Source of the DNA: Methylocystis sp. H62
GTDB taxonomy: Bacteria; Pseudomonadota; Alphaproteobacteria; Rhizobiales; Beijerinckiaceae
Assembly (NCBI RefSeq): GCF_015709515.1
Contig: NZ_JADNQZ010000044.1
Location: forward strand, 1 to 64,000
Direction: 5' to 3'
DNA length: 64,000 bases
Made by a program: the position numbers and the translations under genes. Shown one piece after another: positions 1-64,000 of this stretch. The number at the start of each line of letters is the position of its first letter. The first letter of the stretch is position 1. Under the pieces are notes generated by a model that worked only from the letters and a program-made list of their open reading frames with translations, was not told the DNA's origin and did not search any database.

Positions 1-1336
1 GGATGGCCGTGACGCGCGGCTTGCCTTCGGTGAGCGTCCCGGTCTTGTCCACCACCAGCGTGTCTATTTTTTCCAAGCGCTCCAGCGCCTCGGCGCTTTT
101 TATCAGCACGCCCGACTGCGCGCCGCGTCCCACGCCGACCATGATCGACATCGGCGTCGCAAGACCGAGCGCGCAGGGGCAGGCGATGATGAGGACGGAA
201 ACGGCTGCAACTAGCCCAAAAGTCATACGTGGTTCCGGTCCCCACATCGCCCAGGCAAGAAATGCTAGAACGGCGACGAGAATGACGACGGGCACGAACC
301 ATCCCGCCACTTGATCGGCGAGGCGTTGTATTGGCGCGCGGCTTCGTTGCGCGGAAGCGACCATCTCGACAATCCTTGAGAGCACGGTGTCGTGGCCAAC
401 CTTCTCGGCGCGCATCACAAAGCCGCCAGTCTGATTGAGCGTGCCGCCAATGACGTTGTCGCCTGCAGTCTTGGTCACCGGCATTGATTCGCCGGTGACC
501 ATGGACTCATCGACCGAACTGCGGCCCTCGATGAGTTCGCCGTCCACAGGAACCTTTTCTCCTGGACGGACGCGCAGGCGCTCGCCGACCTTCACAAGAT
601 CCAGCACAATTTCTTCGTCGGATCCGTCAGCGTTAATCCGAGTCGCCAATTTTGGCGCGAGATCGAGGAGCGCGCGTATGGCGCCGCCGGTCTGTTCCCG
701 TGCGCGCAATTCAAAAACTTGTCCAAGCAGAACGAGGACGGTGATCACCGCCGCCGCCTCGAAATAGATCGGGACAGAGCCGTCGATGTTACGAAATGCA
801 GGTGGAAAAAGAGACGGCGCGAATGTTGCGGCGACGCTGTAAATCCAGGCGACGCCAGTTCCCATGGCAATGAGCGTGAACATATTCAGATTGCGTGTCA
901 CGAGCGACTGCGCGCCTCGAACAAAAAACGGCCAGCCAGCCCAGAGCACGACCGGGGTCGCCAAAATGAGCTGCAGCCAGTTCGACGCCTGCGGCGCTAG
1001 CAAATGATGCAGATTGAATAAATGGCCGCCCATCTCCAAGACGAGGACCGGCGTCGCCAACGCCAGCCCGATCCAGAACCGCCTAGTCATGTCGATGAGT
1101 TCGGCGTTCGGTTGGGCTTCATTTGAAGCGACCAGCGGCTCGAGCGTCATGCCGCAGATCGGACAATTTCCGGGTCCGATCTGACGAATCTGCGGGTGCA
1201 TTGGGCATGTGTAGATGACGTTCGACGCGTGTGTCTCGCGTTCAGCCGCATCCTCGGTTGCGCCGCCGGCGCCGGCCGGCTCCGATCCCTCATGCGAGGC
1301 GTGATCATTCCGATGCTCCTGGGCCACGCGGTTCAT
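1..1336 (-). CDS. copA: Copper-exporting P1B-type ATPase (CopA-like), truncated by window edge
   Basis: Only the N-terminal ~445 residues lie in the window; the gene runs off the left edge. P1B ATPases pump Cu(I) or Ag(I) out of the cytoplasm across the inner membrane. A His/Glu-rich tail is followed by a heavy-metal-binding motif (YTCPMHPQI near residue 42, NCPICGM near 58). Membrane helices, the actuator motif TGES, the transport motif ACPCALG and the phosphorylation site [10 protein letters not shown] come next. The start at 1336 is the only ATG ahead of the metal-binding domain. It lies downstream of the cus operon on the same strand, separated by a hairpin, and probably loads the same copper detoxification route. 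The family is certain; Cu versus Ag preference is not visible. Confidence 0.93.
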
Positions 1337-1425
1337 CCTTCCTTGCGCCGTCAGAAGCGGCATCGCAATTGATCTAGGCGTCCCTTGCGCAAGGTCGATC
1401 GTCGTTGCTCGCGCGGTTACCTAAG

Positions 1426-1464
1426 GAACACGGTCCGACAGCAAATCGATAGTCGGACCGTTCC
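1426..1464. terminator. Strong inverted repeat between cus operon and copA
   Basis: Perfect 9-bp arms CGGTCCGAC (1431-1439) and GTCGGACCG (1452-1460) enclose a 12-nt loop. The stem extends to GGAAC/GTTCC with a 2-nt bulge. It lies after the last gene of the cus operon and before copA, so it could terminate the first transcript or act as an operator for copA. There is no clear T-run on the minus strand, so termination is uncertain. A second short palindrome (TTGTCGACGACAA) follows within 20 nt; nothing else is seen in 1337-1535. Confidence 0.45.
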
Positions 1465-1535
1465 ATTATTGTCGACGACAATTACCGTACGTCAGCTTCG
1501 CATTGAATATGCGTTCAATTACGAAGCTCTCTCCG

Positions 1536-1748
1536 TCAGCGACAGACCCACACCCATCTTCCATGATGGAGGTGCCAGCACACATTATGTCTGTGTTGAC
1601 CGGGGGTGCTCCAATCACGATGCATGTGCCGGCCATGGCCGCCGGGGACCATTCCGTGAATCTGCGGGTCGTGCTCGTCCATGCCTTGCGCCATCGCGGG
1701 AACGGATAAGGACAGCATCGCCGCTAAGGCGATGGGGAGTCTAAGCAT
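1536..1748 (-). CDS. Small secreted His-rich peptide, last gene of cus operon
   Basis: A 70-residue protein with a signal peptide (LPIALAAMLSLSVPAMA, cleavage near residue 21) and a mature part of about 49 residues. The mature part has many His and Met residues and ends in an aromatic, basic tail (WVWVCR). I start it at 1748, not at the longer 1778 frame, because AGGAGG lies 8 nt before this ATG. It begins 34 nt after the cusA stop, so it is probably cotranscribed. His/Met content and context suggest periplasmic copper or silver binding; this is inference, as I do not recognise a named family. Confidence 0.7.
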   Translation of the reverse strand: MLRLPIALAAMLSLSVPAMAQGMDEHDPQIHGMVPGGHGRHMHRDWSTPGQHRHNVCWHLHHGRWVWVCR

Positions 1749-1782
1749 TGGTGTTCCTCCTCTGAAGATTGTTGTCATTACA

Positions 1783-4700
1783 TTATGGAGCTGCGTGGAT
1801 AGTTCCTTCCAACTCCTGTTTGACCTCTCCTATTTGAGACAGGCCAAACCCCTTGATCAGCGCATAGATCGCCGGAATGACAATGAGCGTCAGAGCCGTC
1901 GAAGACACCATGCCGCCAATCATCGGAACGGCGATACGCTGCATAACTTCTGATCCTGCGCCCGTGCTCCAGAGGATCGGCACAAGCCCCGCCATGATCG
2001 CGACAACCGTCATCATCTTCGGCCGCACGCGTTCGACAGCGCCGAGCATGATCGCCTCATGCAAATCAGCTCTCGTGAAAGCAGCGCGCGAGACGTTACG
2101 TGCAGTCCTGATTTCGCGCATCGCTTGATCGAGATAAATCAACATGACGACGCCGGTTTCGGCGGCCACGCCGGCGAGCGCGATGAATCCCACCGCCACC
2201 GCGACGGACATGTTGAAGTTCAACCACCACATCAGCCACACGCCGCCGACCAGCGCGAAGGGCAGCGACAGCATGACAATCAATGTCTCGGTCAAGCGGC
2301 GGAAGTTCAGATAGAGCAGCAGGAAAATGACGAGCAGCGTCAGGGGCACGACGATCCGCATGCGCGCGTCGGCCCGCTCCAGATATTCGAATTGGCCGCT
2401 CCAGGTGACATAAGAGCCGGGTGGGAACTCGATCGCTTCTGTGACTGATTTGCGCGCTTCCGTGACATAGCCGCCAAGATCGCGGTCCCGAATATCGACG
2501 AAAATATAGACCGCAAGCTGACCGTTTTCGGTGCGGATCGAAGTTGGACCACGAACGAGTTCGACCCTCGCCACCTCGCCGAGCGGAACCGTCCCACCGC
2601 CCGGCATGGCGATGAGCACTTCGCTGGCGATCGCCCTCGGATCAGAACGAAAGTCGCGCGGATAGCGCATAGTGACGCCATAGCGTTCACGCCCCTCGAC
2701 GGTCGTGGTTATGGTCTCGCCGCCAAGAGCCGTCGCGATAACCTCTTGCAAGTCGCCGATCATGAGTCCGTAGCGCGCGAGCATCGCGCGGTCGGGAACA
2801 ATATCGAGATAATAGCCGCCGATGACGCGTTCGGCGTAGGCGCTCGAAGTTCCGGGCACGCGCTTCAGGACCGACTCGACTTGACGCGCCAGCCCCTCCA
2901 TTTGCGATAGATCGCGGCCGAAAATCTTGACGCCGATCGGCGTTCTGATCCCCGTCGCCAGCATGTCGATCCTGTTTCGGATCGGCATGGTCCAGGCGTT
3001 CGACACGCCGGGGAATTGCAGCGCCGCATCCATTTCCGCAATGAGCTTGTCGATGGTTATTCCAGAACGCCACTGATCCTTAGACTTCAATTGGATGACG
3101 GTCTCGGACATTTCGAGCGGCGCCGGATCGGTCGCAGTTGAGGCGCGCCCGGCCTTGCCATAGGCCGATTCAACCTCGGGGAAGGCTTTGATGATACGGT
3201 CCTGCCTTTGCAGGAGCTCGGCGGCCTTGGTGACCGAGAGCCCGGGCAGCGTCGTCGGCATATAAAGGAGCGCGCCCTCATTGAGAGTGGGCATGAATTC
3301 GGCTCCGAGCTGCCGCGCCGGAATGATGGTCAGCGCCAGCGCGCCGAGCGCCAGCAGAATCGTGGCGACCTTCGCTTTGAGCACCAAACGTATGATGGGC
3401 CGATAGAGCCAAATGAGCGCGCGATTAATGGGGTTCCTCGCCTCGGGAACGATTTTTCCGCGCACGAAGACGACCATCAGCGCCGGCACGAGCGTCACGG
3501 AAAGGAGCGCCGACGCCGCCATGGCGAACGTCTTAGTGAAGGCGAGCGGACTGAATAAACGTCCCTCTTGCGCTTCGAGCGTGAAGATCGGCAGGAACGA
3601 AACCGTAATGATCAACAGGCTGAAGAACAGTGCGGGGCCAACCTCGGTCGCAGCGTCGATTATAATCTCGACGCGCCGCTTATTGGGCGGTGCGCGCTCT
3701 AGATGCTTATGCGCGTTCTCAATCATAACGATGGCGGCGTCCACCATCGCGCCGATGGCGATGGCGATGCCGCCCAAACTCATAATGTTGGAGCCAATTC
3801 CCAGCGCCTTCATCGCGGCGAAAGCCATTAATACGCCAACGGGAAGCATGATGATGGCGACAAGTGCGCTGCGCACATGCATTAGAAAGACGACGCAGAC
3901 GAGCGCGACAATGACGCCTTCTTCGACAAGTGTGCTCCTGAGCGTCTCGATGGCGGCATGAATGAGCTGAGAGCGGTCGTAAACCGAGACGATCTCAACG
4001 CCCTTGGGCAAACTTATCGCCATCTGCGCAAGGGCCGATTTGACATTGTCGATCACTGTGAGCGCATTGGCGCCATAACGCTGTAGCGCGATGCCGCTCG
4101 CAACCTCGCCCTCGCCATTGAGTTCGGTGACGCCACGCCGCTCGTCGGGGCCGAGTTCGACGCGCGCGACATCCTTCAGGAGAAGCGGCGTGCCGTTTTC
4201 GACGCGCAGGACAATACTTTCCAGGTCGCTCACGCTGCGCAGATAGCCTCGTCCACGCACAATGAATTCAAATTCGGAAAGCTCGACCGTGCGACCGCCT
4301 ACATCGGCATTGCTGGCGCGGATGGCGCCGCGCACTTTCGACAGCGGAATGCCGAGCGCGCGCAGTCGGTTAGGATCGACAACGACATTATACTGCTTGA
4401 CGAAGCCGCCGACGCTCGCGATCTCGGCGACGCCTTCGGCCTTGGCGAGGCCGTAGCGGATCGTCCAATCCTGGATCGAGCGCAATTCGGCGAGCGTCAT
4501 ATCCTTGGCGATGAGCGCATATTGATAGACCCAGCCGACGCCCGTCGCGTCGGGACCGAGAACTGGCGTCACGCCCGCCGGCAATCTCTTACTCGCCGCG
4601 CTCAAATATTCGAGGACGCGCGAGCGCGCCCAATAAATGTCGACGCCATCCTCGAAGATGACGTAGACGAAGGATACGCCGAAGAATGAAAATCCGCGCA

Positions 4701-4944
4701 CCACTTTGGAGCGCGGAACGGTCAACATCGAACTGGTGAGCGGATAAGTGACTTGATCCTCGACGACTTGCGGCGCCTGACCGGGATATTCGGTGTAGAC
4801 GATCGCTTGCACGTCGGAGAGATCGGGAATGGCGTCGAGCGGCAGTGTGCGCAAGGCATAGACGCCGCCTGCGACCGCGAAGGCAGCGCCCACGAATATG
4901 AGCAAAAGGTTGCGCGCCGACCAGGCGATGAGACGCGCAATCAC
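1783..4944 (-). CDS. cusA: Heavy-metal RND efflux pump, inner membrane subunit (CusA/CzcA family)
   Basis: This 1053-residue proton-driven pump is the inner-membrane part of a tripartite Cu/Ag exporter. The N-terminal helix is followed by the family-typical LPLDAIPDLSDVQ segment. The periplasmic region has WTMPIRNRIDML, holding methionines of the kind that bind Cu(I) in CusA. The transmembrane part carries GAMVDAAIVMIENAHK with the charged relay residues and GVAAETGVVMLIYLDQA near the C-terminus. Length matches E. coli CusA (about 1047). The start codon overlaps the cusB stop as ATGA, so translation is coupled. The motif set favours copper/silver over Co/Zn/Cd. Confidence 0.95.
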   Translation of the reverse strand: MIARLIAWSARNLLLIFVGAAFAVAGGVYALRTLPLDAIPDLSDVQAIVYTEYPGQAPQVVEDQVTYPLTSSMLTVPRSKVVRGFSFFGVSFVYVIFEDGVDIYWARSRVLEYLSAASKRLPAGVTPVLGPDATGVGWVYQYALIAKDMTLAELRSIQDWTIRYGLAKAEGVAEIASVGGFVKQYNVVVDPNRLRALGIPLSKVRGAIRASNADVGGRTVELSEFEFIVRGRGYLRSVSDLESIVLRVENGTPLLLKDVARVELGPDERRGVTELNGEGEVASGIALQRYGANALTVIDNVKSALAQMAISLPKGVEIVSVYDRSQLIHAAIETLRSTLVEEGVIVALVCVVFLMHVRSALVAIIMLPVGVLMAFAAMKALGIGSNIMSLGGIAIAIGAMVDAAIVMIENAHKHLERAPPNKRRVEIIIDAATEVGPALFFSLLIITVSFLPIFTLEAQEGRLFSPLAFTKTFAMAASALLSVTLVPALMVVFVRGKIVPEARNPINRALIWLYRPIIRLVLKAKVATILLALGALALTIIPARQLGAEFMPTLNEGALLYMPTTLPGLSVTKAAELLQRQDRIIKAFPEVESAYGKAGRASTATDPAPLEMSETVIQLKSKDQWRSGITIDKLIAEMDAALQFPGVSNAWTMPIRNRIDMLATGIRTPIGVKIFGRDLSQMEGLARQVESVLKRVPGTSSAYAERVIGGYYLDIVPDRAMLARYGLMIGDLQEVIATALGGETITTTVEGRERYGVTMRYPRDFRSDPRAIASEVLIAMPGGGTVPLGEVARVELVRGPTSIRTENGQLAVYIFVDIRDRDLGGYVTEARKSVTEAIEFPPGSYVTWSGQFEYLERADARMRIVVPLTLLVIFLLLYLNFRRLTETLIVMLSLPFALVGGVWLMWWLNFNMSVAVAVGFIALAGVAAETGVVMLIYLDQAMREIRTARNVSRAAFTRADLHEAIMLGAVERVRPKMMTVVAIMAGLVPILWSTGAGSEVMQRIAVPMIGGMVSSTALTLIVIPAIYALIKGFGLSQIGEVKQELEGTIHAAP

Positions 4945-6362
4945 TTGCCCGCCTCCCCTTGGTCGAGAGCTCGTAACGCCGCCTTCAAATTGCTTTCGGC
5001 GTCGATGAGGAAGTTCGCGGCCGTGACGACGCGTTCGTTTTCGTTCACACCGCTCTTGATTTCGACGAAGCCTTCGCCACGCCGACCGATCTTGACTTCG
5101 CGTGGCTCGAAGCGCCCTTCGCCCTTGTCGACAATCGCCACTTGCCGCTTCCCGGTGTCGATGACCGCGCTTTCTGGCGCCGTTAGCACTTTTTCGTTGC
5201 CGCCGGCTGCGATCTCGACCTCGGCGTACATGTCTCCCCGCAGCAACCCATCGAGGTTCGGCAGTTCGATCCTGACGCGCGCCGTGCGCGTCTCCATGTT
5301 GAGATGGGGATAAATTAGCGCGACTTGTCCCTTAAAGGATCGATCGGAATACGCCCTTGGCCGCACGTCGACCTTTTGTCCGGGCGCAATCAAGGCGATG
5401 TCCCGCTCGGCGATGTCAGCCAAGACCCAGACCACGGAATGATCGACGATGCGAAACAGAATGTCCCCAGGCGCGGCGCGCATGCCGTTAATCGCCGCCC
5501 GCTCCAGGACATGACCGTCTTGCGGCGCCGGCCATGCAATCACACGTGGAACGCTGCGGGCGCGCCCGATCACGGCGATGGCGCTTTCGTCGAGGCCGAG
5601 ATTGACGAGCCGCCGCTTGGCTCCCTCCAGACGCTGGGCGTCGATCCCGCCGCCACGCCGCATGTTGAGGACGGCGACATATTCGGCGGCTGCGCTCGAA
5701 AGATTCGGCCCATACACGCGCATCAGCGTCTGGCCCTTGCGAACGTAATCGCCCTCCGCAAACCTCCCGACCGATTCGATGAAGCCTTCGAAGCGCAGGG
5801 AGACGATCGAGATACGGCGCGGGTCGAACTCGATCCTGCCCGTCGCTCGAACTGGGACGTTCAGCGTCCGACGCTCGACGGGTTCGGAGCGAACGCCGGT
5901 CTTTTGCAGCTTTCCGGGACTGATCGTGATGGTCGCGCCGTTCTCCGCCTCGTCCTCGTAGACCAGTATGTAATCCATTCCCATCGCGTCCTTCTTGGGA
6001 ACGGGGGAAGTGTCGGGCAGGCCCATTGGATGGCGATAGAAGCGCACGCGCCGCTCGCCGCTCGCGACGGTCGCGGGAGGCGGCTTGTCTTCGAAGCTGA
6101 TGTCCTCACCCGCACGCACCGGCAGATAATCTTTCCCTGCCGATGTCTTCTTGGGCGTCGAGGAATAGGCCGGGCGACCGTCGGGATCTCGGTAGTAAAT
6201 GATAGGGCCAGTCGTTGCAGGCGCCTTGCCCGAGATGTTAGGCCCGGCGTCGCTAGGCGTTCCTGTAGGTGTGACCCATTTGAAGCGGCCCTCAAGCAGC
6301 CAAGCAAGGCTGGCCGCGACGACGACAAAGCCCAAAAGAATAACGATGTGACGGCGAGTCAT
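4941..6362 (-). CDS. cusB: RND efflux periplasmic adaptor with two heavy-metal-binding repeats (CusB)
   Basis: This 473-residue membrane-fusion protein joins the CusA pump to the CusC channel. One N-terminal anchor helix is followed by two copies of the metal-binding (YHS-like) repeat: a degenerate one at about 54-82 (YYRDPDGRPAYSSTPKK) and a typical one at about 107-137 (YRHPMGLPDTSPVPKKDAMG). Lipoyl/barrel-sandwich, beta-barrel and membrane-proximal domains follow. Both ends overlap neighbours by 4 nt (ATGA), giving the coupled order cusC-cusB-cusA. The first repeat has lost the central GMP-type Met pattern and may no longer bind metal. Confidence 0.93.
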   Translation of the reverse strand: MTRRHIVILLGFVVVAASLAWLLEGRFKWVTPTGTPSDAGPNISGKAPATTGPIIYYRDPDGRPAYSSTPKKTSAGKDYLPVRAGEDISFEDKPPPATVASGERRVRFYRHPMGLPDTSPVPKKDAMGMDYILVYEDEAENGATITISPGKLQKTGVRSEPVERRTLNVPVRATGRIEFDPRRISIVSLRFEGFIESVGRFAEGDYVRKGQTLMRVYGPNLSSAAAEYVAVLNMRRGGGIDAQRLEGAKRRLVNLGLDESAIAVIGRARSVPRVIAWPAPQDGHVLERAAINGMRAAPGDILFRIVDHSVVWVLADIAERDIALIAPGQKVDVRPRAYSDRSFKGQVALIYPHLNMETRTARVRIELPNLDGLLRGDMYAEVEIAAGGNEKVLTAPESAVIDTGKRQVAIVDKGEGRFEPREVKIGRRGEGFVEIKSGVNENERVVTAANFLIDAESNLKAALRALDQGEAGK

Positions 6363-7618
6363 AGAGAGCCTCCCGCCAGACGTTCAAGCTCGGCGTATCG
6401 GGCTTGCTCTTCGACTTTGAGCTTAAGGATTTCGAGTTCGATCGCTCGCAGGCGTCGTTCGGCTTCCAGAGACGTCGCCAAGTCCGCGGCTCCGGCCGCA
6501 AAGCCACTTCGCGCCGTCTCTACCGACAGGCGCGCCGGAATGAGCTGGCGTTGTTCGACAATCCGGATCGCCTTGCGCACCGCCTCCAGCCCGAACCACG
6601 CTTCGGCGACATCGCCGTCGAGCCGGATTCGGATGGCGTCGTAGCGCATCTGCGCAGCGCCGAGCCGCGAACTGGCGGCGCGCTGTTCGGCGTCTTTCGC
6701 TTCATACTGCAGCGGCACCTTGAATCCGAGCATGAACATGCCGCTATTGTCGCCGGTGGGACGCTGCACGAAATTCGCGCCAACGGTGACGTTTGGGTAG
6801 TAATTCAGGTCCGTGAGTTCTTTAGTTCCGGTCGCCGCGCGAACCTGCGCGCTCGTCGCGGCGAGCGCTGGATTGGCGACTCTCGCGAGCTCCTGAACGC
6901 CGGCGAGCGTCAGCTTTGTTTTCAGCGGCCGAAAGCCTCTGGGCATAGCGAGCAGCTCTTGGGAGCCGCGACCGATCAGGGCGTTTAAGCGAGCGGAGGC
7001 GGACTTTGCCTCGCCTTGACGGCGCGCGACTTCTGCTTCAGCCGTCGCCGCCTCGATCTCGGCCTTGATCACTTCCTGCTGGTCGACCGAGCTCGCGCCA
7101 TAACGCAAGCGCAGGAGCGCAAGAATTTCGTCGAGCCGGCGCTTTAATCCAAGCGAAAGGTCGATCGCCCGATGCGCGGCGCCGTATTGCGCATAGGCGG
7201 TTTTAACGCGGGCGATCAAATCCGTGTCTGCCGCGCGGCTCTGATGCCTCGCGGCATCGGCGTCGGCCTCTGCGACGCCGCGCTCCAGATCGAGTTTGCC
7301 CCAAAGTTTGAATTCCTGTTCGGCGCCGATCCAACGTTGGCCGACGCCGCGTCCATTCACGTCCCACGCTTGGAGCGTGACTGTCGGATCGGCGAGGACG
7401 CCAGCCGCGCCCACTCTGTGCGCTGCCGCATCGGCATCCAGCACGGCCGCCGCCAGTTCGGGGCTTAGCTGCTTTGCAAGGGCGACAACGCTTTCGACGG
7501 AGGCGCCAGGCAGCTGACGCCGCTCGACTTGACGATCTTGCGCTTCGACCTGAAACAACCATGACGCCGTGACTGCGCCGATCATAGCGAGTCGACACAT
7601 TTGGCTCGCCGGCCTCAT
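6359..7618 (-). CDS. cusC: TolC-family outer membrane efflux channel (CusC)
   Basis: The 419-residue outer-membrane channel of the Cus pump. The signal peptide is MRPASQMCRLAMIGAVTASW and the rest is the long alpha-helical repeat typical of the family, with two outer-membrane-efflux halves rich in Ala, Arg and Glu heptads. I start it at 7618 because that ATG overlaps the stop of the upstream gene (ATGA); longer frames lack a ribosome site and would put the signal peptide inside the protein. The 3' end overlaps cusB by 4 nt. Confidence 0.88.
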   Translation of the reverse strand: MRPASQMCRLAMIGAVTASWLFQVEAQDRQVERRQLPGASVESVVALAKQLSPELAAAVLDADAAAHRVGAAGVLADPTVTLQAWDVNGRGVGQRWIGAEQEFKLWGKLDLERGVAEADADAARHQSRAADTDLIARVKTAYAQYGAAHRAIDLSLGLKRRLDEILALLRLRYGASSVDQQEVIKAEIEAATAEAEVARRQGEAKSASARLNALIGRGSQELLAMPRGFRPLKTKLTLAGVQELARVANPALAATSAQVRAATGTKELTDLNYYPNVTVGANFVQRPTGDNSGMFMLGFKVPLQYEAKDAEQRAASSRLGAAQMRYDAIRIRLDGDVAEAWFGLEAVRKAIRIVEQRQLIPARLSVETARSGFAAGAADLATSLEAERRLRAIELEILKLKVEEQARYAELERLAGGSL

Positions 7619-8019
7619 GGCAAAGCCTTCAGCATCAGCTTGCTTTGGAGGGTGCCGTTTTCGCCTTGCAGCTTGGCTGCCAACGATAGCCGCCATCTGC
7701 CAGCCATGGTTAGCGCCGTCTTAAATCGGTAAACGCCACGCTCCACACTCGCCAGACGCTCGATGTCAGTCGTCATCATCTCCATGCCGTCAGGCGCCAT
7801 GTCGAGCCGAGTCGCGAATATTACCGCATCAGGAACAAGCTTGCCGTCGGGTTTGTGAATAAGGCGCACCGAAACGATTGCGTCACCCTTCTTGATTTCC
7901 TGTTCAACAAGAGTGAATTCGTAATCGTCGATGTTGGCGCGGGCCACCGGCGCCACTCCCAACGCGGCGAGCACGAGCAGCGCGAATAAGCGCGCATTGC
8001 CCAAAGTCGCGAGAATCAT
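7615..8019 (-). CDS. FixH/YtkA-like periplasmic protein, first gene of cus operon
   Basis: A 134-residue exported protein: signal peptide (LFALLVLAALGVAPVARA, cleavage near 28), then a single beta-sandwich-like domain. That domain has the FixH-like pattern of a polar strand (DAIVSVRLIHKPDGKLVPDA), a Met-rich middle (MAPDGMEMMTTDIE) and a closing GRWRLSLAAK strand. Small FixH-like proteins often precede cusCBA genes and are thought to help copper delivery. The start at 8019 has GGAGAGAG about 8 nt upstream, and the gene overlaps cusC by 4 nt. Five methionines in a short stretch suit a copper role, but the function is inferred from context. Confidence 0.75.
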   Translation of the reverse strand: MILATLGNARLFALLVLAALGVAPVARANIDDYEFTLVEQEIKKGDAIVSVRLIHKPDGKLVPDAVIFATRLDMAPDGMEMMTTDIERLASVERGVYRFKTALTMAGRWRLSLAAKLQGENGTLQSKLMLKALP

Positions 8020-8221
8020 CAGACTCTCTCCATGTCCCTCTAGTTCGTCTGATCGGCGTGCGAATCGCAGCGGCGATCGGTTCCGATTGAAAGCGTCGTC
8101 TGCCTCAGCCGATGCTGGGTTTCGCGGGAATTGATCGCGGATATCGAACTCCCGTCGAGTCAGTCGGCGGTCATTTGAACCGCGACTAACGGCGCATCTG
8201 CGAGCGACTGGACTTTCGACG

Positions 8222-8560
8222 TTAGGCGATAGGAGGTCGGAGGGCTGGCGGGCTTCGTAATCTGCCGCGCTCAATGTCGTCGGAGGGGATTAGCGAAGGC
8301 GCAAACGCCCAAAGAGCGGCATCAACGAACGGTTGAAACTGCGGAAGCGTTGCCTGACTCGGCCCGCACAGGACATCACTGCACACGGGGAGTGCTGCGC
8401 CATCATCGCCGTGGTCGGCGGGACAATCGACCATGCCCATTTCAATGCAGGCGTGGTTCATCTTCGCGGCAAAAGCTCCGCCAACTCCAGCCAAAGCTGT
8501 AGCGAGAACAAGCGCAGAGATAATAAGGCGAAAGCAGCGGCGCATTGTTTCTACCGTCAT
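8222..8560 (-). CDS. Small secreted Cys-containing protein (DUF2946-like)
   Basis: A 112-residue exported protein with a signal peptide (LIISALVLATALAGVGGAFA). The mature part holds four or five cysteines (HACIEMGMVDC, PVCSDVLC) and ends in a Pro-rich tail (RGRLRSPPALRPPIA). This architecture resembles DUF2946-type proteins found beside copper genes; I could not confirm membership. It is 200 nt upstream of the FixH-like gene on the same strand and may start the metal operon. A second possible ATG lies at 8545 with GGTAG ahead of it. Confidence 0.6.
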   Translation of the reverse strand: MTVETMRRCFRLIISALVLATALAGVGGAFAAKMNHACIEMGMVDCPADHGDDGAALPVCSDVLCGPSQATLPQFQPFVDAALWAFAPSLIPSDDIERGRLRSPPALRPPIA

Positions 8561-8762
8561 GGCAGCAGCTTACCACGACGGACGTCATGCCCCAATCCGT
8601 TTTTTGATTGCCGGCCCAGGGACGGGAACCGCAATGTTCGACTTAAGTGAGCCAAAATCAGCCCCCAAAAGTCTAGTCAGATTTTGTCCCCGCGGGCGGC
8701 GGGGGATCTAATCTATTTCGTGCCCTGCTTTGCGGGCGCTGAGGTGGGTTGGGTCGGCGCTG

Positions 8763-9407
8763 ATGGAGGCGCGCATGCTACTACCTTCCTCATCCGATAC
8801 CAACCGCATCACTCGCCCGTGGAACAAAGGGTGCCTGCTGGGCCAAAAGCGCCCGCTGCGGCCAAAGGATGTCTGGACCATTCGGGTCCGTTTACAGATT
8901 GAAAGCCGCAAGCGCGATCTCGCAATGTTCAATCTCGCTATCGACAGCAAGCTGAGAGGATGCGATCTCGTGCGCTTGCAAGTGAATGACGTTTGCGCGG
9001 GCGGCAGAGTTCGCGATCGTGCGGTCGTGATTCAGAAGAAAACTGGCCGTTCTGTGCAATTCGAGCTGACCGAGCAAACGCGATTATCAGTCCAGGAATG
9101 GCTGGATCGGCGTTGAGTAGCCAACAGCGGATATGTTTTCCCTAGCCGATCTGCGAAACATCCTCATATTTCGACTCGGCAATATGCTCGCATTGTGAAG
9201 AAGTGGGTGGCGAGCGCAGGGCTCGATAGCTCGGCCTACGGAACGCACTCCATGCGCAGGACGAAGGCTGCTCAAATTTACAAAAAGACGGGAAATTTGC
9301 GTGCCGTCCAACTCCTGTTGGGTCACACTAAACTGGAGAGCACGGTCCGCTATCTCGGAATCGAGGTCGACGATGCTCTTAGCATTTCAGAGCAAGTAGA
9401 ACTCTGA
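8763..9407 (+). pseudogene. Tyrosine recombinase/integrase, interrupted by an in-frame TGA
   Basis: Two halves of a small phage-integrase-type recombinase of about 214 codons lie in one reading frame, separated by a single TGA at 9114-9116. The first half has RPWNKG and the conserved segment LAIDSKLRGCDLVRL. The second half holds the catalytic box THSMRRTKA (His..Arg) and LLGHTKLESTVRYLG with the active Tyr. The frame stays open from 9117 through 9407, including VFPSRSAKHPHISTRQYARIV, which matches the family middle part. So this is a nonsense mutation and not a frameshift. Such short orphan integrases are common on alphaproteobacterial mobile elements. It is probably inactive unless the stop is read through. 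Confidence 0.85.
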
Positions 9408-9534
9408 GGCAACAGGCGACTCGGACTAGCCAATTGCCATGGCCGCGTCGCACCATAAGCGGACGTTCGGTCTTATGTGACCGGCGCAGGGTGTGATGGC
9501 AGTGCCGGTTCATTGAGGCGACGAAATGAGGCTG

Positions 9535-10425
9535 TCAGCTCCTGGCGGCCACATGGACTGTATCGAGAGCTGCGCGCAATCCACGCGCCAGTTTCACAGC
9601 GTCGTCATTCGCCCAGAAGTGCACGAAAAAGAGCCGCGGCTCGTCATCGAGCATGTGGTTGTGGAGCGCCGTGACCTCGATCCCGTACGCCTCAAGGGTC
9701 TTCAGCAGCGGCTCCACCTCTTTCGCCGTCGCAACAAAATCCCCGCTGATGGCGGCTTTGCCGTCGCCAGTAGGTTCGAAATTGATGGCGATGGCGGTTC
9801 CCATGGCGGGAGCGACCGTCATTCCCCCCGCTCGAATTTGCTCAGCCTTGGGGATGCTGAACTGAAGCACGCCGCCGTTGTTTCTCCCCGGAAACCCGAG
9901 GACATTATCAACCTCCGCCGCATCAAAGCCAAGCTTGGGGGGCTCGCCAGCCGGAGCCGCGGGCGGCTCAAAAGGCGTTTTTGTTTCCGCGAGCGCCTCC
10001 CGAACCACCGCAGCGAGTTTCGCCGGGTCGCCGTGCGCGCCGACGTGCATATAGAAAGTTGCGGGGCTGGCACGCAGGAGGTGGTTATGGACGGCCGTCA
10101 CCTGGACGCCGTTGGCGAGTAGCGACCGCAAAACGGGATTCACCTCGGTTTCAGTCACCACCAGGTCGCCCATCATCATGGCCGTATGTCCGGTTGGCTC
10201 GAAGGCAATCCAACCGCCGAGGGCGAGACCGGGCTTGATGCTGACGCCGTCGAGGGTGACGTGAAGATCGCTGCGCGGGAGAGCGTATTTGTGCACGCTT
10301 CCAGAGACAGCGGCCTTCTTGCCGATCGCGGCGTCAACCTGCGACCAGTCGGTTTCAGCTACAGCAACAGACGCGGGCAAGAGCAGACATATTGTGCAGA
10401 GAGTGGCTTGCGGCCTCTGTTTCAT
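9535..10425 (-). CDS. Exported DUF1259 (LppY/LpqO-like) protein with two repeats
   Basis: A 296-residue protein with a signal peptide (LCTICLLLPASVAVAET) and two tandem copies of the DUF1259 unit. Each copy carries a VTAxHNHxL box (VTAVHNHLL about residue 111, VTALHNHML about 253) and a following FxxVHxxA-type strand, so each could hold a metal or nucleophile site. The biochemical role is unknown. GGGAG lies just before the start, and the gene begins 25 nt after chrA on the same strand, so it belongs to the chromate operon, where such proteins recur. Confidence 0.85.
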   Translation of the reverse strand: MKQRPQATLCTICLLLPASVAVAETDWSQVDAAIGKKAAVSGSVHKYALPRSDLHVTLDGVSIKPGLALGGWIAFEPTGHTAMMMGDLVVTETEVNPVLRSLLANGVQVTAVHNHLLRASPATFYMHVGAHGDPAKLAAVVREALAETKTPFEPPAAPAGEPPKLGFDAAEVDNVLGFPGRNNGGVLQFSIPKAEQIRAGGMTVAPAMGTAIAINFEPTGDGKAAISGDFVATAKEVEPLLKTLEAYGIEVTALHNHMLDDEPRLFFVHFWANDDAVKLARGLRAALDTVHVAARS

Positions 10426-10450
10426 GGCGTTCTCCCTTTCCGCCGAAAGT

Positions 10451-11824
10451 CTAAATCGCTCCTACGAGAAACAGCCCTATTCCCGCCAGGCAGGAACCCG
10501 CCAAGGTCTGGAGCACGCCGACACGAAGCCGGAAGATCGCCATCGCCGCAGCGACCGAGAGGGCGAGACTCCAGAAATCCACGCTTGCGAGCACGGGCGC
10601 GTCAAAAGACAGCCCATAGCCGGCCACGGCGACCGTCTTGCGAAAGATGGCGTGGATCGCAAACCAGATAGCGAGGTTCAGGATGACGCCGACGACGGCG
10701 GCGGTGATCGCCGCCAATGCGCCGGAGAGCGCCTTGTTGGAGCGGATTTTTTCGATGTATGGCGCGCCGAGAAATATCCAGAGAAAGCAGGGCGCGAAGG
10801 TGACCCAGCTTGCGAGCAACCCGCCGAGCATTCCTGCCAGAAGCGGCGGCAAGTCGCCTGGCGAGCGAAACGCCGCCATAAAGCCCACGAACTGCAAGAC
10901 CATGACCAGCGGGCCAGGCGTCGTTTCCGCCATGCCGAGTCCATTGAGCATCTCCGCAGGCGTCAGCCAGTGATAGGTCTCGACCGCCCGTTGCGCGACA
11001 TAGGCGAGGACCGCGTAGGCTCCGCCAAAGCTCACGACAGCCATTTTGCTGAAGAACACCGCGATCTGGGAGAAGACGTTCCCCTGACCGGCGACAAACA
11101 GGATCGCAACAACCGGGATGAGCCAGACCGCCAACCAGATCAGCCCGATTTGCAGCGCCCGCTTACCCGAAGGGTGGGCGTGAACGGGCGTGCCATCGCC
11201 TAGAACACTTTCGCCGTCCTCATGCGCCGCCCCATGTCCGACTGACACGAAGGCGGGATTCCCGCGCGCCGCGCTGACGTAACCGAGCAAGGCCGATGCA
11301 AGGATGAGCGCAGGGAACGGCAAGGCGAAGAAGAAAATGCCGACGAATGAGGCGGCGGCCAGAAGCTGCATCGCCGGAGATTTGAGCCCGCGCTTGCCGA
11401 TCCGCGCGACAGCTTCGATGACAATGGCGAGAACGGCGGCCTTCAACCCGAAGAACAATCCGCCCACGATCCCGACATTCCCCCAGCGCGCGTAAATGAT
11501 GCTGAGCGCCATGATCGAGATGACGCCGGGGAGAATGAACAGCCCGCCCGCAACGAGGCCGCCGACGGTGCGATGCATGAGCCAGCCGATATAGGTGGCG
11601 AGTTGCTGAGCCTCGGGGCCGGGCAACAGCATGCAGTAGTTGAGGGCGTGCAAGAAGCGGCTCTCGGGAACCCACTTCCTCTCATCGACAACAATTCTGT
11701 GCATCACCGCAATCTGTCCGGCAGGTCCGCCGAAGCTCAGCAAAGCAATGCGCGCCCAGACACGAGAGGCTTCAGCGAGGGATACGCCATGATCGTGGGC
11801 GGTAGTTTGAATATGGACGTTCAC
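10451..11824 (-). CDS. chrA: Chromate transporter ChrA (long CHR family)
   Basis: An inner-membrane protein of about 457 residues that exports chromate. Two homologous halves each begin with the family signature (FGGPAGQIAVMHRIVVDERKW in the first, FGGAYAVLAYVAQRAV in the second) and each carries a PGP motif (LLPGPEAQQ, ETTPGPLVM). About ten hydrophobic helices are visible. I take the GTG at 11824, which overlaps the chrB stop as GTGA and has GGAAAAG upstream; a TTG at 11854 is the alternative. Overlap with chrB indicates coupled translation. Confidence 0.93.
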   Translation of the reverse strand: MNVHIQTTAHDHGVSLAEASRVWARIALLSFGGPAGQIAVMHRIVVDERKWVPESRFLHALNYCMLLPGPEAQQLATYIGWLMHRTVGGLVAGGLFILPGVISIMALSIIYARWGNVGIVGGLFFGLKAAVLAIVIEAVARIGKRGLKSPAMQLLAAASFVGIFFFALPFPALILASALLGYVSAARGNPAFVSVGHGAAHEDGESVLGDGTPVHAHPSGKRALQIGLIWLAVWLIPVVAILFVAGQGNVFSQIAVFFSKMAVVSFGGAYAVLAYVAQRAVETYHWLTPAEMLNGLGMAETTPGPLVMVLQFVGFMAAFRSPGDLPPLLAGMLGGLLASWVTFAPCFLWIFLGAPYIEKIRSNKALSGALAAITAAVVGVILNLAIWFAIHAIFRKTVAVAGYGLSFDAPVLASVDFWSLALSVAAAMAIFRLRVGVLQTLAGSCLAGIGLFLVGAI

Positions 11825-12648
11825 GACGCTTTTCCGGATTTGGTGGCAGGCCAATTATGGGCTTCATCAGTCGCATCACGACACCAGCGATAAAAGGCGT
11901 CGTAGAGCGCCATCCCGGCTTTGAGCTGTTCGAGATCATCCGCATACATGCGGGATTGACCGAGCGACGCCGCGAGCAGCCCCGCTGCTTCAGGGGCAAG
12001 ATCGAGGCGCGCCGTATCCGCTCCACGCACGATGACCGCAAGCCTTTGTAGCGGCTCTATCGCTAGGCCCCATTCCTCGAGCATGGTGTCGAAGGTGCAA
12101 CGTTCACCTCTGTGACTCCAAAAAGCGCCTTCTATATCGAATGGCGCACCGCCAAAGCGTTCCGTAACGGCGGACACCTCTGCTGGCGCGACGAAAAGAA
12201 AGATAGCCGCGGGATCGAGAAACCGGCGAATGAGCCATGGGCAGGCAATACGATCAACCTTCGGGCGTGAGCGTGTGACCCAGATCGTTCGCCCGAAGGC
12301 ATCGCGCTGAGGCACTTTTGAAGACGGAATGAGCGGGCCGCCTGACTTTACCCAGGCCAAGTGCCCGCCAGCTAGCACGTCGGAGGAACTTGCGCCTGCA
12401 TGACGAAGCCATGCGGCGACTCCTTCGCTGACCTGTTCGCCACACGGATCGATGACGATGGACGGGCGACCGACGAACTCCGAAGCCCAGTCCGAGACAG
12501 ATTCGGGACGGCGGCGCGAAGCGCCGGGCGGAAAGCGCGGATCGGCATCATAGTCCCCATCAGTCCTCACATCGATGAGGGCTGGGCAATGCGGGACGCC
12601 GATGAGACGCGCAAGCTTGTCGGGAGAGATCGAGTTGATTGACGACAT
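11821..12648 (-). CDS. chrB: Chromate resistance protein ChrB (rhodanese-like plus ChrB domain)
   Basis: A 275-residue protein. The N-terminal ~95 residues are rhodanese-like (CPALIDVRTDGDYDADPRFP), but the active-site loop reads GEQVSEGVA without the usual Cys. The C-terminal part is the ChrB domain, with WVTRSRPKVDRIACPWLIRRF and ERCTFDTMLEEWGL. ChrB proteins support chromate resistance and in some species regulate chrA by sensing chromate. The start at 12648 has AAGGG upstream; a longer frame reaches 12729. It is followed directly by chrA. Confidence 0.9.
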   Translation of the reverse strand: MSSINSISPDKLARLIGVPHCPALIDVRTDGDYDADPRFPPGASRRRPESVSDWASEFVGRPSIVIDPCGEQVSEGVAAWLRHAGASSSDVLAGGHLAWVKSGGPLIPSSKVPQRDAFGRTIWVTRSRPKVDRIACPWLIRRFLDPAAIFLFVAPAEVSAVTERFGGAPFDIEGAFWSHRGERCTFDTMLEEWGLAIEPLQRLAVIVRGADTARLDLAPEAAGLLAASLGQSRMYADDLEQLKAGMALYDAFYRWCRDATDEAHNWPATKSGKAS

Positions 12649-12958
12649 GGTGCGCCCTTGGTGGAAAACCCGGACGCGATTCTTGGGCATGTCGCCTCGT
12701 GGGGAGATCGCTTCCCCATGGGACGACAATCCGCCGCCTTGGCGTTAAAAGTCAAGGCCGGTTTCGACACTCCGCTTTTGTGCGAAAATCAAGACTTCGG
12801 ATAATGCGGTTACGCTAAAGATTAGCGGATTGCGCGCCGCAAAGGATACGACTGAGGCGCAGTTTCTCTGGCGCTCGACTCGATCGTAAAGGTCCGCAAT
12901 GGGTCAAGGTGAGCCCTCGAGGGAGAGCATCGGGAACGTCTGCTTTCTTCGAACTCCG
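12649..12958. promoter_or_regulatory. Intergenic region upstream of chrB with two palindromes
   Basis: No credible gene lies in this 310-nt stretch. It holds CGCTAA-AGA-TTAGCG (12813-12827, 6-bp arms) and GCCTTG..CAAGGC (12736-12758, 11-nt loop), and is more AT-rich than its flanks. These are candidate operators for the chromate operon, which starts at 12648. The Toprim gene ends at 12959 on the same strand, so a promoter for chrB must lie here. No terminator T-run is evident. Confidence 0.4.
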
Positions 12959-13972
12959 TCATTGCAAGTGATTAACTAGCCGGCGCAGAAGATGCTCCCG
13001 TGTGACGCGCCGCAAATCATCGTTGAAATCCTTTTCTGTTGAAACAAACGTTTGCACTTTGACGCCGTCTGCTTTGGCCTCGTCAGCAAGCTTGTGCGCG
13101 GCGTTTTGTCCGGCGCGATCATTGTCTGCGGCGACGATCAGGCGACGCATCCCGGCCGGAATTTTCCACGCCGCGAGATGCCCCGCCGAAAGCGCCGCGA
13201 CCATTGGGAGATGTGGCATTGCGCTCTTGAGCGAAAGCACGGTTTCGATTCCTTCGCCGATGATCGCGAATTCTTCGACAACTCCAAAGCGCACGCCATT
13301 GCCGAGAATGGCGCCGAGCGCGCGGCGCGGCGACGCGACCTTTGCTTTTGCGTTCCGCACGGGGTCGAGGAACGTCCGATGAATGCCTGTGATCGCGCCG
13401 CTGTTGTCGGTGACGGCGGCGACGAGGGCCGGCAATTTGCGCGACGGCGAATTGCGGCTCTCGCGATAAATCAGCGCCGGGTGATAGCGCAGTGGCGCGT
13501 TGCTCAAATCAGCGGTGATTTTTCGCGCGCGCAGATAGGCCTCGGCTTTTGTGCCGATGATCGGCTGCGACGCCGCCCAAATTTTGCGGGCGAACGCGAT
13601 CGTGTCGCATGCCTCTGAATTCCGACCGCGACTCTCGGTCGTCGTCTCGCGCGGCGCGACCAAGAAGCGCCGCGCCTCGTCGAGCGTGTCGCGGAAGGAC
13701 GTAAGCCCTTCTCGTTCCCGGATGAGATCGAGAAGGTCGCCATGTTGGTCCGTCGCGCCATCCGTCCACTTTCCACGCGCGCCCTTGCCGGAGAGCGGCC
13801 CTTTGAGCCGCACATAAAGACTGCGGCCCGCATTGTTGTTGACGTCGCCAACGATCCAGTAATTGCCGCATCGACGACCGTTCGACAGATAATGTTTGCA
13901 AACGGCCTCGACATGTTCGGCGAGGCTGCTGGACAGAGTCCGGGCCGGGCTTTCCATCATCGCTTCCCGCAT
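12959..13972 (-). CDS. Toprim-domain protein (primase-like, DUF7146 type)
   Basis: 337 residues. The N-terminal half resembles the region preceding Toprim in plasmid primase-like proteins (GNYWIVGDVNNNAGRSLYV, DLLDLIREREGL). The C-terminal Toprim domain shows IIGEGIETVLSLK with the catalytic Glu and VAADNDRAGQNAA with the metal-binding DxD. Such proteins are predicted to bind ssDNA or make primers during plasmid replication or transfer. The start shares a base with the stop of the upstream helicase (TAATG), so the two are translated together. No zinc-finger cysteines are obvious in this copy. Confidence 0.8.
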   Translation of the reverse strand: MREAMMESPARTLSSSLAEHVEAVCKHYLSNGRRCGNYWIVGDVNNNAGRSLYVRLKGPLSGKGARGKWTDGATDQHGDLLDLIREREGLTSFRDTLDEARRFLVAPRETTTESRGRNSEACDTIAFARKIWAASQPIIGTKAEAYLRARKITADLSNAPLRYHPALIYRESRNSPSRKLPALVAAVTDNSGAITGIHRTFLDPVRNAKAKVASPRRALGAILGNGVRFGVVEEFAIIGEGIETVLSLKSAMPHLPMVAALSAGHLAAWKIPAGMRRLIVAADNDRAGQNAAHKLADEAKADGVKVQTFVSTEKDFNDDLRRVTREHLLRRLVNHLQ

Positions 13973-16900
13973 TACGAATTGACGCGGGTCGCGGGCGCGA
14001 CGCGGAGCAGCGGATAGAGGGCAAGAAGTCTCTCGACGATTTTTGAAACCTCATCGCCCAGCGGAGCGAAGAGCCGTAGCTTCCAGGCGATGATCTCGGA
14101 GACGAGACCCTGCGCTTTCAGGCGCTCGACCATCGTGTCGGAGAAGCCTGTGAGTTCGAGCCGATGCCGGTTCATCACGAGCGCACGCTTGAGCACCAGC
14201 CCGTCAGTCAGGACGAGGCTCGCGCCATCTTGCATGACCGCCGCAATGGCGGCGGGTGGCGCGAGGGCAGGCGCGCCGGCGCCCGTCGCCTCAAGGAGCA
14301 TAGCGGCGCTTGCCGGCGAGACGAGCCGGCCAATGGCCCGTTCGCGCTGATCGGTCTGCAGGCGATAGACCCGCGCGGCCTCGTCGGGGAACCTATTCCA
14401 GACCGGCAGCAGGAGGCCGGTCACGATATGGAACGTGCTCTCGGTCAGTTCGGGAAGGGAGGCGGCCTCGCTCTCCCATGCCCGCTGAAATTCTTCTGAA
14501 GATGCATCGCGCCAATGCGAGCGCTCCAGCGCCTCAACCGTGATCACATCGGCATGGGCAGGCCGCAGCAGCCGAACGCGTGGTACGACCGAGCCGTCAT
14601 CCTGCATCAACGCGGACGCCGGCAGCTTCACCGCCGCGCGGCCCGACTGGTCGTTGATCATCAGTCGCAACTTTTGCGCAGCCGTCGCATAGCCGAGCGC
14701 CGCGTCGAGCGTCGTGATCCGCGTCTTATCCTTGCGCAGGATGGTCAAGAGCTGCGTTTCCGCGCCGCTCCCGCCATGGACGGCGATGGTCTGGCGATTA
14801 TTGACGACGAGGCTTTCCGCCATCAGCGTTTCTACGCCGACATCGAAGACGCCGGCCTCGATCGCCGCCTCGATTTGCGCCGCCATCAGCCCCTCGAACA
14901 CGTCGAAGAGAAGATTCTGCAACGCGATCGGCAGTGCGAGGATGCGGTTGAGGAAAGTCGAAATCGGCGGCAGCTCCTCCTTGAGGCTGCCGTCCTGATC
15001 GGTGAGATCGAGGCCGGTCGCTTCCGTAAAGCCCGTCAGCGAGCAGCCTTCGACCTTGCCGGCGAAGACGAGCTGATACAGCCGGCGCAACGCCGCGCGA
15101 CCGTAAGGGGATTCGAGATTGTCCTCCGGCCGGAACAGGCCCTGACCTCCTGTCTGGCGCTGGCCGCGCGTGATGGCGCCGAGCGTGTCGAGCCGACGGG
15201 CGATCGTCGAGAGAAAGCGCTTTTCTCCTTTCACGTTGGTCGCGACCGGCCGGAACAATGGCGGCTGCGCTTGATTGGTGCGGTTGGTGCGCCCTAAGCC
15301 CTGAATGGCGTTATCCGCCTTCCAGCCGGGTTCGAGCAGATAGTGGACGCGCAGGCGCTGGTTCCTGGCGCTCCGCTCGGCGTGATAGGAGCGGCCCGTG
15401 CCGCCGGCATCGGAAAAAACGAGGATGCGCTTCTCGTCATCCATGAAGGCCTGCGTTTCACCAAGATTGGCGGAGGCCGGCCGGTTCTCGACGCAAAGCC
15501 GGTCGGAGCCATCGGCGTTGGTCTTGCGCACGATCCGCCTTGAGCGGCCGGTGACCTCGGCCACTATATCCGTCCCGAAACGCTGAACAATCTGGTCGAG
15601 CGCGCCCTGCACGGCGGGCAGCGCCGCGAGATGCTCGATCAGACGATCCCGTCGTTCCATCGCCTCGCGCGACTGGACCGGATTGCCGTGCTCGTCGATT
15701 ACCGGGCGCGAGTGAAGATCGCCATTCTCGTCGGAATAGACTTCAAAAAGCTGTGTCGGGAAAGAATGGGCGAGGTAGTCGAGGACATATTCGCGCGGGG
15801 TGATATCGCAGGAAAGATCGCCCCATTCCGAGGACGGGATTTCCGCAAGGCGGCGCTCCATCAAGGCTTCGCTGGTCGAGACGATCTGGATGACGGCGCT
15901 ATGGCCGGCTTCCAAATCGCGCTCGATCGACGCGATGAGGCTTGGGACCTTCATCGCCGTGATCAGATGATTGAAGAAGCGCTGCTTGTTGGATTCGAAA
16001 GCCGAACGCGCCGCGGCCTTGGCGTTACGATTATAGGCCCTGCCGCCTTCACCGGTGATGTTCGCCGCCTCCAGCGCCGCGGTCAGATTATTGTGAATGA
16101 TCTCGAATGCGCCGGCATAGGCGTCATAGATACGGATTTGCTCCACTGAGAGCGGATGCTCCAGCATCTCGACCTCGACCCCCGCATAAGAGAGGGCGCG
16201 CGACGCATAGAGACCGAGGCTTTTCAGATCGCGCGCCAGCACCTCCATGGCGGCGATGCCGCCCGCCTCCATCGCCACGACGAAATCGGCGCGCGTCGCG
16301 AAGGGCATGTCGGTCGAGTCCCAGAGGCCGAGACGCGTCGCATAAGCGAGATTGGCGACCGTCGTCGCCCCGGTCGCCGAGACATAGAGGACACGCGCGC
16401 CGGGCAGGGCGTTCTGTAATCTCAATCCGGCGCGGCCCTGCTGCGAGGCGGTCTTCTCGCCGCGCTCGCCCTTGTCGCCCGCCGCATTGGCGAGCGCATG
16501 CGCCTCGTCGAAGACGATGACGCCGTCGAAATCGGCGCCTAACCAGTCGATGATCTGTGACAGACGCGACGCCTTAACCGCGCCATCGCGGCCTTGCCGT
16601 TCATCCGAGCGCAGGGTTGCATAGGTCGTAAAGAGAATGCCCTCAGAGAGCTTGATCGGCGCGCCCTGCTTGAAGCGGGACTGCGGAACGATCTGCAGCT
16701 TCTCCTGGCCAAGCGCGGACCAATCGCGCTGCGCGTCCTCACACAGCTTGTCTGATTTCGAGATCCAGAGCGCCTGGCGACGGCCCTTCAGCCAATTGTC
16801 GAGGACGACGCCCGCGACCTGACGTCCTTTACCGGCGCCGGTGCCGTCGCCAAGATAATAGCCGCGGCGAAAGCGGACCGCCTTCTCGGCGTCATCCGGC

Positions 16901-18417
16901 GCGACGGAGACCGTGTCAAAACTTTCAGTGACGAGGAAGGCGCCGGCGAGAAGGTCGCTATGGGCTTCGCCGGCATAGATGACGCTCTCAAGCTGCGCGT
17001 CCGAAAGGCGCCCAGACTCGATCACGCTCTTTGGCAGATGCGGTCGATAGCTGGGCTTTGGCGGCGCGACCGACGCCATGGCGGCGGATTGAACGAGCGT
17101 CGTCGGATGCGGCTTCGCGCCGTCAATTGAGATCGACTGCACCGCATAGGGCTCATAGAGCCCGGCGCTGAGCGCGCCGCCCTCGGGCGCTTTCCAGTCG
17201 CGACACTCATAGGCGAGTTCGACGATCTCCGCGCGCGGGCTAGGGGAGGGAAGAGCGACGGCGTTGCGATGCGCTGACTCCGCAAAGGCGAGACGCGGCG
17301 CGGCGCGGCGCGGTTCAATGATCGGCGTGAAACGCTTCGCGGTCGAACGGACGCCTACCTGGATAGGCTTATCGCTATAGCCAACCGCGGCAGCAAGAGA
17401 CGCGCAGGGCGGAATTTCGCGCTGCACCTGCGCGAGCAATTCCGAGAGATCGGCGACCGGACCGAGGCCCGCGACTAATTCTTTCGGGTTCTCCGAGGGC
17501 GTTTTGTCGAAGACCGAAAGCCGGCTTTCGACGCTCGTCCCATGCCGCGCGAAAAATCCGCGCGCGAGCGAGGCCGTGAACACCAGCCGGCCCTGTTCCT
17601 GCAAGCGTTCGAAGCTTCGACGCCAGCTGTTCGCGGTCGGGGAGAAATTCTCACCCGTGATGGCGACGAGGCGTCCGCCATTTTGAAGGCGCGCGAGAGA
17701 AGCGCGGATATGCTCGAAAGTCGCCGCGGCGTGCCGTCCCTCGATCAAGGGCGACGCGGAGAAGGGCGGGTTCATCAAGACGACGCTGGGAACCAGATCG
17801 GCGTCGAGACGATCGTGGAGCTGCGCGCCGTCGATGCGGCTGAGCGGCGCTTCAGGAAATAGACGTTTCAGGAGATCGGCGCGCGTCTCTCCCCATTCAT
17901 TGAGGATGAGTTTCGCGCCGGCGCGTTCGGCCTGGATGGCCAACATCCCCGTGCCGGCGGAAGGCTCAAGCACGACATCGCCCGGAACGATCCCCGCCGC
18001 GATGCTCGCGACATAGGCGAATTCCAGCGGCGTCGAGAATTGCTGCAGCGCTTGGGCTTCCTCCGAGCGGCGCGTTTCGCTCGGCAGCAGCGCGGCGATT
18101 TTCTTGAGCATCGCGAGAATGCGCGCCGGATCATTGGCAGTCCGCACAGCCATTGCTGGCCCATAGCGACGCAGGAACGAAACCTGCGCCGCCTCAACCG
18201 CCTCGTAGGCGCCCTTCCAGCTCCAGGCGCCTTGCGCATCGCTCGCGCCGAACGCGCCTTCCATTGCCGCGCGCAGGGCAGGGGCGTCGATGACGCGTCC
18301 CTTTGCAAGGTGCGTGACGAGCGTCTGCGCCGCCATCATCAGCGCATGCGGCTTGTCTGTCGAAATGAAGGAAAGTTCGGCTTGTTGGCGGGGCGTAGCG
18401 GCGAGGATCGGGCTCAT
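13972..18417 (-). CDS. Methyltransferase-helicase fusion, strawberry-notch family
   Basis: A 1481-residue cytoplasmic protein. Residues 125-300 form an N6-adenine-type methyltransferase fold, with SAM motif LEPSAGTGMLA (150-160) and catalytic NPPF (216-219). The central part is an SF2 helicase/NTPase of the strawberry-notch type, with Walker A GDGTGAGKGRQ (about 522) and DEAH (about 632). The C-terminal part holds the RecA-like second domain (LGRTNRTNQ) and the strawberry-notch C-domain. Such fusions are typical of large plasmids and ICEs, where a role in element DNA maintenance or anti-restriction is suspected but unproven. The start at 18417 follows CCCGGAGA; upstream in-frame codons lie inside a hairpin. 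It is coupled to the Toprim gene. Confidence 0.85.
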   Translation of the reverse strand: MSPILAATPRQQAELSFISTDKPHALMMAAQTLVTHLAKGRVIDAPALRAAMEGAFGASDAQGAWSWKGAYEAVEAAQVSFLRRYGPAMAVRTANDPARILAMLKKIAALLPSETRRSEEAQALQQFSTPLEFAYVASIAAGIVPGDVVLEPSAGTGMLAIQAERAGAKLILNEWGETRADLLKRLFPEAPLSRIDGAQLHDRLDADLVPSVVLMNPPFSASPLIEGRHAAATFEHIRASLARLQNGGRLVAITGENFSPTANSWRRSFERLQEQGRLVFTASLARGFFARHGTSVESRLSVFDKTPSENPKELVAGLGPVADLSELLAQVQREIPPCASLAAAVGYSDKPIQVGVRSTAKRFTPIIEPRRAAPRLAFAESAHRNAVALPSPSPRAEIVELAYECRDWKAPEGGALSAGLYEPYAVQSISIDGAKPHPTTLVQSAAMASVAPPKPSYRPHLPKSVIESGRLSDAQLESVIYAGEAHSDLLAGAFLVTESFDTVSVAPDDAEKAVRFRRGYYLGDGTGAGKGRQVAGVVLDNWLKGRRQALWISKSDKLCEDAQRDWSALGQEKLQIVPQSRFKQGAPIKLSEGILFTTYATLRSDERQGRDGAVKASRLSQIIDWLGADFDGVIVFDEAHALANAAGDKGERGEKTASQQGRAGLRLQNALPGARVLYVSATGATTVANLAYATRLGLWDSTDMPFATRADFVVAMEAGGIAAMEVLARDLKSLGLYASRALSYAGVEVEMLEHPLSVEQIRIYDAYAGAFEIIHNNLTAALEAANITGEGGRAYNRNAKAAARSAFESNKQRFFNHLITAMKVPSLIASIERDLEAGHSAVIQIVSTSEALMERRLAEIPSSEWGDLSCDITPREYVLDYLAHSFPTQLFEVYSDENGDLHSRPVIDEHGNPVQSREAMERRDRLIEHLAALPAVQGALDQIVQRFGTDIVAEVTGRSRRIVRKTNADGSDRLCVENRPASANLGETQAFMDDEKRILVFSDAGGTGRSYHAERSARNQRLRVHYLLEPGWKADNAIQGLGRTNRTNQAQPPLFRPVATNVKGEKRFLSTIARRLDTLGAITRGQRQTGGQGLFRPEDNLESPYGRAALRRLYQLVFAGKVEGCSLTGFTEATGLDLTDQDGSLKEELPPISTFLNRILALPIALQNLLFDVFEGLMAAQIEAAIEAGVFDVGVETLMAESLVVNNRQTIAVHGGSGAETQLLTILRKDKTRITTLDAALGYATAAQKLRLMINDQSGRAAVKLPASALMQDDGSVVPRVRLLRPAHADVITVEALERSHWRDASSEEFQRAWESEAASLPELTESTFHIVTGLLLPVWNRFPDEAARVYRLQTDQRERAIGRLVSPASAAMLLEATGAGAPALAPPAAIAAVMQDGASLVLTDGLVLKRALVMNRHRLELTGFSDTMVERLKAQGLVSEIIAWKLRLFAPLGDEVSKIVERLLALYPLLRVAPATRVNS

Positions 18418-18440
18418 CGAGTGTCTCCGGGATTGTGACC

Positions 18441-18475
18441 AGCCCGGGACGCTCTCTCTTTGCGCCTCCCGGGCT
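18441..18475 (-). promoter_or_regulatory. Hairpin in the leader of the strawberry-notch gene
   Basis: Perfect 9-bp arms AGCCCGGGA / TCCCGGGCT (18441-18449 and 18467-18475) enclose a 17-nt loop with GAGAGAG. It ends 24 nt before the start codon at 18417, with the ribosome site CGGAG between. Position suggests translational or transcript-stability control. It resembles the leaders at 21227-21267 and 21676-21718 in layout but not in stem sequence. Confidence 0.45.
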
Positions 18476-18557
18476 CGCCCTCCCGGCCAAGCCCTCTTGC
18501 TCTTTTCTCCCCCGCCGCCGCGCCGACGATCAGCGCCATGACGCCGCCGCCAATCCG

Positions 18558-18971
18558 TCAGGACGACCACGCGGATTTTTGTGTTGCTTGACTGCGCCGC
18601 GCGGCGGCGTTCGCGCGACAGCGCGCGCGCCAGGCTATGGCGTAAGGCCGATCCGTCGGCGTCAGCAGATCCAGAATGTCCTCGGGGCAGTCGCTCTCGC
18701 AGGGCCCCATGTGCTCGGTCATATCTTTGTATCCGAACACGAAGCCTTCGGCGTCGCGCGGGTTGTAGTCGGTGAGGCAGACGAACGCGAAGACGGCGCT
18801 CTCGCCGCCGTTGCGGCGCTGTTGCTCGACGGCGGCGTAATAGGTGTCGCCAAGGAGCGTTGAGCGCAGGATCTTTGATCGGCCTTCCGCATTCTCGAAG
18901 GTGAATTGCGCGTCGAGATACTCACGCGGTCCTGCGTGACCGCCAAGCGATTGCATATAGAGCCAGCCCAT
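18558..18971 (-). CDS. DUF6927 domain protein
   Basis: 137 residues with the recognisable family pattern: MGWLYMQSLGGHAGPREYLD at the start, a central VCLTDYNPRDAEGFVFGYKD, then MGPCESDCPEDILDLLTPT with two conserved cysteines and the WRARCRAN motif. It has no signal peptide or membrane segment. Function is unknown; members recur beside ParB-like and strawberry-notch genes on alphaproteobacterial plasmids and ICEs, exactly as here. I start it at 18971, where the family pattern begins. Confidence 0.8.
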   Translation of the reverse strand: MGWLYMQSLGGHAGPREYLDAQFTFENAEGRSKILRSTLLGDTYYAAVEQQRRNGGESAVFAFVCLTDYNPRDAEGFVFGYKDMTEHMGPCESDCPEDILDLLTPTDRPYAIAWRARCRANAAARRSQATQKSAWSS

Positions 18972-19000
18972 GGCGGCGCCTTTCAAAAATGGAAGGAGGA

Positions 19001-19022
19001 CGCGCGCGCCAGTGCGCGCGCG
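19001..19022 (-). terminator. GC-rich hairpin with T-rich tail after parB-like gene
   Basis: Arms of nine alternating C/G bases (19001-19009 and 19014-19022) enclose a 4-nt loop. On the minus strand it is followed by a T-rich run (CTCCTTCCATTTTTG). It sits between the stop of the ParB-like gene at 19149 and the DUF6927 start at 18971, so it is a likely terminator or attenuator. Nothing else is visible in 18972-19148. Confidence 0.5.
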
Positions 19023-19148
19023 ACGGTGTCGGAAGACAGAAATTCAGGGCGCGACGAATGCGCGTCTCGAGCGGACGCGCCGAACGTCAGCATCGACGCG
19101 GCAGCCGCGGAGGAGGGCGGGACAGCCCGCGCCATCCCGCGTCCAGCA

Positions 19149-21212
19149 TCATTCCGCGGCCGTGGCGTGCGGTTCCTCTTCCTCAGCGTCGGGCAGAGCC
19201 GCGTCGTCATCATCGCCGAGAAAATCCGGCAAGGCGTCGCTTTCCTCCGTTTGGACGATTTGCGCGTCGGCCGCCTGCGTTGACGCGCCGCGCAGGGGCT
19301 CGGGCAGCCAGCCGGTTCCCTGAAGCAGGCGCTCCGCTTCGACAGCCATGTCGGATTTTTTCAGATGATCGATCATCTGCGCCGTCGCTTCGCCCTTCGC
19401 TTCGCGCACCGCCGCCAGGATCCGCGCCTTGGTGACCTTGCCGAAATAGCTCTCAACCGTCGGCGTCCAATGCGCGCTCATATCGAGTCCGACATGTTCG
19501 GCCAGTCGATCGGCGTGATCCAGTGGCTTTGAGCGACGTTCGTGTGGAAGCTGCAGCGCGTTGACGCTCTGGCCGACACAAAAGGCGAAAAGCCCGGCCG
19601 TCGACTCGCGATCCGCTTTGACCAGCCAGTCCCAGAGATCGTCCGATTTCTTGGGCAATCGCAATTGCCAATGGCCCTGCGCCTCATCATGTGCCCGCGC
19701 CGTAACGCTATCGGCGAGGCCGGAAGTATAGCCGCCGAGTAGCGCGGATTTGGCGTCGATCTCCACGCAGCCGTCGAAGCGACCGGAAGAGTAAAAGCTC
19801 TTCAGCGCCAGCGCATGGGTCGCCGCGAGAAACGCCGCCTCCGGATCATTGGCGAGGGCGACGCGCAGAGCCAGCGTGCGGTGCGCGGTGAGGTCGCTCA
19901 TCAATCGGTCGGAGAGTTTTGACGAGACTTCCGTCTCGTCCCGGTCGGCCGCGGTTTCATAAGGGTTGCGGACTGCGCCGTCGCCCGCAGGCTTTGGGGC
20001 GACCACAGATCCCCTGGGTTCGCCAGCGGCCGGCGCGCCGGCGGGCTCCTCATCTTCGGGACGGACAAAGCCGCGCTCGACCTTCAGGGTGCCGTCATAG
20101 TCGATGCTGACAAAAATCCCGGCGCGCGGGAGTTCGGTCGGATCGTAGATGGCCGGTCGCTCGTCAACCGCCGCGATTTCCTTTTCGAGTTCCGCGAGCC
20201 TGCGGTCGACCTCTTCGGGAAGATCTTCCGCGCCCTCGTGCTCATCCGACAGCGCGTCATATTCGGCGAGCGCGGCGTCGTAACGCGCCTTCTGCTCCTC
20301 CGAGATCTGCGCAAATGTCGCCGGCAGCCGCCGCAGCCCATTCGTGTGACCATAGGGGAAATCGATCGCGATCTGCGACCATTTCCAGCCTTCGGCGCGC
20401 AGCGCGTCGGCAGCTTCCGCGAGCTTCTCCCGTGCGAGACGGTCGAGCAGCGCCACATCCTGCAGCCAGCCGCCGTGATCCTGCTGGAAGAGATCGCGAA
20501 GGACGACGCCGCCCGCCGCCTCATAGGCTTCAACGCCGACGAAGACCGCGCGCTTGTCACCGGCCTTCACCGCGCCTTCGGTCAGCAGGCGCCGGATCGT
20601 GTAGGGCTCCTTATTGTAGGACCGGCTGAGAGTCTCCCAAACTTCCTCCTGCCGCGCACGGTCGTCGGTGACGCAAAAGGCCATGAGCTGCTCGAGGCTC
20701 AATTCCTCGGCGACGTAAAGGTCGAGCAGTTTCTGGCTCGCCGCCGCGAGTTTCAGTCTCTGTCGCACCACCGGCGCGCCGACGAAAAACCGCGCGGCGA
20801 TCTCGTCAATCGTGACGCCCTGATCCTGCAGATTCTTGAACGCCCGAAACTGATCGAGCGGATGCAGCGCCTGGCGCATCGTATTCTCTGCGAGGGAATC
20901 CTCTTCCTCGATCCCGTCGGTTTTCACGATGCAGGGGACGGGCGCGTTCTTCGCGAGGCGCTTCTGCTTGACGAGCGATTTAAGCGCCGCGAGACGTCGC
21001 CCGCCCGCGCTGACCGCGAATTGCCCTGTTTCGGCGCCCCCGTCGTCCAACACGGGCCGCACGCTCAACGACTGCAGCAGTCCACGCCTTACGATATCCT
21101 CGGCCAGATCCTCGACACTCACCCCCGCCTTGATCCGCCGCACATTCGCATCCGACGCCACAAGCTTGTCGAGCGCGATATCCCGCGCCGCCGTCAGAAC
21201 AATCTTCGCCAT
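19149..21212 (-). CDS. Large ParB/RepB-like partition protein
   Basis: 687 residues. The N-terminal ParB domain shows LDKLVASDANVRR, the arginine patch SAGGRRLAAL and ENTMRQALHPLDQFRAF. A KorB/HTH-like segment follows (VTIDEIAARFFVGAPVVRQRLKLAA). The remaining ~450 residues are acidic and poorly conserved, much longer than chromosomal ParB (about 290). ParB proteins bind parS sites and hydrolyse CTP to segregate DNA; large versions on mobile elements may instead regulate genes. No ParA lies next to it; the only ParA-like gene is the TraL-type one at 57312. The leader carries a conserved stem element and CGGAG. Confidence 0.85.
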   Translation of the reverse strand: MAKIVLTAARDIALDKLVASDANVRRIKAGVSVEDLAEDIVRRGLLQSLSVRPVLDDGGAETGQFAVSAGGRRLAALKSLVKQKRLAKNAPVPCIVKTDGIEEEDSLAENTMRQALHPLDQFRAFKNLQDQGVTIDEIAARFFVGAPVVRQRLKLAAASQKLLDLYVAEELSLEQLMAFCVTDDRARQEEVWETLSRSYNKEPYTIRRLLTEGAVKAGDKRAVFVGVEAYEAAGGVVLRDLFQQDHGGWLQDVALLDRLAREKLAEAADALRAEGWKWSQIAIDFPYGHTNGLRRLPATFAQISEEQKARYDAALAEYDALSDEHEGAEDLPEEVDRRLAELEKEIAAVDERPAIYDPTELPRAGIFVSIDYDGTLKVERGFVRPEDEEPAGAPAAGEPRGSVVAPKPAGDGAVRNPYETAADRDETEVSSKLSDRLMSDLTAHRTLALRVALANDPEAAFLAATHALALKSFYSSGRFDGCVEIDAKSALLGGYTSGLADSVTARAHDEAQGHWQLRLPKKSDDLWDWLVKADRESTAGLFAFCVGQSVNALQLPHERRSKPLDHADRLAEHVGLDMSAHWTPTVESYFGKVTKARILAAVREAKGEATAQMIDHLKKSDMAVEAERLLQGTGWLPEPLRGASTQAADAQIVQTEESDALPDFLGDDDDAALPDAEEEEPHATAAE

Positions 21213-21226
21213 GTCCCTGAACTCCG

Positions 21227-21267
21227 CGACGGATGGGCGAGAGCCTCTCTCACCCTGTTCTCCGTCG
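21227..21267 (-). promoter_or_regulatory. Conserved leader element, copy 1 (parB-like gene)
   Basis: On the minus strand CGACGG (21267-21262) can pair with CCGTCG (21232-21227), enclosing GAGAGAGGCTCTCGC. The 3' arm abuts the ribosome site CGGAG, 11 nt before the ATG at 21212. The same arms, inner GAGAGAGGCTC and CGGAG recur in copy 2 ahead of the gene at 21661. It looks like a cis-acting RNA element controlling translation. Confidence 0.5.
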
Positions 21268-21283
21268 AAAAGCCCAAAGGGCT
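21268..21283 (-). terminator. Short intrinsic-terminator-like hairpin
   Basis: On the minus strand AGCCC-TTT-GGGCT is followed by TTT, ten nt after the stop of the 21293 gene. The stem is only 5 bp, so it may attenuate and not fully stop transcription into the ParB-like gene. Confidence 0.4.
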
Positions 21284-21292
21284 CTCTCGCTC

Positions 21293-21661
21293 TCAGGCCG
21301 CCGCCTCCCCGCCGCCGCAGCCGGGCACGTTCCGCACCTCGGCGCCCGCGCGCGCGTAAGCCTCGGCGACCGCGGCGAGCGGCGCATAGGAGAGCGCGCG
21401 CCAGGGCGGCAGATCGGCTGGCTTGCCGACCGCGATCATCGGACCAGGAACCGCGAGGTCCGCGACCTTTCCCAAATCGACCATGCGGCTATCGATCACG
21501 GGCAAGCCCGCCGCGATCGCCGCGGCTTTGACTGTCTCGCAGTCATAGCCGCTCAGCCAGCCGGCCTCGTAATGCAATGAAAACCCGCCTCTTCCGATAC
21601 TGAGATGCCCACCTTCAGTGGCGAGGGCCTTGGCGATCGTCTCGGCGTAACTGTCGGTCAT
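21293..21661 (-). CDS. Conserved-looking hypothetical protein upstream of parB-like gene
   Basis: A 122-residue acidic-to-neutral soluble protein with no signal peptide or membrane helix. It is rich in Ala and Gly, with patches such as GGHLSIGRGGFSLHYEAGW and a C-terminal GCGGGEAAA tail. I do not recognise a family. The start at 21661 has GGAGG 9 nt upstream and lies just 3' of leader copy 2; the longer frame to 21982 runs over regulatory DNA and is rejected. It precedes the ParB-like gene and shares its type of leader, so the two are probably co-regulated. Confidence 0.65.
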   Translation of the reverse strand: MTDSYAETIAKALATEGGHLSIGRGGFSLHYEAGWLSGYDCETVKAAAIAAGLPVIDSRMVDLGKVADLAVPGPMIAVGKPADLPPWRALSYAPLAAVAEAYARAGAEVRNVPGCGGGEAAA

Positions 21662-21675
21662 GAGCGCAACCTCCG

Positions 21676-21718
21676 CGACGGGCGCGCGGGAGCCTCTCTC
21701 TCGCTTTCCATCCCGTCG
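21676..21718 (-). promoter_or_regulatory. Conserved leader element, copy 2
   Basis: On the minus strand CGACGG (21718-21713) faces CCGTCG (21681-21676), enclosing GAGAGAGAGGCTCCCGC. CGGAGG follows directly and the start codon is at 21661. Arms, inner GAGAGAGGCTC and ribosome site match copy 1 (21227-21267), while the bases between differ. Conservation of paired ends with variable filler argues for a folded RNA. Confidence 0.5.
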
Positions 21719-21868
21719 TGAAGCGCGCTCCCCGCTCTCGCTCTTTGGAAAAGCTTCGGCGAATGGCCCGGCGCGCGGCTGCGGGCGGCAGACTGTCCCG
21801 CGAGCGTGGCTTGACCGACGATGGTCCCGTTTTGGGTGCGCTGCGGCGCGACGCGCAAGCCGGCCAAG

Positions 21869-21884
21869 TCTAATAAACTGGCAA
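21869..21884 (-). promoter_or_regulatory. Shared 16-nt operator, copy 1 (parB-side operon / XRE regulator)
   Basis: TTGCCAGTTTATTAGA on the minus strand. It matches the sites at 31992-32007 (upstream of virB1) and 56879-56894 (upstream of traK) at 14 of 16 positions in all three. It lies in the divergent region next to the tandem-XRE gene, the most likely binding protein. Confidence 0.6.
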
Positions 21885-21963
21885 AAATTCCCGAATTGCC
21901 CTTGGCAGCCGCACGGGAATCTATGACAGTGCGCGGGCGGTTTCGTGAGTTTTTCGGGGCAAG

Positions 21964-22608
21964 ATGGTCGGCAGCGGGCCAAAGCGGTCGCGTAAGGCTA
22001 ATAAAGCGGGGGGTAAGGCTGAGGCGGATCGACGACGCCGGCTCATGGTCGTCACGATCGCTGATCGGCTCGATTCGCCTTATCTTGCAAACCTTGCGAA
22101 CCGACTGATCGCCGAACACGCGGCAAGCGGCTTGTCGAAGCCGGAATTCGCCGAATTCGTCGGCATGTCAGGGTCGCAATTTCGCTATGTGCGTCGCCGG
22201 CTCGGGAACCCGTCCATCACGATGTTGGCGGAAATTTCGAAAAAGCTTCGCGTCCCGCTCTACGAGTTGCTCGAAGCCAAGCCGGTTCGCGATCGTAAGA
22301 ATCCCTCCGGGGCGAAAATGGTCGAGACGATCGGCGCCGTCGTAAACGAGCGCTTCCGCAATAGCGGCCTGACCAAACAGGAATTTGCAAAATTTCTGAA
22401 CGTTTCCCTACCGCAGCTCTACCTCATCACCGATGGCGTATCGAACCCGTCGCTGCTCGTGCTCGTCGAACTCGCGGAACGATTGGACATCAGCTTGTGG
22501 GAATTGCTCGGCGTCGAATCAGCACGCAAACCGGCGAGCGGCGCCAACCGCGCGGCGAAACCAAAAACTTCGCGAGTTGCGCGGCTTCCTGCTCAACGAG
22601 GAGCATAA
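21964..22608 (+). CDS. Transcriptional regulator with two XRE-type HTH domains
   Basis: 214 residues. Two helix-turn-helix units are visible: about 45-90 (GLSKPEFAEFVGMSGSQFRY, then NPSITMLAEISKKLRVPLYELLE) and about 130-180 (GLTKQEFAKFLNVSLPQLYL, then NPSLLVLVELAERLDISLWELLG). The ends are basic (RRRR near 23, KPKTSRVARL at the C-terminus). Duplicated HTH units in one chain suggest binding to an extended asymmetric site as a monomer or a long site as a dimer. It is divergent from the parB-side operon and adjacent to a 16-nt site also found before virB1 and traK, so it is a candidate master regulator of transfer. An internal ATG at 22045 is an alternative start. Confidence 0.8.
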   Translation: MVGSGPKRSRKANKAGGKAEADRRRRLMVVTIADRLDSPYLANLANRLIAEHAASGLSKPEFAEFVGMSGSQFRYVRRRLGNPSITMLAEISKKLRVPLYELLEAKPVRDRKNPSGAKMVETIGAVVNERFRNSGLTKQEFAKFLNVSLPQLYLITDGVSNPSLLVLVELAERLDISLWELLGVESARKPASGANRAAKPKTSRVARLPAQRGA

Positions 22609-22752
22609 GGAGCGAGCGCACAGGGTCCATTCCTTGGTTTGCGCCCCCAGCGCCCGCCTCGACGCCTTGTTGGGTCAGCGATTAGGTCTCCCGCGCGAGG
22701 CCGCGCATTCTGATGAGATATTCACCGCCGCCGCGCTCGCCCAAGGCCGGCC

Positions 22753-23676
22753 TCAGCCGCGCGGAGTCCTGTTCCCGAACCAACCCAAGACCGCCGCGAT
22801 CAAGGCGCGGAGGCCCGTCGCATGGGGCGGTGCCTCCTGGGCTGGGGGCACATCCAGGCGATCCAGATACCGCCGAACGTCGAACATCGGGTCGCCGACA
22901 GCCCTCGCCGGATAGTGCGGGCAAGCCTTGCCGTGCCGCCGCGTCAGGCGGTCGGACGGGACGACCGTCCCCAGGTTGGCGTCGTAGGCAAAGTACGCGC
23001 TACGGGGCGGGTCTCCCATCCAGGGGCTCACCAGTTGCACGACCAGGCCCACGGCCGTCGACGCCAGCACGCCGTTCGGCCAGACGACCTGCGGCCTGCT
23101 GCCGGCGACGCCGTACCGCTGGGCCTCAGCCTTCAGTCGTTCATCGGTGACCAGCTGCAGGCATCGCAAGCAGGGCTCGCCGGGCATCGACAACACGACC
23201 TGGCCGCTAACCAGGCTTTGCCCCGAGCTCGGCAACGGTGTTACGTCCATGCCCATATCGATGTAGGGGATCATGAAGCGGCGGCAGAAGGCCTCGAGTT
23301 CGTCCTTCGAGCCGATATGATCGAGGCCGCCGACAATGATGTCGCAGCCCTTCAGAAGGTCACCAACATCCTGCCACTTGGCGCGGCGCATGACGATCCG
23401 CGCGTCCGGGTTCACCGCGCGGATCACCTGTGCGGCGATCTCCACCTTCGGGCGCTCAGCCTTCACGTCCTCCAGGGTGCCGCCGACCAGCCTGTTGAGA
23501 TTGGTCAGGGTGATGATGTCGTCGTCGAGGAGGACGAAGCCGCCGATCCCAAGGTGGGCCAGCTGCTGGGCCACATGCGAGTTGCCGCCGCCCAGTCCGA
23601 CCAGGCCGACGGTCGCCGCCGCCAGCCGCGCGTCACTGTTCGCGCCGAGGAAGCTTTGTCGATCAAGCCAGGTCAT
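22753..23676 (-). CDS. E1-like ThiF-family adenylyltransferase of ubiquitin-like operon
   Basis: A 307-residue enzyme expected to adenylate the C-terminus of the partner ubiquitin-like protein and pass it on as a thioester. The nucleotide-binding loop is GLVGLGGGNSHVAQQL (24-39), followed by LLDDD (49-53) and the Arg-finger region NLNRL (59-63). MPGEPCLRC supplies C169 as candidate catalytic Cys, with C172 and C252 perhaps binding zinc. GVLASTAVGL is the E1 crossover-like helix. The C-terminal ~35 residues are a Pro stretch and a hydrophobic helix (LRALIAAVLGWF), not usual in ThiF. It overlaps the JAMM gene by 14 nt and ends the operon. Confidence 0.9.
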   Translation of the reverse strand: MTWLDRQSFLGANSDARLAAATVGLVGLGGGNSHVAQQLAHLGIGGFVLLDDDIITLTNLNRLVGGTLEDVKAERPKVEIAAQVIRAVNPDARIVMRRAKWQDVGDLLKGCDIIVGGLDHIGSKDELEAFCRRFMIPYIDMGMDVTPLPSSGQSLVSGQVVLSMPGEPCLRCLQLVTDERLKAEAQRYGVAGSRPQVVWPNGVLASTAVGLVVQLVSPWMGDPPRSAYFAYDANLGTVVPSDRLTRRHGKACPHYPARAVGDPMFDVRRYLDRLDVPPAQEAPPHATGLRALIAAVLGWFGNRTPRG

Positions 23677-24178
23677 GGGCCCCCCATTCGCGCTGCATCG
23701 GCGCGTCGATACGCTGGAACTGGTCGATGGTCACCGGCGGCCGGTGGTTGGCCAGCCACAGGAGGCCGTGGGCGGCGTCGTTGCTTAGGACAAGCAGGCC
23801 GTGCGGCATACGCGGCGTGGTTTCGAAGAAACCGGGGACGAAGTCCTTGGCGCTGTTCAAGTCCACGCCGCTGAACCCTGGCTTGCCGTGGCCGCCGTGC
23901 GTGTGGACGTGCAACAGCGCCGCCGCAGGCCGGTAGGCCGACTGCACGGCCTTGCGCATGGCTGCCGAGCCGATCTTGGCTCCGACCTTGCGGTTGACCT
24001 CGTAGTCCTCATCCGCGACCGGCATATAGTCGCGGACCGTTAGAAGCAGGCGGTCGCCGAGGTCGGCGGCGCCGGCCGTGAAGAAGCCCACGCGTTCGTA
24101 GGCGAAGGCGTGCGGCCGATGGAGGTCCTGGCGGACGGCGTCCAGCAGCCGGCCGTCGATCTTCAGATGTACCGTCAT
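23663..24178 (-). CDS. JAMM/MPN metalloprotease (JAB domain) of ubiquitin-like operon
   Basis: 171 residues forming a single JAB domain. The zinc site is complete: E28, then H92-T-H94 in LLHVHTHGGHGKPGFSGVD, with S103 and D106. These proteases cut isopeptide bonds or trim ubiquitin-like precursors. I start it at 24178, where the ATG overlaps the E2 stop as ATGA; the longer frame has no ribosome site. It lies between E2 and E1 in a fully overlapping operon, so it very likely processes the poly-Ubl protein or removes it from targets. Confidence 0.9.
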   Translation of the reverse strand: MTVHLKIDGRLLDAVRQDLHRPHAFAYERVGFFTAGAADLGDRLLLTVRDYMPVADEDYEVNRKVGAKIGSAAMRKAVQSAYRPAAALLHVHTHGGHGKPGFSGVDLNSAKDFVPGFFETTPRMPHGLLVLSNDAAHGLLWLANHRPPVTIDQFQRIDAPMQREWGAHDLA

Positions 24179-24507
24179 TGCAGCGGCCTCAAATGCGCGC
24201 CCAGGATCTCGTCCCAGCCGAGGCCGGGATCGACGCCGTTCCACGACATGGCGTGCCATGGCGCGCCGAGGATGTTGTGCGTGGTCCAGTTCTGGCCGCG
24301 GTTGGGGAAGGGCTTCGACAGGAAAAGGCGGGAGACGTAGCCGCTGTGCTGGCGGGGGCAGAGCAGGCCGTCGACCGTCTCCACCGCGCCCGCGTGCTGG
24401 ACCCGCAACTCCGGAAGATGGACGAGCGGTTGCCCGCCATCTTCGTGGAGTTCGGCCCGACGGCAGATCCGGCGAAGCTTGCGCAGTTCTGACGCCGGGT
24501 CCCTCAC
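24175..24507 (-). CDS. E2-like ubiquitin-conjugating protein (prokaryotic E2 family E)
   Basis: 110 residues. The core DGLLCPRQHSGYVSRLFLS holds the presumed thioester Cys C50 followed by PRQH (H54), and GQNWTTHNILGAPWHAMSW forms the conserved C-terminal part. It starts at a GTG that overlaps the poly-Ubl stop (GTGA), so translation is coupled. No RING or other E3-like gene is present, so transfer to targets would be by E2 itself, as in related bacterial pathways. The short N-terminus, without a clear first helix-strand unit of eukaryotic E2, is typical of this bacterial group. Confidence 0.85.
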   Translation of the reverse strand: MRDPASELRKLRRICRRAELHEDGGQPLVHLPELRVQHAGAVETVDGLLCPRQHSGYVSRLFLSKPFPNRGQNWTTHNILGAPWHAMSWNGVDPGLGWDEILGAHLRPLQ

Positions 24508-25211
24508 GACGAGTGCCCCGCCGGCGGGTGCGAGGAGAACTCCATGCCCTCGCGGATCTTGATGTGCTCGCCCGGCTTCAGCTCGCGGAACTCGCCGTCC
24601 CGCTCAATCAGGTCGAGCAGGTAGCCAGCCGGGGCGGAGAACACCGCGATCAGCTGTTCGGTTGTGTAAACACCCCGTTCCAGCTCGAACGGCGCCTCCT
24701 TGTAGTAGACCGTCACCGTCTTGGGCGGGTTGCGCAGCATCAGCCGCTCCACACCCTTGCCGGCCAGGTCCACCTGGTCGTCGTCGTCGAGGACGACGTC
24801 GCCGTCCTCGTTGTCGAGCACGAGCACCCGCCCATCCTCAACCTTGGCCAGGAACTTGATGTGCTTGGCCGCCAGCTTCGCCTTCGGCCACTTCATCGAG
24901 AGCCCCTCCACGGTGAAGCGGTGGAGGTCATCGCCGCGTGTGACGAAGAAGCGCTCGACGCCTTCCTCGCCCAGGTCGACGGGTTCGGTGGGGCGGATCG
25001 ACTCCAGCTCGCCAGAACGCAGGTGGCGCAGGATGACGAACGCCTCGATCGGATGGGCGCCGGCGGCTTCAGCGATCTGCGCGCCGACCACCGTGCGGTC
25101 GTCGAAACGCACGCGGCGGAACTGGAAGGTTTCGTCACCAAGCTCGACCGAGAAAACGCCGGCGGCGTCTCGGTCGATGGCGCTCTCCTCCTGGGGAATG
25201 AGCTGGGTCAT
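24504..25211 (-). CDS. Poly-ubiquitin-like protein (multiubiquitin family, three beta-grasp units)
   Basis: 235 residues made of three ubiquitin-like repeats: about 18-90, 98-160 and 164-226. Each ends in a similar closing strand (LGEEGVERFFV, LAGKGVERLML, LKPGEHIKIREGMEF). The chain ends PPAGHSS, with no terminal Gly-Gly. It starts the four-gene operon; start 25211 has GAGGTG upstream. Encoded with E1, E2 and JAMM it is the presumed modifier. Whether it is used whole, trimmed after the third repeat or polymerised cannot be seen. The region looks richer in GCC/GTC codons than its flanks, suggesting separate acquisition; I did not compute this. Confidence 0.88.
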   Translation of the reverse strand: MTQLIPQEESAIDRDAAGVFSVELGDETFQFRRVRFDDRTVVGAQIAEAAGAHPIEAFVILRHLRSGELESIRPTEPVDLGEEGVERFFVTRGDDLHRFTVEGLSMKWPKAKLAAKHIKFLAKVEDGRVLVLDNEDGDVVLDDDDQVDLAGKGVERLMLRNPPKTVTVYYKEAPFELERGVYTTEQLIAVFSAPAGYLLDLIERDGEFRELKPGEHIKIREGMEFSSHPPAGHSS

Positions 25212-25301
25212 GGGGTGGTTCACCTCGGTCTTGGGTTCAGGGCCAACGCCGGCCCGCGACAATGGTGATGACAGCAATTCCTCACGGAGTCAATATAACG
25301 C

Positions 25302-25330
25302 ACTATCGCTGGCGTTTATGTTTGTGTAAA
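25302..25330 (-). promoter_or_regulatory. Predicted promoter of the ubiquitin-like operon
   Basis: On the minus strand TTTACA (25330-25325), a 17-nt spacer and GATAGT (25307-25302) form a sigma70-like promoter. Transcription would begin near 25295, leaving a leader of about 84 nt before the ATG at 25211. Repeats of ATGACAGC (25268-25275) and its inverse GCTGTCAT (25370-25377) flank both promoters and may be binding half-sites for the divergent regulator. Confidence 0.45.
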
Positions 25331-25351
25331 GCACATTAGATGTCAGCTCCA

Positions 25352-25380
25352 TTGACACAGCTTCGCAAAGCTGTCATTAT
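25352..25380 (+). promoter_or_regulatory. Promoter with operator in its spacer, giving a likely leaderless mRNA
   Basis: A consensus -35 TTGACA (25352-25357), exactly 17 nt, and -10 CATTAT (25375-25380). The spacer is filled by the palindrome ACAGCTT-CGCA-AAGCTGT (25357-25374). The XRE start codon begins at 25387, seven nt after the -10, so transcription probably starts at the ATG itself. No ribosome site precedes the ATG, which agrees. Confidence 0.65.
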
Positions 25381-25386
25381 GTTTGC

Positions 25387-25713
25387 ATGGACGACATGGA
25401 AATCTACCGGCAGCTTGGCAAAAACGTCGCACGCCTACGGAACGAGAGGGGCAGCACTCAGGCCGAGATCGCCGCGCAGATCGGGCTGACCCGCGCGTCG
25501 CTCGCCAATATCGAAACCGGTCGCCAGAAGGTCCTGATGCACCACGTCTTCCGCCTGGCCAACGCGCTCGACTGCGCCTCCATCATCGAACTCGTGCCCG
25601 CGAGCTTTGATTTCTCCGACGACGTCCAGCCGATCACCACCCACGGCAGTCCACTCAGCCAGCAGCAGCATGCGCTGGTGCAGCGGTTCGTTCAGTCAGC
25701 CGGAAAGCGCTGA
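25387..25713 (+). CDS. XRE-family repressor of the ImmA/exonuclease unit
   Basis: A 108-residue regulator. The HTH covers about residues 8-62 (LRNERGSTQAEIAAQIGLTRASLANIETGRQ), followed by a short C-terminal arm without an enzymatic domain. It is the first gene of a plus-strand unit with ImmA/IrrE 2 nt downstream. XRE/ImmA pairs commonly act as a repressor and the protease that cleaves it under stress. The palindrome inside its promoter implies autoregulation, and the divergent ubiquitin-like operon could be under the same control. Confidence 0.85.
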   Translation: MDDMEIYRQLGKNVARLRNERGSTQAEIAAQIGLTRASLANIETGRQKVLMHHVFRLANALDCASIIELVPASFDFSDDVQPITTHGSPLSQQQHALVQRFVQSAGKR

Positions 25714-25715
25714 CC

Positions 25716-26228
25716 ATGGCGGACAAGGCCAAGGCCCGCGCGGCGGCGCTCCGACTCATCGAAGAACACGGTGTGCGCGCCGCGCCTGTACCGCTTGATC
25801 GCATCATACGGGCGGCCGGCGTGGTCGTGCAGTATGGGCCTTTCGATGGAGAACTTTCGGGGATGGCCTTCATCAAGGACGGCCAGCCGATGATCGGCGT
25901 GAACTCTCTTCACGCCTCGACCCGCCAGAGGTTCACCCTGGCGCACGAGCTTGGACACATCCTCCTCCACCGACCTGTGCTCGAGGCCAGCGGCGTGCAT
26001 GTCGACAAGGGGAGCCTGCGGCGCGACAGCTTGGCCTCTGAGGGCGTCGATGATCAGGAGATTGAGGCTAATAACTTCGCGGCCGAACTCCTGATGCCCG
26101 AGCCGCTACTCGCCGCCGCCCTCGATGGCCACAACCTCGACTTCGAAGACGAGGAGGCGGTCCAGGCCCTGGCTAAGAAGTTCAAGGTCAGCACCATGGC
26201 GCTGCAATTCCGAGTTCAGCGGATCTAA
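25716..26228 (+). CDS. ImmA/IrrE-family metallopeptidase
   Basis: 170 residues. The zinc protease motif HELGH (77-81) and downstream Glu in EIEANNFAAELLMP (about 115-128) are intact, as in phage ImmA and Deinococcus IrrE. It has no signal peptide. GGAAAGCG precedes the ATG and the gene starts 2 nt after the XRE stop. Its likely substrate is the XRE partner; cleavage would release the promoter at 25352 and perhaps the divergent ubiquitin-like operon. Confidence 0.9.
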   Translation: MADKAKARAAALRLIEEHGVRAAPVPLDRIIRAAGVVVQYGPFDGELSGMAFIKDGQPMIGVNSLHASTRQRFTLAHELGHILLHRPVLEASGVHVDKGSLRRDSLASEGVDDQEIEANNFAAELLMPEPLLAAALDGHNLDFEDEEAVQALAKKFKVSTMALQFRVQRI

Positions 26229-26239
26229 AGGGTGGACCA

Positions 26240-27631
26240 ATGGGCTTCGTGATCTATGACCTTGAGACCACAGGCCTCAAAAAGCGCTTCGACCAAATCA
26301 TACAGTTCGCCGCGGTCCGGACGGACGAGAGCCTTGCCGTGGTCGAGCGGGTCGAGTTCGAGGGCCGCCTTCGGCCGCACATTCTTCCCTCGCCCGGCGC
26401 CCTTCACATTACCGGGGCCCGCTACGGTGATCTGATCGACCCGCTGCGTCCGTCATATGACGCCATGATGGGCAGCATCCACGAGACCCTGATACGTTGG
26501 ACACCTTCGATGTTCATCGGCTTTAACTCGGTCGGTTACGACGACGAGGTGTTGCGCCAGGCGCTTTATGAGGCCCTACGACCGCCGATCTTCATCACCA
26601 ACATGAAGGGCAACTCGCGCGGCGATCTGCTCAAGCTCGCCCGCGTGGTCGGGACGCTCCGACCCGATGTCTTGAAGTGCGCTCGTGACGCGGATGGCCG
26701 CCGGGTCTTCCGGCTGGCCGAGCTTGCTCGGGCGAATGGGATCGATCCCGGCCGATCCCATACCGCCGACGCCGACGTGGCGACGACCCTGGCGCTCTGC
26801 CAGCTGATCGCCGCCAAGGCGCCGGTTCTCTGGTCGAGCTTCATGCGTTTCTCTAACAAGGCGGCCGTCATTGAGTTCATCGCCGAACACGACGCCTTCG
26901 CGGCGTTCGAGTTCACCGGCGGGCGGCAGGACGTTCATCCTGTGACGGCCATCGGCTTTAAGCCGGCCGACAAGAACGTGCGCTACTGCCTGGATCTGAC
27001 GGCCGACCACAACACCTTGCGGCGAATGACGGCGGACGAGTTGCTGGCCGAAGTGTCGAAGCGCGAAGGGCCGATCCGCCGCCTGAAGGCGAACGCTTCA
27101 CCGATCGTCACCGAGCTTTGGGAATTGGACGCCGAGTTGCTCGGGGATTTCACCGAGGCGGACCTCGAGGCGACCGCCGCCGCCGTTCGCGGCGACGAGA
27201 ACTTCGTTCGTAGACTTGTTGCCGCCGCCATTGCTTCGGAACCCACCTGGTCGAAGTCGAGCTACGTCGAGCTTCAAATCTACGACGACTTCATCGAGGA
27301 CCACGACGAAGGCGTCTGCCGACGCTTCCACGCCGCGCCGTGGCCCGACCGCCTCGCCATCATCGACCGCTTCCAAGACCCTCGGCTGAAAAAGCTTGCG
27401 CGTCGGCTCATCTACTTCGAACGTCCCGATCTGCTGGACGCCGACATGCGTGGGCGGATGGACTTGGCCGTCTGGGGCCGCCTCAGGGGCCAGGAGCCGA
27501 ACGCCCCAGGTCGCACCTTCGCCGCGACACTTCACGAGCTCGACGCGCTGCAGGCCGAGGTCGTGACGATTGATCCCTCGCTGCGGAGCTACCGGGCCTA
27601 TCTGCAGGCGCAGCTGGTCGCCGCCGCGTGA
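26240..27631 (+). CDS. SbcB-like 3'-5' exonuclease (DEDDh family)
   Basis: 463 residues, close to the length of exonuclease I (475). ExoI motif YDLETTG (D7, E9), ExoII-like FIGFNSVGYDDEVLRQ (about 93-106) and the DEDDh motif HTADADVATTL (H174, D179) are all present. The C-terminal part resembles the exonuclease I extension (YVELQIYDDFIEDHDEG). Such enzymes degrade ssDNA from the 3' end. AAAGGGTGG precedes the ATG, 11 nt after the ImmA stop, so it belongs to the XRE-ImmA unit and is its likely effector. A housekeeping sbcB is unlikely here given the context. Confidence 0.88.
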   Translation: MGFVIYDLETTGLKKRFDQIIQFAAVRTDESLAVVERVEFEGRLRPHILPSPGALHITGARYGDLIDPLRPSYDAMMGSIHETLIRWTPSMFIGFNSVGYDDEVLRQALYEALRPPIFITNMKGNSRGDLLKLARVVGTLRPDVLKCARDADGRRVFRLAELARANGIDPGRSHTADADVATTLALCQLIAAKAPVLWSSFMRFSNKAAVIEFIAEHDAFAAFEFTGGRQDVHPVTAIGFKPADKNVRYCLDLTADHNTLRRMTADELLAEVSKREGPIRRLKANASPIVTELWELDAELLGDFTEADLEATAAAVRGDENFVRRLVAAAIASEPTWSKSSYVELQIYDDFIEDHDEGVCRRFHAAPWPDRLAIIDRFQDPRLKKLARRLIYFERPDLLDADMRGRMDLAVWGRLRGQEPNAPGRTFAATLHELDALQAEVVTIDPSLRSYRAYLQAQLVAAA

Positions 27632-27904
27632 GGCCACTGGCCACTCGGCCTAGCATCCCGTCTGGACCGGCGGGGGCCCATCGCGGGGGCGGCAGCCGAG
27701 CGACCGCCATCACCAGGTTTTCCGGAGGCAGACTGCGGGCGCATCGCCGAGGACGGTTGTAGATGGCGCGCATCGTCAATGCGCGCGAACGCGCGCGCTC
27801 TGGCGGGACGTCCGCTTCGGCAGGTTCGCCACCGAATAGCTGCCGGGCGGCAAGTGGCCCATTTGGTACCGAAGCGAAGCGGGCCAAACTTCCGCTTTTG
27901 GCGT
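27632..27904. other. Non-coding stretch after the exonuclease gene, with a hairpin
   Basis: No supported gene. The palindrome GCGCGCAT-CGTCA-ATGCGCGC (27766-27786, 8-bp arms) could end transcription from the exonuclease unit, although no T-run follows. This is also the right boundary of the defence-like island before the resident Toprim gene on the minus strand. Confidence 0.4.
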
Positions 27905-28813
27905 TCATTCCTCGATTATGCGTTTTAGGGCTTCGGCGCGATCCCCAGCCACGGTCTTGTAGAGCTTGTCGAAGTCCTGACCCTTCGCGACGCAGTAGAG
28001 GATTCGAACCGTGATTTCAGGGTGCGCGGCGCGCAGTTCACGTGCGGCCTTGAGGCCCGGCCCATCGTTGTCGGCATAGATCGTGAGCCTCGTCACGTCG
28101 TTGGGCCAATTGACGACGCCGAAGCGGTCGGCGCCAAGCGTCGCCCATACAGGCTCGTCGAATAGCAATTGCGCGGCCCACGCCTTCTCGAAACCCTCGG
28201 CGATGCCAAGCGCGAGAGCGGCCGGTGCGAGGCGGAGCATGGACGCGCCGAGCGGGCCGATCGCACGCCTGGGATATTCAACGTCGGCTTTGCGCCGGCC
28301 GCACGGATGCAGGAAGGTGAGTTGAACGCCAATGATTTCGCGCGTCGGCGCCTGGACGGCGGAAACAAGACAGGGCAGGGCGCTTCGCGGCCGCTCTTTG
28401 TCGTAGCGATAGGAGGGTAGGAAGCGGATTGACGCCGGCGGCGTGGTCGGTAGACCGCGCTCCGCCAAGAAGCCCTCGGCGATCGTCCCCTTAACGGACA
28501 CCGCCGATTGCCAGATTCGGCGCGCATAGGCGCTCGTGGTTTTCGGCGCCGGCTTGTCCTTGAGCGGCGGTCGATCTGTGATTTCGGCGCGCGCGTTCAG
28601 GTCAACGGCGTTGATGGCGGCGATAACATCGCGCGGATCACAGCCAGCGAAACAATGCAGGATCACGCCCTTGTCGCCGTTGTTGACGCTGAGCGAGGGC
28701 CGTCGATCGCCGCGTTGCTTTCCATGAGTCTTCACCGGACAATGGCAGAGATAGCCACGTCCCTCGCGTCGCCCGCCCAGGAGCTGAGCGACGGCATCGG
28801 CGCTTACCAGCAT
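27905..28813 (-). CDS. Second Toprim-domain protein (primase-like, with zinc-binding N-terminus)
   Basis: 302 residues. The N-terminus resembles a CHC2-type zinc ribbon (GYLCHCPVKTHGKQ, then VILHCFAGCD), the middle is the plasmid primase-like linker, and the Toprim domain shows GIAEGFEKAW and IYADNDGPGLKAARELR. It differs from the copy at 12959, which lacks the zinc cysteines. The start at 28813 lies 3 nt after the stop of the thermonuclease gene; a longer frame reaches 28888. It may initiate priming on the transferred strand. It closes a run of minus-strand genes beginning at 31898. Confidence 0.8.
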   Translation of the reverse strand: MLVSADAVAQLLGGRREGRGYLCHCPVKTHGKQRGDRRPSLSVNNGDKGVILHCFAGCDPRDVIAAINAVDLNARAEITDRPPLKDKPAPKTTSAYARRIWQSAVSVKGTIAEGFLAERGLPTTPPASIRFLPSYRYDKERPRSALPCLVSAVQAPTREIIGVQLTFLHPCGRRKADVEYPRRAIGPLGASMLRLAPAALALGIAEGFEKAWAAQLLFDEPVWATLGADRFGVVNWPNDVTRLTIYADNDGPGLKAARELRAAHPEITVRILYCVAKGQDFDKLYKTVAGDRAEALKRIIEE

Positions 28814-28815
28814 CG

Positions 28816-29379
28816 CTATCGCGGTCGAGCGCCGCGCGCCGCTTCGATGAGGATCTTCGACGGGTGGGGTAGGTCGGCCGCAGCCCAAAGGCCACGCTTT
28901 GCTTTCGACGCCTCGCGCTCGGCGACGGCGTATTCGAATTTCGTCGCTTTGCCGGCGGCGTCAGTCGCCGCGAAGGCGAAGCCCTGCGTGATAAGCACGG
29001 TGCCGAGGTCGAGCGTATTCCTTCCGATATGGACGGCGCAAACCGAGAAGATGACTGGTGGCGCGCCAGCCCGCGCAATAGCAGTGCATCGAGGCTTCGC
29101 GTCGCGAACGATCGCAGCGAGATAGGCGACCGATGCCTCCCCACAATCGGTGCGGACCTTGGCCGAGTTCGTGAAAAACGTCCCGCGAATACAGCTCTGA
29201 ACGCCATAGAGCCGAAAGGTCTGACCGTTGGCGGACCAAGTGTCGCCGGTCTGGAAGGTAACGCCGGATTGCGGGAAATTGAACACTGGCAGCGCACTCA
29301 CCGTTTGCGTCTGTGCGCTGGCGAGCAAGGGGAGCGCCGTCGATGCGACGATGAGGGCGAGTCGTGCTGCGGCGCGCAT
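28816..29379 (-). CDS. Exported thermonuclease-like (SNase) protein
   Basis: 187 residues with a signal peptide (ARLALIVASTALPLLASA). The SNase-like fold shows GDTWSANGQTFRLYGVQ and the C-terminal signature YAVAEREASKAKRGLWA. The catalytic pattern is incomplete compared with staphylococcal nuclease: I cannot place both Arg residues, so activity is uncertain. A GTG at 29391 overlapping the upstream stop is an alternative start. It belongs to a cluster of secreted proteins facing the T4SS genes and may act in the periplasm during conjugation. Confidence 0.75.
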   Translation of the reverse strand: MRAAARLALIVASTALPLLASAQTQTVSALPVFNFPQSGVTFQTGDTWSANGQTFRLYGVQSCIRGTFFTNSAKVRTDCGEASVAYLAAIVRDAKPRCTAIARAGAPPVIFSVCAVHIGRNTLDLGTVLITQGFAFAATDAAGKATKFEYAVAEREASKAKRGLWAAADLPHPSKILIEAARGARPR

Positions 29380-29387
29380 GGTTTTCG

Positions 29388-30155
29388 TCACGCCAGATTT
29401 GGCGGAAGTTGCACGGGCGCGTTGCCTGGCGTCGGTGGGATGACGCCATTCGGCGTCGTGCCGTTGCCGGGGCACTCAGTGCCGCCATTGTTATTTCCGT
29501 CATTGCCCGGTCTGCAGGTGGCGGCTGCCTGGTTGATCTTGTTCTGGATCGCGCCACCCCAAGAGCAAATCGACTGGCTATTTCCGTCGAGATTTGCAGA
29601 ACCGTTCGCGAGGGTCGCATTTGTTGCCCGCACGCCGCCATTGCCTGCGGTTGCGCAAGCCCCGCCGTGTGACTGCATGAAGGCGATGTCGTTTTTGCAG
29701 ATCAGCTGACCGAACTGAAAGCAGGCCATTAACATACCTGATGTGACGGGCGTTCCACCGACATTACGATTATTGGCGAGCGTAGCGTAGCCGCCGCGTG
29801 TATTGGAATTGCCGACCTGCTGCGCCCAGGTGCACACCTGCTGTTGCATCGGGAGGCGCAGATATTCATCGGACGTCATGCCTTGCGGAAGATTCCCGCG
29901 TGTAAGCTGAAGGACGCCAAAGTTGTTGCCATTCGACTCGCAGGTATTGCCCCCAGACTCGGCCATCGCCGCTCCGCCAAAATTGCATGCGTTGCTTTTC
30001 AGTGTGTCACTGGCGCTGTCGCAGTTTTGGATTGCAGTGGCGACGTCGGACGCGGAATAATGCTGATTGGTGCAGCCCGCCGCGAAAAACGCCTCGACCG
30101 GCGAGCCGCCCGCCGTGGTAAGCAACGCTGCGATTGTGAATGAGTGGCGTCGCAT
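29388..30155 (-). CDS. Secreted lysozyme-like protein near T4SS
   Basis: 255 residues: signal peptide (MRRHSFTIAALLTTAGGSPVEA), then a Cys-rich domain of about 160 residues and a Gly/Asn/Pro tail. AMAESGGNTCE followed by NNFGVLQL is like the catalytic Glu and glycine-glutamine motif of lytic transglycosylases (ESGG...GLMQ). At least eight cysteines suggest disulfides. The start at 30155 has AAGAGG upstream. It may open peptidoglycan for the transfer channel, in addition to the VirB1-like protein at 32046. Family assignment is inference. Confidence 0.6.
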   Translation of the reverse strand: MRRHSFTIAALLTTAGGSPVEAFFAAGCTNQHYSASDVATAIQNCDSASDTLKSNACNFGGAAMAESGGNTCESNGNNFGVLQLTRGNLPQGMTSDEYLRLPMQQQVCTWAQQVGNSNTRGGYATLANNRNVGGTPVTSGMLMACFQFGQLICKNDIAFMQSHGGACATAGNGGVRATNATLANGSANLDGNSQSICSWGGAIQNKINQAAATCRPGNDGNNNGGTECPGNGTTPNGVIPPTPGNAPVQLPPNLA

Positions 30156-30178
30156 TTCGGGCCTCTTGCGGGAAACGG

Positions 30179-30718
30179 CTATCGGAGATTGACGCGAACG
30201 GAAAGCGCGGTCTTCTGACCGGCGGAAACGTCGGTGAAAGAAATTGCGCGCGACACGGGGTCGAACGACGCGATGGTCATGTATTGCGAATTTGCATTGG
30301 ATGACGCGTCGTAGCCGGCATTGCCGCGTACCGACGAAATCGGCAGCGTCGTATCGGCGACAACCTGCACCTTTCCACCGACAACTTCGGCGATGCGGAC
30401 CGGGCAAATCAAGGCGTTCTCAGCCGCGGAGCTCGATTCGCAGCCGTCATTGATCGCAGATACGACATAGGAGCGACCGTTTCCCGAGAAAGTCGCCGTC
30501 CAGACTTGCGCGATCGATTTTAGGTGAGCGCTCGGAGCCGCCCGCTGCAGGGCGTTGCGGCTCGCTTGAAGCTGCGGCAGCTTGTCGGCCCAAATGACGC
30601 TTTGCAAGTCGCCGGCGCCGACAAGCGAAAATTCCTGAGCGATAAGGCGATGTGATTCAGCTTGTGCGGCGCCGGCGGTGAACGGAATGAGAAGCGCGAT
30701 GACGGTTGCAGCGCTCAT
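30179..30718 (-). CDS. Secreted hypothetical protein
   Basis: A 179-residue exported protein (signal SAATVIALLIPFTAGAAQA). The mature part looks beta-rich, with two cysteines (DGCESSS, LICPVRI) and a repeated-strand ending (AISFTDVSAGQKTALSVRVNL). I do not recognise a family. The start at 30718 follows GAAGGAGG. It sits 23 nt upstream of the lysozyme-like gene on the same strand, in the T4SS-associated cluster. Confidence 0.65.
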   Translation of the reverse strand: MSAATVIALLIPFTAGAAQAESHRLIAQEFSLVGAGDLQSVIWADKLPQLQASRNALQRAAPSAHLKSIAQVWTATFSGNGRSYVVSAINDGCESSSAAENALICPVRIAEVVGGKVQVVADTTLPISSVRGNAGYDASSNANSQYMTIASFDPVSRAISFTDVSAGQKTALSVRVNLR

Positions 30719-30951
30719 GACGACCTCCTTCACATTGCCAGCCAATGCCATGGATACGGCGGGACCGCGCGGCGGCGTCAAAGGCGCAAAGCGCCGACAG
30801 AAAATCCGAGGGTCCGCTTGTGGAGACGGATTTTGTGATTGACGCTCATAGCCGCCCGCTCGCGCTATCATCCGCATGGTCGGCCTTGATCGCGAGGGAA
30901 GGGTGATGTGCTGCATGGCGTGGCTCCTTTTCATCAGCCGCTGACGGCGCG

Positions 30952-31569
30952 CTACCGCACCGCATTCTCCGGGTGAAGTGGCACGGATTGAGCGCAGCGG
31001 TCGATCTCTTGATGCGACACAGTGTAGCGCAGGCGGATCGTGCGCGTCGGAACATCGTAAGCGGCATAAGTGACGGTCGCGGTCGAGTCCTCAGCCGGCG
31101 CGCCAGGCGTCTTCTCGACAAAGCATGCGGCGCCGTCGATGACGCTGTAGCTGTTGTTTTCAAACGTCGCGAGACGCGACGGGCAAACCTTGATTCGGAT
31201 ACCTTGTGTTGGCGACGGATACTCGTCGGTGCACAGGTAGGGCGTGCTGAGCACGCTGAAGGCGACGAGTTTCGTCTGGAAATTGATCGAGAAGTGCCAC
31301 TCGCTGGCGCCGCGATTGCCAACAGCGATGCTCATATTGAGCCCACCAGAATCGATGGGCGCCGACTTCCTGTTGCTCTCATCGAGGCTGTCCTGCCAAA
31401 GCGACGCGAATGATTCGGCTTCGCCGCGCGGGAACGTAAGGTCCGAATAGGCGACGGGGCGCCAAGTTCCCGGGTCCGCCGTGTAGGTCTGCGCGATTGC
31501 AACGGCGGAGTAACAGCCAACAAGAAGGATCGCGGCGCTCTTGGCGCGCAAAAGCTCCCAACAATTCAT
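30952..31569 (-). CDS. Secreted hypothetical protein
   Basis: 205 residues with a signal peptide (SAAILLVGCYSAVAIA). Four or more cysteines in the mature part (PYLCTDEYP, IKVCPSR, AACFVEK, IDRCAQS) suggest disulfides. No family is recognised; the general layout resembles the neighbour at 30179, also a beta-rich exported protein of similar length. The ATG overlaps the stop of the membrane protein gene upstream by 4 nt. The 232 nt between 30719 and 30951 show no gene. Confidence 0.65.
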   Translation of the reverse strand: MNCWELLRAKSAAILLVGCYSAVAIAQTYTADPGTWRPVAYSDLTFPRGEAESFASLWQDSLDESNRKSAPIDSGGLNMSIAVGNRGASEWHFSINFQTKLVAFSVLSTPYLCTDEYPSPTQGIRIKVCPSRLATFENNSYSVIDGAACFVEKTPGAPAEDSTATVTYAAYDVPTRTIRLRYTVSHQEIDRCAQSVPLHPENAVR

Positions 31570-31898
31570 TGCGGGCGCTTCGGCAGGACAAGGCGCAGAA
31601 CGGAAATCGCCGCTTTTGCAAAGCGATACAGAACGTAGCTCAGCAAGAACATCGGGAGAGCTTCAAGCAACGCGGCACCATTCTTTCGCAAACGCGTTTC
31701 CGTCCCGGGAAAAAATACAGCGTTCAACAGAAATTCGATCGGAAAGAGGAACCAGCCAAAAACCTGCAAGGGCTGCTCGTCCAGCCACTGCACCACTGCC
31801 ATCGCGCCGACGGTCATCACAATGATAGCGCCTTCAATGAGGCCTAACGACCGAACGGCAGGCTCGTAATAATGGTTGTTTGGTTCGTTATTCGACAT
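31566..31898 (-). CDS. Small membrane protein, first gene of T4SS-facing cluster
   Basis: 110 residues with three hydrophobic segments (about 22-42, 50-68, 80-100) and a basic C-terminal tail. No family recognised. The start at 31898 is chosen because the longer frame runs into the divergent regulatory region. It is coupled by a 4-nt overlap to the secreted gene at 30952, and diverges from virB1, with the shared 16-nt operator between them. Confidence 0.6.
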   Translation of the reverse strand: MSNNEPNNHYYEPAVRSLGLIEGAIIVMTVGAMAVVQWLDEQPLQVFGWFLFPIEFLLNAVFFPGTETRLRKNGAALLEALPMFLLSYVLYRFAKAAISVLRLVLPKRPQ

Positions 31899-31991
31899 GA
31901 AACGCCCAGCCTGACTGGTTGTCGCGCGCGGTCGCGCAAGCGCACGCCTCAACGGCACGCCTCGCAAACTTATTAGCGCAATTTTTGGTAG

Positions 31992-32007
31992 TTGCCAATT
32001 TCTTAGA
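31992..32007 (+). promoter_or_regulatory. Shared 16-nt operator, copy 2 (virB operon)
   Basis: TTGCCAATTTCTTAGA, 39 nt before the virB1 ATG and in the divergent region (31899-32045) shared with the small membrane protein gene. It matches the copies at 21869 and 56879. It can regulate both the virB operon and the minus-strand cluster. Confidence 0.6.
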
Positions 32008-32045
32008 TGCCCGTTACAGGAAGGCGACTCCAGCGGAGATTCGCC

Positions 32046-32891
32046 ATGCGGAACCTTTTGCTGCCTGCCGTGTGTTGCGTGTTCCCAGCGTTAAGCGCCC
32101 ATGCCCAGAACGACGGCGCGCGCAAAAGCACGCCGACCGCTGTGGTCGCGAGGGCTGAAGACGTTCGTCAGGATGCGCCGACCAAGGTTGTGCCAGAGAG
32201 GTTCGGGCGTCTCGTCGCCGTTGACGCAGCGGCCGAACAGGCGGGCCCCGTCGCTCACCCCCCCGCCAAGCGGCGTCAGACGTCGATCGGCGCGGCACAG
32301 GCCAGCGAAGGCGCTCGCGGTGAGCGTTGTGAAAGCGCGATGGACGACGCGAGCCTACGCAATCTCGTCGAGCGCGACGCGGCAAGCGTCGGCGTCGACG
32401 AAAAACTCGCCCTCACCATCCTCTCGCTCGAATCGAATGACGGAGCGGCTCTTAATTCGCGCAAGGGCGCGCGCGGCCCCATGCAACTGATGCCGGACAC
32501 AGCGGCGCAATATGGTGTTCGCGACATATGCAATCCGGTTGAGAACGTGCACGGGGCGATGCTGTTCCTGAAGGAGCTCAGCGCACAATTTGGCGGGAAT
32601 CTGATGCTGATCGCCGCCGCCTACAACGCCGGGCCTGAACGTGTTCACCAATCGCGCGGCGTGCCGGCGATTGCGGAAACAGTACGCTACGTCGCGAATG
32701 CAACCAACGAATATTACGGCTTTGAAGGGGATTTGAATCGGCAAGCTGGGGGCGTGGCCAAGCAATCCAGATCCCACGAGCCGTCCGTTCAAGAGGCTTC
32801 GGAGAAACCCAAGGCTGATTCCAAAGGACAGCAATGGATCGGCGGCTCGGTGCTTTACGTCAGCAGCGATAATGATGGAGAGGTGAAATGA
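32046..32891 (+). CDS. virB1: VirB1-like lytic transglycosylase
   Basis: 281 residues. The signal peptide (LLLPAVCCVFPALSAHA) is followed by a low-complexity region and the SLT domain: catalytic Glu in LSLESNDGAALN, then GARGPMQLMPDTAAQYGV and AAYNAGPERV. It opens the peptidoglycan layer for T4SS assembly. GGAG lies ahead of the ATG. It overlaps virB2 by 4 nt and starts the virB operon, which runs without breaks to 45003. Confidence 0.9.
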   Translation: MRNLLLPAVCCVFPALSAHAQNDGARKSTPTAVVARAEDVRQDAPTKVVPERFGRLVAVDAAAEQAGPVAHPPAKRRQTSIGAAQASEGARGERCESAMDDASLRNLVERDAASVGVDEKLALTILSLESNDGAALNSRKGARGPMQLMPDTAAQYGVRDICNPVENVHGAMLFLKELSAQFGGNLMLIAAAYNAGPERVHQSRGVPAIAETVRYVANATNEYYGFEGDLNRQAGGVAKQSRSHEPSVQEASEKPKADSKGQQWIGGSVLYVSSDNDGEVK

Positions 32892-33205
32892 ACGTTGGGA
32901 ATGGGCGTGGTTGCCTGTTGCTGAGTTTGATTATTTGCGTTGCGATTTTCGCGTCGAGCGACGCGGCTCTAGCCTCATCCGCAACCTTTCAGCCGCTCAA
33001 CACCGCGCTGTCGAGCGTCCTTGATTTTATGACGGGGACCTTCGCGACGACGGCCGCAACGGTCGCGGTGGCGGCGGTCGGCTATCTCGCGCTCACATCG
33101 CGCATTCCATGGGGATGGGCGTTCTCTGTCGTCATTGGCGTCGCGCTGATCTTCGGGGCGGCGCAGGTGGTGACGTCGCTAACCGGCGGGATGGGCGGGC
33201 GCTGA
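32888..33205 (+). CDS. virB2: VirB2/TrbC-type major pilin
   Basis: 105 residues: a signal peptide to about residue 29 (DAALA), then two hydrophobic helices (about 45-66 and 75-96) separated by a short basic loop (TSRIPWG), the usual layout of the T-pilus subunit. It overlaps virB1 (ATGA) and virB3 (TGATG), so it is translated with them. Confidence 0.88.
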   Translation: MNVGNGRGCLLLSLIICVAIFASSDAALASSATFQPLNTALSSVLDFMTGTFATTAATVAVAAVGYLALTSRIPWGWAFSVVIGVALIFGAAQVVTSLTGGMGGR

Positions 33206-33495
33206 TGGCGTCAAGCAGGCCGAAGCTCGATCCTCTCGTCGGCGGATTGACACGGCCGCCGATGATGCTCGGCGTTCCCTATGTGCTGTTTGTTCTCGAA
33301 TGCTGCGTTGTCGTGCTGATCTTCATCAACACGAAGAATCTGCTGATGTTCCTGTTGTTTCCGCCGATACATGCCGTGGCGTATGTGCTCACGGTTCGGG
33401 ACAATCGTTTTGTCGATGTGATCCTGACGCGCTTCGGCAAGTGTCCGATTACCCGCAATCACAGATTTTGGGGTGGCGACTCCTACCAGCCGTGA
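33205..33495 (+). CDS. virB3: VirB3-type T4SS inner membrane protein
   Basis: 96 residues with the family pattern LTRPPMMLGVPY, two close membrane helices (about 20-58) and a C-terminal cytoplasmic tail (FGKCPITRNHRFWGGDSY). VirB3 works with VirB4 in pilus assembly. Its ATG shares a base with the virB2 stop. Confidence 0.88.
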   Translation: MASSRPKLDPLVGGLTRPPMMLGVPYVLFVLECCVVVLIFINTKNLLMFLLFPPIHAVAYVLTVRDNRFVDVILTRFGKCPITRNHRFWGGDSYQP

Positions 33496-33504
33496 GGTGG
33501 CGAC

Positions 33505-35940
33505 GTGGCAAAACTCGCAAAGCACATTCTGCGGTCTTTGACGTTCGGCGCGATCGAGGCGAAAGAGGCCTTGATTGCGAAGCATATTCCCTATCTCCGC
33601 CACGTAGGGGAAGAGATCGTCAAAACCAAAGACGGTCATTTCCTCATGGTCGTGAAAGTCGGCGGCTTCTGCTTCCAGACGGCCGATCAAGCCGACATCG
33701 ATATGCGGCTCTCGGCGCGCAACACGCTGCTACGGGCGATGAACGATAGCCGCTTCGCCATCTATTGCCACACGATCCGCCGAGAGGTCACGCCCGAAAT
33801 CGGCGGCGATTTCGACAACTGGTTCTGCCGGGAGCTGGATCGCCGCTACATGGCAGGACAGGCGAAAAAGCGCATGTTTGTGAATGATCTCTATGTGACG
33901 ATCATTCGGCGCGGATTCGTCGGCAAGGTCGGCATGGCGGAGAGGGCCGCGACTCTCTTTCGCAAGGGCCTCGGCGTTGACGAGAAGGAAATCGAACGGG
34001 AGGCGATCCGCGAGCTGAAAGACACGACGGCGAACTATTGCAAGGAGATGGCGAGCTATGCGCCGCGCGCCCTCGGCTGCGTGATGCGCAAAGGCGTCGT
34101 CTGTTCCGAAATCGCGGAGTTTCTGACGATGCTCATCAATGGCGGCGCGCCGCTGAGCCTTGCGCTGCCGCGCATGCCGCTCGACGCCTATCTCCCGACA
34201 AAACGCGTCACCTTCGGAAAAAAGGCGTTGGAACTGCGCGGCGCCTCATCGGCCGATACGCGGTTCGGGGCAATGCTCTCGGTTCGCGAATATCCCGCCT
34301 ATACGGGGGCCGGGATGCTCGACGGGCTGCTCCGCATTCCCCATGAGCTGATCGTGTCGCAGTCCTTCGCGCTCGAAGATCGGGCGCCGGTCATGACGCA
34401 TATTGCGAAGGTGGAGCGCCAGATCAAAGCCTCCGACGAAGCCGGAACCGAAGTCGAGGCGGCGATCACGATCGCGCGAAACGAGCTGGTCACAGGCGCG
34501 ACGGTGCTCGGCTACCATCATCTTACGGTCTGCGCGCTCGGCCGCACGATCCGCGAGATGGAATCCTGCGTGCAGGCGGCGACGCAGGAGCTGCAGAATT
34601 TCGGGACGATTATCGTTCGCGAAGACATGAACGCGGAGCCGTGCTTCTGGGCGCAGTTACCGGGCAATTTCGGCTATATCGCCCGCCGCTCCCTGATTTC
34701 GTCCCGCAATTTCGTCGGCTTCGCATCCCTGCATAACTTCGCGGTCGGTCAGAAGGACAAGAACCGTTGGGGACCGGCGATCTCCGTCCTGGAGACGACG
34801 AGTCAGACGCCATACTGGTTCAATTTCCATCGGCGGCAGGTTGGCAACTTTACCGTTGTCGGCCCGACCGGCTCGGGCAAAACCGTCGGGCTCGGCTTTC
34901 TGCTCGCGCAAGCGATGCGCGTGACGCCGCGCCCGCGCGTCGCCTTCTTCGACAAGGATCGCGGCGCCGATCCGCTGATCCGGGCGATGGGCGGCTCCTA
35001 TGAGGTTCTGGCGCCGGGCGTGCCAACCGGCTTCAACCCGCTGCAACTGGCGGGGTCTGCCGAAGACCGCGCCTTTCTCCACGACTTGCTGAGCTTCATG
35101 GTCCGGCCACGCGATGGCTCGGACCTGTCGGCGCAGCAAATCAGGATTATCGAATGCGCGGTCGACCAGATTTTCTCGATTCCCGCGCGCGAGCGCCGGT
35201 TTTCCGACGTTGCGCAATTGCTGCGCGGCGCCGAACGAATGGGGCAGGACGATCTCGCGTCGCGCTTCGACGTCTGGACCAATGCGCGCGGCTGGCTGTT
35301 TAATAATGACGTCGATCGCTGGTCGGCCACAAACGGCGTCTTCGGCTTCGACATGACGAAAGTGCTCGAAGACGACGATATTCGCACCGCAGCGCTCGGC
35401 TACATTTTCCACCGCATTGAAGCGATGATGGATGGCACACCCATGATGCTGTTCATCGATGAGGGATGGAAAATCCTGACCGACGACAAGTTTGCGTCCT
35501 TTCTCAACGACAAGCTGAAAACCATCCGTAAGCTCAACGGCATTGTCGGATTCGGAACGCAGTCGGCAAAAGACATTATCCAGTCGCCCATGGGGCACAC
35601 GCTGCTCGAACAGACGCCGACGAATATCTTCTTCCCGAACGCGAAGGCGGATTATGCGAGCTATGTCGAAGGCTTCAAGCTGTCGGAACGCGAATTCGTA
35701 TGGGTTCTCAACACCCACCCCGACTCCCGTCAGTTTTTGATCAAGCATGACCAGGACTCGGTCATCGCGCGTCTCGATCTTTCGGACATGCCCGATTTTG
35801 TGAAAGTGCTCTCGGGCAATGTCGAGACGGTCGCCGAATGCGAGGAATTGCGCGCGCGGGTCGGGAATGATCCGCGCATCTGGGTGCCCATCTTCTGCGA
35901 TTGGACCGAAGCCCGAAAGGAGGTCGCCGATGCGGCTTAG
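33505..35940 (+). CDS. virB4: VirB4 T4SS ATPase
   Basis: An 811-residue ATPase that powers pilus assembly and substrate transfer at the inner membrane. Walker A GPTGSGKTVGL (about 453) and Walker B MLFIDEGW (about 650) are intact, and length is typical (789 in Agrobacterium). It starts at GTG with GAGGTGG upstream, 9 nt after the virB3 stop. The last codons overlap the next gene by 11 nt. Confidence 0.93.
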   Translation: MAKLAKHILRSLTFGAIEAKEALIAKHIPYLRHVGEEIVKTKDGHFLMVVKVGGFCFQTADQADIDMRLSARNTLLRAMNDSRFAIYCHTIRREVTPEIGGDFDNWFCRELDRRYMAGQAKKRMFVNDLYVTIIRRGFVGKVGMAERAATLFRKGLGVDEKEIEREAIRELKDTTANYCKEMASYAPRALGCVMRKGVVCSEIAEFLTMLINGGAPLSLALPRMPLDAYLPTKRVTFGKKALELRGASSADTRFGAMLSVREYPAYTGAGMLDGLLRIPHELIVSQSFALEDRAPVMTHIAKVERQIKASDEAGTEVEAAITIARNELVTGATVLGYHHLTVCALGRTIREMESCVQAATQELQNFGTIIVREDMNAEPCFWAQLPGNFGYIARRSLISSRNFVGFASLHNFAVGQKDKNRWGPAISVLETTSQTPYWFNFHRRQVGNFTVVGPTGSGKTVGLGFLLAQAMRVTPRPRVAFFDKDRGADPLIRAMGGSYEVLAPGVPTGFNPLQLAGSAEDRAFLHDLLSFMVRPRDGSDLSAQQIRIIECAVDQIFSIPARERRFSDVAQLLRGAERMGQDDLASRFDVWTNARGWLFNNDVDRWSATNGVFGFDMTKVLEDDDIRTAALGYIFHRIEAMMDGTPMMLFIDEGWKILTDDKFASFLNDKLKTIRKLNGIVGFGTQSAKDIIQSPMGHTLLEQTPTNIFFPNAKADYASYVEGFKLSEREFVWVLNTHPDSRQFLIKHDQDSVIARLDLSDMPDFVKVLSGNVETVAECEELRARVGNDPRIWVPIFCDWTEARKEVADAA

Positions 35941-36598
35941 CCTTGGCGTCGCCGTGGCCGGCTTCTTGTGGGCCGCTACGGCGGGAGCGATCGAGCCTGT
36001 GATCGATCCGCCACGCGAGGGGACGGAAAAGAGCATCGCCGACTGCATAAAAAAGGCGCGGGTCTATAAGGACCAGACGCTCGAGCCGTCGCAAGCGATC
36101 ACCAAGAGCCATAAGACGCCGGGTTCGGCGGCCGGCTCCGTGCCGCCTGTGGGCAGCGCTGACGTGTCGGGTTCCCGGTCCGACGCGTCCGGCGGTTCGC
36201 TCTCCAATATGGATCTGAGCAATCTAACCCCGACGCAGCCGACAAGTGGGCCCGCCGCCTATACACCGCAGTCCCTCAATCTGAAGGCGTCGGCGCAAAC
36301 GGTTTCATCGCTGCAACAAATGGCGCCAGCGCTGGCCTCGAACACGTCGGATCAACGCTACGCGTCGCTGGCGATCGGCGCGCTGCCGCTCGCGCAGGGC
36401 GCATGGGACCAAAACAGTCAAGCGAGATCGAATATTGGCGCGCTTTGGAACCAGCTGATTATGGCCGGGCTTCTGACCACGCAACTCGTGAATCAGCGCA
36501 ACGTCAATGTCACAGGCGGCAGCAGTTACGCCGCCAATATTTTTAGCTTCGACCCCGCACGGGCGACATTCGTCGACCCGCGTGTGTCGCCTCAATAG
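35930..36598 (+). CDS. Exported T4SS-operon protein related to the VirB5-like neighbour
   Basis: 222 residues with a signal peptide (LSLGVAVAGFLWAATAGA). It has a low-complexity Ser/Gly/Pro middle and a helical part (GALWNQLIMAGLLTTQLVNQ). The C-terminus FSFDPARATFVDP resembles that of the following VirB5-like protein (MSFDASKATLVGQ), so the two may be diverged paralogues of a minor pilin. AAGGAGG lies 7 nt before the ATG. It occupies the slot between virB4 and virB5, where accessory genes are common. Confidence 0.7.
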   Translation: MRLSLGVAVAGFLWAATAGAIEPVIDPPREGTEKSIADCIKKARVYKDQTLEPSQAITKSHKTPGSAAGSVPPVGSADVSGSRSDASGGSLSNMDLSNLTPTQPTSGPAAYTPQSLNLKASAQTVSSLQQMAPALASNTSDQRYASLAIGALPLAQGAWDQNSQARSNIGALWNQLIMAGLLTTQLVNQRNVNVTGGSSYAANIFSFDPARATFVDPRVSPQ

Positions 36599-36610
36599 GG
36601 GAGTGCGATC

Positions 36611-37327
36611 ATGAAGACTCTGCTTTTCATTTGCCTCGCATTACTCGCCGGCGCCGGCACCGCCCATGCGCAAATGGCGGTGCATGACAATCCAACATTT
36701 ATGCAAGCGCAGCAAACAGCGTCGCATACGGCGCAGATCATGAACTCGAATGAGAACATATTGAACACGGTGAACCAGACACTCGCCGCCGTCACCGGAA
36801 GCCGCTCAACCGGGTCGCTGTCCTCGATGGGCCTTGGCGGCGGCTTTCAAATGTCGAGCGTGCCGGAGCTGGGTTCGCTTCTTGGCGGCGGCGGCCTGTC
36901 GATGAACGGCCTCGGCTCCTATGGCGCGCTGGCGTCGGATATCATCAACGGGCTCAATCTTGTCAAAACGCTCACCGGCGGCTCGTCCGCCGGGGCGCCG
37001 ACCGACCAAGCCTATTCGGGCGCGGTCAATACATCCGCGGCGGTTACGGCGGCGGTGGCGGGCGGACAGGCGGCCTCCACCGCGCGCTCCTCGGCCTTCC
37101 AGGGCGCGCAAGGCCAAATCGGCTCGTCCGCCGACATCAAGGCCTCGGTCGATCAAAACTCGCAGATACAGACGCAGACGGGGCTGACGATCAATGAGCT
37201 GATCGGCTCCGTGAATCTCACCAACGCGTCGCTCAATGCGCAGCAACAGCAGGATCTGGCGGCGCAGTCGAAACTCTCGAACATGATGTCGTTCGATGCG
37301 TCAAAGGCGACGCTGGTCGGGCAGTGA
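36611..37327 (+). CDS. virB5: VirB5-like minor pilin/adhesin
   Basis: 238 residues, signal peptide (LFICLALLAGAGTAHA), then a mostly helical mature protein rich in Ser, Gly, Gln and Ala (NSNENILNTVNQTLAAVTG; NAQQQQDLAAQSKLSN). Length, export signal and place between virB4 and virB6 fit VirB5, which caps the pilus; sequence motifs of this family are weak. It is preceded by a related gene of similar size. Confidence 0.7.
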   Translation: MKTLLFICLALLAGAGTAHAQMAVHDNPTFMQAQQTASHTAQIMNSNENILNTVNQTLAAVTGSRSTGSLSSMGLGGGFQMSSVPELGSLLGGGGLSMNGLGSYGALASDIINGLNLVKTLTGGSSAGAPTDQAYSGAVNTSAAVTAAVAGGQAASTARSSAFQGAQGQIGSSADIKASVDQNSQIQTQTGLTINELIGSVNLTNASLNAQQQQDLAAQSKLSNMMSFDASKATLVGQ

Positions 37328-37341
37328 GAAAGGGCAGGCGA

Positions 37342-37515
37342 ATGCGGCGATGGTGGATAAGATCGGCGCTTGTCGCCGCCCTGGCGGTCGGGACGGTTGC
37401 ACTTTCGTCCTGCGCGCACAGGGATTTGATTGCGCCCTGCACACGCGATAGCAGGATGACGTTCGGCGCCGCCTATGCCGACGATTGCGGGCCGATGCGC
37501 CCTGTCAATCGCTGA
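37342..37515 (+). CDS. Small lipoprotein in the VirB7 position
   Basis: 57 residues with a lipoprotein signal (VAALAVGTVALSSC; lipid-anchored Cys near 23) and three more cysteines. The size and place between virB5 and virB6 match the VirB7 lipoprotein or an entry-exclusion (EexN-like) protein. The N-terminus at 37342 follows AAAGGGCAGGCGA; a GTG at 37324 overlapping the virB5 stop is the alternative. Which of the two roles applies cannot be decided. Confidence 0.65.
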   Translation: MRRWWIRSALVAALAVGTVALSSCAHRDLIAPCTRDSRMTFGAAYADDCGPMRPVNR

Positions 37516-37527
37516 GGCCACGCCACC

Positions 37528-38622
37528 ATGGATATGGTGACGCAGCTCTTTCAGAGGGTCGACACGATCGCGGTTAGCGCCATTGAAGTGATCTACGATT
37601 CGATCGCGACCGAGCTGCTTCCCGTCTTCACCGTCGCTTTGACGGCTTACATCGCATATTGGGGCTATGAAATGGTCTACGGCCGCGCGCCGCTGACAGC
37701 GGGCGCGTTTCTGTGGCGAATCTTTCGGATCGGCCTGATTTACGCCGTTGGCTTTTACTGGAGCGACTTTTCGCAGATCGTCGTCGAGGTGTTTACGAAG
37801 ACGGCGAACGGAATCGCGACGGCCATTTGCACGGGAACGGGAGGCACGTCGTGCGGCGCGCCGGAAACGACCGTCGCGGCCCAGCTCTCGAATTTGTTTT
37901 CGACCGCGATGCAAGCGGCAAAGGTGATCGCCGCTTCCGGCGGATGGGGAGCCGCAATCGGACTTTCGCTAATGGCGATTGTCCTGGTTCTGCTCACAGT
38001 GATTTTCGTGGCGCTCGCGATCACCTACGTTTTGGTCGGCAAGATTGCGCTCTTCATTCTGCTCGGGCTCGCGCCGCTCTTTATCGCAATGGCGCTATTC
38101 GAGTTCTCGTCGGCTCTCTTTTCCGGGTGGCTGCGGACCTGCGCCCAATACGCAATCGTTCCCGCGATTGTCTATGGCGTTCTCGGCTTTCTGCTCACGC
38201 TGATGACGGCGACGGTCAACAATCTCAGCGGGATCACAGACGTGAGTTCAGGTCTGACGGTCATCGCGCCGTTTCTGATTTTGTGCCTTGTGGGATCGTT
38301 CATCTTGCCGCTCTCCCTGTCGATCGCCGCGTCGATCGCCGGCGGACATGCGTTGCACAACGCCTTGCCCGGGACCGCTATGCGCGGCGTGAGAGATTAT
38401 GCGTATTGGCGTATCGCGCGAGGCTGGCAAAATGGCGGCGGCGCGCGGTCGGAGCCGGCCGCGCTCCCGCCCCCACATGCAACCATAACCCAAGGGGCGG
38501 CGACGATTTCGCCCGGGGCTGGCAGTCGCGACTTTTCCGCCGATCCACGCGCCGAGCAAGTGGCGGGCGCGCTGATCGAAGCCCGCGTCGCGCAAGCGCG
38601 CGCCCGAAATCGTGAAGGCTGA
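37528..38622 (+). CDS. virB6: VirB6/TrbL-type T4SS membrane protein
   Basis: 364 residues with an N-terminal periplasmic segment, at least five strong membrane helices between about 30 and 290, and a Pro-rich cytoplasmic tail. The central loop (CTGTGGTSCGAPET) and the helix pair around LFILLGLAPLFIAMALFE are typical. VirB6 forms the inner-membrane part of the channel. Confidence 0.88.
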   Translation: MDMVTQLFQRVDTIAVSAIEVIYDSIATELLPVFTVALTAYIAYWGYEMVYGRAPLTAGAFLWRIFRIGLIYAVGFYWSDFSQIVVEVFTKTANGIATAICTGTGGTSCGAPETTVAAQLSNLFSTAMQAAKVIAASGGWGAAIGLSLMAIVLVLLTVIFVALAITYVLVGKIALFILLGLAPLFIAMALFEFSSALFSGWLRTCAQYAIVPAIVYGVLGFLLTLMTATVNNLSGITDVSSGLTVIAPFLILCLVGSFILPLSLSIAASIAGGHALHNALPGTAMRGVRDYAYWRIARGWQNGGGARSEPAALPPPHATITQGAATISPGAGSRDFSADPRAEQVAGALIEARVAQARARNREG

Positions 38623-38627
38623 GGCAG

Positions 38628-39419
38628 ATGCAAATCAAGGCGGGAAACGGGGTCGACCAGCCCCTCGTGAACGAGTCCTACTTTCACGACGGCGCGCGCT
38701 GGGAGCGGGATATTTACCGGCGTCTCGAGATTTCAAGAAATGTCTGGCGCGTCGTCGCGGTCGCGGCGCTCGTTTGTCTTGCGATCGGGCTGCTGACCCT
38801 GCTGTCGCTGGTTCCACTCAAATCAACCGAAGTCGTGACGTTGCTCGTCGACAAGGCGACGGGTTTTGTCGAGGTCGCCAAACCTTTGGAAGAAGGCGGG
38901 CCGATTTCGCAGCGCGAAGCGGTCACGCAAGCCAATATCGTTCGCTACATTCGCGCCCGCGAAACCTATGATCCGCCCGCCCTACGGGACAATTTCGAGC
39001 TGGCGTCGCTGCTCTCAGCCGGACAAGCCAGCAAGGATCTGCAGGAAGCCTTCTCGCCGAACAATCTTCATAACCCGGTCAAGCTCTACGGGATCAACGG
39101 CCGCATCCGCGTCATCGTTCATAGCGTGAATTTCCTGTCGCAAGGGTGGATGGAGAACCCCAAATCGCCAGCGACAGCGGCCGTGCGCTTTACCTCCGTT
39201 CGCACAAGCGATCGCGAGCGGATGGAAGAGCACTGGGCCGCGAATGTGCGCTTTCGCTACACGGCGGAGCCGATGAAGAACGAATGGCGGTGGGACAATC
39301 CGCTCGGCTTTCAGGTTATCGAATATCGGAAGGACCAGGAGACTGTCGCGCCAATCGTCGGCGCGGCCCCGGTCGAAGCGCCGACCGTTGCGCCACCGAC
39401 GGGAGCCCCCGCGCCATGA
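38628..39419 (+). CDS. virB8: VirB8-type T4SS assembly factor
   Basis: 263 residues: a short cytoplasmic N-terminus, one membrane helix (about 40-62, VAVAALVCLAIGLLTLLSLVPL) and the periplasmic NTF2-like domain with YDPPALRDNFELASLLS and RFTSVRTSDRERMEEHWAA. A Pro/Ala tail (APVEAPTVAPPTGAPAP) ends it. It overlaps virB9 (ATGA). Confidence 0.92.
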   Translation: MQIKAGNGVDQPLVNESYFHDGARWERDIYRRLEISRNVWRVVAVAALVCLAIGLLTLLSLVPLKSTEVVTLLVDKATGFVEVAKPLEEGGPISQREAVTQANIVRYIRARETYDPPALRDNFELASLLSAGQASKDLQEAFSPNNLHNPVKLYGINGRIRVIVHSVNFLSQGWMENPKSPATAAVRFTSVRTSDRERMEEHWAANVRFRYTAEPMKNEWRWDNPLGFQVIEYRKDQETVAPIVGAAPVEAPTVAPPTGAPAP

Positions 39420-40264
39420 GAGCGATCTCCCTTCTTCTGGTGTTGACTATGTTCGCCGCCGCTCCCGCGCTGGCCGAACAGGCGCCGCGCGCAGTCATCC
39501 AGGACTCCCGTATCCGAACCGTGCCGTTTCAGCGTGACAATGTTGTCGTGGTGCATGGCGCGCTCGGCGTCTCGACGATGGTCGCGTTTGGTGACGATGA
39601 ACGCATCGAAACCGTCGCGATCGGCGATTCCGTCGGATGGCAGGCTGTGCCGGACCAGTCGAAGCGCTTTCTCTTCATCAAGCCGCTCGAAACCCATGCC
39701 GTCACCAATATGAACGTCGTGACGCGAAAGCGCATCTACAATTTTCTCCTGCGGGCCGTCGATAATCGGGCGTCGGTGGTGTTCAAGGTCCGCTTTACCT
39801 ATCCCGATGTCGAAGAGGATCAGCGTCTCTTGGCGCTCGCGAAAGCGAAGGCCGCGATGCCCAATTATCGCGCGCTCATGTCGCGGCCCGGCACGAATTT
39901 CGATTACACCTACAAAGGCCAGATCACGGCAAAGCCCGATTTCGTCTTTGACGACGGGATCAAGACCTATTTCCGGTTCGGCGGAGAGGTCCCGGCGATC
40001 TTCCTCGTGAAGCCCGATCGCAGCGAAACGCTCGTCAATTACCGCCGCGAAGGCGAGATTATCGTGGTCGACAAGGTCGCCGGGCAATTCACCATGCGAA
40101 AGGGTGACGAGATGGCCTGCGTGTTCAATCTGCGCGCCGAGTCCATGCCCGCGCCGATCACGTGGGAAACCGATGTGCAGCCGCAATATCAAGCCGAACA
40201 CGCGACGCAACCGTTCTGGACGCAGATTTTAGCGCCGGGGCAGGCCGCGTCATCAGCGCAATAG
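39416..40264 (+). CDS. virB9: VirB9-type outer membrane core protein
   Basis: 282 residues with a signal peptide (ISLLLVLTMFAAAPALA). The N-terminal domain shows GDDERIETVAIGDSVGW and NMNVVTRKRIYNF; the C-terminal domain shows DDGIKTYFRF and PAIFLVKPD, both family hallmarks. It forms the outer-membrane core with VirB7 and VirB10. Confidence 0.93.
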   Translation: MRAISLLLVLTMFAAAPALAEQAPRAVIQDSRIRTVPFQRDNVVVVHGALGVSTMVAFGDDERIETVAIGDSVGWQAVPDQSKRFLFIKPLETHAVTNMNVVTRKRIYNFLLRAVDNRASVVFKVRFTYPDVEEDQRLLALAKAKAAMPNYRALMSRPGTNFDYTYKGQITAKPDFVFDDGIKTYFRFGGEVPAIFLVKPDRSETLVNYRREGEIIVVDKVAGQFTMRKGDEMACVFNLRAESMPAPITWETDVQPQYQAEHATQPFWTQILAPGQAASSAQ

Positions 40265-40280
40265 ACGGAGGGAAACCGAC

Positions 40281-41624
40281 ATGGCTGCGGATTTCGATGA
40301 GGAGGGACGCCTCGCAGGCGAAACCATCACGCGCCAGTCGTCCAATCCGGGGATGGCCCTGGGTGCGCTTTTCTTCGCCCTCGCCGTGCTTGTCCTCGGC
40401 CTGTTCTGGTATGCGTCCGCGCGCAAGCAGAACCGGCCGCAAAACGTCGCCGAAGAAACATTCGCGACGGCGAGGTTGCAGCCGGGGCTCGGCATCAACG
40501 CGACGCCGGCGCCCGCGCCGCCTCAAAACAAATTCGTGATCCCGCCGCCGGTCGTTGTGAATGATCCACCGCCCGCGCCGAAGGCGGAACCTTTCGACGA
40601 TAGCGAAGCGAAGCGCCTCGCCGAACTGGAGCGGCTGCGCAAGGAGGCGGAAGCGAGAATACAGGCGCGTCTGCGCTCCCCGATGCTGATCGTCAGCGAC
40701 AAGGAAGGCCTCACGAATGGCGATCCGTCAAGAGTGACGGCCGAAGACAAGGAGGAAGATCCGCATCGGCGGTTCCTCGCCAATTCTGAGCGGCAGGTGA
40801 CGAAGGCTTACGCGGAAGAAATCAGGCGGACTGATGCCCTTGTCCCGCAAGGCTACATGATCCGGGCGACGCTGGAGACGGCGATCCAGTCTGATCTGAC
40901 GGGCATGGTGCGGGCAATTACAACGGAAGATGTCTATTCCTTTGATGGCCGCCGCGTTCTGATCCCGAAAGGAACGATGCTCACCGGCGAATATAAATCG
41001 GGTCTCGCCTATGGGCAGACCCGGGTTTTCGTCGTGTGGACGCGCCTGCTTCGCGCCGATGGCGTGTCGCTGATGCTGCAATCGCCGGGAACGGATGCGC
41101 TTGGTCGTTCGGGGCTAACCGGCGAGGTCGACACCCATTTCCTGCAACGCTTCGGCAGCGCCACATTGCTGACGCTGGCCGGCGGGGCCGCGCAATTCGC
41201 GTCGGCGCTGGGACAAAATTTCAATCAGAATCAAGGCCAGCAATTCGTACTCGATCCCGCATCGGGAACGCTGATCCCGCTCAATGCAGTGTCGCAGGGA
41301 CAAATTCTACTGAATGCGCGTCAGATCGGTGCGCAAACGGTCGCACAAAGCATCACGCGCATGGCGCAGGAAGCCTTGCGCAACGACATCAAGGTTCCGC
41401 CGACGATCCATATCGACCAGGGAACGCCCGTGATCGTGTTTGTCAAACGCGATCTCGATTTCTCCGATCTCTACCCCGATCCTGTGAAAGAGGCGTTGTA
41501 TGAACTTCGTCACCCCAAGAAAGCCGCAGGCGCCCGAGGTTGCGACGCGCCCGCTCTGGGAGACGCTGCCGGTCTACTTCCGCGAGGCTGCGCGTCCGAT
41601 TCAGCGCTGGTTAGAAGATATTGA
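40281..41624 (+). CDS. virB10: VirB10-type core channel protein with unusual C-terminal extension
   Basis: 447 residues: cytoplasmic N-terminus, one membrane helix (about 31-48), a Pro-rich periplasmic linker and the TrbI/VirB10 domain (VPQGYMIRATLETAIQSDLTG, GTPVIVFVKRDLDFSDLYPDPVKEALYELRHP). The family usually ends near that last motif; here 37 more codons overlap the start of virB11 by 125 nt. The tail (GCDAPALGDAAGLLPRG) looks like out-of-frame virB11 sequence, so the true stop may have been lost. Confidence 0.88.
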   Translation: MAADFDEEGRLAGETITRQSSNPGMALGALFFALAVLVLGLFWYASARKQNRPQNVAEETFATARLQPGLGINATPAPAPPQNKFVIPPPVVVNDPPPAPKAEPFDDSEAKRLAELERLRKEAEARIQARLRSPMLIVSDKEGLTNGDPSRVTAEDKEEDPHRRFLANSERQVTKAYAEEIRRTDALVPQGYMIRATLETAIQSDLTGMVRAITTEDVYSFDGRRVLIPKGTMLTGEYKSGLAYGQTRVFVVWTRLLRADGVSLMLQSPGTDALGRSGLTGEVDTHFLQRFGSATLLTLAGGAAQFASALGQNFNQNQGQQFVLDPASGTLIPLNAVSQGQILLNARQIGAQTVAQSITRMAQEALRNDIKVPPTIHIDQGTPVIVFVKRDLDFSDLYPDPVKEALYELRHPKKAAGARGCDAPALGDAAGLLPRGCASDSALVRRY

Positions 41625-42573
41625 CGTCATCGAAATCTGCGCCAACAGGCCGGGCGAAGTCTGGGTGGAAGCGCTCGGCAAGCCGCATATGGAGCGCTTC
41701 GACGTTCCCGAGCTGACCGAGGAAGCGATCACGCGGCTGGCAACGCATGTCGCCGCCTCGACGCAACAGTCGGTCAATTCGTCGACGCCGCTGCTCTCGG
41801 CCGCGATGCCGCATGGCGAGCGATTTCAGGGGGTGCTCGCGCCGGCGACGCCGCATGGCGGCTCATTCTCGATCCGCAAGCAAGTCATCGCCAATCTGAC
41901 GCTCGCCGACTATCGGGCGCGCGGCGCGCTCAATGGCGTCAAAGTCCGCGGCCCCAGGACGTTTGAGGCCGACGAATACCCGGAAATCGAGCGGGAGCTC
42001 GCCACTCTCCTCAAGGATCATTCGCCGGATGGCATTCGGCGCGCGATCGAATTCGCCGTCGTCAATCATGTGACGATGATTATTTCCGGGGGAACGTCCT
42101 CGGGTAAAACGACGTTCCTCAATGCGCTGCTCAAACATGTGCCGGAGACGGAGCGCGTCGTATCGATCGAAGACACGCGCGAACTGAAACCGCCGCAGCC
42201 GAACTGGCTGCCGCTCGTCGCCTCGAAAGGCGGGCAGGGCCTTGCCGATGTGACAGTCCAGGAGCTGCTCGAAGCGAGCCTTCGTCTTCGGCCCGATCGG
42301 CTGTTTCTCGGCGAGATTCGCGGCGCGGAAGCCGCGACCTTCTTGCAGGCAGTCAATACCGGTCATCCCGGCTCGCTGACGACGCTGCACGCCGACAGCG
42401 CCTACGGCGCGTTTCAGCGGCTCGCGCTGATGACGCTGCAATCCAATCTGAAACTGACCAAGGCGGAAATCATCGAATATGTGCGTTCGGTGGTGCCGAT
42501 GGTCATCCAGCTGCGACGCCGCCCGACGCGCGGCGTCGCGGAAATCTATTTTCGCGGCTATGGCGGCGAGTAA
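41500..42573 (+). CDS. virB11: VirB11 T4SS ATPase
   Basis: A 357-residue hexameric ATPase of the T4SS. Walker A is GGTSSGKTTFLNALL (about 192), Asp box SIEDTREL, Walker B RLFLGEIRGAE and His box HPGSLTTLHADS. The ATG at 41500 has GAGG about 9 nt upstream and gives a family-length N-terminus, which is why I keep the overlap with virB10. Confidence 0.93.
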   Translation: MNFVTPRKPQAPEVATRPLWETLPVYFREAARPIQRWLEDIDVIEICANRPGEVWVEALGKPHMERFDVPELTEEAITRLATHVAASTQQSVNSSTPLLSAAMPHGERFQGVLAPATPHGGSFSIRKQVIANLTLADYRARGALNGVKVRGPRTFEADEYPEIERELATLLKDHSPDGIRRAIEFAVVNHVTMIISGGTSSGKTTFLNALLKHVPETERVVSIEDTRELKPPQPNWLPLVASKGGQGLADVTVQELLEASLRLRPDRLFLGEIRGAEAATFLQAVNTGHPGSLTTLHADSAYGAFQRLALMTLQSNLKLTKAEIIEYVRSVVPMVIQLRRRPTRGVAEIYFRGYGGE

Positions 42574-42588
42574 CGGAAAGGGCGAGTC

Positions 42589-45003
42589 ATGCGGGCTCTC
42601 GCCTATGGGATCATCGGACTGATCGCCCTTGCCTGCGCGCTCATTGCCTGGGAAGCGTCCTTCGCGGCCCTCGTCGGACTGCAAACCAAATCGTGGGAGC
42701 TGTGGCATCGCTTTGCCCACGGCCATGAGATCGTCTTGCCGGCGCAAGTCGCCTATCGGCAATGGGCGTCTCCCGTGGTTCAGCAGCTCGCGACCAAAGC
42801 CCTTCTGGGCGGGCTGATCGCGCTGGCGCTCGTGACGCTCGGATTAGCGCAAGTCCTGGAGTCGCTCGGCGGGGCGCGCCAGCCGTCCGGCGGCGCCCGG
42901 CTCGCGACAGAACGCGATTTGCGCAAGGCGGGACTGCTGAACGGGCGGCCTGGCTATTCCGTCTTCCTCGGCCGCTTCAATGGCAAGGATCTTCGCTATA
43001 GCGGCGCCAGTCATATTTACGTCAACGGCCCCACGCGCGCGGGAAAGGGCGTCGGCTTCGTCCTCCCCAACGCCATCGAATGGCGCGGATCGCTGATCGG
43101 GCTCGATATCAAACGCGAAATGTGGGACCAGATCGGCGCGGCGCGCGCGGCGCTGGGGCAGGACGTTTTCATGTTTTCGCCCGGCTCTGCGCGGACGCAC
43201 TGCTGGAACCCGCTCGATCTCGTGTCGCCTTGGCCGGAGCGCGCGACCGATGTCGCGAATATCGCGCATAGCCTGATCCCGCTGTCGCAATCTGGCGATC
43301 CCTATTGGGCCGAGACCGCCCGCGGACTGTTTGCGGGTCTCCTGGCCTATGTCCTCGACGCGCGCGAGCCGCCGATCGAAGGGCGGACGATCAAGGCGGC
43401 GCTGAAAATGTTCAGCCGCGGTCGCCCGCTCGTCGCGGAACTGGCGAATATTCTGGCCAATGAGCCGGGGCTCAACGCCTTCGTGCAGGACAAGTTCCGC
43501 CAGCATATCAGCCGCGAAGAAAAGCAGCGTCAATCCTTCGAGTCGCATATCGTCACGGCCCTGGAGCCGTGGAACAACAGCCTCGTCGACGCCGCGACAA
43601 GCCGATCCGACTTCAAAATTTCGGAGCTGCGGCGACGTCCCTTCACGATCCTGATCGGAACGCCCGTCGGAAACTTCGCGGCGGTCGAAGCCGTCGTGCG
43701 TCTGCTCGTCCAACAGGTGCACGACGTCCTGCTGCGCAATCTGCCGGGTCTCGATGAGCCGCATCGGCTGCTGCTGATGCTCGATGAATTCTTTCAGTTC
43801 GGCCGCATGCCCGAAATCGTCGATCGCGCGCCGCTCGTCGCCGGCTACGGCTTTCAGATCGCCGTCATCGCCCAAGGCCTGACCCAGCTCGACGTTCGTT
43901 ACGGCAAGCCGACGCGCGACATGCTCATCGGCAATATGGACGTGAAGCTGCTCATCGGCGTCAGCGATGAGACGACGGCGCGCTACTGCGCCGAGGAACT
44001 CGGAAAACACTACGTCCGCCGCGAAGGATGGGGCACGTCGGTCGGGGCCGGATTCGGCGGATCACAGGGCAGGGCGACGCGCACGACGCAAGGACGGTGG
44101 GAGCTGCAGCCGCTGATGACGAGCGAGGCGATGCGCCGCCTCGAGGCGACCAAGGCGGTGCTGCTGGTGCGCGGCGAATATGGCGCCGTCATCGACAAGG
44201 CGCATTTCTTCAAGGAAGCCAGGTTCAAGCGACGGGTCGAGGCCTCGCGGGGGTTCGCGCATCGGATCGCCATTCCTGACGTGACGGACGCGGAGGGCGG
44301 CGAAATCGAAACGGTCGTCCCCGGCGCGCCGGGCGGCTTCAAGCATCTTGTGGCGAAAGATCGTGTCGTGAGCGAAGCGCGTGCACTCTATCTCGACGCC
44401 TCTGCGTTCGAGGCGGCGTTTGTGCAGGCGATGACCGAAACCGGGAACAGCGCCACGGCGGAACTGCTGAACCTGCTGCGGATTGAGCCGGCGCGATTTG
44501 GCGAGCTGCGCGCAACCCGAAAAAGGATCTTCGCGAAGGCCCCTTCACCAGAAGCGGCGACGGCCGCTCTGAGGCAGGAAGTCTATTCGGCACGTCGGTT
44601 GTTGAATGATGAACGCGCCCAAATGGCGCCCGCGACCGGCGCGGCAGCCACGCCAAGAGCGGCGGCTCCTGTCGCCACCGCGGCCATCGCCAGCTCCGCG
44701 CCGTTTTTTGAGCCAGCCATCGGTGATGGCGCAACGTCCAATGACAGCGGCTCGCCCGAGAGCCCCGCATTTCGTATTGGCGACGACATGCTGGCCCAGT
44801 TGCATGAGGTAAAAGGGCGATCGGACATCACGGCTGAAATTGTGAAGTCGGCCGCGACGCGCGCTGACATAGACGACGCGGCGAAACTCGGCGCGCTTGT
44901 CGACGCGTTAAGCGTTCAAGCCGAGCTCTTCATTGATACGCCGACGCCCGGCGATCTGGCGGCGCTGACCGCGGCTGTGGAAGCGGAGACTGCGGAGCAA
45001 TAA
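42589..45003 (+). CDS. virD4: VirD4/TraG-type coupling protein
   Basis: An 804-residue inner-membrane ATPase that brings the relaxase-DNA complex to the T4SS channel. Two N-terminal helices (about 5-27 and 68-92), Walker A GPTRAGKGVGFVLP (about 145), Walker B LLLMLDEFFQFGR (about 388) and the VSDETTARYCAEELG block are clear. The last ~210 residues are a less conserved Ala-rich extension, possibly for substrate choice. It ends the virB operon. Confidence 0.92.
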   Translation: MRALAYGIIGLIALACALIAWEASFAALVGLQTKSWELWHRFAHGHEIVLPAQVAYRQWASPVVQQLATKALLGGLIALALVTLGLAQVLESLGGARQPSGGARLATERDLRKAGLLNGRPGYSVFLGRFNGKDLRYSGASHIYVNGPTRAGKGVGFVLPNAIEWRGSLIGLDIKREMWDQIGAARAALGQDVFMFSPGSARTHCWNPLDLVSPWPERATDVANIAHSLIPLSQSGDPYWAETARGLFAGLLAYVLDAREPPIEGRTIKAALKMFSRGRPLVAELANILANEPGLNAFVQDKFRQHISREEKQRQSFESHIVTALEPWNNSLVDAATSRSDFKISELRRRPFTILIGTPVGNFAAVEAVVRLLVQQVHDVLLRNLPGLDEPHRLLLMLDEFFQFGRMPEIVDRAPLVAGYGFQIAVIAQGLTQLDVRYGKPTRDMLIGNMDVKLLIGVSDETTARYCAEELGKHYVRREGWGTSVGAGFGGSQGRATRTTQGRWELQPLMTSEAMRRLEATKAVLLVRGEYGAVIDKAHFFKEARFKRRVEASRGFAHRIAIPDVTDAEGGEIETVVPGAPGGFKHLVAKDRVVSEARALYLDASAFEAAFVQAMTETGNSATAELLNLLRIEPARFGELRATRKRIFAKAPSPEAATAALRQEVYSARRLLNDERAQMAPATGAAATPRAAAPVATAAIASSAPFFEPAIGDGATSNDSGSPESPAFRIGDDMLAQLHEVKGRSDITAEIVKSAATRADIDDAAKLGALVDALSVQAELFIDTPTPGDLAALTAAVEAETAEQ

Positions 45004-45070
45004 TCGAACGGATGTTCTACGCCTGCGAGAGGCGCTGCGTTGTAATTCCGCCGATTATTGGCGATGCGCG

Positions 45071-45970
45071 CTATGGGCGCTCTCCGGCAAGGACCGTGAG
45101 ATAATTCGCGGCCTGCTGCGCCTTGGAGGCGGCGGTGAAAATCGCCTTCTTGTCGGCCTTCAGCACGGTCAGCCAGTTGGCGATGTAGCTCACGTGATCG
45201 GGGCGAAGTTCCGGCGTGACGCCCAGATCCGCGCAGAGGAACGCCGCGCCGACTTCGGCGACAAGCTCTTCCATCGCGTAAGCTTCAGAGCCGAAGCGAT
45301 TCTTCAGGTCGCGGGCGCAGCGCGACGCATGGCCCGTCCAGTGCGTCAGCTCATGCATCAGCGTCGCGTAAAAGGCCTCGCCTGCCGACATGGTCTCGCT
45401 GCCGGCGAAGCGGGTGCGTTCGGGCATCATGATGTCGTCGGTCGAAGGACGATAGCAGGCCTTCGTGCCGGACTCGGTGACGCGGGCGCCGGTAGCGGCG
45501 AGGAAACGCTCGGCCTCGTCGATCGGAGAGAAGAGGGGAGTAACGGGAAGCGTCTCCTCGGGAGCGGCGTAACCCTCCACCTGGTCGGCGTTGAAGACAT
45601 AGCTCGCGCGCGCGAGCAAGCGCTCGGCCGTTTCGGGCTCAGCAGCGTCCTCGCCGTCGGTCTCGACGGTGAAGGTCTTGTAGAAGACGACGAGCGAGGA
45701 TTGCTCGCCACGCCGGACCTGACAGCCCTTCTCATGCCACTGGCGATAGGTGCCCCAGATGGGCTGCGCGTAGCCTTGATGCAGGGCGGCCACCCAGAGG
45801 GCGAGGACATTGACGCCATTGTAGTGCTTGCCGGAGGCGATGTTACGTGGGCGACCTGAGGCTCCGCCGCGATTCCAGGGGAGCCGGAATTCGCCTGCGC
45901 CGTCTTCGATGGCGGCGATGATGCGGCTGGTGATTTCCTGATGGATGTCCAGGCTGGATTCGCGGGACAT
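45071..45970 (-). CDS. ardC: ArdC-type antirestriction protein with zincin domain
   Basis: 299 residues. The N-terminal ssDNA-binding domain (DUF1738-like) shows WNRGGASGRPRNIASGKHYNG and WGTYRQWHEKGCQVRRGEQ. The C-terminal metallopeptidase domain has HELTHWTGH (about 215) and a downstream ELVAEVGAAFL Glu. ArdC proteins protect incoming plasmid ssDNA from host restriction. Start 45970 has AGAGGAAAG upstream, and this ribosome site lies in the 3' arm of a predicted hairpin. The gene is convergent with virD4. Confidence 0.92.
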   Translation of the reverse strand: MSRESSLDIHQEITSRIIAAIEDGAGEFRLPWNRGGASGRPRNIASGKHYNGVNVLALWVAALHQGYAQPIWGTYRQWHEKGCQVRRGEQSSLVVFYKTFTVETDGEDAAEPETAERLLARASYVFNADQVEGYAAPEETLPVTPLFSPIDEAERFLAATGARVTESGTKACYRPSTDDIMMPERTRFAGSETMSAGEAFYATLMHELTHWTGHASRCARDLKNRFGSEAYAMEELVAEVGAAFLCADLGVTPELRPDHVSYIANWLTVLKADKKAIFTAASKAQQAANYLTVLAGERP

Positions 45971-46356
45971 GTGTCTTTCCTCTTCGGTTGGTCGGCCGCG
46001 ACCGCCGCGACCTGATCGGTCGCCGAAGAGGCAGGGGGCAGCACAGGGCCGCACCCGCAGGGATGAAACGAAGTGGAAGACGGCAACGCCGTTGCGGCGC
46101 TGGGACCCGCCTGCCAGGCATAGACCGATGATTCAGGTCGTGCGGCGCTGAGGAGCGCGAAGAAGGGGTAAGCGCTGCGCGAACCTACTCGGACGACCAT
46201 AGCATGCGCCTATTCAGCGCGCCTTCGATTGGGTTTGAGGCGGAAGCGACAAGCGGTTCCGCACATCGGGTGAACGGAACGGCTGACGTTCACGCCAAAG
46301 GCCTGCCGCTGATCGAAGCGAGTAGCGTCCGCTTCTGAAACACGAGCGTCGCGCTT
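45971..46356. promoter_or_regulatory. ardC upstream region with a ribosome-site-sequestering hairpin
   Basis: This 386-nt stretch has no credible gene. Next to ardC, CCTCTTCGG (45979-45987) and CCGAAGAGG (46023-46031) form a perfect 9-bp stem around a smaller stem (GCGACC-TGATC-GGTCGC). On the mRNA one arm contains the AGAGG of the ardC ribosome site. The rest (46032-46356) shows nothing recognisable. Confidence 0.55.
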
Positions 46357-46650
46357 TCAACGCAACCACTCTCCGACGCCGCCATGCCGCGAGCAAGTTC
46401 CACTACGAGAATGGGAAAAGCTATAGGTTGAATCGCGACAACGCGCGCTTGCGCCATCCGGCGCGCCGCCGGTTCTGCTATGTGCTGGCGCGTGAACATC
46501 CTCGCCGCTCGAATTGGAATAGTGGCCATGTTCCTGTAGCTGCGACTCAATTGGCGTTCCAGGCGCGAGTTCGGGCTTGAGCGGCGACTTCGCGAGCGCA
46601 AAGCTCGCACTCAATAAAAGTCCAAGAGCTAAAAAAATTGCCCGCGTCAC
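46357..46650 (-). CDS. Small exported DUF3761-like protein
   Basis: 97 residues: signal peptide (IFLALGLLLSASFALA), a linker, then the short DUF3761 signature near the C-terminus (ARCRDSTYSFSHSRSGTCSRHGGVGEWL) with paired Cys and a His. Function is unknown; the signature looks like a small disulfide-bonded or metal-binding knot. The ATG overlaps the SRAP gene stop as ATGA. Confidence 0.75.
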   Translation of the reverse strand: MTRAIFLALGLLLSASFALAKSPLKPELAPGTPIESQLQEHGHYSNSSGEDVHAPAHSRTGGAPDGASARCRDSTYSFSHSRSGTCSRHGGVGEWLR

Positions 46651-47327
46651 AGGAGCACAGTCTCAACGGGATCAACAAGCGATGCATCGTCGTCCCCGGC
46701 GCCTGCCTTGTTGACACGAGTCGACACAATCCATTCATTCAAGGAATCTTCCAGGGGCGCGCGTTGGAGCGCGCCTGGATCATCGCGGCGCATCCATGCG
46801 TTGGCGTCGCGCCAGTCGAGAATGACGGGCTGCCGATCATGGAAACGGTTCATCCAGTTGTTCGCCGCGCCGACAATAATTGTTGCCGATGTGAGAGGCT
46901 CGCCTGTGCCAGGATGCTTGGCTTGCTCCCACAATGCGGCGAAGGCGAGCGGTTCACCGGACCGCGCCGAAAAATAGTGCGGCGTTTTCGCCCCCGCTTT
47001 GCCCGTCCCCTCGTAAAAGCCCGAGGCGGGAATGATGCAGCGTCTCGTCTTGAAGGCTGTTCGGAACATAGGCTTCTCGGCGACCGTCTCCGCACGGGCA
47101 TTAAACGTTGCAGGAAGATCCTTGAGCGGCTTCTTCCACCATCCGGGCACGAGCCCCCAGCGCATCTGGACGAGCTCGTTGCCGCCCGTCTCCGCAGGCC
47201 GAAGGACCTCGATCTGGGTCGTCGGCGCGATATTGTAGCGCGGCGCGAGGTTGCGGGGCTGCCCGATCAGGTCGGCAAGCCTGTGCAACTCTTCCCATGA
47301 AAGGCGCTGTGTGAAACGACCGCACAT
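46647..47327 (-). CDS. SOS-response-associated peptidase (SRAP/HMCES/YedK)
   Basis: 226 residues. The catalytic Cys is exposed as residue 2 after Met removal (MCGRFTQR). NIAPT, the WGLVPGW motif, NARAET, CIIPASGFYEG with the active Glu, and MNRFHDRQPVIL with the active His are all present. SRAP proteins form a covalent crosslink with abasic sites in ssDNA and shield it. On a conjugative element it may protect the incoming single strand, like ArdC and SSB nearby. Confidence 0.93.
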   Translation of the reverse strand: MCGRFTQRLSWEELHRLADLIGQPRNLAPRYNIAPTTQIEVLRPAETGGNELVQMRWGLVPGWWKKPLKDLPATFNARAETVAEKPMFRTAFKTRRCIIPASGFYEGTGKAGAKTPHYFSARSGEPLAFAALWEQAKHPGTGEPLTSATIIVGAANNWMNRFHDRQPVILDWRDANAWMRRDDPGALQRAPLEDSLNEWIVSTRVNKAGAGDDDASLVDPVETVLL

Positions 47328-47342
47328 GATGATGCTCGCAAT

Positions 47343-47666
47343 TCACTTCAAAGCTTTATATCCATCCGCGAAGCCGTCGAGCGAGAGAACATGCCGAAGC
47401 CCTTCGCCGGGACGAATGTAGATCGTGATGATGATATTCCTGCCGGTCAGAAGCTTGCTGATCACATCGTCGCTGATCGGTCCTTCCGCGGCGCAGCCGA
47501 TCGGCGCACACTTGAAGAAGGGAAGCTTACCGATCTCGTCCTGATCGACTTTCATCCTCGCGCCTTCCAGCAGAAACGTGTCCAGCGGCGCAATGATTTG
47601 AATGACAGCGTTGGGACTTGCCGGAATTTTTGTAAAAGTGACAATGACTTGAACGTCGGCAGGGCA
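47343..47666 (-). pseudogene. IalB-family (invasion-associated locus B) remnant
   Basis: The frame reads from CPADVQVIVTF through IIAPLDTFLLEGARMKVDQDE, FFKCAPIGCAAEGPISDD and ITIYIRPGEGL to GFADGYKALK. This matches the C-terminal ~105 residues of IalB-type periplasmic proteins, which are usually 170-200 residues with a signal peptide. A stop (TAG at 47694-47696) lies just upstream and no signal peptide remains in any frame. So it is a 5'-truncated fragment. Nothing is seen in 47667-47779. Confidence 0.7.
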
Positions 47667-47779
47667 ATGGCGACGAGGAATTGAGCGCGCGCGCTACAGT
47701 TCGGGCGTAGCATCATCGCCATAGTTCAACTCCTCCAACGCGCATCTTTGCCCCTCGACTTCCTGGTTGAAAAAATATT

Positions 47780-49726
47780 CTAAATTGCGCTCAGGTCAGC
47801 CTTGGCTTGCGCGAGGACTTTCCCAGCTTGTTCGATGCTTGGCTTCAAGGCGATTCTCTGAGCCAGAATGTGATCACGAATTTTTGTGAGCGCCTGCGGC
47901 CCGTTGATCAGGCTCTGTTCCAATTTTTGTTTCATATCGGCGACGTCGCGATCGAGCGCGGCGATGTCGCGGGGATCGACACCTTTGGAGGCGTCGAATC
48001 TGAACCCGCTTTCGACGACTTGGCGCCACTTCATCAGTTCGCGCGTGAGCGCCGGTCCGAAGCCCGGCACCTTCGTGATGTGGGCTTCGCTGACGTCCCA
48101 AGCCGTTTCTATGTTGTAGCTGGCAAGCATTGCTTTCCGGCCCGGGCCGATTCCGGGGATCTTGGCCGGTTCGATCTGGATGGCTTCGAGATAACGTTTT
48201 CGCTGATCGCGCTCGCGTGCTCTCTCGAGTTCCTGATAGCGGCGCCGACGCAGGTTCGGGAGATCCAAAAGCTGCTCCTTTTCATGTTGCAGTTGGCGTA
48301 AGTGGGTCGTGAACCGTTGGTCGCTGGCATCCTGATCCCAGCGTGCCTTCAACGTCTTGAAGTGACCCTCGGCGCGCACCACCGCGTCGCGGAACTTGGC
48401 GCTCTCCGAGCCGTCTCCCGATTGCTTCGAAACGCCTGACAGAACGAACAGACCGCCAACGATCCAGATGAACGCTGCGGCGGGCATGGCGCCCATCAAG
48501 ACTACGATAATGGCGATCAATCCGGCATATTTCGCGGCATTCCTAAACCTGCGTTGTCGTCCCAGAGCGAGAGCCTCCTTTGACGGCGCCGTTTTATTCC
48601 AATCGGGCAGATTCGGCGCCGGGCCGGGCGACGGGATCGCCGCTATTCTGGCCCATACCGAGCCGACATCGATCCTGCCAGTAATGCCGCCTAGTGGCGC
48701 GGTCTTGATCACGAAACTGAACAGAACGGCGCCGGTCGCCGCCTCCAATCTGCACCACGGACAATGATCAAGCCCGCCAACGTAATAATGAGAAGCGTTG
48801 ATGCGACAGGCCTTGGTCTGCTTCTCCAGGTTATCCAGATCCGCGACCCATTCCTTCGCGGTTGGCCGACGGCCATCTTGTACGCCGCTCTGTGCGAAGG
48901 CGCGTTCGATCAGCGAGGCGATAGCCGGGGAGGCAATGCCAATGGGTGGCACGTTCGGAGGCGGCTCCATTTGGAACGTGGAACTGTTGGCGCCGTATGC
49001 GAAGCGGAATTCCGCAATCGCTTTCTCGATGCTCATGTCTCCGCGCCCGAGGAACCGGCCAGCGAACGGGTGGCGTCCCATGAACAACAGATGGAAAATG
49101 AGGATCGCCAGCCCAAAGTTATCGTGGTTCGGCGTTCGGACGACGCCGCGGAAACGTTTCCCCTGAAGCTCAGGCGGCGTGAACGTCGGCACGCCGACCT
49201 CGCAAAGGTATCGACGCGCGCCGACACTGACTTGGAACGAGTCGCAATCGATCAGACGGACTGTCGCCTTGTCCGAGACGCAGACGCCGCCATGGTTGAC
49301 GTCGCCGATCACGCACCCGGTTTCGTGAATGGCGGCGAAAGCGCGGGCCGTATTCGCGGCAGATCGGATTAGAAACCGCCAGTCTGCGGCAGGAAACTCG
49401 GCCTTGCGGCTGCGTGGACTGTAGAGGTTGTGGATGTCCTTGTGGCCGTCGACGCGCGGCATTAGCAGGCCCACAGGCTTGCCGTCGGTGGAGCGCAACA
49501 GATCTAGCGGCCATGCGGCCAACGAAAGCAGGCGGTCGTTTTGCAACGACGCCATCGTCTCGATCTTGGATGCCTTTTCCGAGGAGACGTCTTGATGATA
49601 GAGCTTCGCTACTTGGCCGCTTCGGTCTGCGATTTCGTAGACGGTGCCTTCTCCGCCTCGTCCAAGCAGTCGCCCGAGAGTAACAGATCCCTTGGAATCT
49701 CGGACCTTGGGCAGCGGCTTTGTCAT
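47780..49726 (-). CDS. Protein kinase-like membrane protein with helix-hairpin-helix C-terminus (YegI-like)
   Basis: 648 residues. The kinase domain (about 15-300) has a glycine loop GRLLGRGGEGTVYE, a catalytic-loop variant IGDVNHGGVCV in place of HRDxxxxN, and LIDCDSF in place of DFG. A linker with HCPWC leads to two membrane helices (about 400-435). A coiled-coil region and two helix-hairpin-helix motifs (IPGIGPGRKAMLASYN, KVPGFGPALTRELM) follow. It is translated with the PP2C gene (TAATG overlap) and a vWA gene. This trio matches known vWA-PP2C-kinase triads thought to sense stress or DNA damage. Confidence 0.85.
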   Translation of the reverse strand: MTKPLPKVRDSKGSVTLGRLLGRGGEGTVYEIADRSGQVAKLYHQDVSSEKASKIETMASLQNDRLLSLAAWPLDLLRSTDGKPVGLLMPRVDGHKDIHNLYSPRSRKAEFPAADWRFLIRSAANTARAFAAIHETGCVIGDVNHGGVCVSDKATVRLIDCDSFQVSVGARRYLCEVGVPTFTPPELQGKRFRGVVRTPNHDNFGLAILIFHLLFMGRHPFAGRFLGRGDMSIEKAIAEFRFAYGANSSTFQMEPPPNVPPIGIASPAIASLIERAFAQSGVQDGRRPTAKEWVADLDNLEKQTKACRINASHYYVGGLDHCPWCRLEAATGAVLFSFVIKTAPLGGITGRIDVGSVWARIAAIPSPGPAPNLPDWNKTAPSKEALALGRQRRFRNAAKYAGLIAIIVVLMGAMPAAAFIWIVGGLFVLSGVSKQSGDGSESAKFRDAVVRAEGHFKTLKARWDQDASDQRFTTHLRQLQHEKEQLLDLPNLRRRRYQELERARERDQRKRYLEAIQIEPAKIPGIGPGRKAMLASYNIETAWDVSEAHITKVPGFGPALTRELMKWRQVVESGFRFDASKGVDPRDIAALDRDVADMKQKLEQSLINGPQALTKIRDHILAQRIALKPSIEQAGKVLAQAKADLSAI

Positions 49727-50535
49727 TATGACGCTTCGGCAGGGCGTTCAGCCGCCTCGACTCTTGTCGCGAGGATGAGGGTCTTGTCGTCGTCGGTTCG
49801 GTCACATACCGCGGGCGAGGATAGGTACCGCTCCAGCCCGCCGGACAATGCGACGTCGAGGCCTTCTGCCGTCGACAATCTCACGGGACCGAAAATCTTC
49901 TCGAAGAACGGGGCGTGGACGCTCTTGGTCGCATAATGCAGGACCAGAGACTCGATGCCATCTGTGAATAGCGCGACTTCGTCAACCTTCCTTGGAACGA
50001 GGTCGAAAGCCATACGGTCCGCGGCGCCGCTCTCCGTGACGAAAAAGGTCGAATTGGCGTAGACGCCTCGTTGCGGCCAATGCACCCATGCCCATTCGCC
50101 TCCCTCGTCGGCGACGACCATCGCGCCATCGCCGACCTGCAAGAAAGCGGCGCCGTCCTCCCCGATGACGGCGACGAGAAGAGTGCACGCGTAATCCCGC
50201 AGGGTTGTCCCCGCGTCCGTGGCGCGAAGGGAGATGGCCTCCTGGACCATTTCGACCCAAGAGCGGGCCTCGTCGAGGCAGAGGTCCGAGACTCGTCCCC
50301 CGCGAGCGAGGAAGACCTCGACGGCCTCTACGATGGTTCGGCATGCCAAATCGGACCCTTCGTCCGCCAAGGCGGCGCTGCCGGCTCCATCTGAAACGAC
50401 GAGCGCTATCACCGTTCCGCCGTCGCGGTCCGTCAGGACTTGGCAGGCATGGCTGTCTTGACAAACCGTCCCTTGCTTTACATGCGACGAACCAATCGCC
50501 GAGGCGGCTGCAATCCGCCATCCGCTATGGATCAT
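49726..50535 (-). CDS. PP2C-type serine/threonine phosphatase
   Basis: 269 residues. The metal-binding motifs are present: CQDSHA near the start, VVSDGAGSA in place of DGxx[22 protein letters not shown], and [13 protein letters not shown], plus DDDKTLIL at the end. I use the ATG at 50535, which overlaps the vWA stop as ATGA. It probably reverses phosphorylation by the neighbouring kinase. Confidence 0.88.
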
Positions 50536-51209
50536 CCGGCAAAAGCCCATCCGTCAGGCGCCGTCGGGTTCGCGAGCGGCACGGCGTCGCCGGGTTGCGA
50601 GTGAGATACCGACCCGAGCGAGTTGGAGAGCCACTGGAAGAGTTCGCGAAACTGCAAACCTTTCAGCTTCAACGGCTGACGGACGGAGATCTGAGCAAGC
50701 GTTTCGAAATTGGCTCCTTCGACGCCGACCGCATAGAATTGGAATGCCTTGGATTGTTCGCCCTCGCGAACCATATCTGCGGCGTGTCGCCAAGAGTCGG
50801 TCGGTCCGCCATCCGTGATCAGGAAAATCCACGGGCGGTAATAGGCGACGCCGTTACTCTTGTAGACTTCCTTTCGTTGCCGGACGAGTTCGAGTCCCTG
50901 AGTTATTGCGGCGCCCATCGGGGTATCCCCGATTACCGACAGCGTCGGCGGGACGAATATATCGGCGGTCGCAAATTCCGATATCGTTTGGACGGGGCCA
51001 AAGCCCACGATGCCGATTTCGACTCGCTTGGCAGCGAGACTGTCGCTCATCAACTCGTCCTTGAAAGCAATCAGGCCGGCATTCAGCTCGTCGATTGGTC
51101 GGCCCCGCATGGAAACGGAAGTGTCCAGCAGCAAAAGACATGGACAACGCGGCTCCGGATTGTCGGTGAAATCATCCGCGTTGAATGGGATCTGATCGAA
51201 ACTGGACAT
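50532..51209 (-). CDS. von Willebrand A domain protein (TerY/YegL-like)
   Basis: 225 residues with one vWA domain. The metal site (MIDAS) shows DTSVSM (about 29-34), TPMGAAI (Thr about 96) and ITDGGPTD (about 127). These proteins are small cytoplasmic scaffolds. It leads the vWA-PP2C-kinase operon; its 5' side diverges from hipB. Confidence 0.9.
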
Positions 51210-51349
51210 TCGGGCCTCCTTGAAACTTTCGCCATAATGACTCCATGCATTTCCGGATCGTCAAGGGACCGTCCGGTCGCCGCGCCTGCGTCTCGAATGG
51301 GAGGTAACGCCTCTGATCGCCGACGGACCGGCGCTTACATCTAGGCAAA

Positions 51350-51378
51350 TTGTAATCTTTGTGCTACACAATTATGTT
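51350..51378 (+). promoter_or_regulatory. hipBA promoter with internal operator
   Basis: TTGTAA (51350-51355), 17 nt and TATGTT (51373-51378) form a promoter. TTGTG-CTA-CACAA (51359-51371) lies in the spacer and AATTGT/ACAATT (51348-51353, 51368-51373) flank it, a likely HipB site. The -10 covers the ATG at 51374, so translation must start further on (51401). Confidence 0.5.
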
Positions 51379-51400
51379 TTCTGTAGCGCCAAGGCTCCAA

Positions 51401-51736
51401 GTGCCCACTCCTCACAATCCTCCCGCCGCAGTGCGCCGTGCGCTACGCAAGCTCGGGGCGGACATTCACGACGCCCGCCGACGCCGGCGGCTGCCGATGG
51501 CTGTGGTGGCCGAACGCGCCTTCACCTCCCGATCGACCCTGCAAAGGGTCGAGGCCGGGGACACCAACGTCAGCATCGGCATTTATGCCGGAGTCCTCCA
51601 GGCGCTTGGGTTGCTCGACGGGCTGAGCGAAGTCGCCGACATCGGCAATGACAGCGTCGGCCAAGCGCTTGCGAGCGCCGACCTGCCCAAGCGCGTCCAC
51701 CTCAAGCGGCCAAAGGGATCGCCTCGCGATGGCTGA
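51401..51736 (+). CDS. hipB: HipB-like XRE antitoxin
   Basis: 111 residues. The HTH runs over about 20-70 (RRRRRLPMAVVAERAFTSRSTLQRVEAGDTN). I start at the GTG at 51401, with AAGG 6 nt upstream, because the in-frame ATG at 51374 overlaps the predicted -10. It overlaps hipA by 8 nt. It should repress the operon and neutralise HipA. Confidence 0.8.
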   Translation: MPTPHNPPAAVRRALRKLGADIHDARRRRRLPMAVVAERAFTSRSTLQRVEAGDTNVSIGIYAGVLQALGLLDGLSEVADIGNDSVGQALASADLPKRVHLKRPKGSPRDG

Positions 51737-52976
51737 CTTCGAAGTCGACATCGATCTCAAGGGACGCACGCGCCCGGTCGGAAGGGCGAGGAGCAATCGC
51801 GTCCGGGGCGTGGAGACGATCCTCTTCGAATATGACGACGCCTGGCTCGATGACGCGGACCGCTTCTCGCTTCAGCCTGCTCTCGCATTGACCCGCGGCG
51901 CCTTCGCGCCTCCTGCCGGTCTCGCGACTTTCGGCTCGATCGGAGACTCTGCGCCAGACACCTGGGGTCGGCGGTTGATGCAGCGTGCGGAACGTCGGCT
52001 CGCCGAACGCGAAGGCCGCGCTGTCCGTACGCTCTCGGAAAGCGACTACCTGCTGGGAGTCGCCGATGAGACCCGGCTTGGCGCGCTCCGGTTTCGTCGG
52101 GTCGGTGACGAGGTCTTCCAGGCGCCGATCGGGGCAGGCGTGCCAGCCCTGATCGAGCTTGGTCGTCTGCTCCAGATCACCGAGCGGATTCTCCGGGACG
52201 AGGAAACAGCCGACGACCTTCAACTCATCTTCGCGCCCGGCTCCTCCCTCGGCGGCGCGCGGCCGAAGGCGTCAATCATCGACCAACACGGCCAACTCTC
52301 CATCGCCAAGTTTCCCAAGGAGACCGATGATTACAGCATAGAGACCTGGGAGGGGATCGCGCTGCGGCTGGCCGGCCAAGCCGGCATCGTCACGCCGCAA
52401 CATGAACTCGTCGACGTTGCCGGCAAAGCGGCCATGCTGTCGCGACGGTTCGATCGCCACGGCGCGATCCGCCTCCCGTTCCTGTCCGCTATGGCGATGA
52501 TGGGCGCCAAGGATGGCGAGCGTGGCAGCTACCCCGAGATTGTAGATGCCCTTGCCCAACATGGCGCGCAGGGAAAGGCCGACGCCCACGCACTCTACCG
52601 GCGCGTCGTCTTCAATGTGCTGATCTCCAATGTCGATGATCATCTGCGCAACCACGGCTTCCTCTGGCTCGGCAAGGCAGGATGGTCGCTCTCGCCCGCC
52701 TATGACCTCAATCCGACGCCAACGGACCTCAGGGCGCGCGTACTGACGACAAACATCGACCTCGACGAGGGCACGTGCTCGCTCGATCTTCTGGAGAAGG
52801 CTTCAGAGTATTTCGCGCTGACGCTGCCGCAGGCACGCGCAATCATCAAGGAGGTCGCGGCGGTGACGGCGACATGGCGTGACGCCGCCAAGGCTGTCGG
52901 AGCGCGCTCGGCCGAGATCACCCGCATGGCCAGCGCTTTTGAGCACGATGATCTCAAGCGGGCGCTCGCGCTTTGA
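51729..52976 (+). CDS. hipA: HipA-family kinase toxin
   Basis: 415 residues. The N-terminal HipA unit shows FGSIGDSAPDTWGRRLM. The kinase core has LGGARPKASI (P-loop-like), WEGIALRLAGQAGI, MLSRRFDRHG, the catalytic HxDDH variant ISNVDDHLRNHGFL and SPAYDLNPTP. HipA kinases phosphorylate aminoacyl-tRNA synthetases and arrest growth. Intact catalytic motifs suggest an active toxin that could stabilise the element. The 137 nt after it (52977-53113) show nothing. Confidence 0.88.
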   Translation: MADFEVDIDLKGRTRPVGRARSNRVRGVETILFEYDDAWLDDADRFSLQPALALTRGAFAPPAGLATFGSIGDSAPDTWGRRLMQRAERRLAEREGRAVRTLSESDYLLGVADETRLGALRFRRVGDEVFQAPIGAGVPALIELGRLLQITERILRDEETADDLQLIFAPGSSLGGARPKASIIDQHGQLSIAKFPKETDDYSIETWEGIALRLAGQAGIVTPQHELVDVAGKAAMLSRRFDRHGAIRLPFLSAMAMMGAKDGERGSYPEIVDALAQHGAQGKADAHALYRRVVFNVLISNVDDHLRNHGFLWLGKAGWSLSPAYDLNPTPTDLRARVLTTNIDLDEGTCSLDLLEKASEYFALTLPQARAIIKEVAAVTATWRDAAKAVGARSAEITRMASAFEHDDLKRALAL

Positions 52977-53113
52977 CCAGTCCGTCCTGTTTCCTCGCAG
53001 ACCATTGGGTTCTGCGCCAGGCGCGCCGATCGACGTCACTGCCGTCGACCTCGTCGAAGACATGACCAGCTGAGCGCAGGAGGAGCGACCTGAAGCTGCA
53101 GGTCCGAGCAACA

Positions 53114-56080
53114 CTATCGGCTTTCGCCCTCGGATTCCGACCGCCTAGGCTGCGCCAGCTCGCGATTGATGCGCGCCGCATTCTCCTGATCGACGCGCCG
53201 CTGCTCTTCCTCCTGTTTCAGCACGCGCGATTGCTGGTCGCGAAGGTTCTGCATCTGCTCGCTCTGTCGGGGATCGGCGGGCATTTCGCGGCGCGTGTTG
53301 TCCTCCATGGATCGATCAGCTTCACGCGCGCTTGCGGCCTCGCCCTGCGAGCGATCGCGGGGCTGGTCGTTCGTTTGCGCAGCCTTTGCTTCCTTGCCGG
53401 CCTGCGCGCGGTTGCCTTGTTCCGTTTCGCGCGCCGCTTCGCGATCCACTCGCCCGCGAATATCCTGTAGGCGCATTTCGCGCTCGGCCGCCGTCGAGGT
53501 CGGACCTTCGGCGCGGGCGGGTTCGTCTCGTTTGTCTTGCCGCGCCATGGGCGCGGCCTGCTGATTTTCATCCGACTGGCCCTGGCCTTCGGCAATCCGC
53601 GCGCGGTTCATTTCGATCTCGGCGCGAAGTTCGCGAATGCGATCCTGCATCTCGGGATTTGTGATTTTATAGCCATGCTCGGCGGCGTGCCGCGCGACCG
53701 TCTCCTTGTAAGCGTCGCTCCCGGTGATGTTGAGCGTTTCCCACTTTTCGGACGCCACTTTGAGCGCGGCGTTGACGGAATCCGCGTTATTCCAGTCGCG
53801 AATATCGAGCTGCTTCCCATTGTCGACAAAGGCAAGCACTTGCAGCGCGCCGGTCGCATCGTGTCGGTGGTAATGGATCTCGTCGCCCTTACGCTCGAAC
53901 GTGATAATCGGCCCGAGGTCACGCGCGGGCTCCGGCTTCACGTAGCGGTCGCCCTGCACATCCGCCTTTTGCTGTTCGAGATTGGTTTGCGCGGCGATGG
54001 CTTCGTCGGCCTTGTCGAGTAGCCGGCGCGACTGTTCGGCGAATTGCGCGCGCGCCTCATCGTCGGGAAGCGCCTTGTCGATTTTCGCAATCGTATCGGC
54101 CATGCTGTCGCGCGCGGCGATCATCGTTTCGGTTGTTCGCATGGGGCCTTTCTCCTCTATGTCGGTCGACGGCGCGCGACCGCTTAGAGCGCTCTGGGCG
54201 CGGTGCTGAAAATGCGCGATAGCGGCGCTCGGCGCGCCGTCCAACGGTCGGCTTAGAGCGCTGATGGCGCGCGGCACGACAAAAACTTTGCCGGGCTGCG
54301 TTCGCGAGGATTTCAGCTCGGTTACTCGAGCGGCCGGCACGTCCACATAAATTATCCGTGCGGCGACACCTGGCTTCGCATAAGCCGCAGCCGTCTCCAT
54401 ATCGGCGGCAAACAGCGCGCCGCGACGATCGCCGCCGCTGTCGAGACGATAAAGGCGCACGGCGCCCGGCGCTGGCGGCGGCGATCGACGCGGCGACAGG
54501 GCGGCGACGTTCCGCCATTGGCGGGCGGCATCCTGCGCGCGCCGCCGGCCTTCCTCGCGCGTCGGTCTGTGAATTTCACGGTTCTTCACACGCTCGATGC
54601 GCCGGCGAACGCTCGGCGGCGCAATGCCACGCGCCAGCATCTTCACGTCTTTAAGCTTGTAGGCTGGCGCGTGCGCCTGATCGAACCGCCGGACATTCTC
54701 CATGGCGATCCCGCGGACGCGGGCTTCGGCCGCGAGCGTGTCGCGCCAGCGCGAAAAATCCTGAATTTTTGGGTCGAGCCGCTTGCCGTCGTCCCGGACA
54801 AGTCGAACCGCCGCATGCACATGAATATGCTCTCGGTTCGTATGCATCACGAAAACATACTCATGTCCGGCAAACGCGCGCGCCAGGGTCGCCCGCGCGG
54901 CGTCCATAAACGCCGCTTTGTCCGTGCCGGGCTTGGCGCTCAAAATGACATGCGCAAAGTCGCGCGGCGCGCTCGATCGCATATGCGGCCGCCAGGATTT
55001 GGCGATTTCCAGGCTGACATTGGCCTCACGCGACGCGGCGCGCGGTGGGCGGTTCGGCAGCTCGCGCGCGAGGCGCTCGGCTTCATCTTTGAGCACACGG
55101 CCGTCCGGCCCAAATACCTCGATCTCACCGCCGCGGGTAAGTCGAGCCAGCGCCGTCGTGGCGCCCTCGACCCCATGCGCCCATTTCGGGTCGGTAAATT
55201 CGGCGTCCCGGCCGAATGCGCCCTCCAACCGATCGCGCAAACCGTCAATCGACCGCTGATTGTCGTAGATCCGGTGAAGCCGGCCGCCCGCATTGCGCTC
55301 GCGACTCGCGGCCGTCATGACGATGTCGACGCGGCTATGCGCGCCATGCTGCGAAAGCCGCCATGCATAGTGATGGCCGCGAAGAGCCTCCGTAAGCGCG
55401 TCTTGCGCCTGCGTTGCCTCCAGCCTGCGGTCGAACCGCATTGCGAACTGCAGCACGTCGTTGGACGGCGCGCGGCCATCTTCGGCGCGCCACGTGGCGG
55501 CGAAGTCGGCGACGGAGCGCTGCCCGGTGATCATCAACCCATCATGGCGCTCCAGCGTCAGTTCGCCCTTGTCGCTCTGATAGTTCAGAAGCGATTTCGC
55601 CCGTGCCGCGCCAGAACCGAAACTCGCGATCTTGACGACCGCCGCCTGCGAGCCGGCCGCAAGATTAGCCTTCGCGATCAAGGCGGACCGCACGGATGCG
55701 ATCGCTGCGCCCGTCGCCGGCGCGCGGCCGCCCAGTGCCGGCGATGAGGGTCGCGCCGTTTGCGCAACCGCGGCGGGCGCACGCGCCGAGACGTCGGTCT
55801 GCGAAACGCTGCCCTTCGCTGCGACCGCGCGCTTCACGCGCAATTCATCGTCGGCCCGGGACTTCTCGCCTGGCGCCGGCGCGCGCGGCCCTGTGTCCGG
55901 CCGCTCGTCGTGTCGGGGCCGGGGCGCCGCGCGCGAGCTGTTGGCTGTTTGCGCGCGGTAACGCTCAGCCGATTGCACCGCAGCCGCAAGATCGTCCAGC
56001 GCCGCCCGATTCTTCGCCGCAAGACGACGCTGCAAGCCTTCCGTCAGAATCGAAAGATCAAGCGCCGCGAGAGTCGTCAT
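53114..56080 (-). CDS. Large MOBP-type relaxase with degenerate duplicate domain and LPD7 tail
   Basis: A 988-residue DNA-transfer enzyme expected to nick oriT and stay bound to the 5' end. The relaxase domain (about 372-450) holds motif III as HTNREHIHVHAAVRLV (His triad near 413-422). An upstream segment (about 205-300) has the same strand pattern (RLSQHGAHSRVDIVMTAA) but lacks the triad, so it looks like a duplicated, inactive copy. An LPD7-like domain follows (EKWETLNITG, YKITNPEM), then a long charged helical tail. It overlaps the MobC-like gene by ATGA. The catalytic Tyr is probably in LLNYQSDKGE but this is not proven. Confidence 0.85.
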   Translation of the reverse strand: MTTLAALDLSILTEGLQRRLAAKNRAALDDLAAAVQSAERYRAQTANSSRAAPRPRHDERPDTGPRAPAPGEKSRADDELRVKRAVAAKGSVSQTDVSARAPAAVAQTARPSSPALGGRAPATGAAIASVRSALIAKANLAAGSQAAVVKIASFGSGAARAKSLLNYQSDKGELTLERHDGLMITGQRSVADFAATWRAEDGRAPSNDVLQFAMRFDRRLEATQAQDALTEALRGHHYAWRLSQHGAHSRVDIVMTAASRERNAGGRLHRIYDNQRSIDGLRDRLEGAFGRDAEFTDPKWAHGVEGATTALARLTRGGEIEVFGPDGRVLKDEAERLARELPNRPPRAASREANVSLEIAKSWRPHMRSSAPRDFAHVILSAKPGTDKAAFMDAARATLARAFAGHEYVFVMHTNREHIHVHAAVRLVRDDGKRLDPKIQDFSRWRDTLAAEARVRGIAMENVRRFDQAHAPAYKLKDVKMLARGIAPPSVRRRIERVKNREIHRPTREEGRRRAQDAARQWRNVAALSPRRSPPPAPGAVRLYRLDSGGDRRGALFAADMETAAAYAKPGVAARIIYVDVPAARVTELKSSRTQPGKVFVVPRAISALSRPLDGAPSAAIAHFQHRAQSALSGRAPSTDIEEKGPMRTTETMIAARDSMADTIAKIDKALPDDEARAQFAEQSRRLLDKADEAIAAQTNLEQQKADVQGDRYVKPEPARDLGPIITFERKGDEIHYHRHDATGALQVLAFVDNGKQLDIRDWNNADSVNAALKVASEKWETLNITGSDAYKETVARHAAEHGYKITNPEMQDRIRELRAEIEMNRARIAEGQGQSDENQQAAPMARQDKRDEPARAEGPTSTAAEREMRLQDIRGRVDREAARETEQGNRAQAGKEAKAAQTNDQPRDRSQGEAASAREADRSMEDNTRREMPADPRQSEQMQNLRDQQSRVLKQEEEQRRVDQENAARINRELAQPRRSESEGESR

Positions 56081-56484
56081 GAGGCGCAGTCCTTCTCGAT
56101 CGCCGTCTCGGCGCGTCTCCGCGCTCGATACGTCAATGACGCGTAGAGCGCGTCGAGCGTCCGCATGATCCCATGCGCTTCGATAAGCCACGCGCGCACA
56201 TTCTCTCCCGGGAAAGCGTTGCCCGCGTTCATATGATGAACGGCTTGATTGAGATTAACGCCGATCGCGCGCAGCTGTCGCGTCAATTCGACGACTTCGA
56301 CGCGTCCTTCGCCGTCAAACGTCGGCCCCATGTCGCTGGCCGCGCGAACCATGCGACGCAGCGCTTCTGTTGTCGTCAGATTCCTCGCTTCGCAGAATGA
56401 CAGAAACGCCGCCGCCTCCGTCTCATCGACGCGGAAACCGATAAATCGCGTCTTGCGCCGATCGTAATGTCGCTTGTCCGCCAT
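56077..56484 (-). CDS. MobC/TraJ-like relaxosome protein
   Basis: 135 residues. The N-terminal ribbon-helix-helix part reads RKTRFIGFRVDETEAAAFLSFCEARN, followed by the MobC-type signature LRAIGVNLNQAVHHMN. Such proteins bind oriT and help the relaxase reach nic. The start at 56484 has AAGGACG upstream; a longer frame (to 56562) would cross oriT-proximal repeats. It is coupled to the relaxase and lies immediately beside oriT. Confidence 0.85.
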   Translation of the reverse strand: MADKRHYDRRKTRFIGFRVDETEAAAFLSFCEARNLTTTEALRRMVRAASDMGPTFDGEGRVEVVELTRQLRAIGVNLNQAVHHMNAGNAFPGENVRAWLIEAHGIMRTLDALYASLTYRARRRAETAIEKDCAS

Positions 56485-56507
56485 TCGTCGATCGTCCTTA
56501 GCGTCCG

Positions 56508-56524
56508 GTTTGCCTTTGGCAAAC
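56508..56524. repeat. Perfect hairpin upstream of mobC-like gene
   Basis: GTTTGCC-TTT-GGCAAAC, with outer CCG/CGG partly extending it. It lies 24 nt before the MobC-like start and 42 nt from the nic-proximal repeat. It may bind a relaxosome protein or regulate the minus-strand operon. Confidence 0.5.
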
Positions 56525-56565
56525 TGCCGGACGCGAACATGGCCGGCGCGGCGAGCGCACATACA

Positions 56566-56595
56566 GATTTTGTTTCACAAAATCCCTATCCTGCC
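56566..56595 (+). other. oriT: Origin of transfer (oriT) with IncP/Ti-type nic site
   Basis: The inverted repeat GATTTTG-TTTCA-CAAAATC (56566-56584) is followed after 2 nt by TATCCTGCC (56587-56595). This matches the nic core of RP4 and of Ti borders, cut as ATCCTG/C, so nicking is expected between 56593 and 56594 on the plus strand. Gene order (relaxase, MobC-like, oriT, traK-traL-traM-like) parallels RP4. The T-strand would begin at 56594 and lead rightward. Confidence 0.8.
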
Positions 56596-56878
56596 ACTCA
56601 TCACCACTCTTCGCTTTGTATACGGCAAAACCCTCATTTTCTCAACGTTTTTCGAGGCTTTGTGCGGTTTTCAAAGCAGTCTCGGAACACTCTCAGCGCA
56701 CTATCAAGAGAGTCTCACGAGGCTCTTAGATCAACATCGAAAGCGTCTCACACAGAGACCCAGCGGACTCGCATAAAATTCTCACCGTCGCATCAGGCGC
56801 ATATTAGCTCGATCTCCAAGATGCTCTCGCATCGTTGTCATAAAGGTCTTGCGTAAGGAAGGGAGTGGGTCTAAATAG

Positions 56879-56894
56879 TTGCCATTTTATTAGA
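56879..56894 (+). promoter_or_regulatory. Shared 16-nt operator, copy 3 (traKLM operon)
   Basis: TTGCCATTTTATTAGA, ending 7 nt before the traK-like ATG at 56902. It matches the copies at 21869-21884 and 31992-32007. AGAGG overlaps its end and may be the ribosome site. Confidence 0.6.
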
Positions 56895-56901
56895 GGCTCG
56901 C

Positions 56902-57300
56902 ATGAAGCTCACCGGTGAGGACCTGCAGCGTCTGAAGGAGGGGATTAACGCGCTGAAGCCGAACCGTCGGCTCACGCTGCGCGAACAAATTGGCGCGATC
57001 TATGGGCCTTTGATGAAGGCGAAAGGCCGCGGACTGACGAATGCTCAACTTCTCGATTACCTCAGAGAGCAGGGCATTATGATTTCGGCTCCCTCGCTAT
57101 TTCGGGTGCTGAGACAGCTTGCCGAACAAAAGGCCCGGCGCGGCTCTAAGCGGGGAAGCCATCCCTTCCGCGCGAATGGGAAAATGCGGGTGCCTACGTC
57201 ATCGGAAATTACAAGGCCCGTATCCACCGGGACCATCGAGTCTGAACCTGTGCCGCGCGCGTCGTCCTTCCGCGTGCGTCGCGACCGCGATGAAATCTAG
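56902..57300 (+). CDS. TraK-like oriT-binding protein
   Basis: 132 residues, basic, about the length of RP4 TraK (134). The N-terminal half looks like a winged-helix DNA-binding unit (RRLTLREQIGAIYGPLMKAKGRGL, AQLLDYLREQGI), the C-terminal tail is Arg/Ser-rich. The position right after oriT and ahead of TraL- and TraM-like genes supports the assignment, though motif-level identity is weak. Confidence 0.7.
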   Translation: MKLTGEDLQRLKEGINALKPNRRLTLREQIGAIYGPLMKAKGRGLTNAQLLDYLREQGIMISAPSLFRVLRQLAEQKARRGSKRGSHPFRANGKMRVPTSSEITRPVSTGTIESEPVPRASSFRVRRDRDEI

Positions 57301-57311
57301 GAGATCGGCGA

Positions 57312-57998
57312 ATGGATAAGGCGATTTACATGATCGGCGGCAGCAAGGGCGGTGTCGGCAAGTCCATGGTGACAATGGCGCTCATCCATTTTCTCACGGC
57401 GCGCGGCGAGGCGGTTGTCGTGGTCGATGCCGACACGTCAAATCCTGACGTCATGCAGAACTATGAGAAAGAGATCCCGTGCGAGGGTGTCAATCTGGAC
57501 GATGCCGACGGCTGGATTCGGCTCGTCAATCTCTGTGACGAAAACGCGGACAAGACCGTTATCGTCAATACGGCGGCGCGCAACAACCAGGGGGTAGGGG
57601 CCTACGGCGTCACGCTGAGCGGCACCCTCGATGAACTGAAGCGGCGCCTGGTGACCTTGTGGGTCGTCAATCGTCAACGGGACTCCTTGGAGCTATTGCA
57701 GGATTTTCTCGAAGCGATCCCCAATTCGACCGTTCACGTCGTCAAGAACGGCTACTTCGGCGCGGATGAGAAGTTCGAGCTCTATAACGGCTCGAAGACG
57801 CGCAAAGCGATCGAGGGGAGGGGCGGCAAGAGCATCCTCTTTCCAGATATGGCGGACCGTGTGAGCGATGACCTCTACAGCAAGCGCCTCAGCATTCGAA
57901 AGGCGCTCGCCGATATGCCGATCGGCAATCGCGCCGAATTGAAACGTTGGCTCGCGCAGGTCGATGGCGTCTTTTCGGCGGTCGTGCCGAATGGCTGA
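57312..57998 (+). CDS. TraL-like ParA-family ATPase
   Basis: 228 residues with a deviant Walker A (GGSKGGVGKSMV) near the N-terminus and VVVVDADTSNPDV. It resembles conjugative TraL/VirC1 proteins (RP4 TraL is 241 residues), which help recruit the relaxosome to the T4SS. AGGAG precedes the ATG and overlaps the traK stop region. It overlaps the TraM-like gene by 8 nt. Confidence 0.82.
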   Translation: MDKAIYMIGGSKGGVGKSMVTMALIHFLTARGEAVVVVDADTSNPDVMQNYEKEIPCEGVNLDDADGWIRLVNLCDENADKTVIVNTAARNNQGVGAYGVTLSGTLDELKRRLVTLWVVNRQRDSLELLQDFLEAIPNSTVHVVKNGYFGADEKFELYNGSKTRKAIEGRGGKSILFPDMADRVSDDLYSKRLSIRKALADMPIGNRAELKRWLAQVDGVFSAVVPNG

Positions 57999-58419
57999 TG
58001 GCATGGAAGCCCACGACGCGACCGGCTTTGAAAAGCTGATCGGCCGGACGGCGACGGAAACAGAACGCCGACAGCTTCGTCGTGTGAAGGAAGTTCTCGG
58101 GCTTCGCGACAATGACGCGCTGTGGCTCGTCATCTTCGCGCTTCAATATTACGACAGCCTCTATCGCCAGTTCCCGAAGGCGATTGCCACCGAGGCGGCG
58201 GCCATCATGACGCGCACGCGCGAGACGGCGGACGCGCAAATGCGCGCCGGGGTCGAACAGGCCAAGGCCGACCTCGCCCGCGCCGTCGCGCTCGCGGCGC
58301 AAGACGTCGCGCGAGACGTGGCGCGACGGCAGGCGACGCAGTGGCTCGCCTATGGGATGGCGGTTGGCGCGGCCCTCGTCGTCACCGGAATCGCGATTGG
58401 GCGCGCGCTGGCGCCGTAA
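57991..58419 (+). CDS. TraM-like relaxosome accessory protein
   Basis: 142 residues, near the length of RP4 TraM (145). The core LGLRDNDALWLVIFALQYYDSLY is typical of this group, followed by an Ala/Arg coiled-coil and a C-terminal membrane helix (MAVGAALVVTGIAIGRAL). An alternative ATG lies at 58003. It closes the traK-traL-traM unit. Confidence 0.8.
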   Translation: MADGMEAHDATGFEKLIGRTATETERRQLRRVKEVLGLRDNDALWLVIFALQYYDSLYRQFPKAIATEAAAIMTRTRETADAQMRAGVEQAKADLARAVALAAQDVARDVARRQATQWLAYGMAVGAALVVTGIAIGRALAP

Positions 58420-58504
58420 GAGGCGCCCCGGCTGTCATCGACAACGGGTTGCAGGGATGCGAACTCGACAGGGATGATGACCGAGGCCAGTCCGTACACC
58501 GTCG

Positions 58505-59236
58505 CTATTTTCCCGCCGCCGGCCTCCAGCCTGCCGCTGTCGCTTCCGCCACGGAGCAGAACATACGTTCTTCGGCGCCCGTGATGGTGACGCGGGCGTA
58601 GTCGCGACTGCCGGGTACGTGGAAGATTTTCTTGCCCTTGCGGTTGACGTTGCCCTTGATGGCGCAGTCCTTGGACGGCGTCGGCGCGTCCTTTGACGCC
58701 GGCTCGGCGTAAGCGGCAGAGTTGGGAAGCGGCCGGGAAACATTCCATAGCTGCTGGAAGCGCGCCTCGAAGGACTTCGCCGCAGACGGGTCGTGTAGAA
58801 CGACGAGATCATTATCCTGCTGCCTGAGCCCGGAGGCCGACAGGTTGGCCGATCCCGACCGAAGAAGGCGCCCATCGACGGCATAGGACTTCAGGTGCAT
58901 GTATGCGCCCGCCGGTTTCATCCGGACATCGTCGGCAATGGAGCGAAGCCGGTCGAGCGCGTGCTGCTGGCCTGGGTCTAGGACGATGCGGAGGGCGACC
59001 CCGCGCCGGCGCGCCTCGATCAACGCGTCGACGACGGCCCAGTCCGTGAGCGAGTAGACCGCCATGTCGATCTTCGCGCGCGCCAAGCGGATCAGGTCGA
59101 CGTCGATGCGCTCAAGGTTTTCATCAGGCGCGTAGTGGATTTCCACATCGCCGGCGCGCACGGGCAAGAAGCCGATGCCGCAGAGGAGGGAAGCGCCAAC
59201 AACGATCCGAAACCAGCGCCGGTGGATCACTGCCAC
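58505..59236 (-). CDS. Exported phospholipase D-like nuclease
   Basis: 243 residues with a signal peptide (IVVGASLLCGIGFLPVRAG). One PLD motif is complete: MHLKSYAVDGRLLRSGSANLS (His-Lys-Asp). A single-motif member of this size is like the plasmid nuclease Nuc, which acts as a dimer. The C-terminal part (GNVNRKGKKIFHVPG, FCSVAEATAAGWRPA) is a small extra domain common in related proteins. It overlaps the small membrane protein gene by 10 nt. Confidence 0.88.
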   Translation of the reverse strand: MAVIHRRWFRIVVGASLLCGIGFLPVRAGDVEIHYAPDENLERIDVDLIRLARAKIDMAVYSLTDWAVVDALIEARRRGVALRIVLDPGQQHALDRLRSIADDVRMKPAGAYMHLKSYAVDGRLLRSGSANLSASGLRQQDNDLVVLHDPSAAKSFEARFQQLWNVSRPLPNSAAYAEPASKDAPTPSKDCAIKGNVNRKGKKIFHVPGSRDYARVTITGAEERMFCSVAEATAAGWRPAAGK

Positions 59237-59382
59237 TGGCTCCAGATGATAAAAATGAGGACGACGATGGCCGAGCCGATCGATGTGAATACAACCCGCC
59301 AGTTATAGCGCTCGCGGAATGGAAGCTGCCGCCAGCGCGCTTCCTCGTCGTCTTCTCGGTTTTGTTGTCCTCGCCAATCCAT
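59227..59382 (-). CDS. Small membrane protein upstream of PLD nuclease
   Basis: 51 residues: a charged N-terminal half (DWRGQQNREDDEEARWRQLPF) and one membrane helix (VVFTSIGSAIVVLIFIIW). I do not recognise a family. It is coupled to the PLD gene. The start at 59382 is preferred over 59490 because the charged-then-hydrophobic layout begins there. The 138 nt to 59520 show no other gene. Confidence 0.5.
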   Translation of the reverse strand: MDWRGQQNREDDEEARWRQLPFRERYNWRVVFTSIGSAIVVLIFIIWSQWQ

Positions 59383-59520
59383 TGACGTATCCTTTGACGA
59401 GCAGATCCCGACCCGCCTCCACACGACGAAGTCACAATGGCAGGCGTGTTGTGGGAGCGGCAAGTCAGGACGACGGCTCCAATTTGTCACCGAAATCCAA
59501 AATATTTTCGCTGCACGCGG

Positions 59521-60255
59521 TCAACCATCTTCATCGCCTTCTTGCTCAACCGACGCAGCGCCACCCAGCGCGTCATAGCGACGCGACGCCAACCACTGAA
59601 GACGCAAGGCCTGTGTCAGCAATACGCGTCGTAATCCACCCTGGACCTTTCGCTCGGAGATCACCTGAGCAAGCCGCGAAATAATGAGCGCTCTTCGAGC
59701 GATCCGAAAATCGGGATGTGATCGGAGCTCGTAAACGCGATCGGAAACGATTCTCGCGCGCAAAGATCGGGGCGCTTCGACGACGAGCGACCCAGGCGGT
59801 GGATCCTTCTCGTTCAGGATCGCTTTGAACTCTGACCGATCAACCGCGCGCTGCGTGATCAATCGCTCCAAAGCATCCAGGTGCTTGCGCGCGTCAGCAT
59901 CCTTGCCACTTGTCTCCTGATATTGTGGCAGCGGCCAGACCTCGATTTCGAGCACTTCGAACGGGTCAAGCACTGACATGGCAACAGCATCAGTGCGTTG
60001 ATTGGTCAGGTGACGACGAATGCGCGTGCGTAGCATCTCATTCGTCTGCCCAACATAGATCGGTTCGCCGTCATAATCGAAGAAGGCGTAGACGCCCCAT
60101 TTGTAATTCCCGACACGGCGAGTCTGCCCCACGGCCTCTTCGAACGATGTATCCAGAAACCTCGCCAGATTGGCTCGCAGATCCTCAGTCTCGAACGGTG
60201 GAAAGTTTATGAAATCGGGATCGCGACGAGGAGCGGGCTCGTTCGGATTAGGCAT
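59521..60255 (-). CDS. GIY-YIG nuclease of restriction cassette
   Basis: 244 residues. The GIY-YIG core is GVYAFFDYDGEPIYVGQTNEM (about 54-74, with a split of about 11 residues), followed by RTRIRRHL containing the catalytic Arg and an ERLITQ helix with the Glu. GIY-YIG folds occur in Type II enzymes such as Eco29kI. It overlaps the preceding gene by 8 nt and ends the operon with a cytosine methylase. It is a likely restriction nuclease. Confidence 0.82.
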   Translation of the reverse strand: MPNPNEPAPRRDPDFINFPPFETEDLRANLARFLDTSFEEAVGQTRRVGNYKWGVYAFFDYDGEPIYVGQTNEMLRTRIRRHLTNQRTDAVAMSVLDPFEVLEIEVWPLPQYQETSGKDADARKHLDALERLITQRAVDRSEFKAILNEKDPPPGSLVVEAPRSLRARIVSDRVYELRSHPDFRIARRALIISRLAQVISERKVQGGLRRVLLTQALRLQWLASRRYDALGGAASVEQEGDEDG

Positions 60256-61105
60256 GTCGGATCGCCGTCATGTCGGAGGAATGCTCCACCACGCCTCCTC
60301 GTTCGATCGTCGTGCGCCGCATCGTCTCATCGCCGAGCGAGGCGATTTCGAAGCTGACATGATTAATCTCGTTATCGCGACCTCCAAAGCAGGAATGGAA
60401 TGCAGCGAGGAGTTCGACGGTCAGCAGTGATTGCGCGCCGACTTTCGGCGCCTCAGCAGAGGGTATGGAAGACGGGAAAAGATAGATGCACGGCGGCGGC
60501 GCACAGAAAGGACCGATCACTGTCGTTCTGGCATCGCTCTCACCCAACAGCTTCGGACAGGCGCGTCCGATCGTTCCACACACCATATCCCAGATGACGA
60601 GGCCATCGACGCGCTGATTGCGCGCGATGATCTGAGCGCTTATGCGCGTATGAACCCCGGACCAGGCGTTGCGCCGCGGGTCGGCGCCGACATTGGTGCA
60701 CAGGCTCCAAATGATAAATTCATCTGCGCCTTCCGGGCGCTCGAAAATTTTCGAGTTGTCGCCATCCAAACAGCCTTTCAGGTCGATGATTGCCGTTCGT
60801 CTGCTTGGTAGCGTCACAACATAGTCATGCAACACGCCGCGCTTGGCGCGGTCCCAGCCCGCGATGAAGCCTCGGTCCTCCATGTGATTGAGAACATGCT
60901 GGACGAACTCCCGCTTACCTCGCATCGCTGCGGCAAACTCTCCGCGCACCTGTTGAATAGCGCCGCGGAAAATCGGCGAGGCGTAGAAGTCTTTTTCCGC
61001 AAGCCCGTGGTCGCCGAGTTTATGCGCTTGGGTCTTGAGCACTTCAGCAAATTCTGCGATCTGCTGGCGCACGCTTGGGTCCTGCTCGCAAGGAATAACG
61101 CTCAC
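60248..61105 (-). CDS. Probable restriction nuclease subunit (PD-(D/E)XK-like)
   Basis: 285 residues, starting at a GTG that overlaps the methylase stop (GTGA). A segment AIIDLKGCLDGDN fits the DxK half of a PD-(D/E)XK site, but no confident family is recognised. It lies between methylase and GIY-YIG genes with 4-nt and 8-nt overlaps. So it is either the restriction enzyme, with GIY-YIG as helper, or a specificity partner. Confidence 0.6.
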   Translation of the reverse strand: MSVIPCEQDPSVRQQIAEFAEVLKTQAHKLGDHGLAEKDFYASPIFRGAIQQVRGEFAAAMRGKREFVQHVLNHMEDRGFIAGWDRAKRGVLHDYVVTLPSRRTAIIDLKGCLDGDNSKIFERPEGADEFIIWSLCTNVGADPRRNAWSGVHTRISAQIIARNQRVDGLVIWDMVCGTIGRACPKLLGESDARTTVIGPFCAPPPCIYLFPSSIPSAEAPKVGAQSLLTVELLAAFHSCFGGRDNEINHVSFEIASLGDETMRRTTIERGGVVEHSSDMTAIRHA

Positions 61106-62247
61106 GCGGCCTTCTCCGCCGGAGCGCACACGTCGAGAAGCGGTTCAAGCAGATAGCGCGCTAAATGCCGAACGACATCGACAGCGACGCCGTCGCCCGT
61201 CAAATGGTAAGCCTCGTTGTAATTTTTTGGCAGCTTATACGCGTCATCAAGTCCCATTAATCGGGCGGTCTCCCGCGACGAAATCAGGCGCGAACGAATC
61301 TTGTTTCCATCGACGACGACGATCGTCTGGCGGCTTGAACCGCCTGCGGGCGTCCGCAGACATCCCAAGATATCGTCAAACCGAATTTCCGCCCGTTGGA
61401 CCTTGACGCCATTTTCGTCGAGGCGGGTGCGCTTATAGACCCCGCCCACCATCCGACGCCCCGAACGCTTGGCGGCTTCAACCTTCGCCTTGTTGACAGG
61501 CGACATCATCGCCAAAATTTGCTTGGTTTCAGCGGCGGTATGCCAGTCGACGCTCAAAGGATTTTCTTCGATGATATCGGCGAAAGAATTCTTGCGACGC
61601 GGCGGCGTCGGTAAATTCCACCACAGCATGTTCTTCCGGGCGCGGGAGGAAACGCTGTCAACGGCTCTGCGCAATCCCAGCGTATGAAATGGCTCGATTG
61701 GCTCCGGCGACAGGAGCGACGGGTCTATCGTCACATCGTCTCTTACGCCGATCACAAACAATCGTGGCCGGGATTGCGGCACGAACAGAGAGGCGTTGAT
61801 GATCAAGGCGCCGTATCGATATCCGGCTTCGCCAAAGGTCTTGCAGATCGCTTCGAAATCTCGTCCGCCGTGGGAGGTCAGCGTGCCGCAAACATTCTCG
61901 ATCGCGATAATCTTCGGCGCGCGATTGTCGTCGATCAGCCCCGTGATGACATCCCAGAACGGATAGAAGGTTCCAGAGCGCTCTCCCTTCAACCCGGCTC
62001 CGCCTCCGGCCAATGATAAATCCTGGCAGGGAAACGACCCCCAAATCAGGTCGGCGTATCCTGACAGCTCATCCACGGTGACCTGGCGAACATCGCCGAC
62101 CTTGAGTTCTCCGCCCGTACCCCAGTTGGCTTGATAGGCGAGACCTTTTTTGTGATCGAAATCATTCGCGAACAGACATGTCCAATCGGACCCAAGCCCT
62201 GCCCGGGCCATCCCGCCACCGGCAAAAAACTCATAAAAATTAGGCAT
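61102..62247 (-). CDS. DNA cytosine-5 methyltransferase
   Basis: 381 residues. Motifs in order: FYEFFAGGGMARAGLG (SAM), GSFPCQDLSLAGGG (catalytic Cys), IAIENVCG, VPQSRPRLFVIG and the closing ETARLMGLDD and GDGVAVDVV. It methylates cytosine at the recognition site and protects the element. I start at 62247, which overlaps the upstream repressor gene by 8 nt; the much longer frame has unrelated sequence. Confidence 0.93.
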   Translation of the reverse strand: MPNFYEFFAGGGMARAGLGSDWTCLFANDFDHKKGLAYQANWGTGGELKVGDVRQVTVDELSGYADLIWGSFPCQDLSLAGGGAGLKGERSGTFYPFWDVITGLIDDNRAPKIIAIENVCGTLTSHGGRDFEAICKTFGEAGYRYGALIINASLFVPQSRPRLFVIGVRDDVTIDPSLLSPEPIEPFHTLGLRRAVDSVSSRARKNMLWWNLPTPPRRKNSFADIIEENPLSVDWHTAAETKQILAMMSPVNKAKVEAAKRSGRRMVGGVYKRTRLDENGVKVQRAEIRFDDILGCLRTPAGGSSRQTIVVVDGNKIRSRLISSRETARLMGLDDAYKLPKNYNEAYHLTGDGVAVDVVRHLARYLLEPLLDVCAPAEKAA

Positions 62248-62494
62248 GACGCTTCCGCTCAATGGCTTGGTCGTCGACCAGAGCATCGTCCCGTTCGAGC
62301 TTTTCCTTGATGGCCTCGGCAATCCAGGTGTTTCTGGAGACATTGCCGGGACGCGCGCTCCGCGCTTGATCGATCGCCTCGAAGGTCTCGGGTGACAACC
62401 GAAGATTGATGCGATCCAGCGGACGAATCGCCTGATTTTTTGAAGAATCGAGCATGCAGCGAAGCTGGCGCCTTTTTGGCGCCATGTCCAGCAT
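62240..62494 (-). CDS. Ribbon-helix-helix controller of the restriction cassette
   Basis: 84 residues with a CopG/Arc-like core (RINLRLSPETFEAIDQARSAR, then RNTWIAEAIKEKLERDD). As first gene of a methylase-nuclease operon it is probably a transcriptional controller. The start is uncertain: ATG 62494 lies very near a TATATA element, and an ATG at 62455 follows a GGCGCC-AAAAA-GGCGCC hairpin. Confidence 0.7.
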   Translation of the reverse strand: MLDMAPKRRQLRCMLDSSKNQAIRPLDRINLRLSPETFEAIDQARSARPGNVSRNTWIAEAIKEKLERDDALVDDQAIERKRHA

Positions 62495-62574
62495 GTTCTA
62501 TATATGTTCCGAACCGACGAGATAGCATATCGAGCCCATCTCACTTTAAATTTTCTCGTTTCCAGGTGACCTCC

Positions 62575-63168
62575 ATGCGTTGGGCTCCGCGCTCGTTCCC
62601 CGTAAAGATCCATCGCCACCTCAATGTCGCGGACTTGGCCGACATATCGCCCGAGGAGCTCGATCAAGCGGAAGAGGAGGGCGCGCTCGCAGGCAATCGC
62701 TCCTACTGCGATCTGCGGGGCTGCGGCTGGGGCGTCGTTAGCACAGCCCTCGATATCGAGACGAAAGTGATTGACCGCCTGAAGATGGCGGATGACGTCG
62801 AAGCGGAAATGTCGGCCTTCGAAGAGGAGCGCGCGACCGCATTCGACGACGAACCCGCACTCTGGGGGCTGGATGTCGGGGTCGCCTCCGCGACAATCGC
62901 GATTTCGGCCTACGGCTCAGTCCCTGTGTCCAGCTGCAACGCAGGCGCTTTTGGCGGATGCCACTCAGCGCGCTATCCTTACGTTGCCTTTTTTCTTCCA
63001 AAGGAGTTGGCGCCTGAAATCATGCGTTGCGCCGAGGCCGCCGACATTGGGCTGCTCTGCGATGAAAGCGGACTCGCGCAAATTTATGGCCAAGGAGAAA
63101 TGGATCTCGTCCGTTTCGCGCAAACTGCCTGGCAAAGAAGCGCGGCTGGCGAAGAAGAGGCCCGATGA
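62575..63168 (+). CDS. Hypothetical acidic protein divergent from restriction cassette
   Basis: 197 residues, no signal peptide. A N-terminal RWAPRSFPVKIHRHLN segment is followed by a very acidic helical part, a central ALWGLDVGVASATIAISAYG and Cys-containing SSCNAGAFGGCH. I do not recognise a family. AGGTGA lies 7 nt before the ATG at 62575. It faces the restriction operon across 80 nt. Confidence 0.65.
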   Translation: MRWAPRSFPVKIHRHLNVADLADISPEELDQAEEEGALAGNRSYCDLRGCGWGVVSTALDIETKVIDRLKMADDVEAEMSAFEEERATAFDDEPALWGLDVGVASATIAISAYGSVPVSSCNAGAFGGCHSARYPYVAFFLPKELAPEIMRCAEAADIGLLCDESGLAQIYGQGEMDLVRFAQTAWQRSAAGEEEAR

Positions 63169-63360
63169 TGAATGTATTTGAGCGATCAGCGGCGCGTTAG
63201 CCTTTTTCGTGATCAAGGTGGCGACACGCCGCGCCAAGCTGATGCCGACAGAGTCTCTTGCGGCGAGCAGATCGCCGCGCCGATCAATGCGCGCCAGGCT
63301 TGGGCGCCGTCTGCTGATCGCCCCGACGAGCAATCTGAAGTTGTAAATTAGTCTGCATGT

Positions 63361-63390
63361 GATCGAGGGGCCGCGCGCGGCCCCTCGATC
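63361..63390. terminator. Perfect 30-bp palindrome downstream of ssb
   Basis: GATCGAGGGGCCGCG followed directly by its exact reverse complement. It lies 5 nt after the ssb stop on the minus strand and is likely a terminator despite lacking a T-run; it could equally be a binding or resolution site. The remaining 63169-63360 shows no gene. Confidence 0.5.
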
Positions 63391-63395
63391 GCGTT

Positions 63396-63773
63396 TCAGC
63401 GGGACTTCTTGCCCTGCGGCTTCGCGGCGGGCGCTTCCGTCTTCTTCGCCGGCTTGTCGGCAAGGTGCTGAATATCCTCTACCGCGAAAGTGTAGCCGAA
63501 CCGGCGCTCGCCATTAGCCGCTTTCCATTCGGTCTGCTTCGGGCGCGACGTCACTTGAACCAGGTCGCCGGATTCGAGTTTTTCGCGCGCCCATTTGATG
63601 CGCGAGTCCTGCCGGGCAAAGATCGTATGTTCGATCCACTCGGGATTGTCGATCCACTCGCCATTGCCGTTCTTATAGGGGTTGTTCGAGCAGACGGTGA
63701 TAACGAGATTGGCGCCGACTTCCTTGAGCTGACCGACCCGACCGACCTGAATGTGCGTGTTGAGCTGCGACAT
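63396..63773 (-). CDS. ssb: Single-stranded DNA-binding protein
   Basis: 125 residues with an OB fold: IQVGRVGQLKEVGANLVITV, the ssDNA-contact strand EHTIFARQDSRIKWAREKL and KQTEWKAANGERRFGYTF. The C-terminus is basic (KPQGKKSR) and lacks the acidic tip of chromosomal SSB, so it may not recruit the usual partners. AGGAGAGAA precedes the ATG. Its upstream region (63774-64000) is dense in hairpins. It may coat the incoming transferred strand. Confidence 0.88.
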   Translation of the reverse strand: MSQLNTHIQVGRVGQLKEVGANLVITVCSNNPYKNGNGEWIDNPEWIEHTIFARQDSRIKWAREKLESGDLVQVTSRPKQTEWKAANGERRFGYTFAVEDIQHLADKPAKKTEAPAAKPQGKKSR

Positions 63774-64000
63774 TTCTCTCTCCTATCGTTGGGCCTCGGC
63801 CCGATGCGATGGCGGTCTGAAAGCGCCGGGGTAAGGAGACCACAGAGCCGCAAGGCCGTAAGGCTGCAGCGGGCAAGCAAAGCGCTGCGCGCCGGCCGCG
63901 ACGGAGAATTTTGAAAGGGCGCGCAGCGCCCATGCGCGAGGAATTGCCGCATAGCGGCAAGGGGAAAATTCTTCGGCGCAGGCGCCGACGTGGCTCCGCC
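63774..64000. promoter_or_regulatory. Hairpin-dense region upstream of ssb
   Basis: No credible gene is seen. Perfect stems include GGGCC-TC-GGCCC (63791-63802), GGGCGC-GCA-GCGCCC (63917-63931), TTGCCGC-ATA-GCGGCAA (63944-63960) and TCGGCGC-AG-GCGCCGA (63973-63988). AGAATTTT (63905-63912) and AAAATTCT (63965-63972) form an outer stem around two of them, giving a three-way junction. The structure continues to the window edge. Confidence 0.6.

Follow-up and report, generated by a model that had tools for sequence, protein, structure and literature searches.

A plasmid-borne Bub-type operon in Methylocystis sp. H62 faces a CapH-CapP-ExoI cassette that may act as a portable DNA-triggered switch

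Results

The window analyzed here, a 64,000-nucleotide stretch of DNA from the methane-oxidizing bacterium Methylocystis sp. H62 (contig NZ_JADNQZ010000044.1, positions 1 to 64,000), carries a plasmid-borne locus with type IV secretion genes adjoining. All seven genes described in the initial annotation were present, as was the divergent promoter region of 175 nt, and the gene identities were borne out (Table 1). The plus-strand half encodes a repressor of CapH type, a protease of CapP type and a DEDDh exonuclease resembling ExoI; the families to which PADLOC assigned the XRE and ImmA proteins agreed with the earlier proposal of a repressor and a repressor-cutting protease. For the minus-strand half, the best reading is an operon of the Bub (bacterial ubiquitination-like) type. 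With respect to gene starts, the JAB frame is open up to 24259, past the annotated start, and the longest reading of the multi-Ubl protein begins at a TTG at 25277.

Table 1. Features of the locus, in window coordinates
Feature	Coordinates	Strand	Evidence
E1-like ThiF adenylyltransferase, Bub-type operon	22753..23676	-	PF00899, 4.1e-30
JAB/JAMM-type peptidase, annotated start	23663..24178	-	JAMM residues; BubCD profile match
E2-like (UEV-like) protein	24175..24507	-	
Multi-Ubl protein, annotated start	24504..25211	-	PF14452, 1.5e-29, three stretches
Divergent promoter/operator region, 175 nt	25212..25386		Promoter-like sites on both strands
Operator-like half-site TTATGTTTG, in spacer of Ubl-side promoter-like site	25316..25324	+	Exact direct repeat
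Second TTATGTTTG copy, over capH-side -10	25377..25385	+	Exact direct repeat
CapH-like XRE repressor, 108 aa	25387..25713	+	HTH_3, 1.4e-10; PADLOC capH, 7.2e-10
CapP-like M78 metallopeptidase, short form, 170 aa, without C-terminal domain	25716..26228	+	PF06114, 2.7e-23; PADLOC capP, 1.9e-34
ExoI (SbcB)-like DEDDh exonuclease, 463 aa	26240..27631	+	PF08411, PF00929; PADLOC RTasSbcB, 3e-92

The Ubl is of the multi-ubiquitin type, matching PF14452 and the multi-ubiquitin proteins of PDB entries 9d59 (8.1e-26) and 8u38 (8.1e-18). The E1 had 40 matches to E1/ThiF-type chains, one of them between its residues 20 to 179 and residues 187 to 352 of Citrobacter BubCD (8.5e-14); ThiF was matched slightly better than BubCD. 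The JAB peptidase had no match in a Pfam search; its JAMM residues were invariant in 12 of 12 sequences, and its profile matched BubCD residues 9 to 142 (8.3e-7). Ubl, JAB and E1 are thereby each related by sequence to multi-ubiquitin proteins or to Citrobacter BubCD, although BubCD is one chain and the JAB and E1 are encoded here by separate genes. The E2-like protein, for which Pfam, NCBIfam and PDB sequences gave no match, bore a weak fold resemblance to one chain of the BubCD-BubB entry.

As in known CapH+CapP systems, an XRE repressor gene and an M78 protease gene stand divergent from an immune-type operon. The window's CapP, in contrast, spans only positions 3 to 150 of the 242 in the PADLOC capP profile and so is missing the C-terminal part of the model, and an ExoI-like third gene lies behind it. 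A profile built from five short CapPs matched the N-terminal portions of CapP (7t5t) and IrrE (3dte). Beyond the HEXXH motif, 86 to 104 residues remained in 60 of 60 cassette CapPs, versus 167 to 216 in 24 of 24 long CapPs, and no exonuclease was found near any of those 24, with the contig end limiting the downstream sequence to 503 and 707 nt at two of them. Four short CapPs (L192, L193, L195 and L304) had a cassette-like CapH and no exonuclease, which led us to reject a strict rule that a short CapP needs the exonuclease; in a quick tree without bootstrap, the first three fell outside the cassette clade of CapP and L304 inside it. A further locus (L194) was excluded from this judgement, its contig ending 77 nt after CapP. 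None of the 120 homologues listed of 789 was a CapP-exonuclease fusion.

The exonuclease was modelled with a pLDDT of 93.2 and resembled E. coli ExoI bound to dA16 (4js4) over its whole length (TM 0.87), and its DEDDh catalytic residues, alike in the two enzymes, were invariant in 30 of 30 sequences. It differs from E. coli SbcB, however, in sharing only 23% identity in the fold alignment, in scoring 185.7 against the cut-off of 260 for the NCBIfam exodeoxyribonuclease I equivalog, and in lying within a regulatory operon. TREX1 was among its DEDDh relatives in the fold search, and the only match to the cassette exonuclease in the window's genome was its own. It also matched the PADLOC RTasSbcB profile; none of the seven genes encodes a reverse transcriptase, and at other loci the neighbours of representatives only were scanned.

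We examined the best 80 of 213 GTDB matches to five cassette exonucleases, with genes called by a home-made caller. CapH and CapP lay directly upstream on the same strand in 65 of these 80 loci, a proportion that overstates linkage for the wider family because the set was drawn by similarity to cassette exonucleases; 12 loci lacked both genes and 3 carried CapP without CapH. One 3-kb locus (L075), in which neither CapP nor CapH was found, was excluded from the neighbourhood analysis. In two even genome samples, the cassette was present in five of the eight genomes with an exonuclease match of at least 470 bits and missing from three (G229, G609 and G450). After removal of 10 of 70 cassettes as at least 95% identical, distances between exonucleases correlated at 0.88 with those between CapPs and at 0.88 with those between CapHs across the remaining 60 loci. 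Correlation with the facing operon was lower, at 0.61 with the Bub E1 (18 loci; 0.91 with CapP at the same loci) and 0.77 with the JAB (14 loci; 0.94 with CapP). With the Ubl it reached 0.86 (14 loci), where exonuclease-CapP gave 0.90 and CapP-Ubl 0.91, and therefore cassette and Ubl largely travel together in Bub loci.

The 60 dereplicated cassettes faced 20 Bub-type, 10 Bil-type, 18 CD-NTase/CBASS-type, 4 TIR and 8 other operons, ten output classes in all, assigned by Pfam and PADLOC on representatives and for the remainder by sequence cluster. The Bil label was taken from a PADLOC assignment of a single representative (L022), with two further Bil-type loci (L041 and L043) labelled by JAB cluster only; one type III CBASS locus (L080) was labelled by its first gene only, three Bub loci (L014, L032 and L055) by E1, JAB or E2 clusters, the DUF3892 group by small proteins, and three of the four TIR loci by cluster membership. 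An 'MBL' label for the E2A/E1/JAB output type was dropped, the first gene having no Pfam match. Output types clustered on the exonuclease tree, with 23 changes of output (floor 9, shuffled mean 39.3; quick tree without bootstrap).

In 397 genomes of the order, Multi_ubiq occurred in 33 and an exonuclease match at E <= 1e-120 in 5, and both were found only in the window's genome. The exonuclease was likewise present in only 2 of 45 multi-Ubl loci examined, three of which (L245, L310 and L311) fall below the Pfam cut-off; of the 43 without it, three lie at contig ends. With co-occurrence this rare and Bil, CBASS and TIR operons also facing the cassette, the dedicated seven-gene Ubl and exonuclease system was rejected. 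The linkage in 65 of 80 loci, the varied outputs, the correlations of about 0.88, the 23 output changes and the 2 of 45 multi-Ubl loci together indicate that the exonuclease belongs with the controller, and the supposed composite system is therefore one output of a portable switch.

Promoter-like sites were found on the plus strand at 25352 to 25380 and on the minus strand at 25330 to 25302, and the 9-mer TTATGTTTG is repeated exactly in the spacer of the Ubl-side site and at the capH-side -10. The motif ATGTTTG occurred in the intergenic regions of 35 of the 60 cassettes versus 3.3 expected, a k-mer count inflated by relatedness, and operator-like motifs were common to cassettes with different outputs. 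A best-palindrome search of each intergenic region was less clear than the k-mer count, many regions not rising above shuffles. The suggestion that both halves are regulated together stands at the level of motifs only. The initial annotation had staked its composite system on the halves not being both rarely found together and free of shared regulation; co-occurrence proved rare, and the halves share a motif.

Discussion

The initial annotation knew of no described system with this combination of genes. For the Bub operon and its controller that no longer holds, since Bub operons under CapH+CapP have been published and the pairing is not new: PMC13373217 reports CapW or CapH+CapP with 219 of 544 Bub operons. 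The exonuclease distinguishes the present controller from those, and as an added part of a CapH-CapP controller it appears to be new as far as we searched; no paper on such a partner was found among the titles and abstract openings of the open-licence PMC literature, and the word 'exonuclease' has 0 occurrences in the text of PMC13373217.

The same paper describes CapH+CapP, CapW and CapK+CapS as controllers through which bacterial immune operons respond to DNA damage or ssDNA, and ssDNA is reported there and in PMC10904395 to activate CapP to cleave CapH. In the PprI (IrrE)-DdrO pair of Deinococcus, similarly, an ssDNA-activated M78 protease cuts a repressor; PprI truncated before its GAF-like domain loses ssDNA binding and ssDNA-stimulated cleavage and keeps basal cleavage (PMC10904395). 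The window's CapP, however, ends before such a domain, and in 60 of 60 cassettes CapP stops short of the region that PprI needs for activation by ssDNA.

The reading to which we give somewhat less than even odds (about 0.45) puts a plasmid-borne operon of Bub type under the control of a portable CapH-CapP-ExoI cassette, with the exonuclease acting on the ssDNA signal. Its observed basis is the gene identities, the conserved catalytic residues, the linkage of the cassette genes, the changing outputs, the common motif and the missing CapP region; we infer that CapH represses, that CapP cleaves it, that ssDNA is the trigger at this locus, and what the exonuclease does. At rest, CapH would shut both divergent promoters through ATGTTTG-type sites in the 175-nt region. 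When ssDNA appears through phage attack, DNA damage or incoming DNA, CapP would cut CapH, and the Ubl pathway would be switched on together with the cassette. The exonuclease may read the ssDNA signal, clear it, or both, and the four short CapPs without it argue against a strict rule. It would most likely be a separate ssDNA-reading partner of a CapP that has no sensor-type domain and would, by digesting ssDNA, erase the signal, so that induction would be dose-limited and self-ending. In its fullest form, which we regard as doubtful, the exonuclease would be a reader-eraser that, bound to an ssDNA 3' end, activates the sensor-less CapP to cut CapH and ends the signal by digestion, making the cassette a self-limiting ssDNA dosimeter for Bub, Bil, CBASS and TIR-type systems.

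TREX1, a fold relative of the exonuclease, restrains cGAS in mammals. The exonuclease could similarly be a brake only, with CapP sensing ssDNA alone and the induced ExoI degrading ssDNA, setting the threshold and resetting the switch. Its retention of all active-site residues and its linkage to the controller instead of to one output are consistent with this, as is the DRT9 case, in which ExoI, also an ssDNA exonuclease restricting an ssDNA-driven defence, neutralises the poly-dA of DRT9 and a strain lacking sbcB could not be given a DRT9 plasmid (PMC12483538); there, however, ExoI is a host housekeeping enzyme outside the defence locus, whereas here the exonuclease lies within it. A brake would leave ssDNA sensing by a CapP without the sensor-type C-terminal region unexplained, and we consider it unlikely.

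The earlier model, in which the exonuclease is a second effector arm destroying invading ssDNA alongside Ubl conjugation, appears less probable still. An ssDNA exonuclease could harm phage or conjugating DNA, repression of both promoters by CapH, if it occurs, would make its induction coincide with that of the Ubl operon, and cassette and Ubl diverge largely together in Bub loci. Against this, the exonuclease stays with CapH and CapP before varied outputs, including CBASS and TIR operons with effectors of their own, and is missing from 43 of the 45 multi-Ubl loci. Short ImmA proteins are typical of integrative elements controlled by ImmR-ImmA, and the plasmid location of the locus, with type IV secretion genes next to it, would suit another cue of that kind, such as conjugative entry or plasmid state, with the exonuclease serving plasmid processing. 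We hold this to be improbable, in that known immune operons are among the divergent neighbours found in the survey and some cassettes (L028, L039 and L073) lie on contigs of at least 1.7 Mb and are probably chromosomal. Defence genes do cluster, and the arrangement could in principle be a chance neighbourhood within a defence island; given that 65 of 80 loci keep the three cassette genes in one order on one strand and that their distances correlate at 0.88, that explanation is already highly unlikely on present data.

The reader-eraser and brake readings differ in the prediction for removal of the exonuclease, namely no induction versus over-induction. The many immune operons faced by relatives of this cassette suggest a portable DNA-triggered switch with its own exonuclease. 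If an exonuclease-bearing switch with a sensor-less CapP were common to Ubl, CBASS and TIR outputs, it would reveal how the trigger is read and how the response is switched off, and a reader-eraser would give bacteria a logical equivalent of TREX1 acting upstream of cGAS. Nucleases encoded next to defence operons may form part of the switch instead of the weapon.

Gene content and plasmid setting

Seven intact genes flank the 175-nt gap in the window, with the multi-Ubl (ubiquitin-like), E2-like, JAB, and E1 genes on its minus-strand side and the XRE, ImmA, and exonuclease genes on its plus-strand side, which confirmed the divergent arrangement behind the initial annotation. By sequence, Ubl, JAB, and E1 match PDB entries for multi-ubiquitin proteins and for Citrobacter BubCD. 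The E2-like protein model had no significant match in Foldseek; upon realignment, its top-ranked, weak match was a chain of a BubCD-BubB entry. The minus-strand half is best called a Bub-type (bacterial ubiquitination-like) operon. PADLOC matched the XRE gene to capH and the ImmA gene to capP, and CapP matched the N-terminal part of CapP structure 7t5t. By fold, the exonuclease is a full-length ExoI, with a TM of 0.87 against 4js4, and all 30 sequences aligned retain its DEDDh site.

A 100% identical exonuclease occurs in Methylocystis sp. L43 and on plasmid unnamed2 of M. rosea BRCS1, so the window almost certainly comes from a Methylocystis genome; on that plasmid the same genes are present and type IV secretion genes are close by. 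The flanking ParB-like and DUF7146/Toprim proteins are consistent with a plasmid backbone; the ParB-like protein scores below the Pfam cutoff, and its annotation on the M. rosea plasmid is ParB/RepB/Spo0J.

Features neighboring the locus and features of compared loci (L numbers)
Feature	Location	Coordinates	Remark
ParB-like and DUF7146/Toprim proteins	window	19149-21212 and 27905-28888	on either side of the locus
Protein with HTH_3-type domain(s)	window	21964-22608	convergent with the E1 gene of the Bub-type operon
UvrD-type helicase and PD-(D/E)XK nuclease pair, AddAB-like by annotation	L003	1-4405	the three pairs, on plasmids of rhizobia and Bosea, adjoin Bub- or Bil-type operons
Same pair	L004	1-3970
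Same pair	L007	10661-16491
Cluster C3 protein, 66-103 aa, DUF2188 in the one scanned	L044	6730-6951	cluster in 16 loci; encoded first in several outputs opposite the cassette, CBASS-type and other

The cassette and its outputs

We confirmed 213 relatives of the exonuclease in GTDB genomes. Among the best 80 of these, CapH and CapP were encoded directly upstream on the same strand at 65, CapP without CapH at 3, and neither at 12. Two relatives without CapHP (L066 and L072) lie downstream of genes with a serine recombinase-like start, as read by eye. With five plasmid loci added there were 70 cassettes, reduced to 60 when near-copies were dropped. By scanning of representatives and assignment of the remaining loci by sequence cluster, the divergent outputs of these 60 were multi-Ubl Bub operons (17), DUF7665 operons (10; one representative has a Ubl scoring as BilA and an E1 scoring as BilD), type III CBASS (8; TRIP13, HORMA, CD-NTase, and NucC in the representative), type II CBASS (5; patatin, DncV-like, and E1-E2), other CD-NTase operons (5), E2-E1-JAB fusion operons (4), TIR (ThsB-like) (4), a DUF3892 group (4), and DUF6791-E1 Ubl operons (3).

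Output requires 23 changes on the exonuclease tree, against a floor of 9 and a shuffled mean of 39.3; outputs thus swap often yet nonrandomly. Over 60 loci, exonuclease distances correlated with those of CapP and of CapH, both at r = 0.88. Within the Bub subsets, the correlation of the exonuclease was 0.61 with E1 (18 loci), 0.86 with Ubl (14 loci), and 0.77 with JAB (14 loci), versus 0.91, 0.90, and 0.94 with CapP on the same loci; the values for CapP against E1, Ubl, and JAB were 0.67, 0.91, and 0.83. The three cassette genes are therefore the tightest unit, with Ubl nearly as close a companion in Bub loci.

Co-occurrence of the Ubl operon and the exonuclease

The initial annotation had proposed a composite defense system uniting the Ubl operon and the exonuclease, and the reverse survey did not support it. 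Among 397 genomes of the order Rhizobiales, 33 encoded Multi_ubiq and 5 had an exonuclease match at E <= 1e-120, and only the window's own genome had both. The cassette was present in three of those five (G000, G361, and G575) and absent from two (G609 and G450). Among 385 genomes of the class Alphaproteobacteria, 12 encoded Multi_ubiq, 27 had an exonuclease match at E <= 1e-40, and the cassette accompanied 4 of the 5 matches above 470 bits. One genome (G341) carries a Bub-type operon together with the cassette; in another (G323), a multi-Ubl gene adjoins a long CapP without the exonuclease, and a separate contig holds the kind of exonuclease cassette that in L044 faces type III CBASS. At the 45 Multi_ubiq loci read (44 genomes), the exonuclease was present at 2; three others (L194, L291, and L298), where the contig is short or ends nearby, could conceal one. 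A CapP of at least 150 bits without the exonuclease stood at 12 of the 45, including L194, and an M78-UvrD-type fusion protein took its place at 7 (Pfam confirmed in two).

At those seven loci (L279, L280, L281, L283, L293, L295, and L241), the multi-Ubl genes neighbor ORFs of ~1120-1150 aa that begin with an ImmA-type M78 peptidase; scanning of L281 and L295 showed this peptidase fused to UvrD helicase and PD-(D/E)XK nuclease domains, another M78 protease coupled to a DNA-processing enzyme.

CapP length and a possible role for the exonuclease

Cassette CapPs extend 86 to 104 residues past HEXXH (60/60), and long CapPs extend 167 to 216 (24/24). None of the 24 long CapPs had the exonuclease nearby, two of their contigs ending 503 and 707 nt downstream. 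The profile match of cassette CapP to IrrE/PprI structures ends at chain residues 174 to 182, close to the PprI HTH/GAF boundary at 176/177 in the available text of PMC10904395, although the numberings may be offset. According to the same text, PprI without its GAF-like domain keeps basal cleavage and loses single-stranded DNA (ssDNA) binding and stimulation. Given a protease lacking the PprI-type ssDNA region and an ExoI-like gene in its operon, we propose that the exonuclease is the part that meets ssDNA.

It might read the strand for CapP, or it might simply clear ssDNA. For clearing there is a precedent, in that host ExoI is described as preventing toxicity of DRT9 poly-dA (excerpts of PMC12483538, echoed in PMC13174585). 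Since sbcB is absent from Caulobacter, according to the portion available of PMC1839093, and no second match to the window's exonuclease was found in its genome, the cassette enzyme may be the sole ExoI of the cell. Four loci that pair a short CapP with a cassette-like CapH and have no exonuclease count against a strict pairing of short CapP with the exonuclease; on the CapP tree, three (L192, L193, and L195) fall outside and one (L304) inside an otherwise exonuclease-linked clade. In the class sample, the exonuclease accompanied 3 of the 48 CapP hits whose profile match was short, and most others lacked a cassette-like CapH.

Regulation and relation to published circuits

The 175-nt region has one promoter-like site on each strand and an exact repeat, TTATGTTTG, with copy 1 in the Ubl-side promoter-like spacer and copy 2 over the capH-side -10. 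ATGTTTG/CAAACAT occurred in 35 of 60 cassette intergenic regions versus 3.3 expected from dinucleotide shuffling, and AAGCACA/TGTGCTT in 31 of 60 versus 1.8, both excesses being inflated by related loci; the two motifs precede different outputs. These motifs make shared regulation of the Ubl and cassette sides plausible.

In the text available of the EMBO J 2026 CapK+CapS paper (PMC13373217), CapW or CapH+CapP accompany 219 of 544 Bub operons, ssDNA activates CapP, which then cuts CapH, and phage protection by Bub operons is described as not demonstrated; the word "exonuclease" does not appear in that paper. The circuit proposed initially, in which the protease cuts the repressor and releases the Ubl operon, is thus plausible and of a kind already known. 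Within the open-licence literature searched, the role of a three-gene CapH-CapP-ExoI cassette as an interchangeable controller of immune operons looks new.
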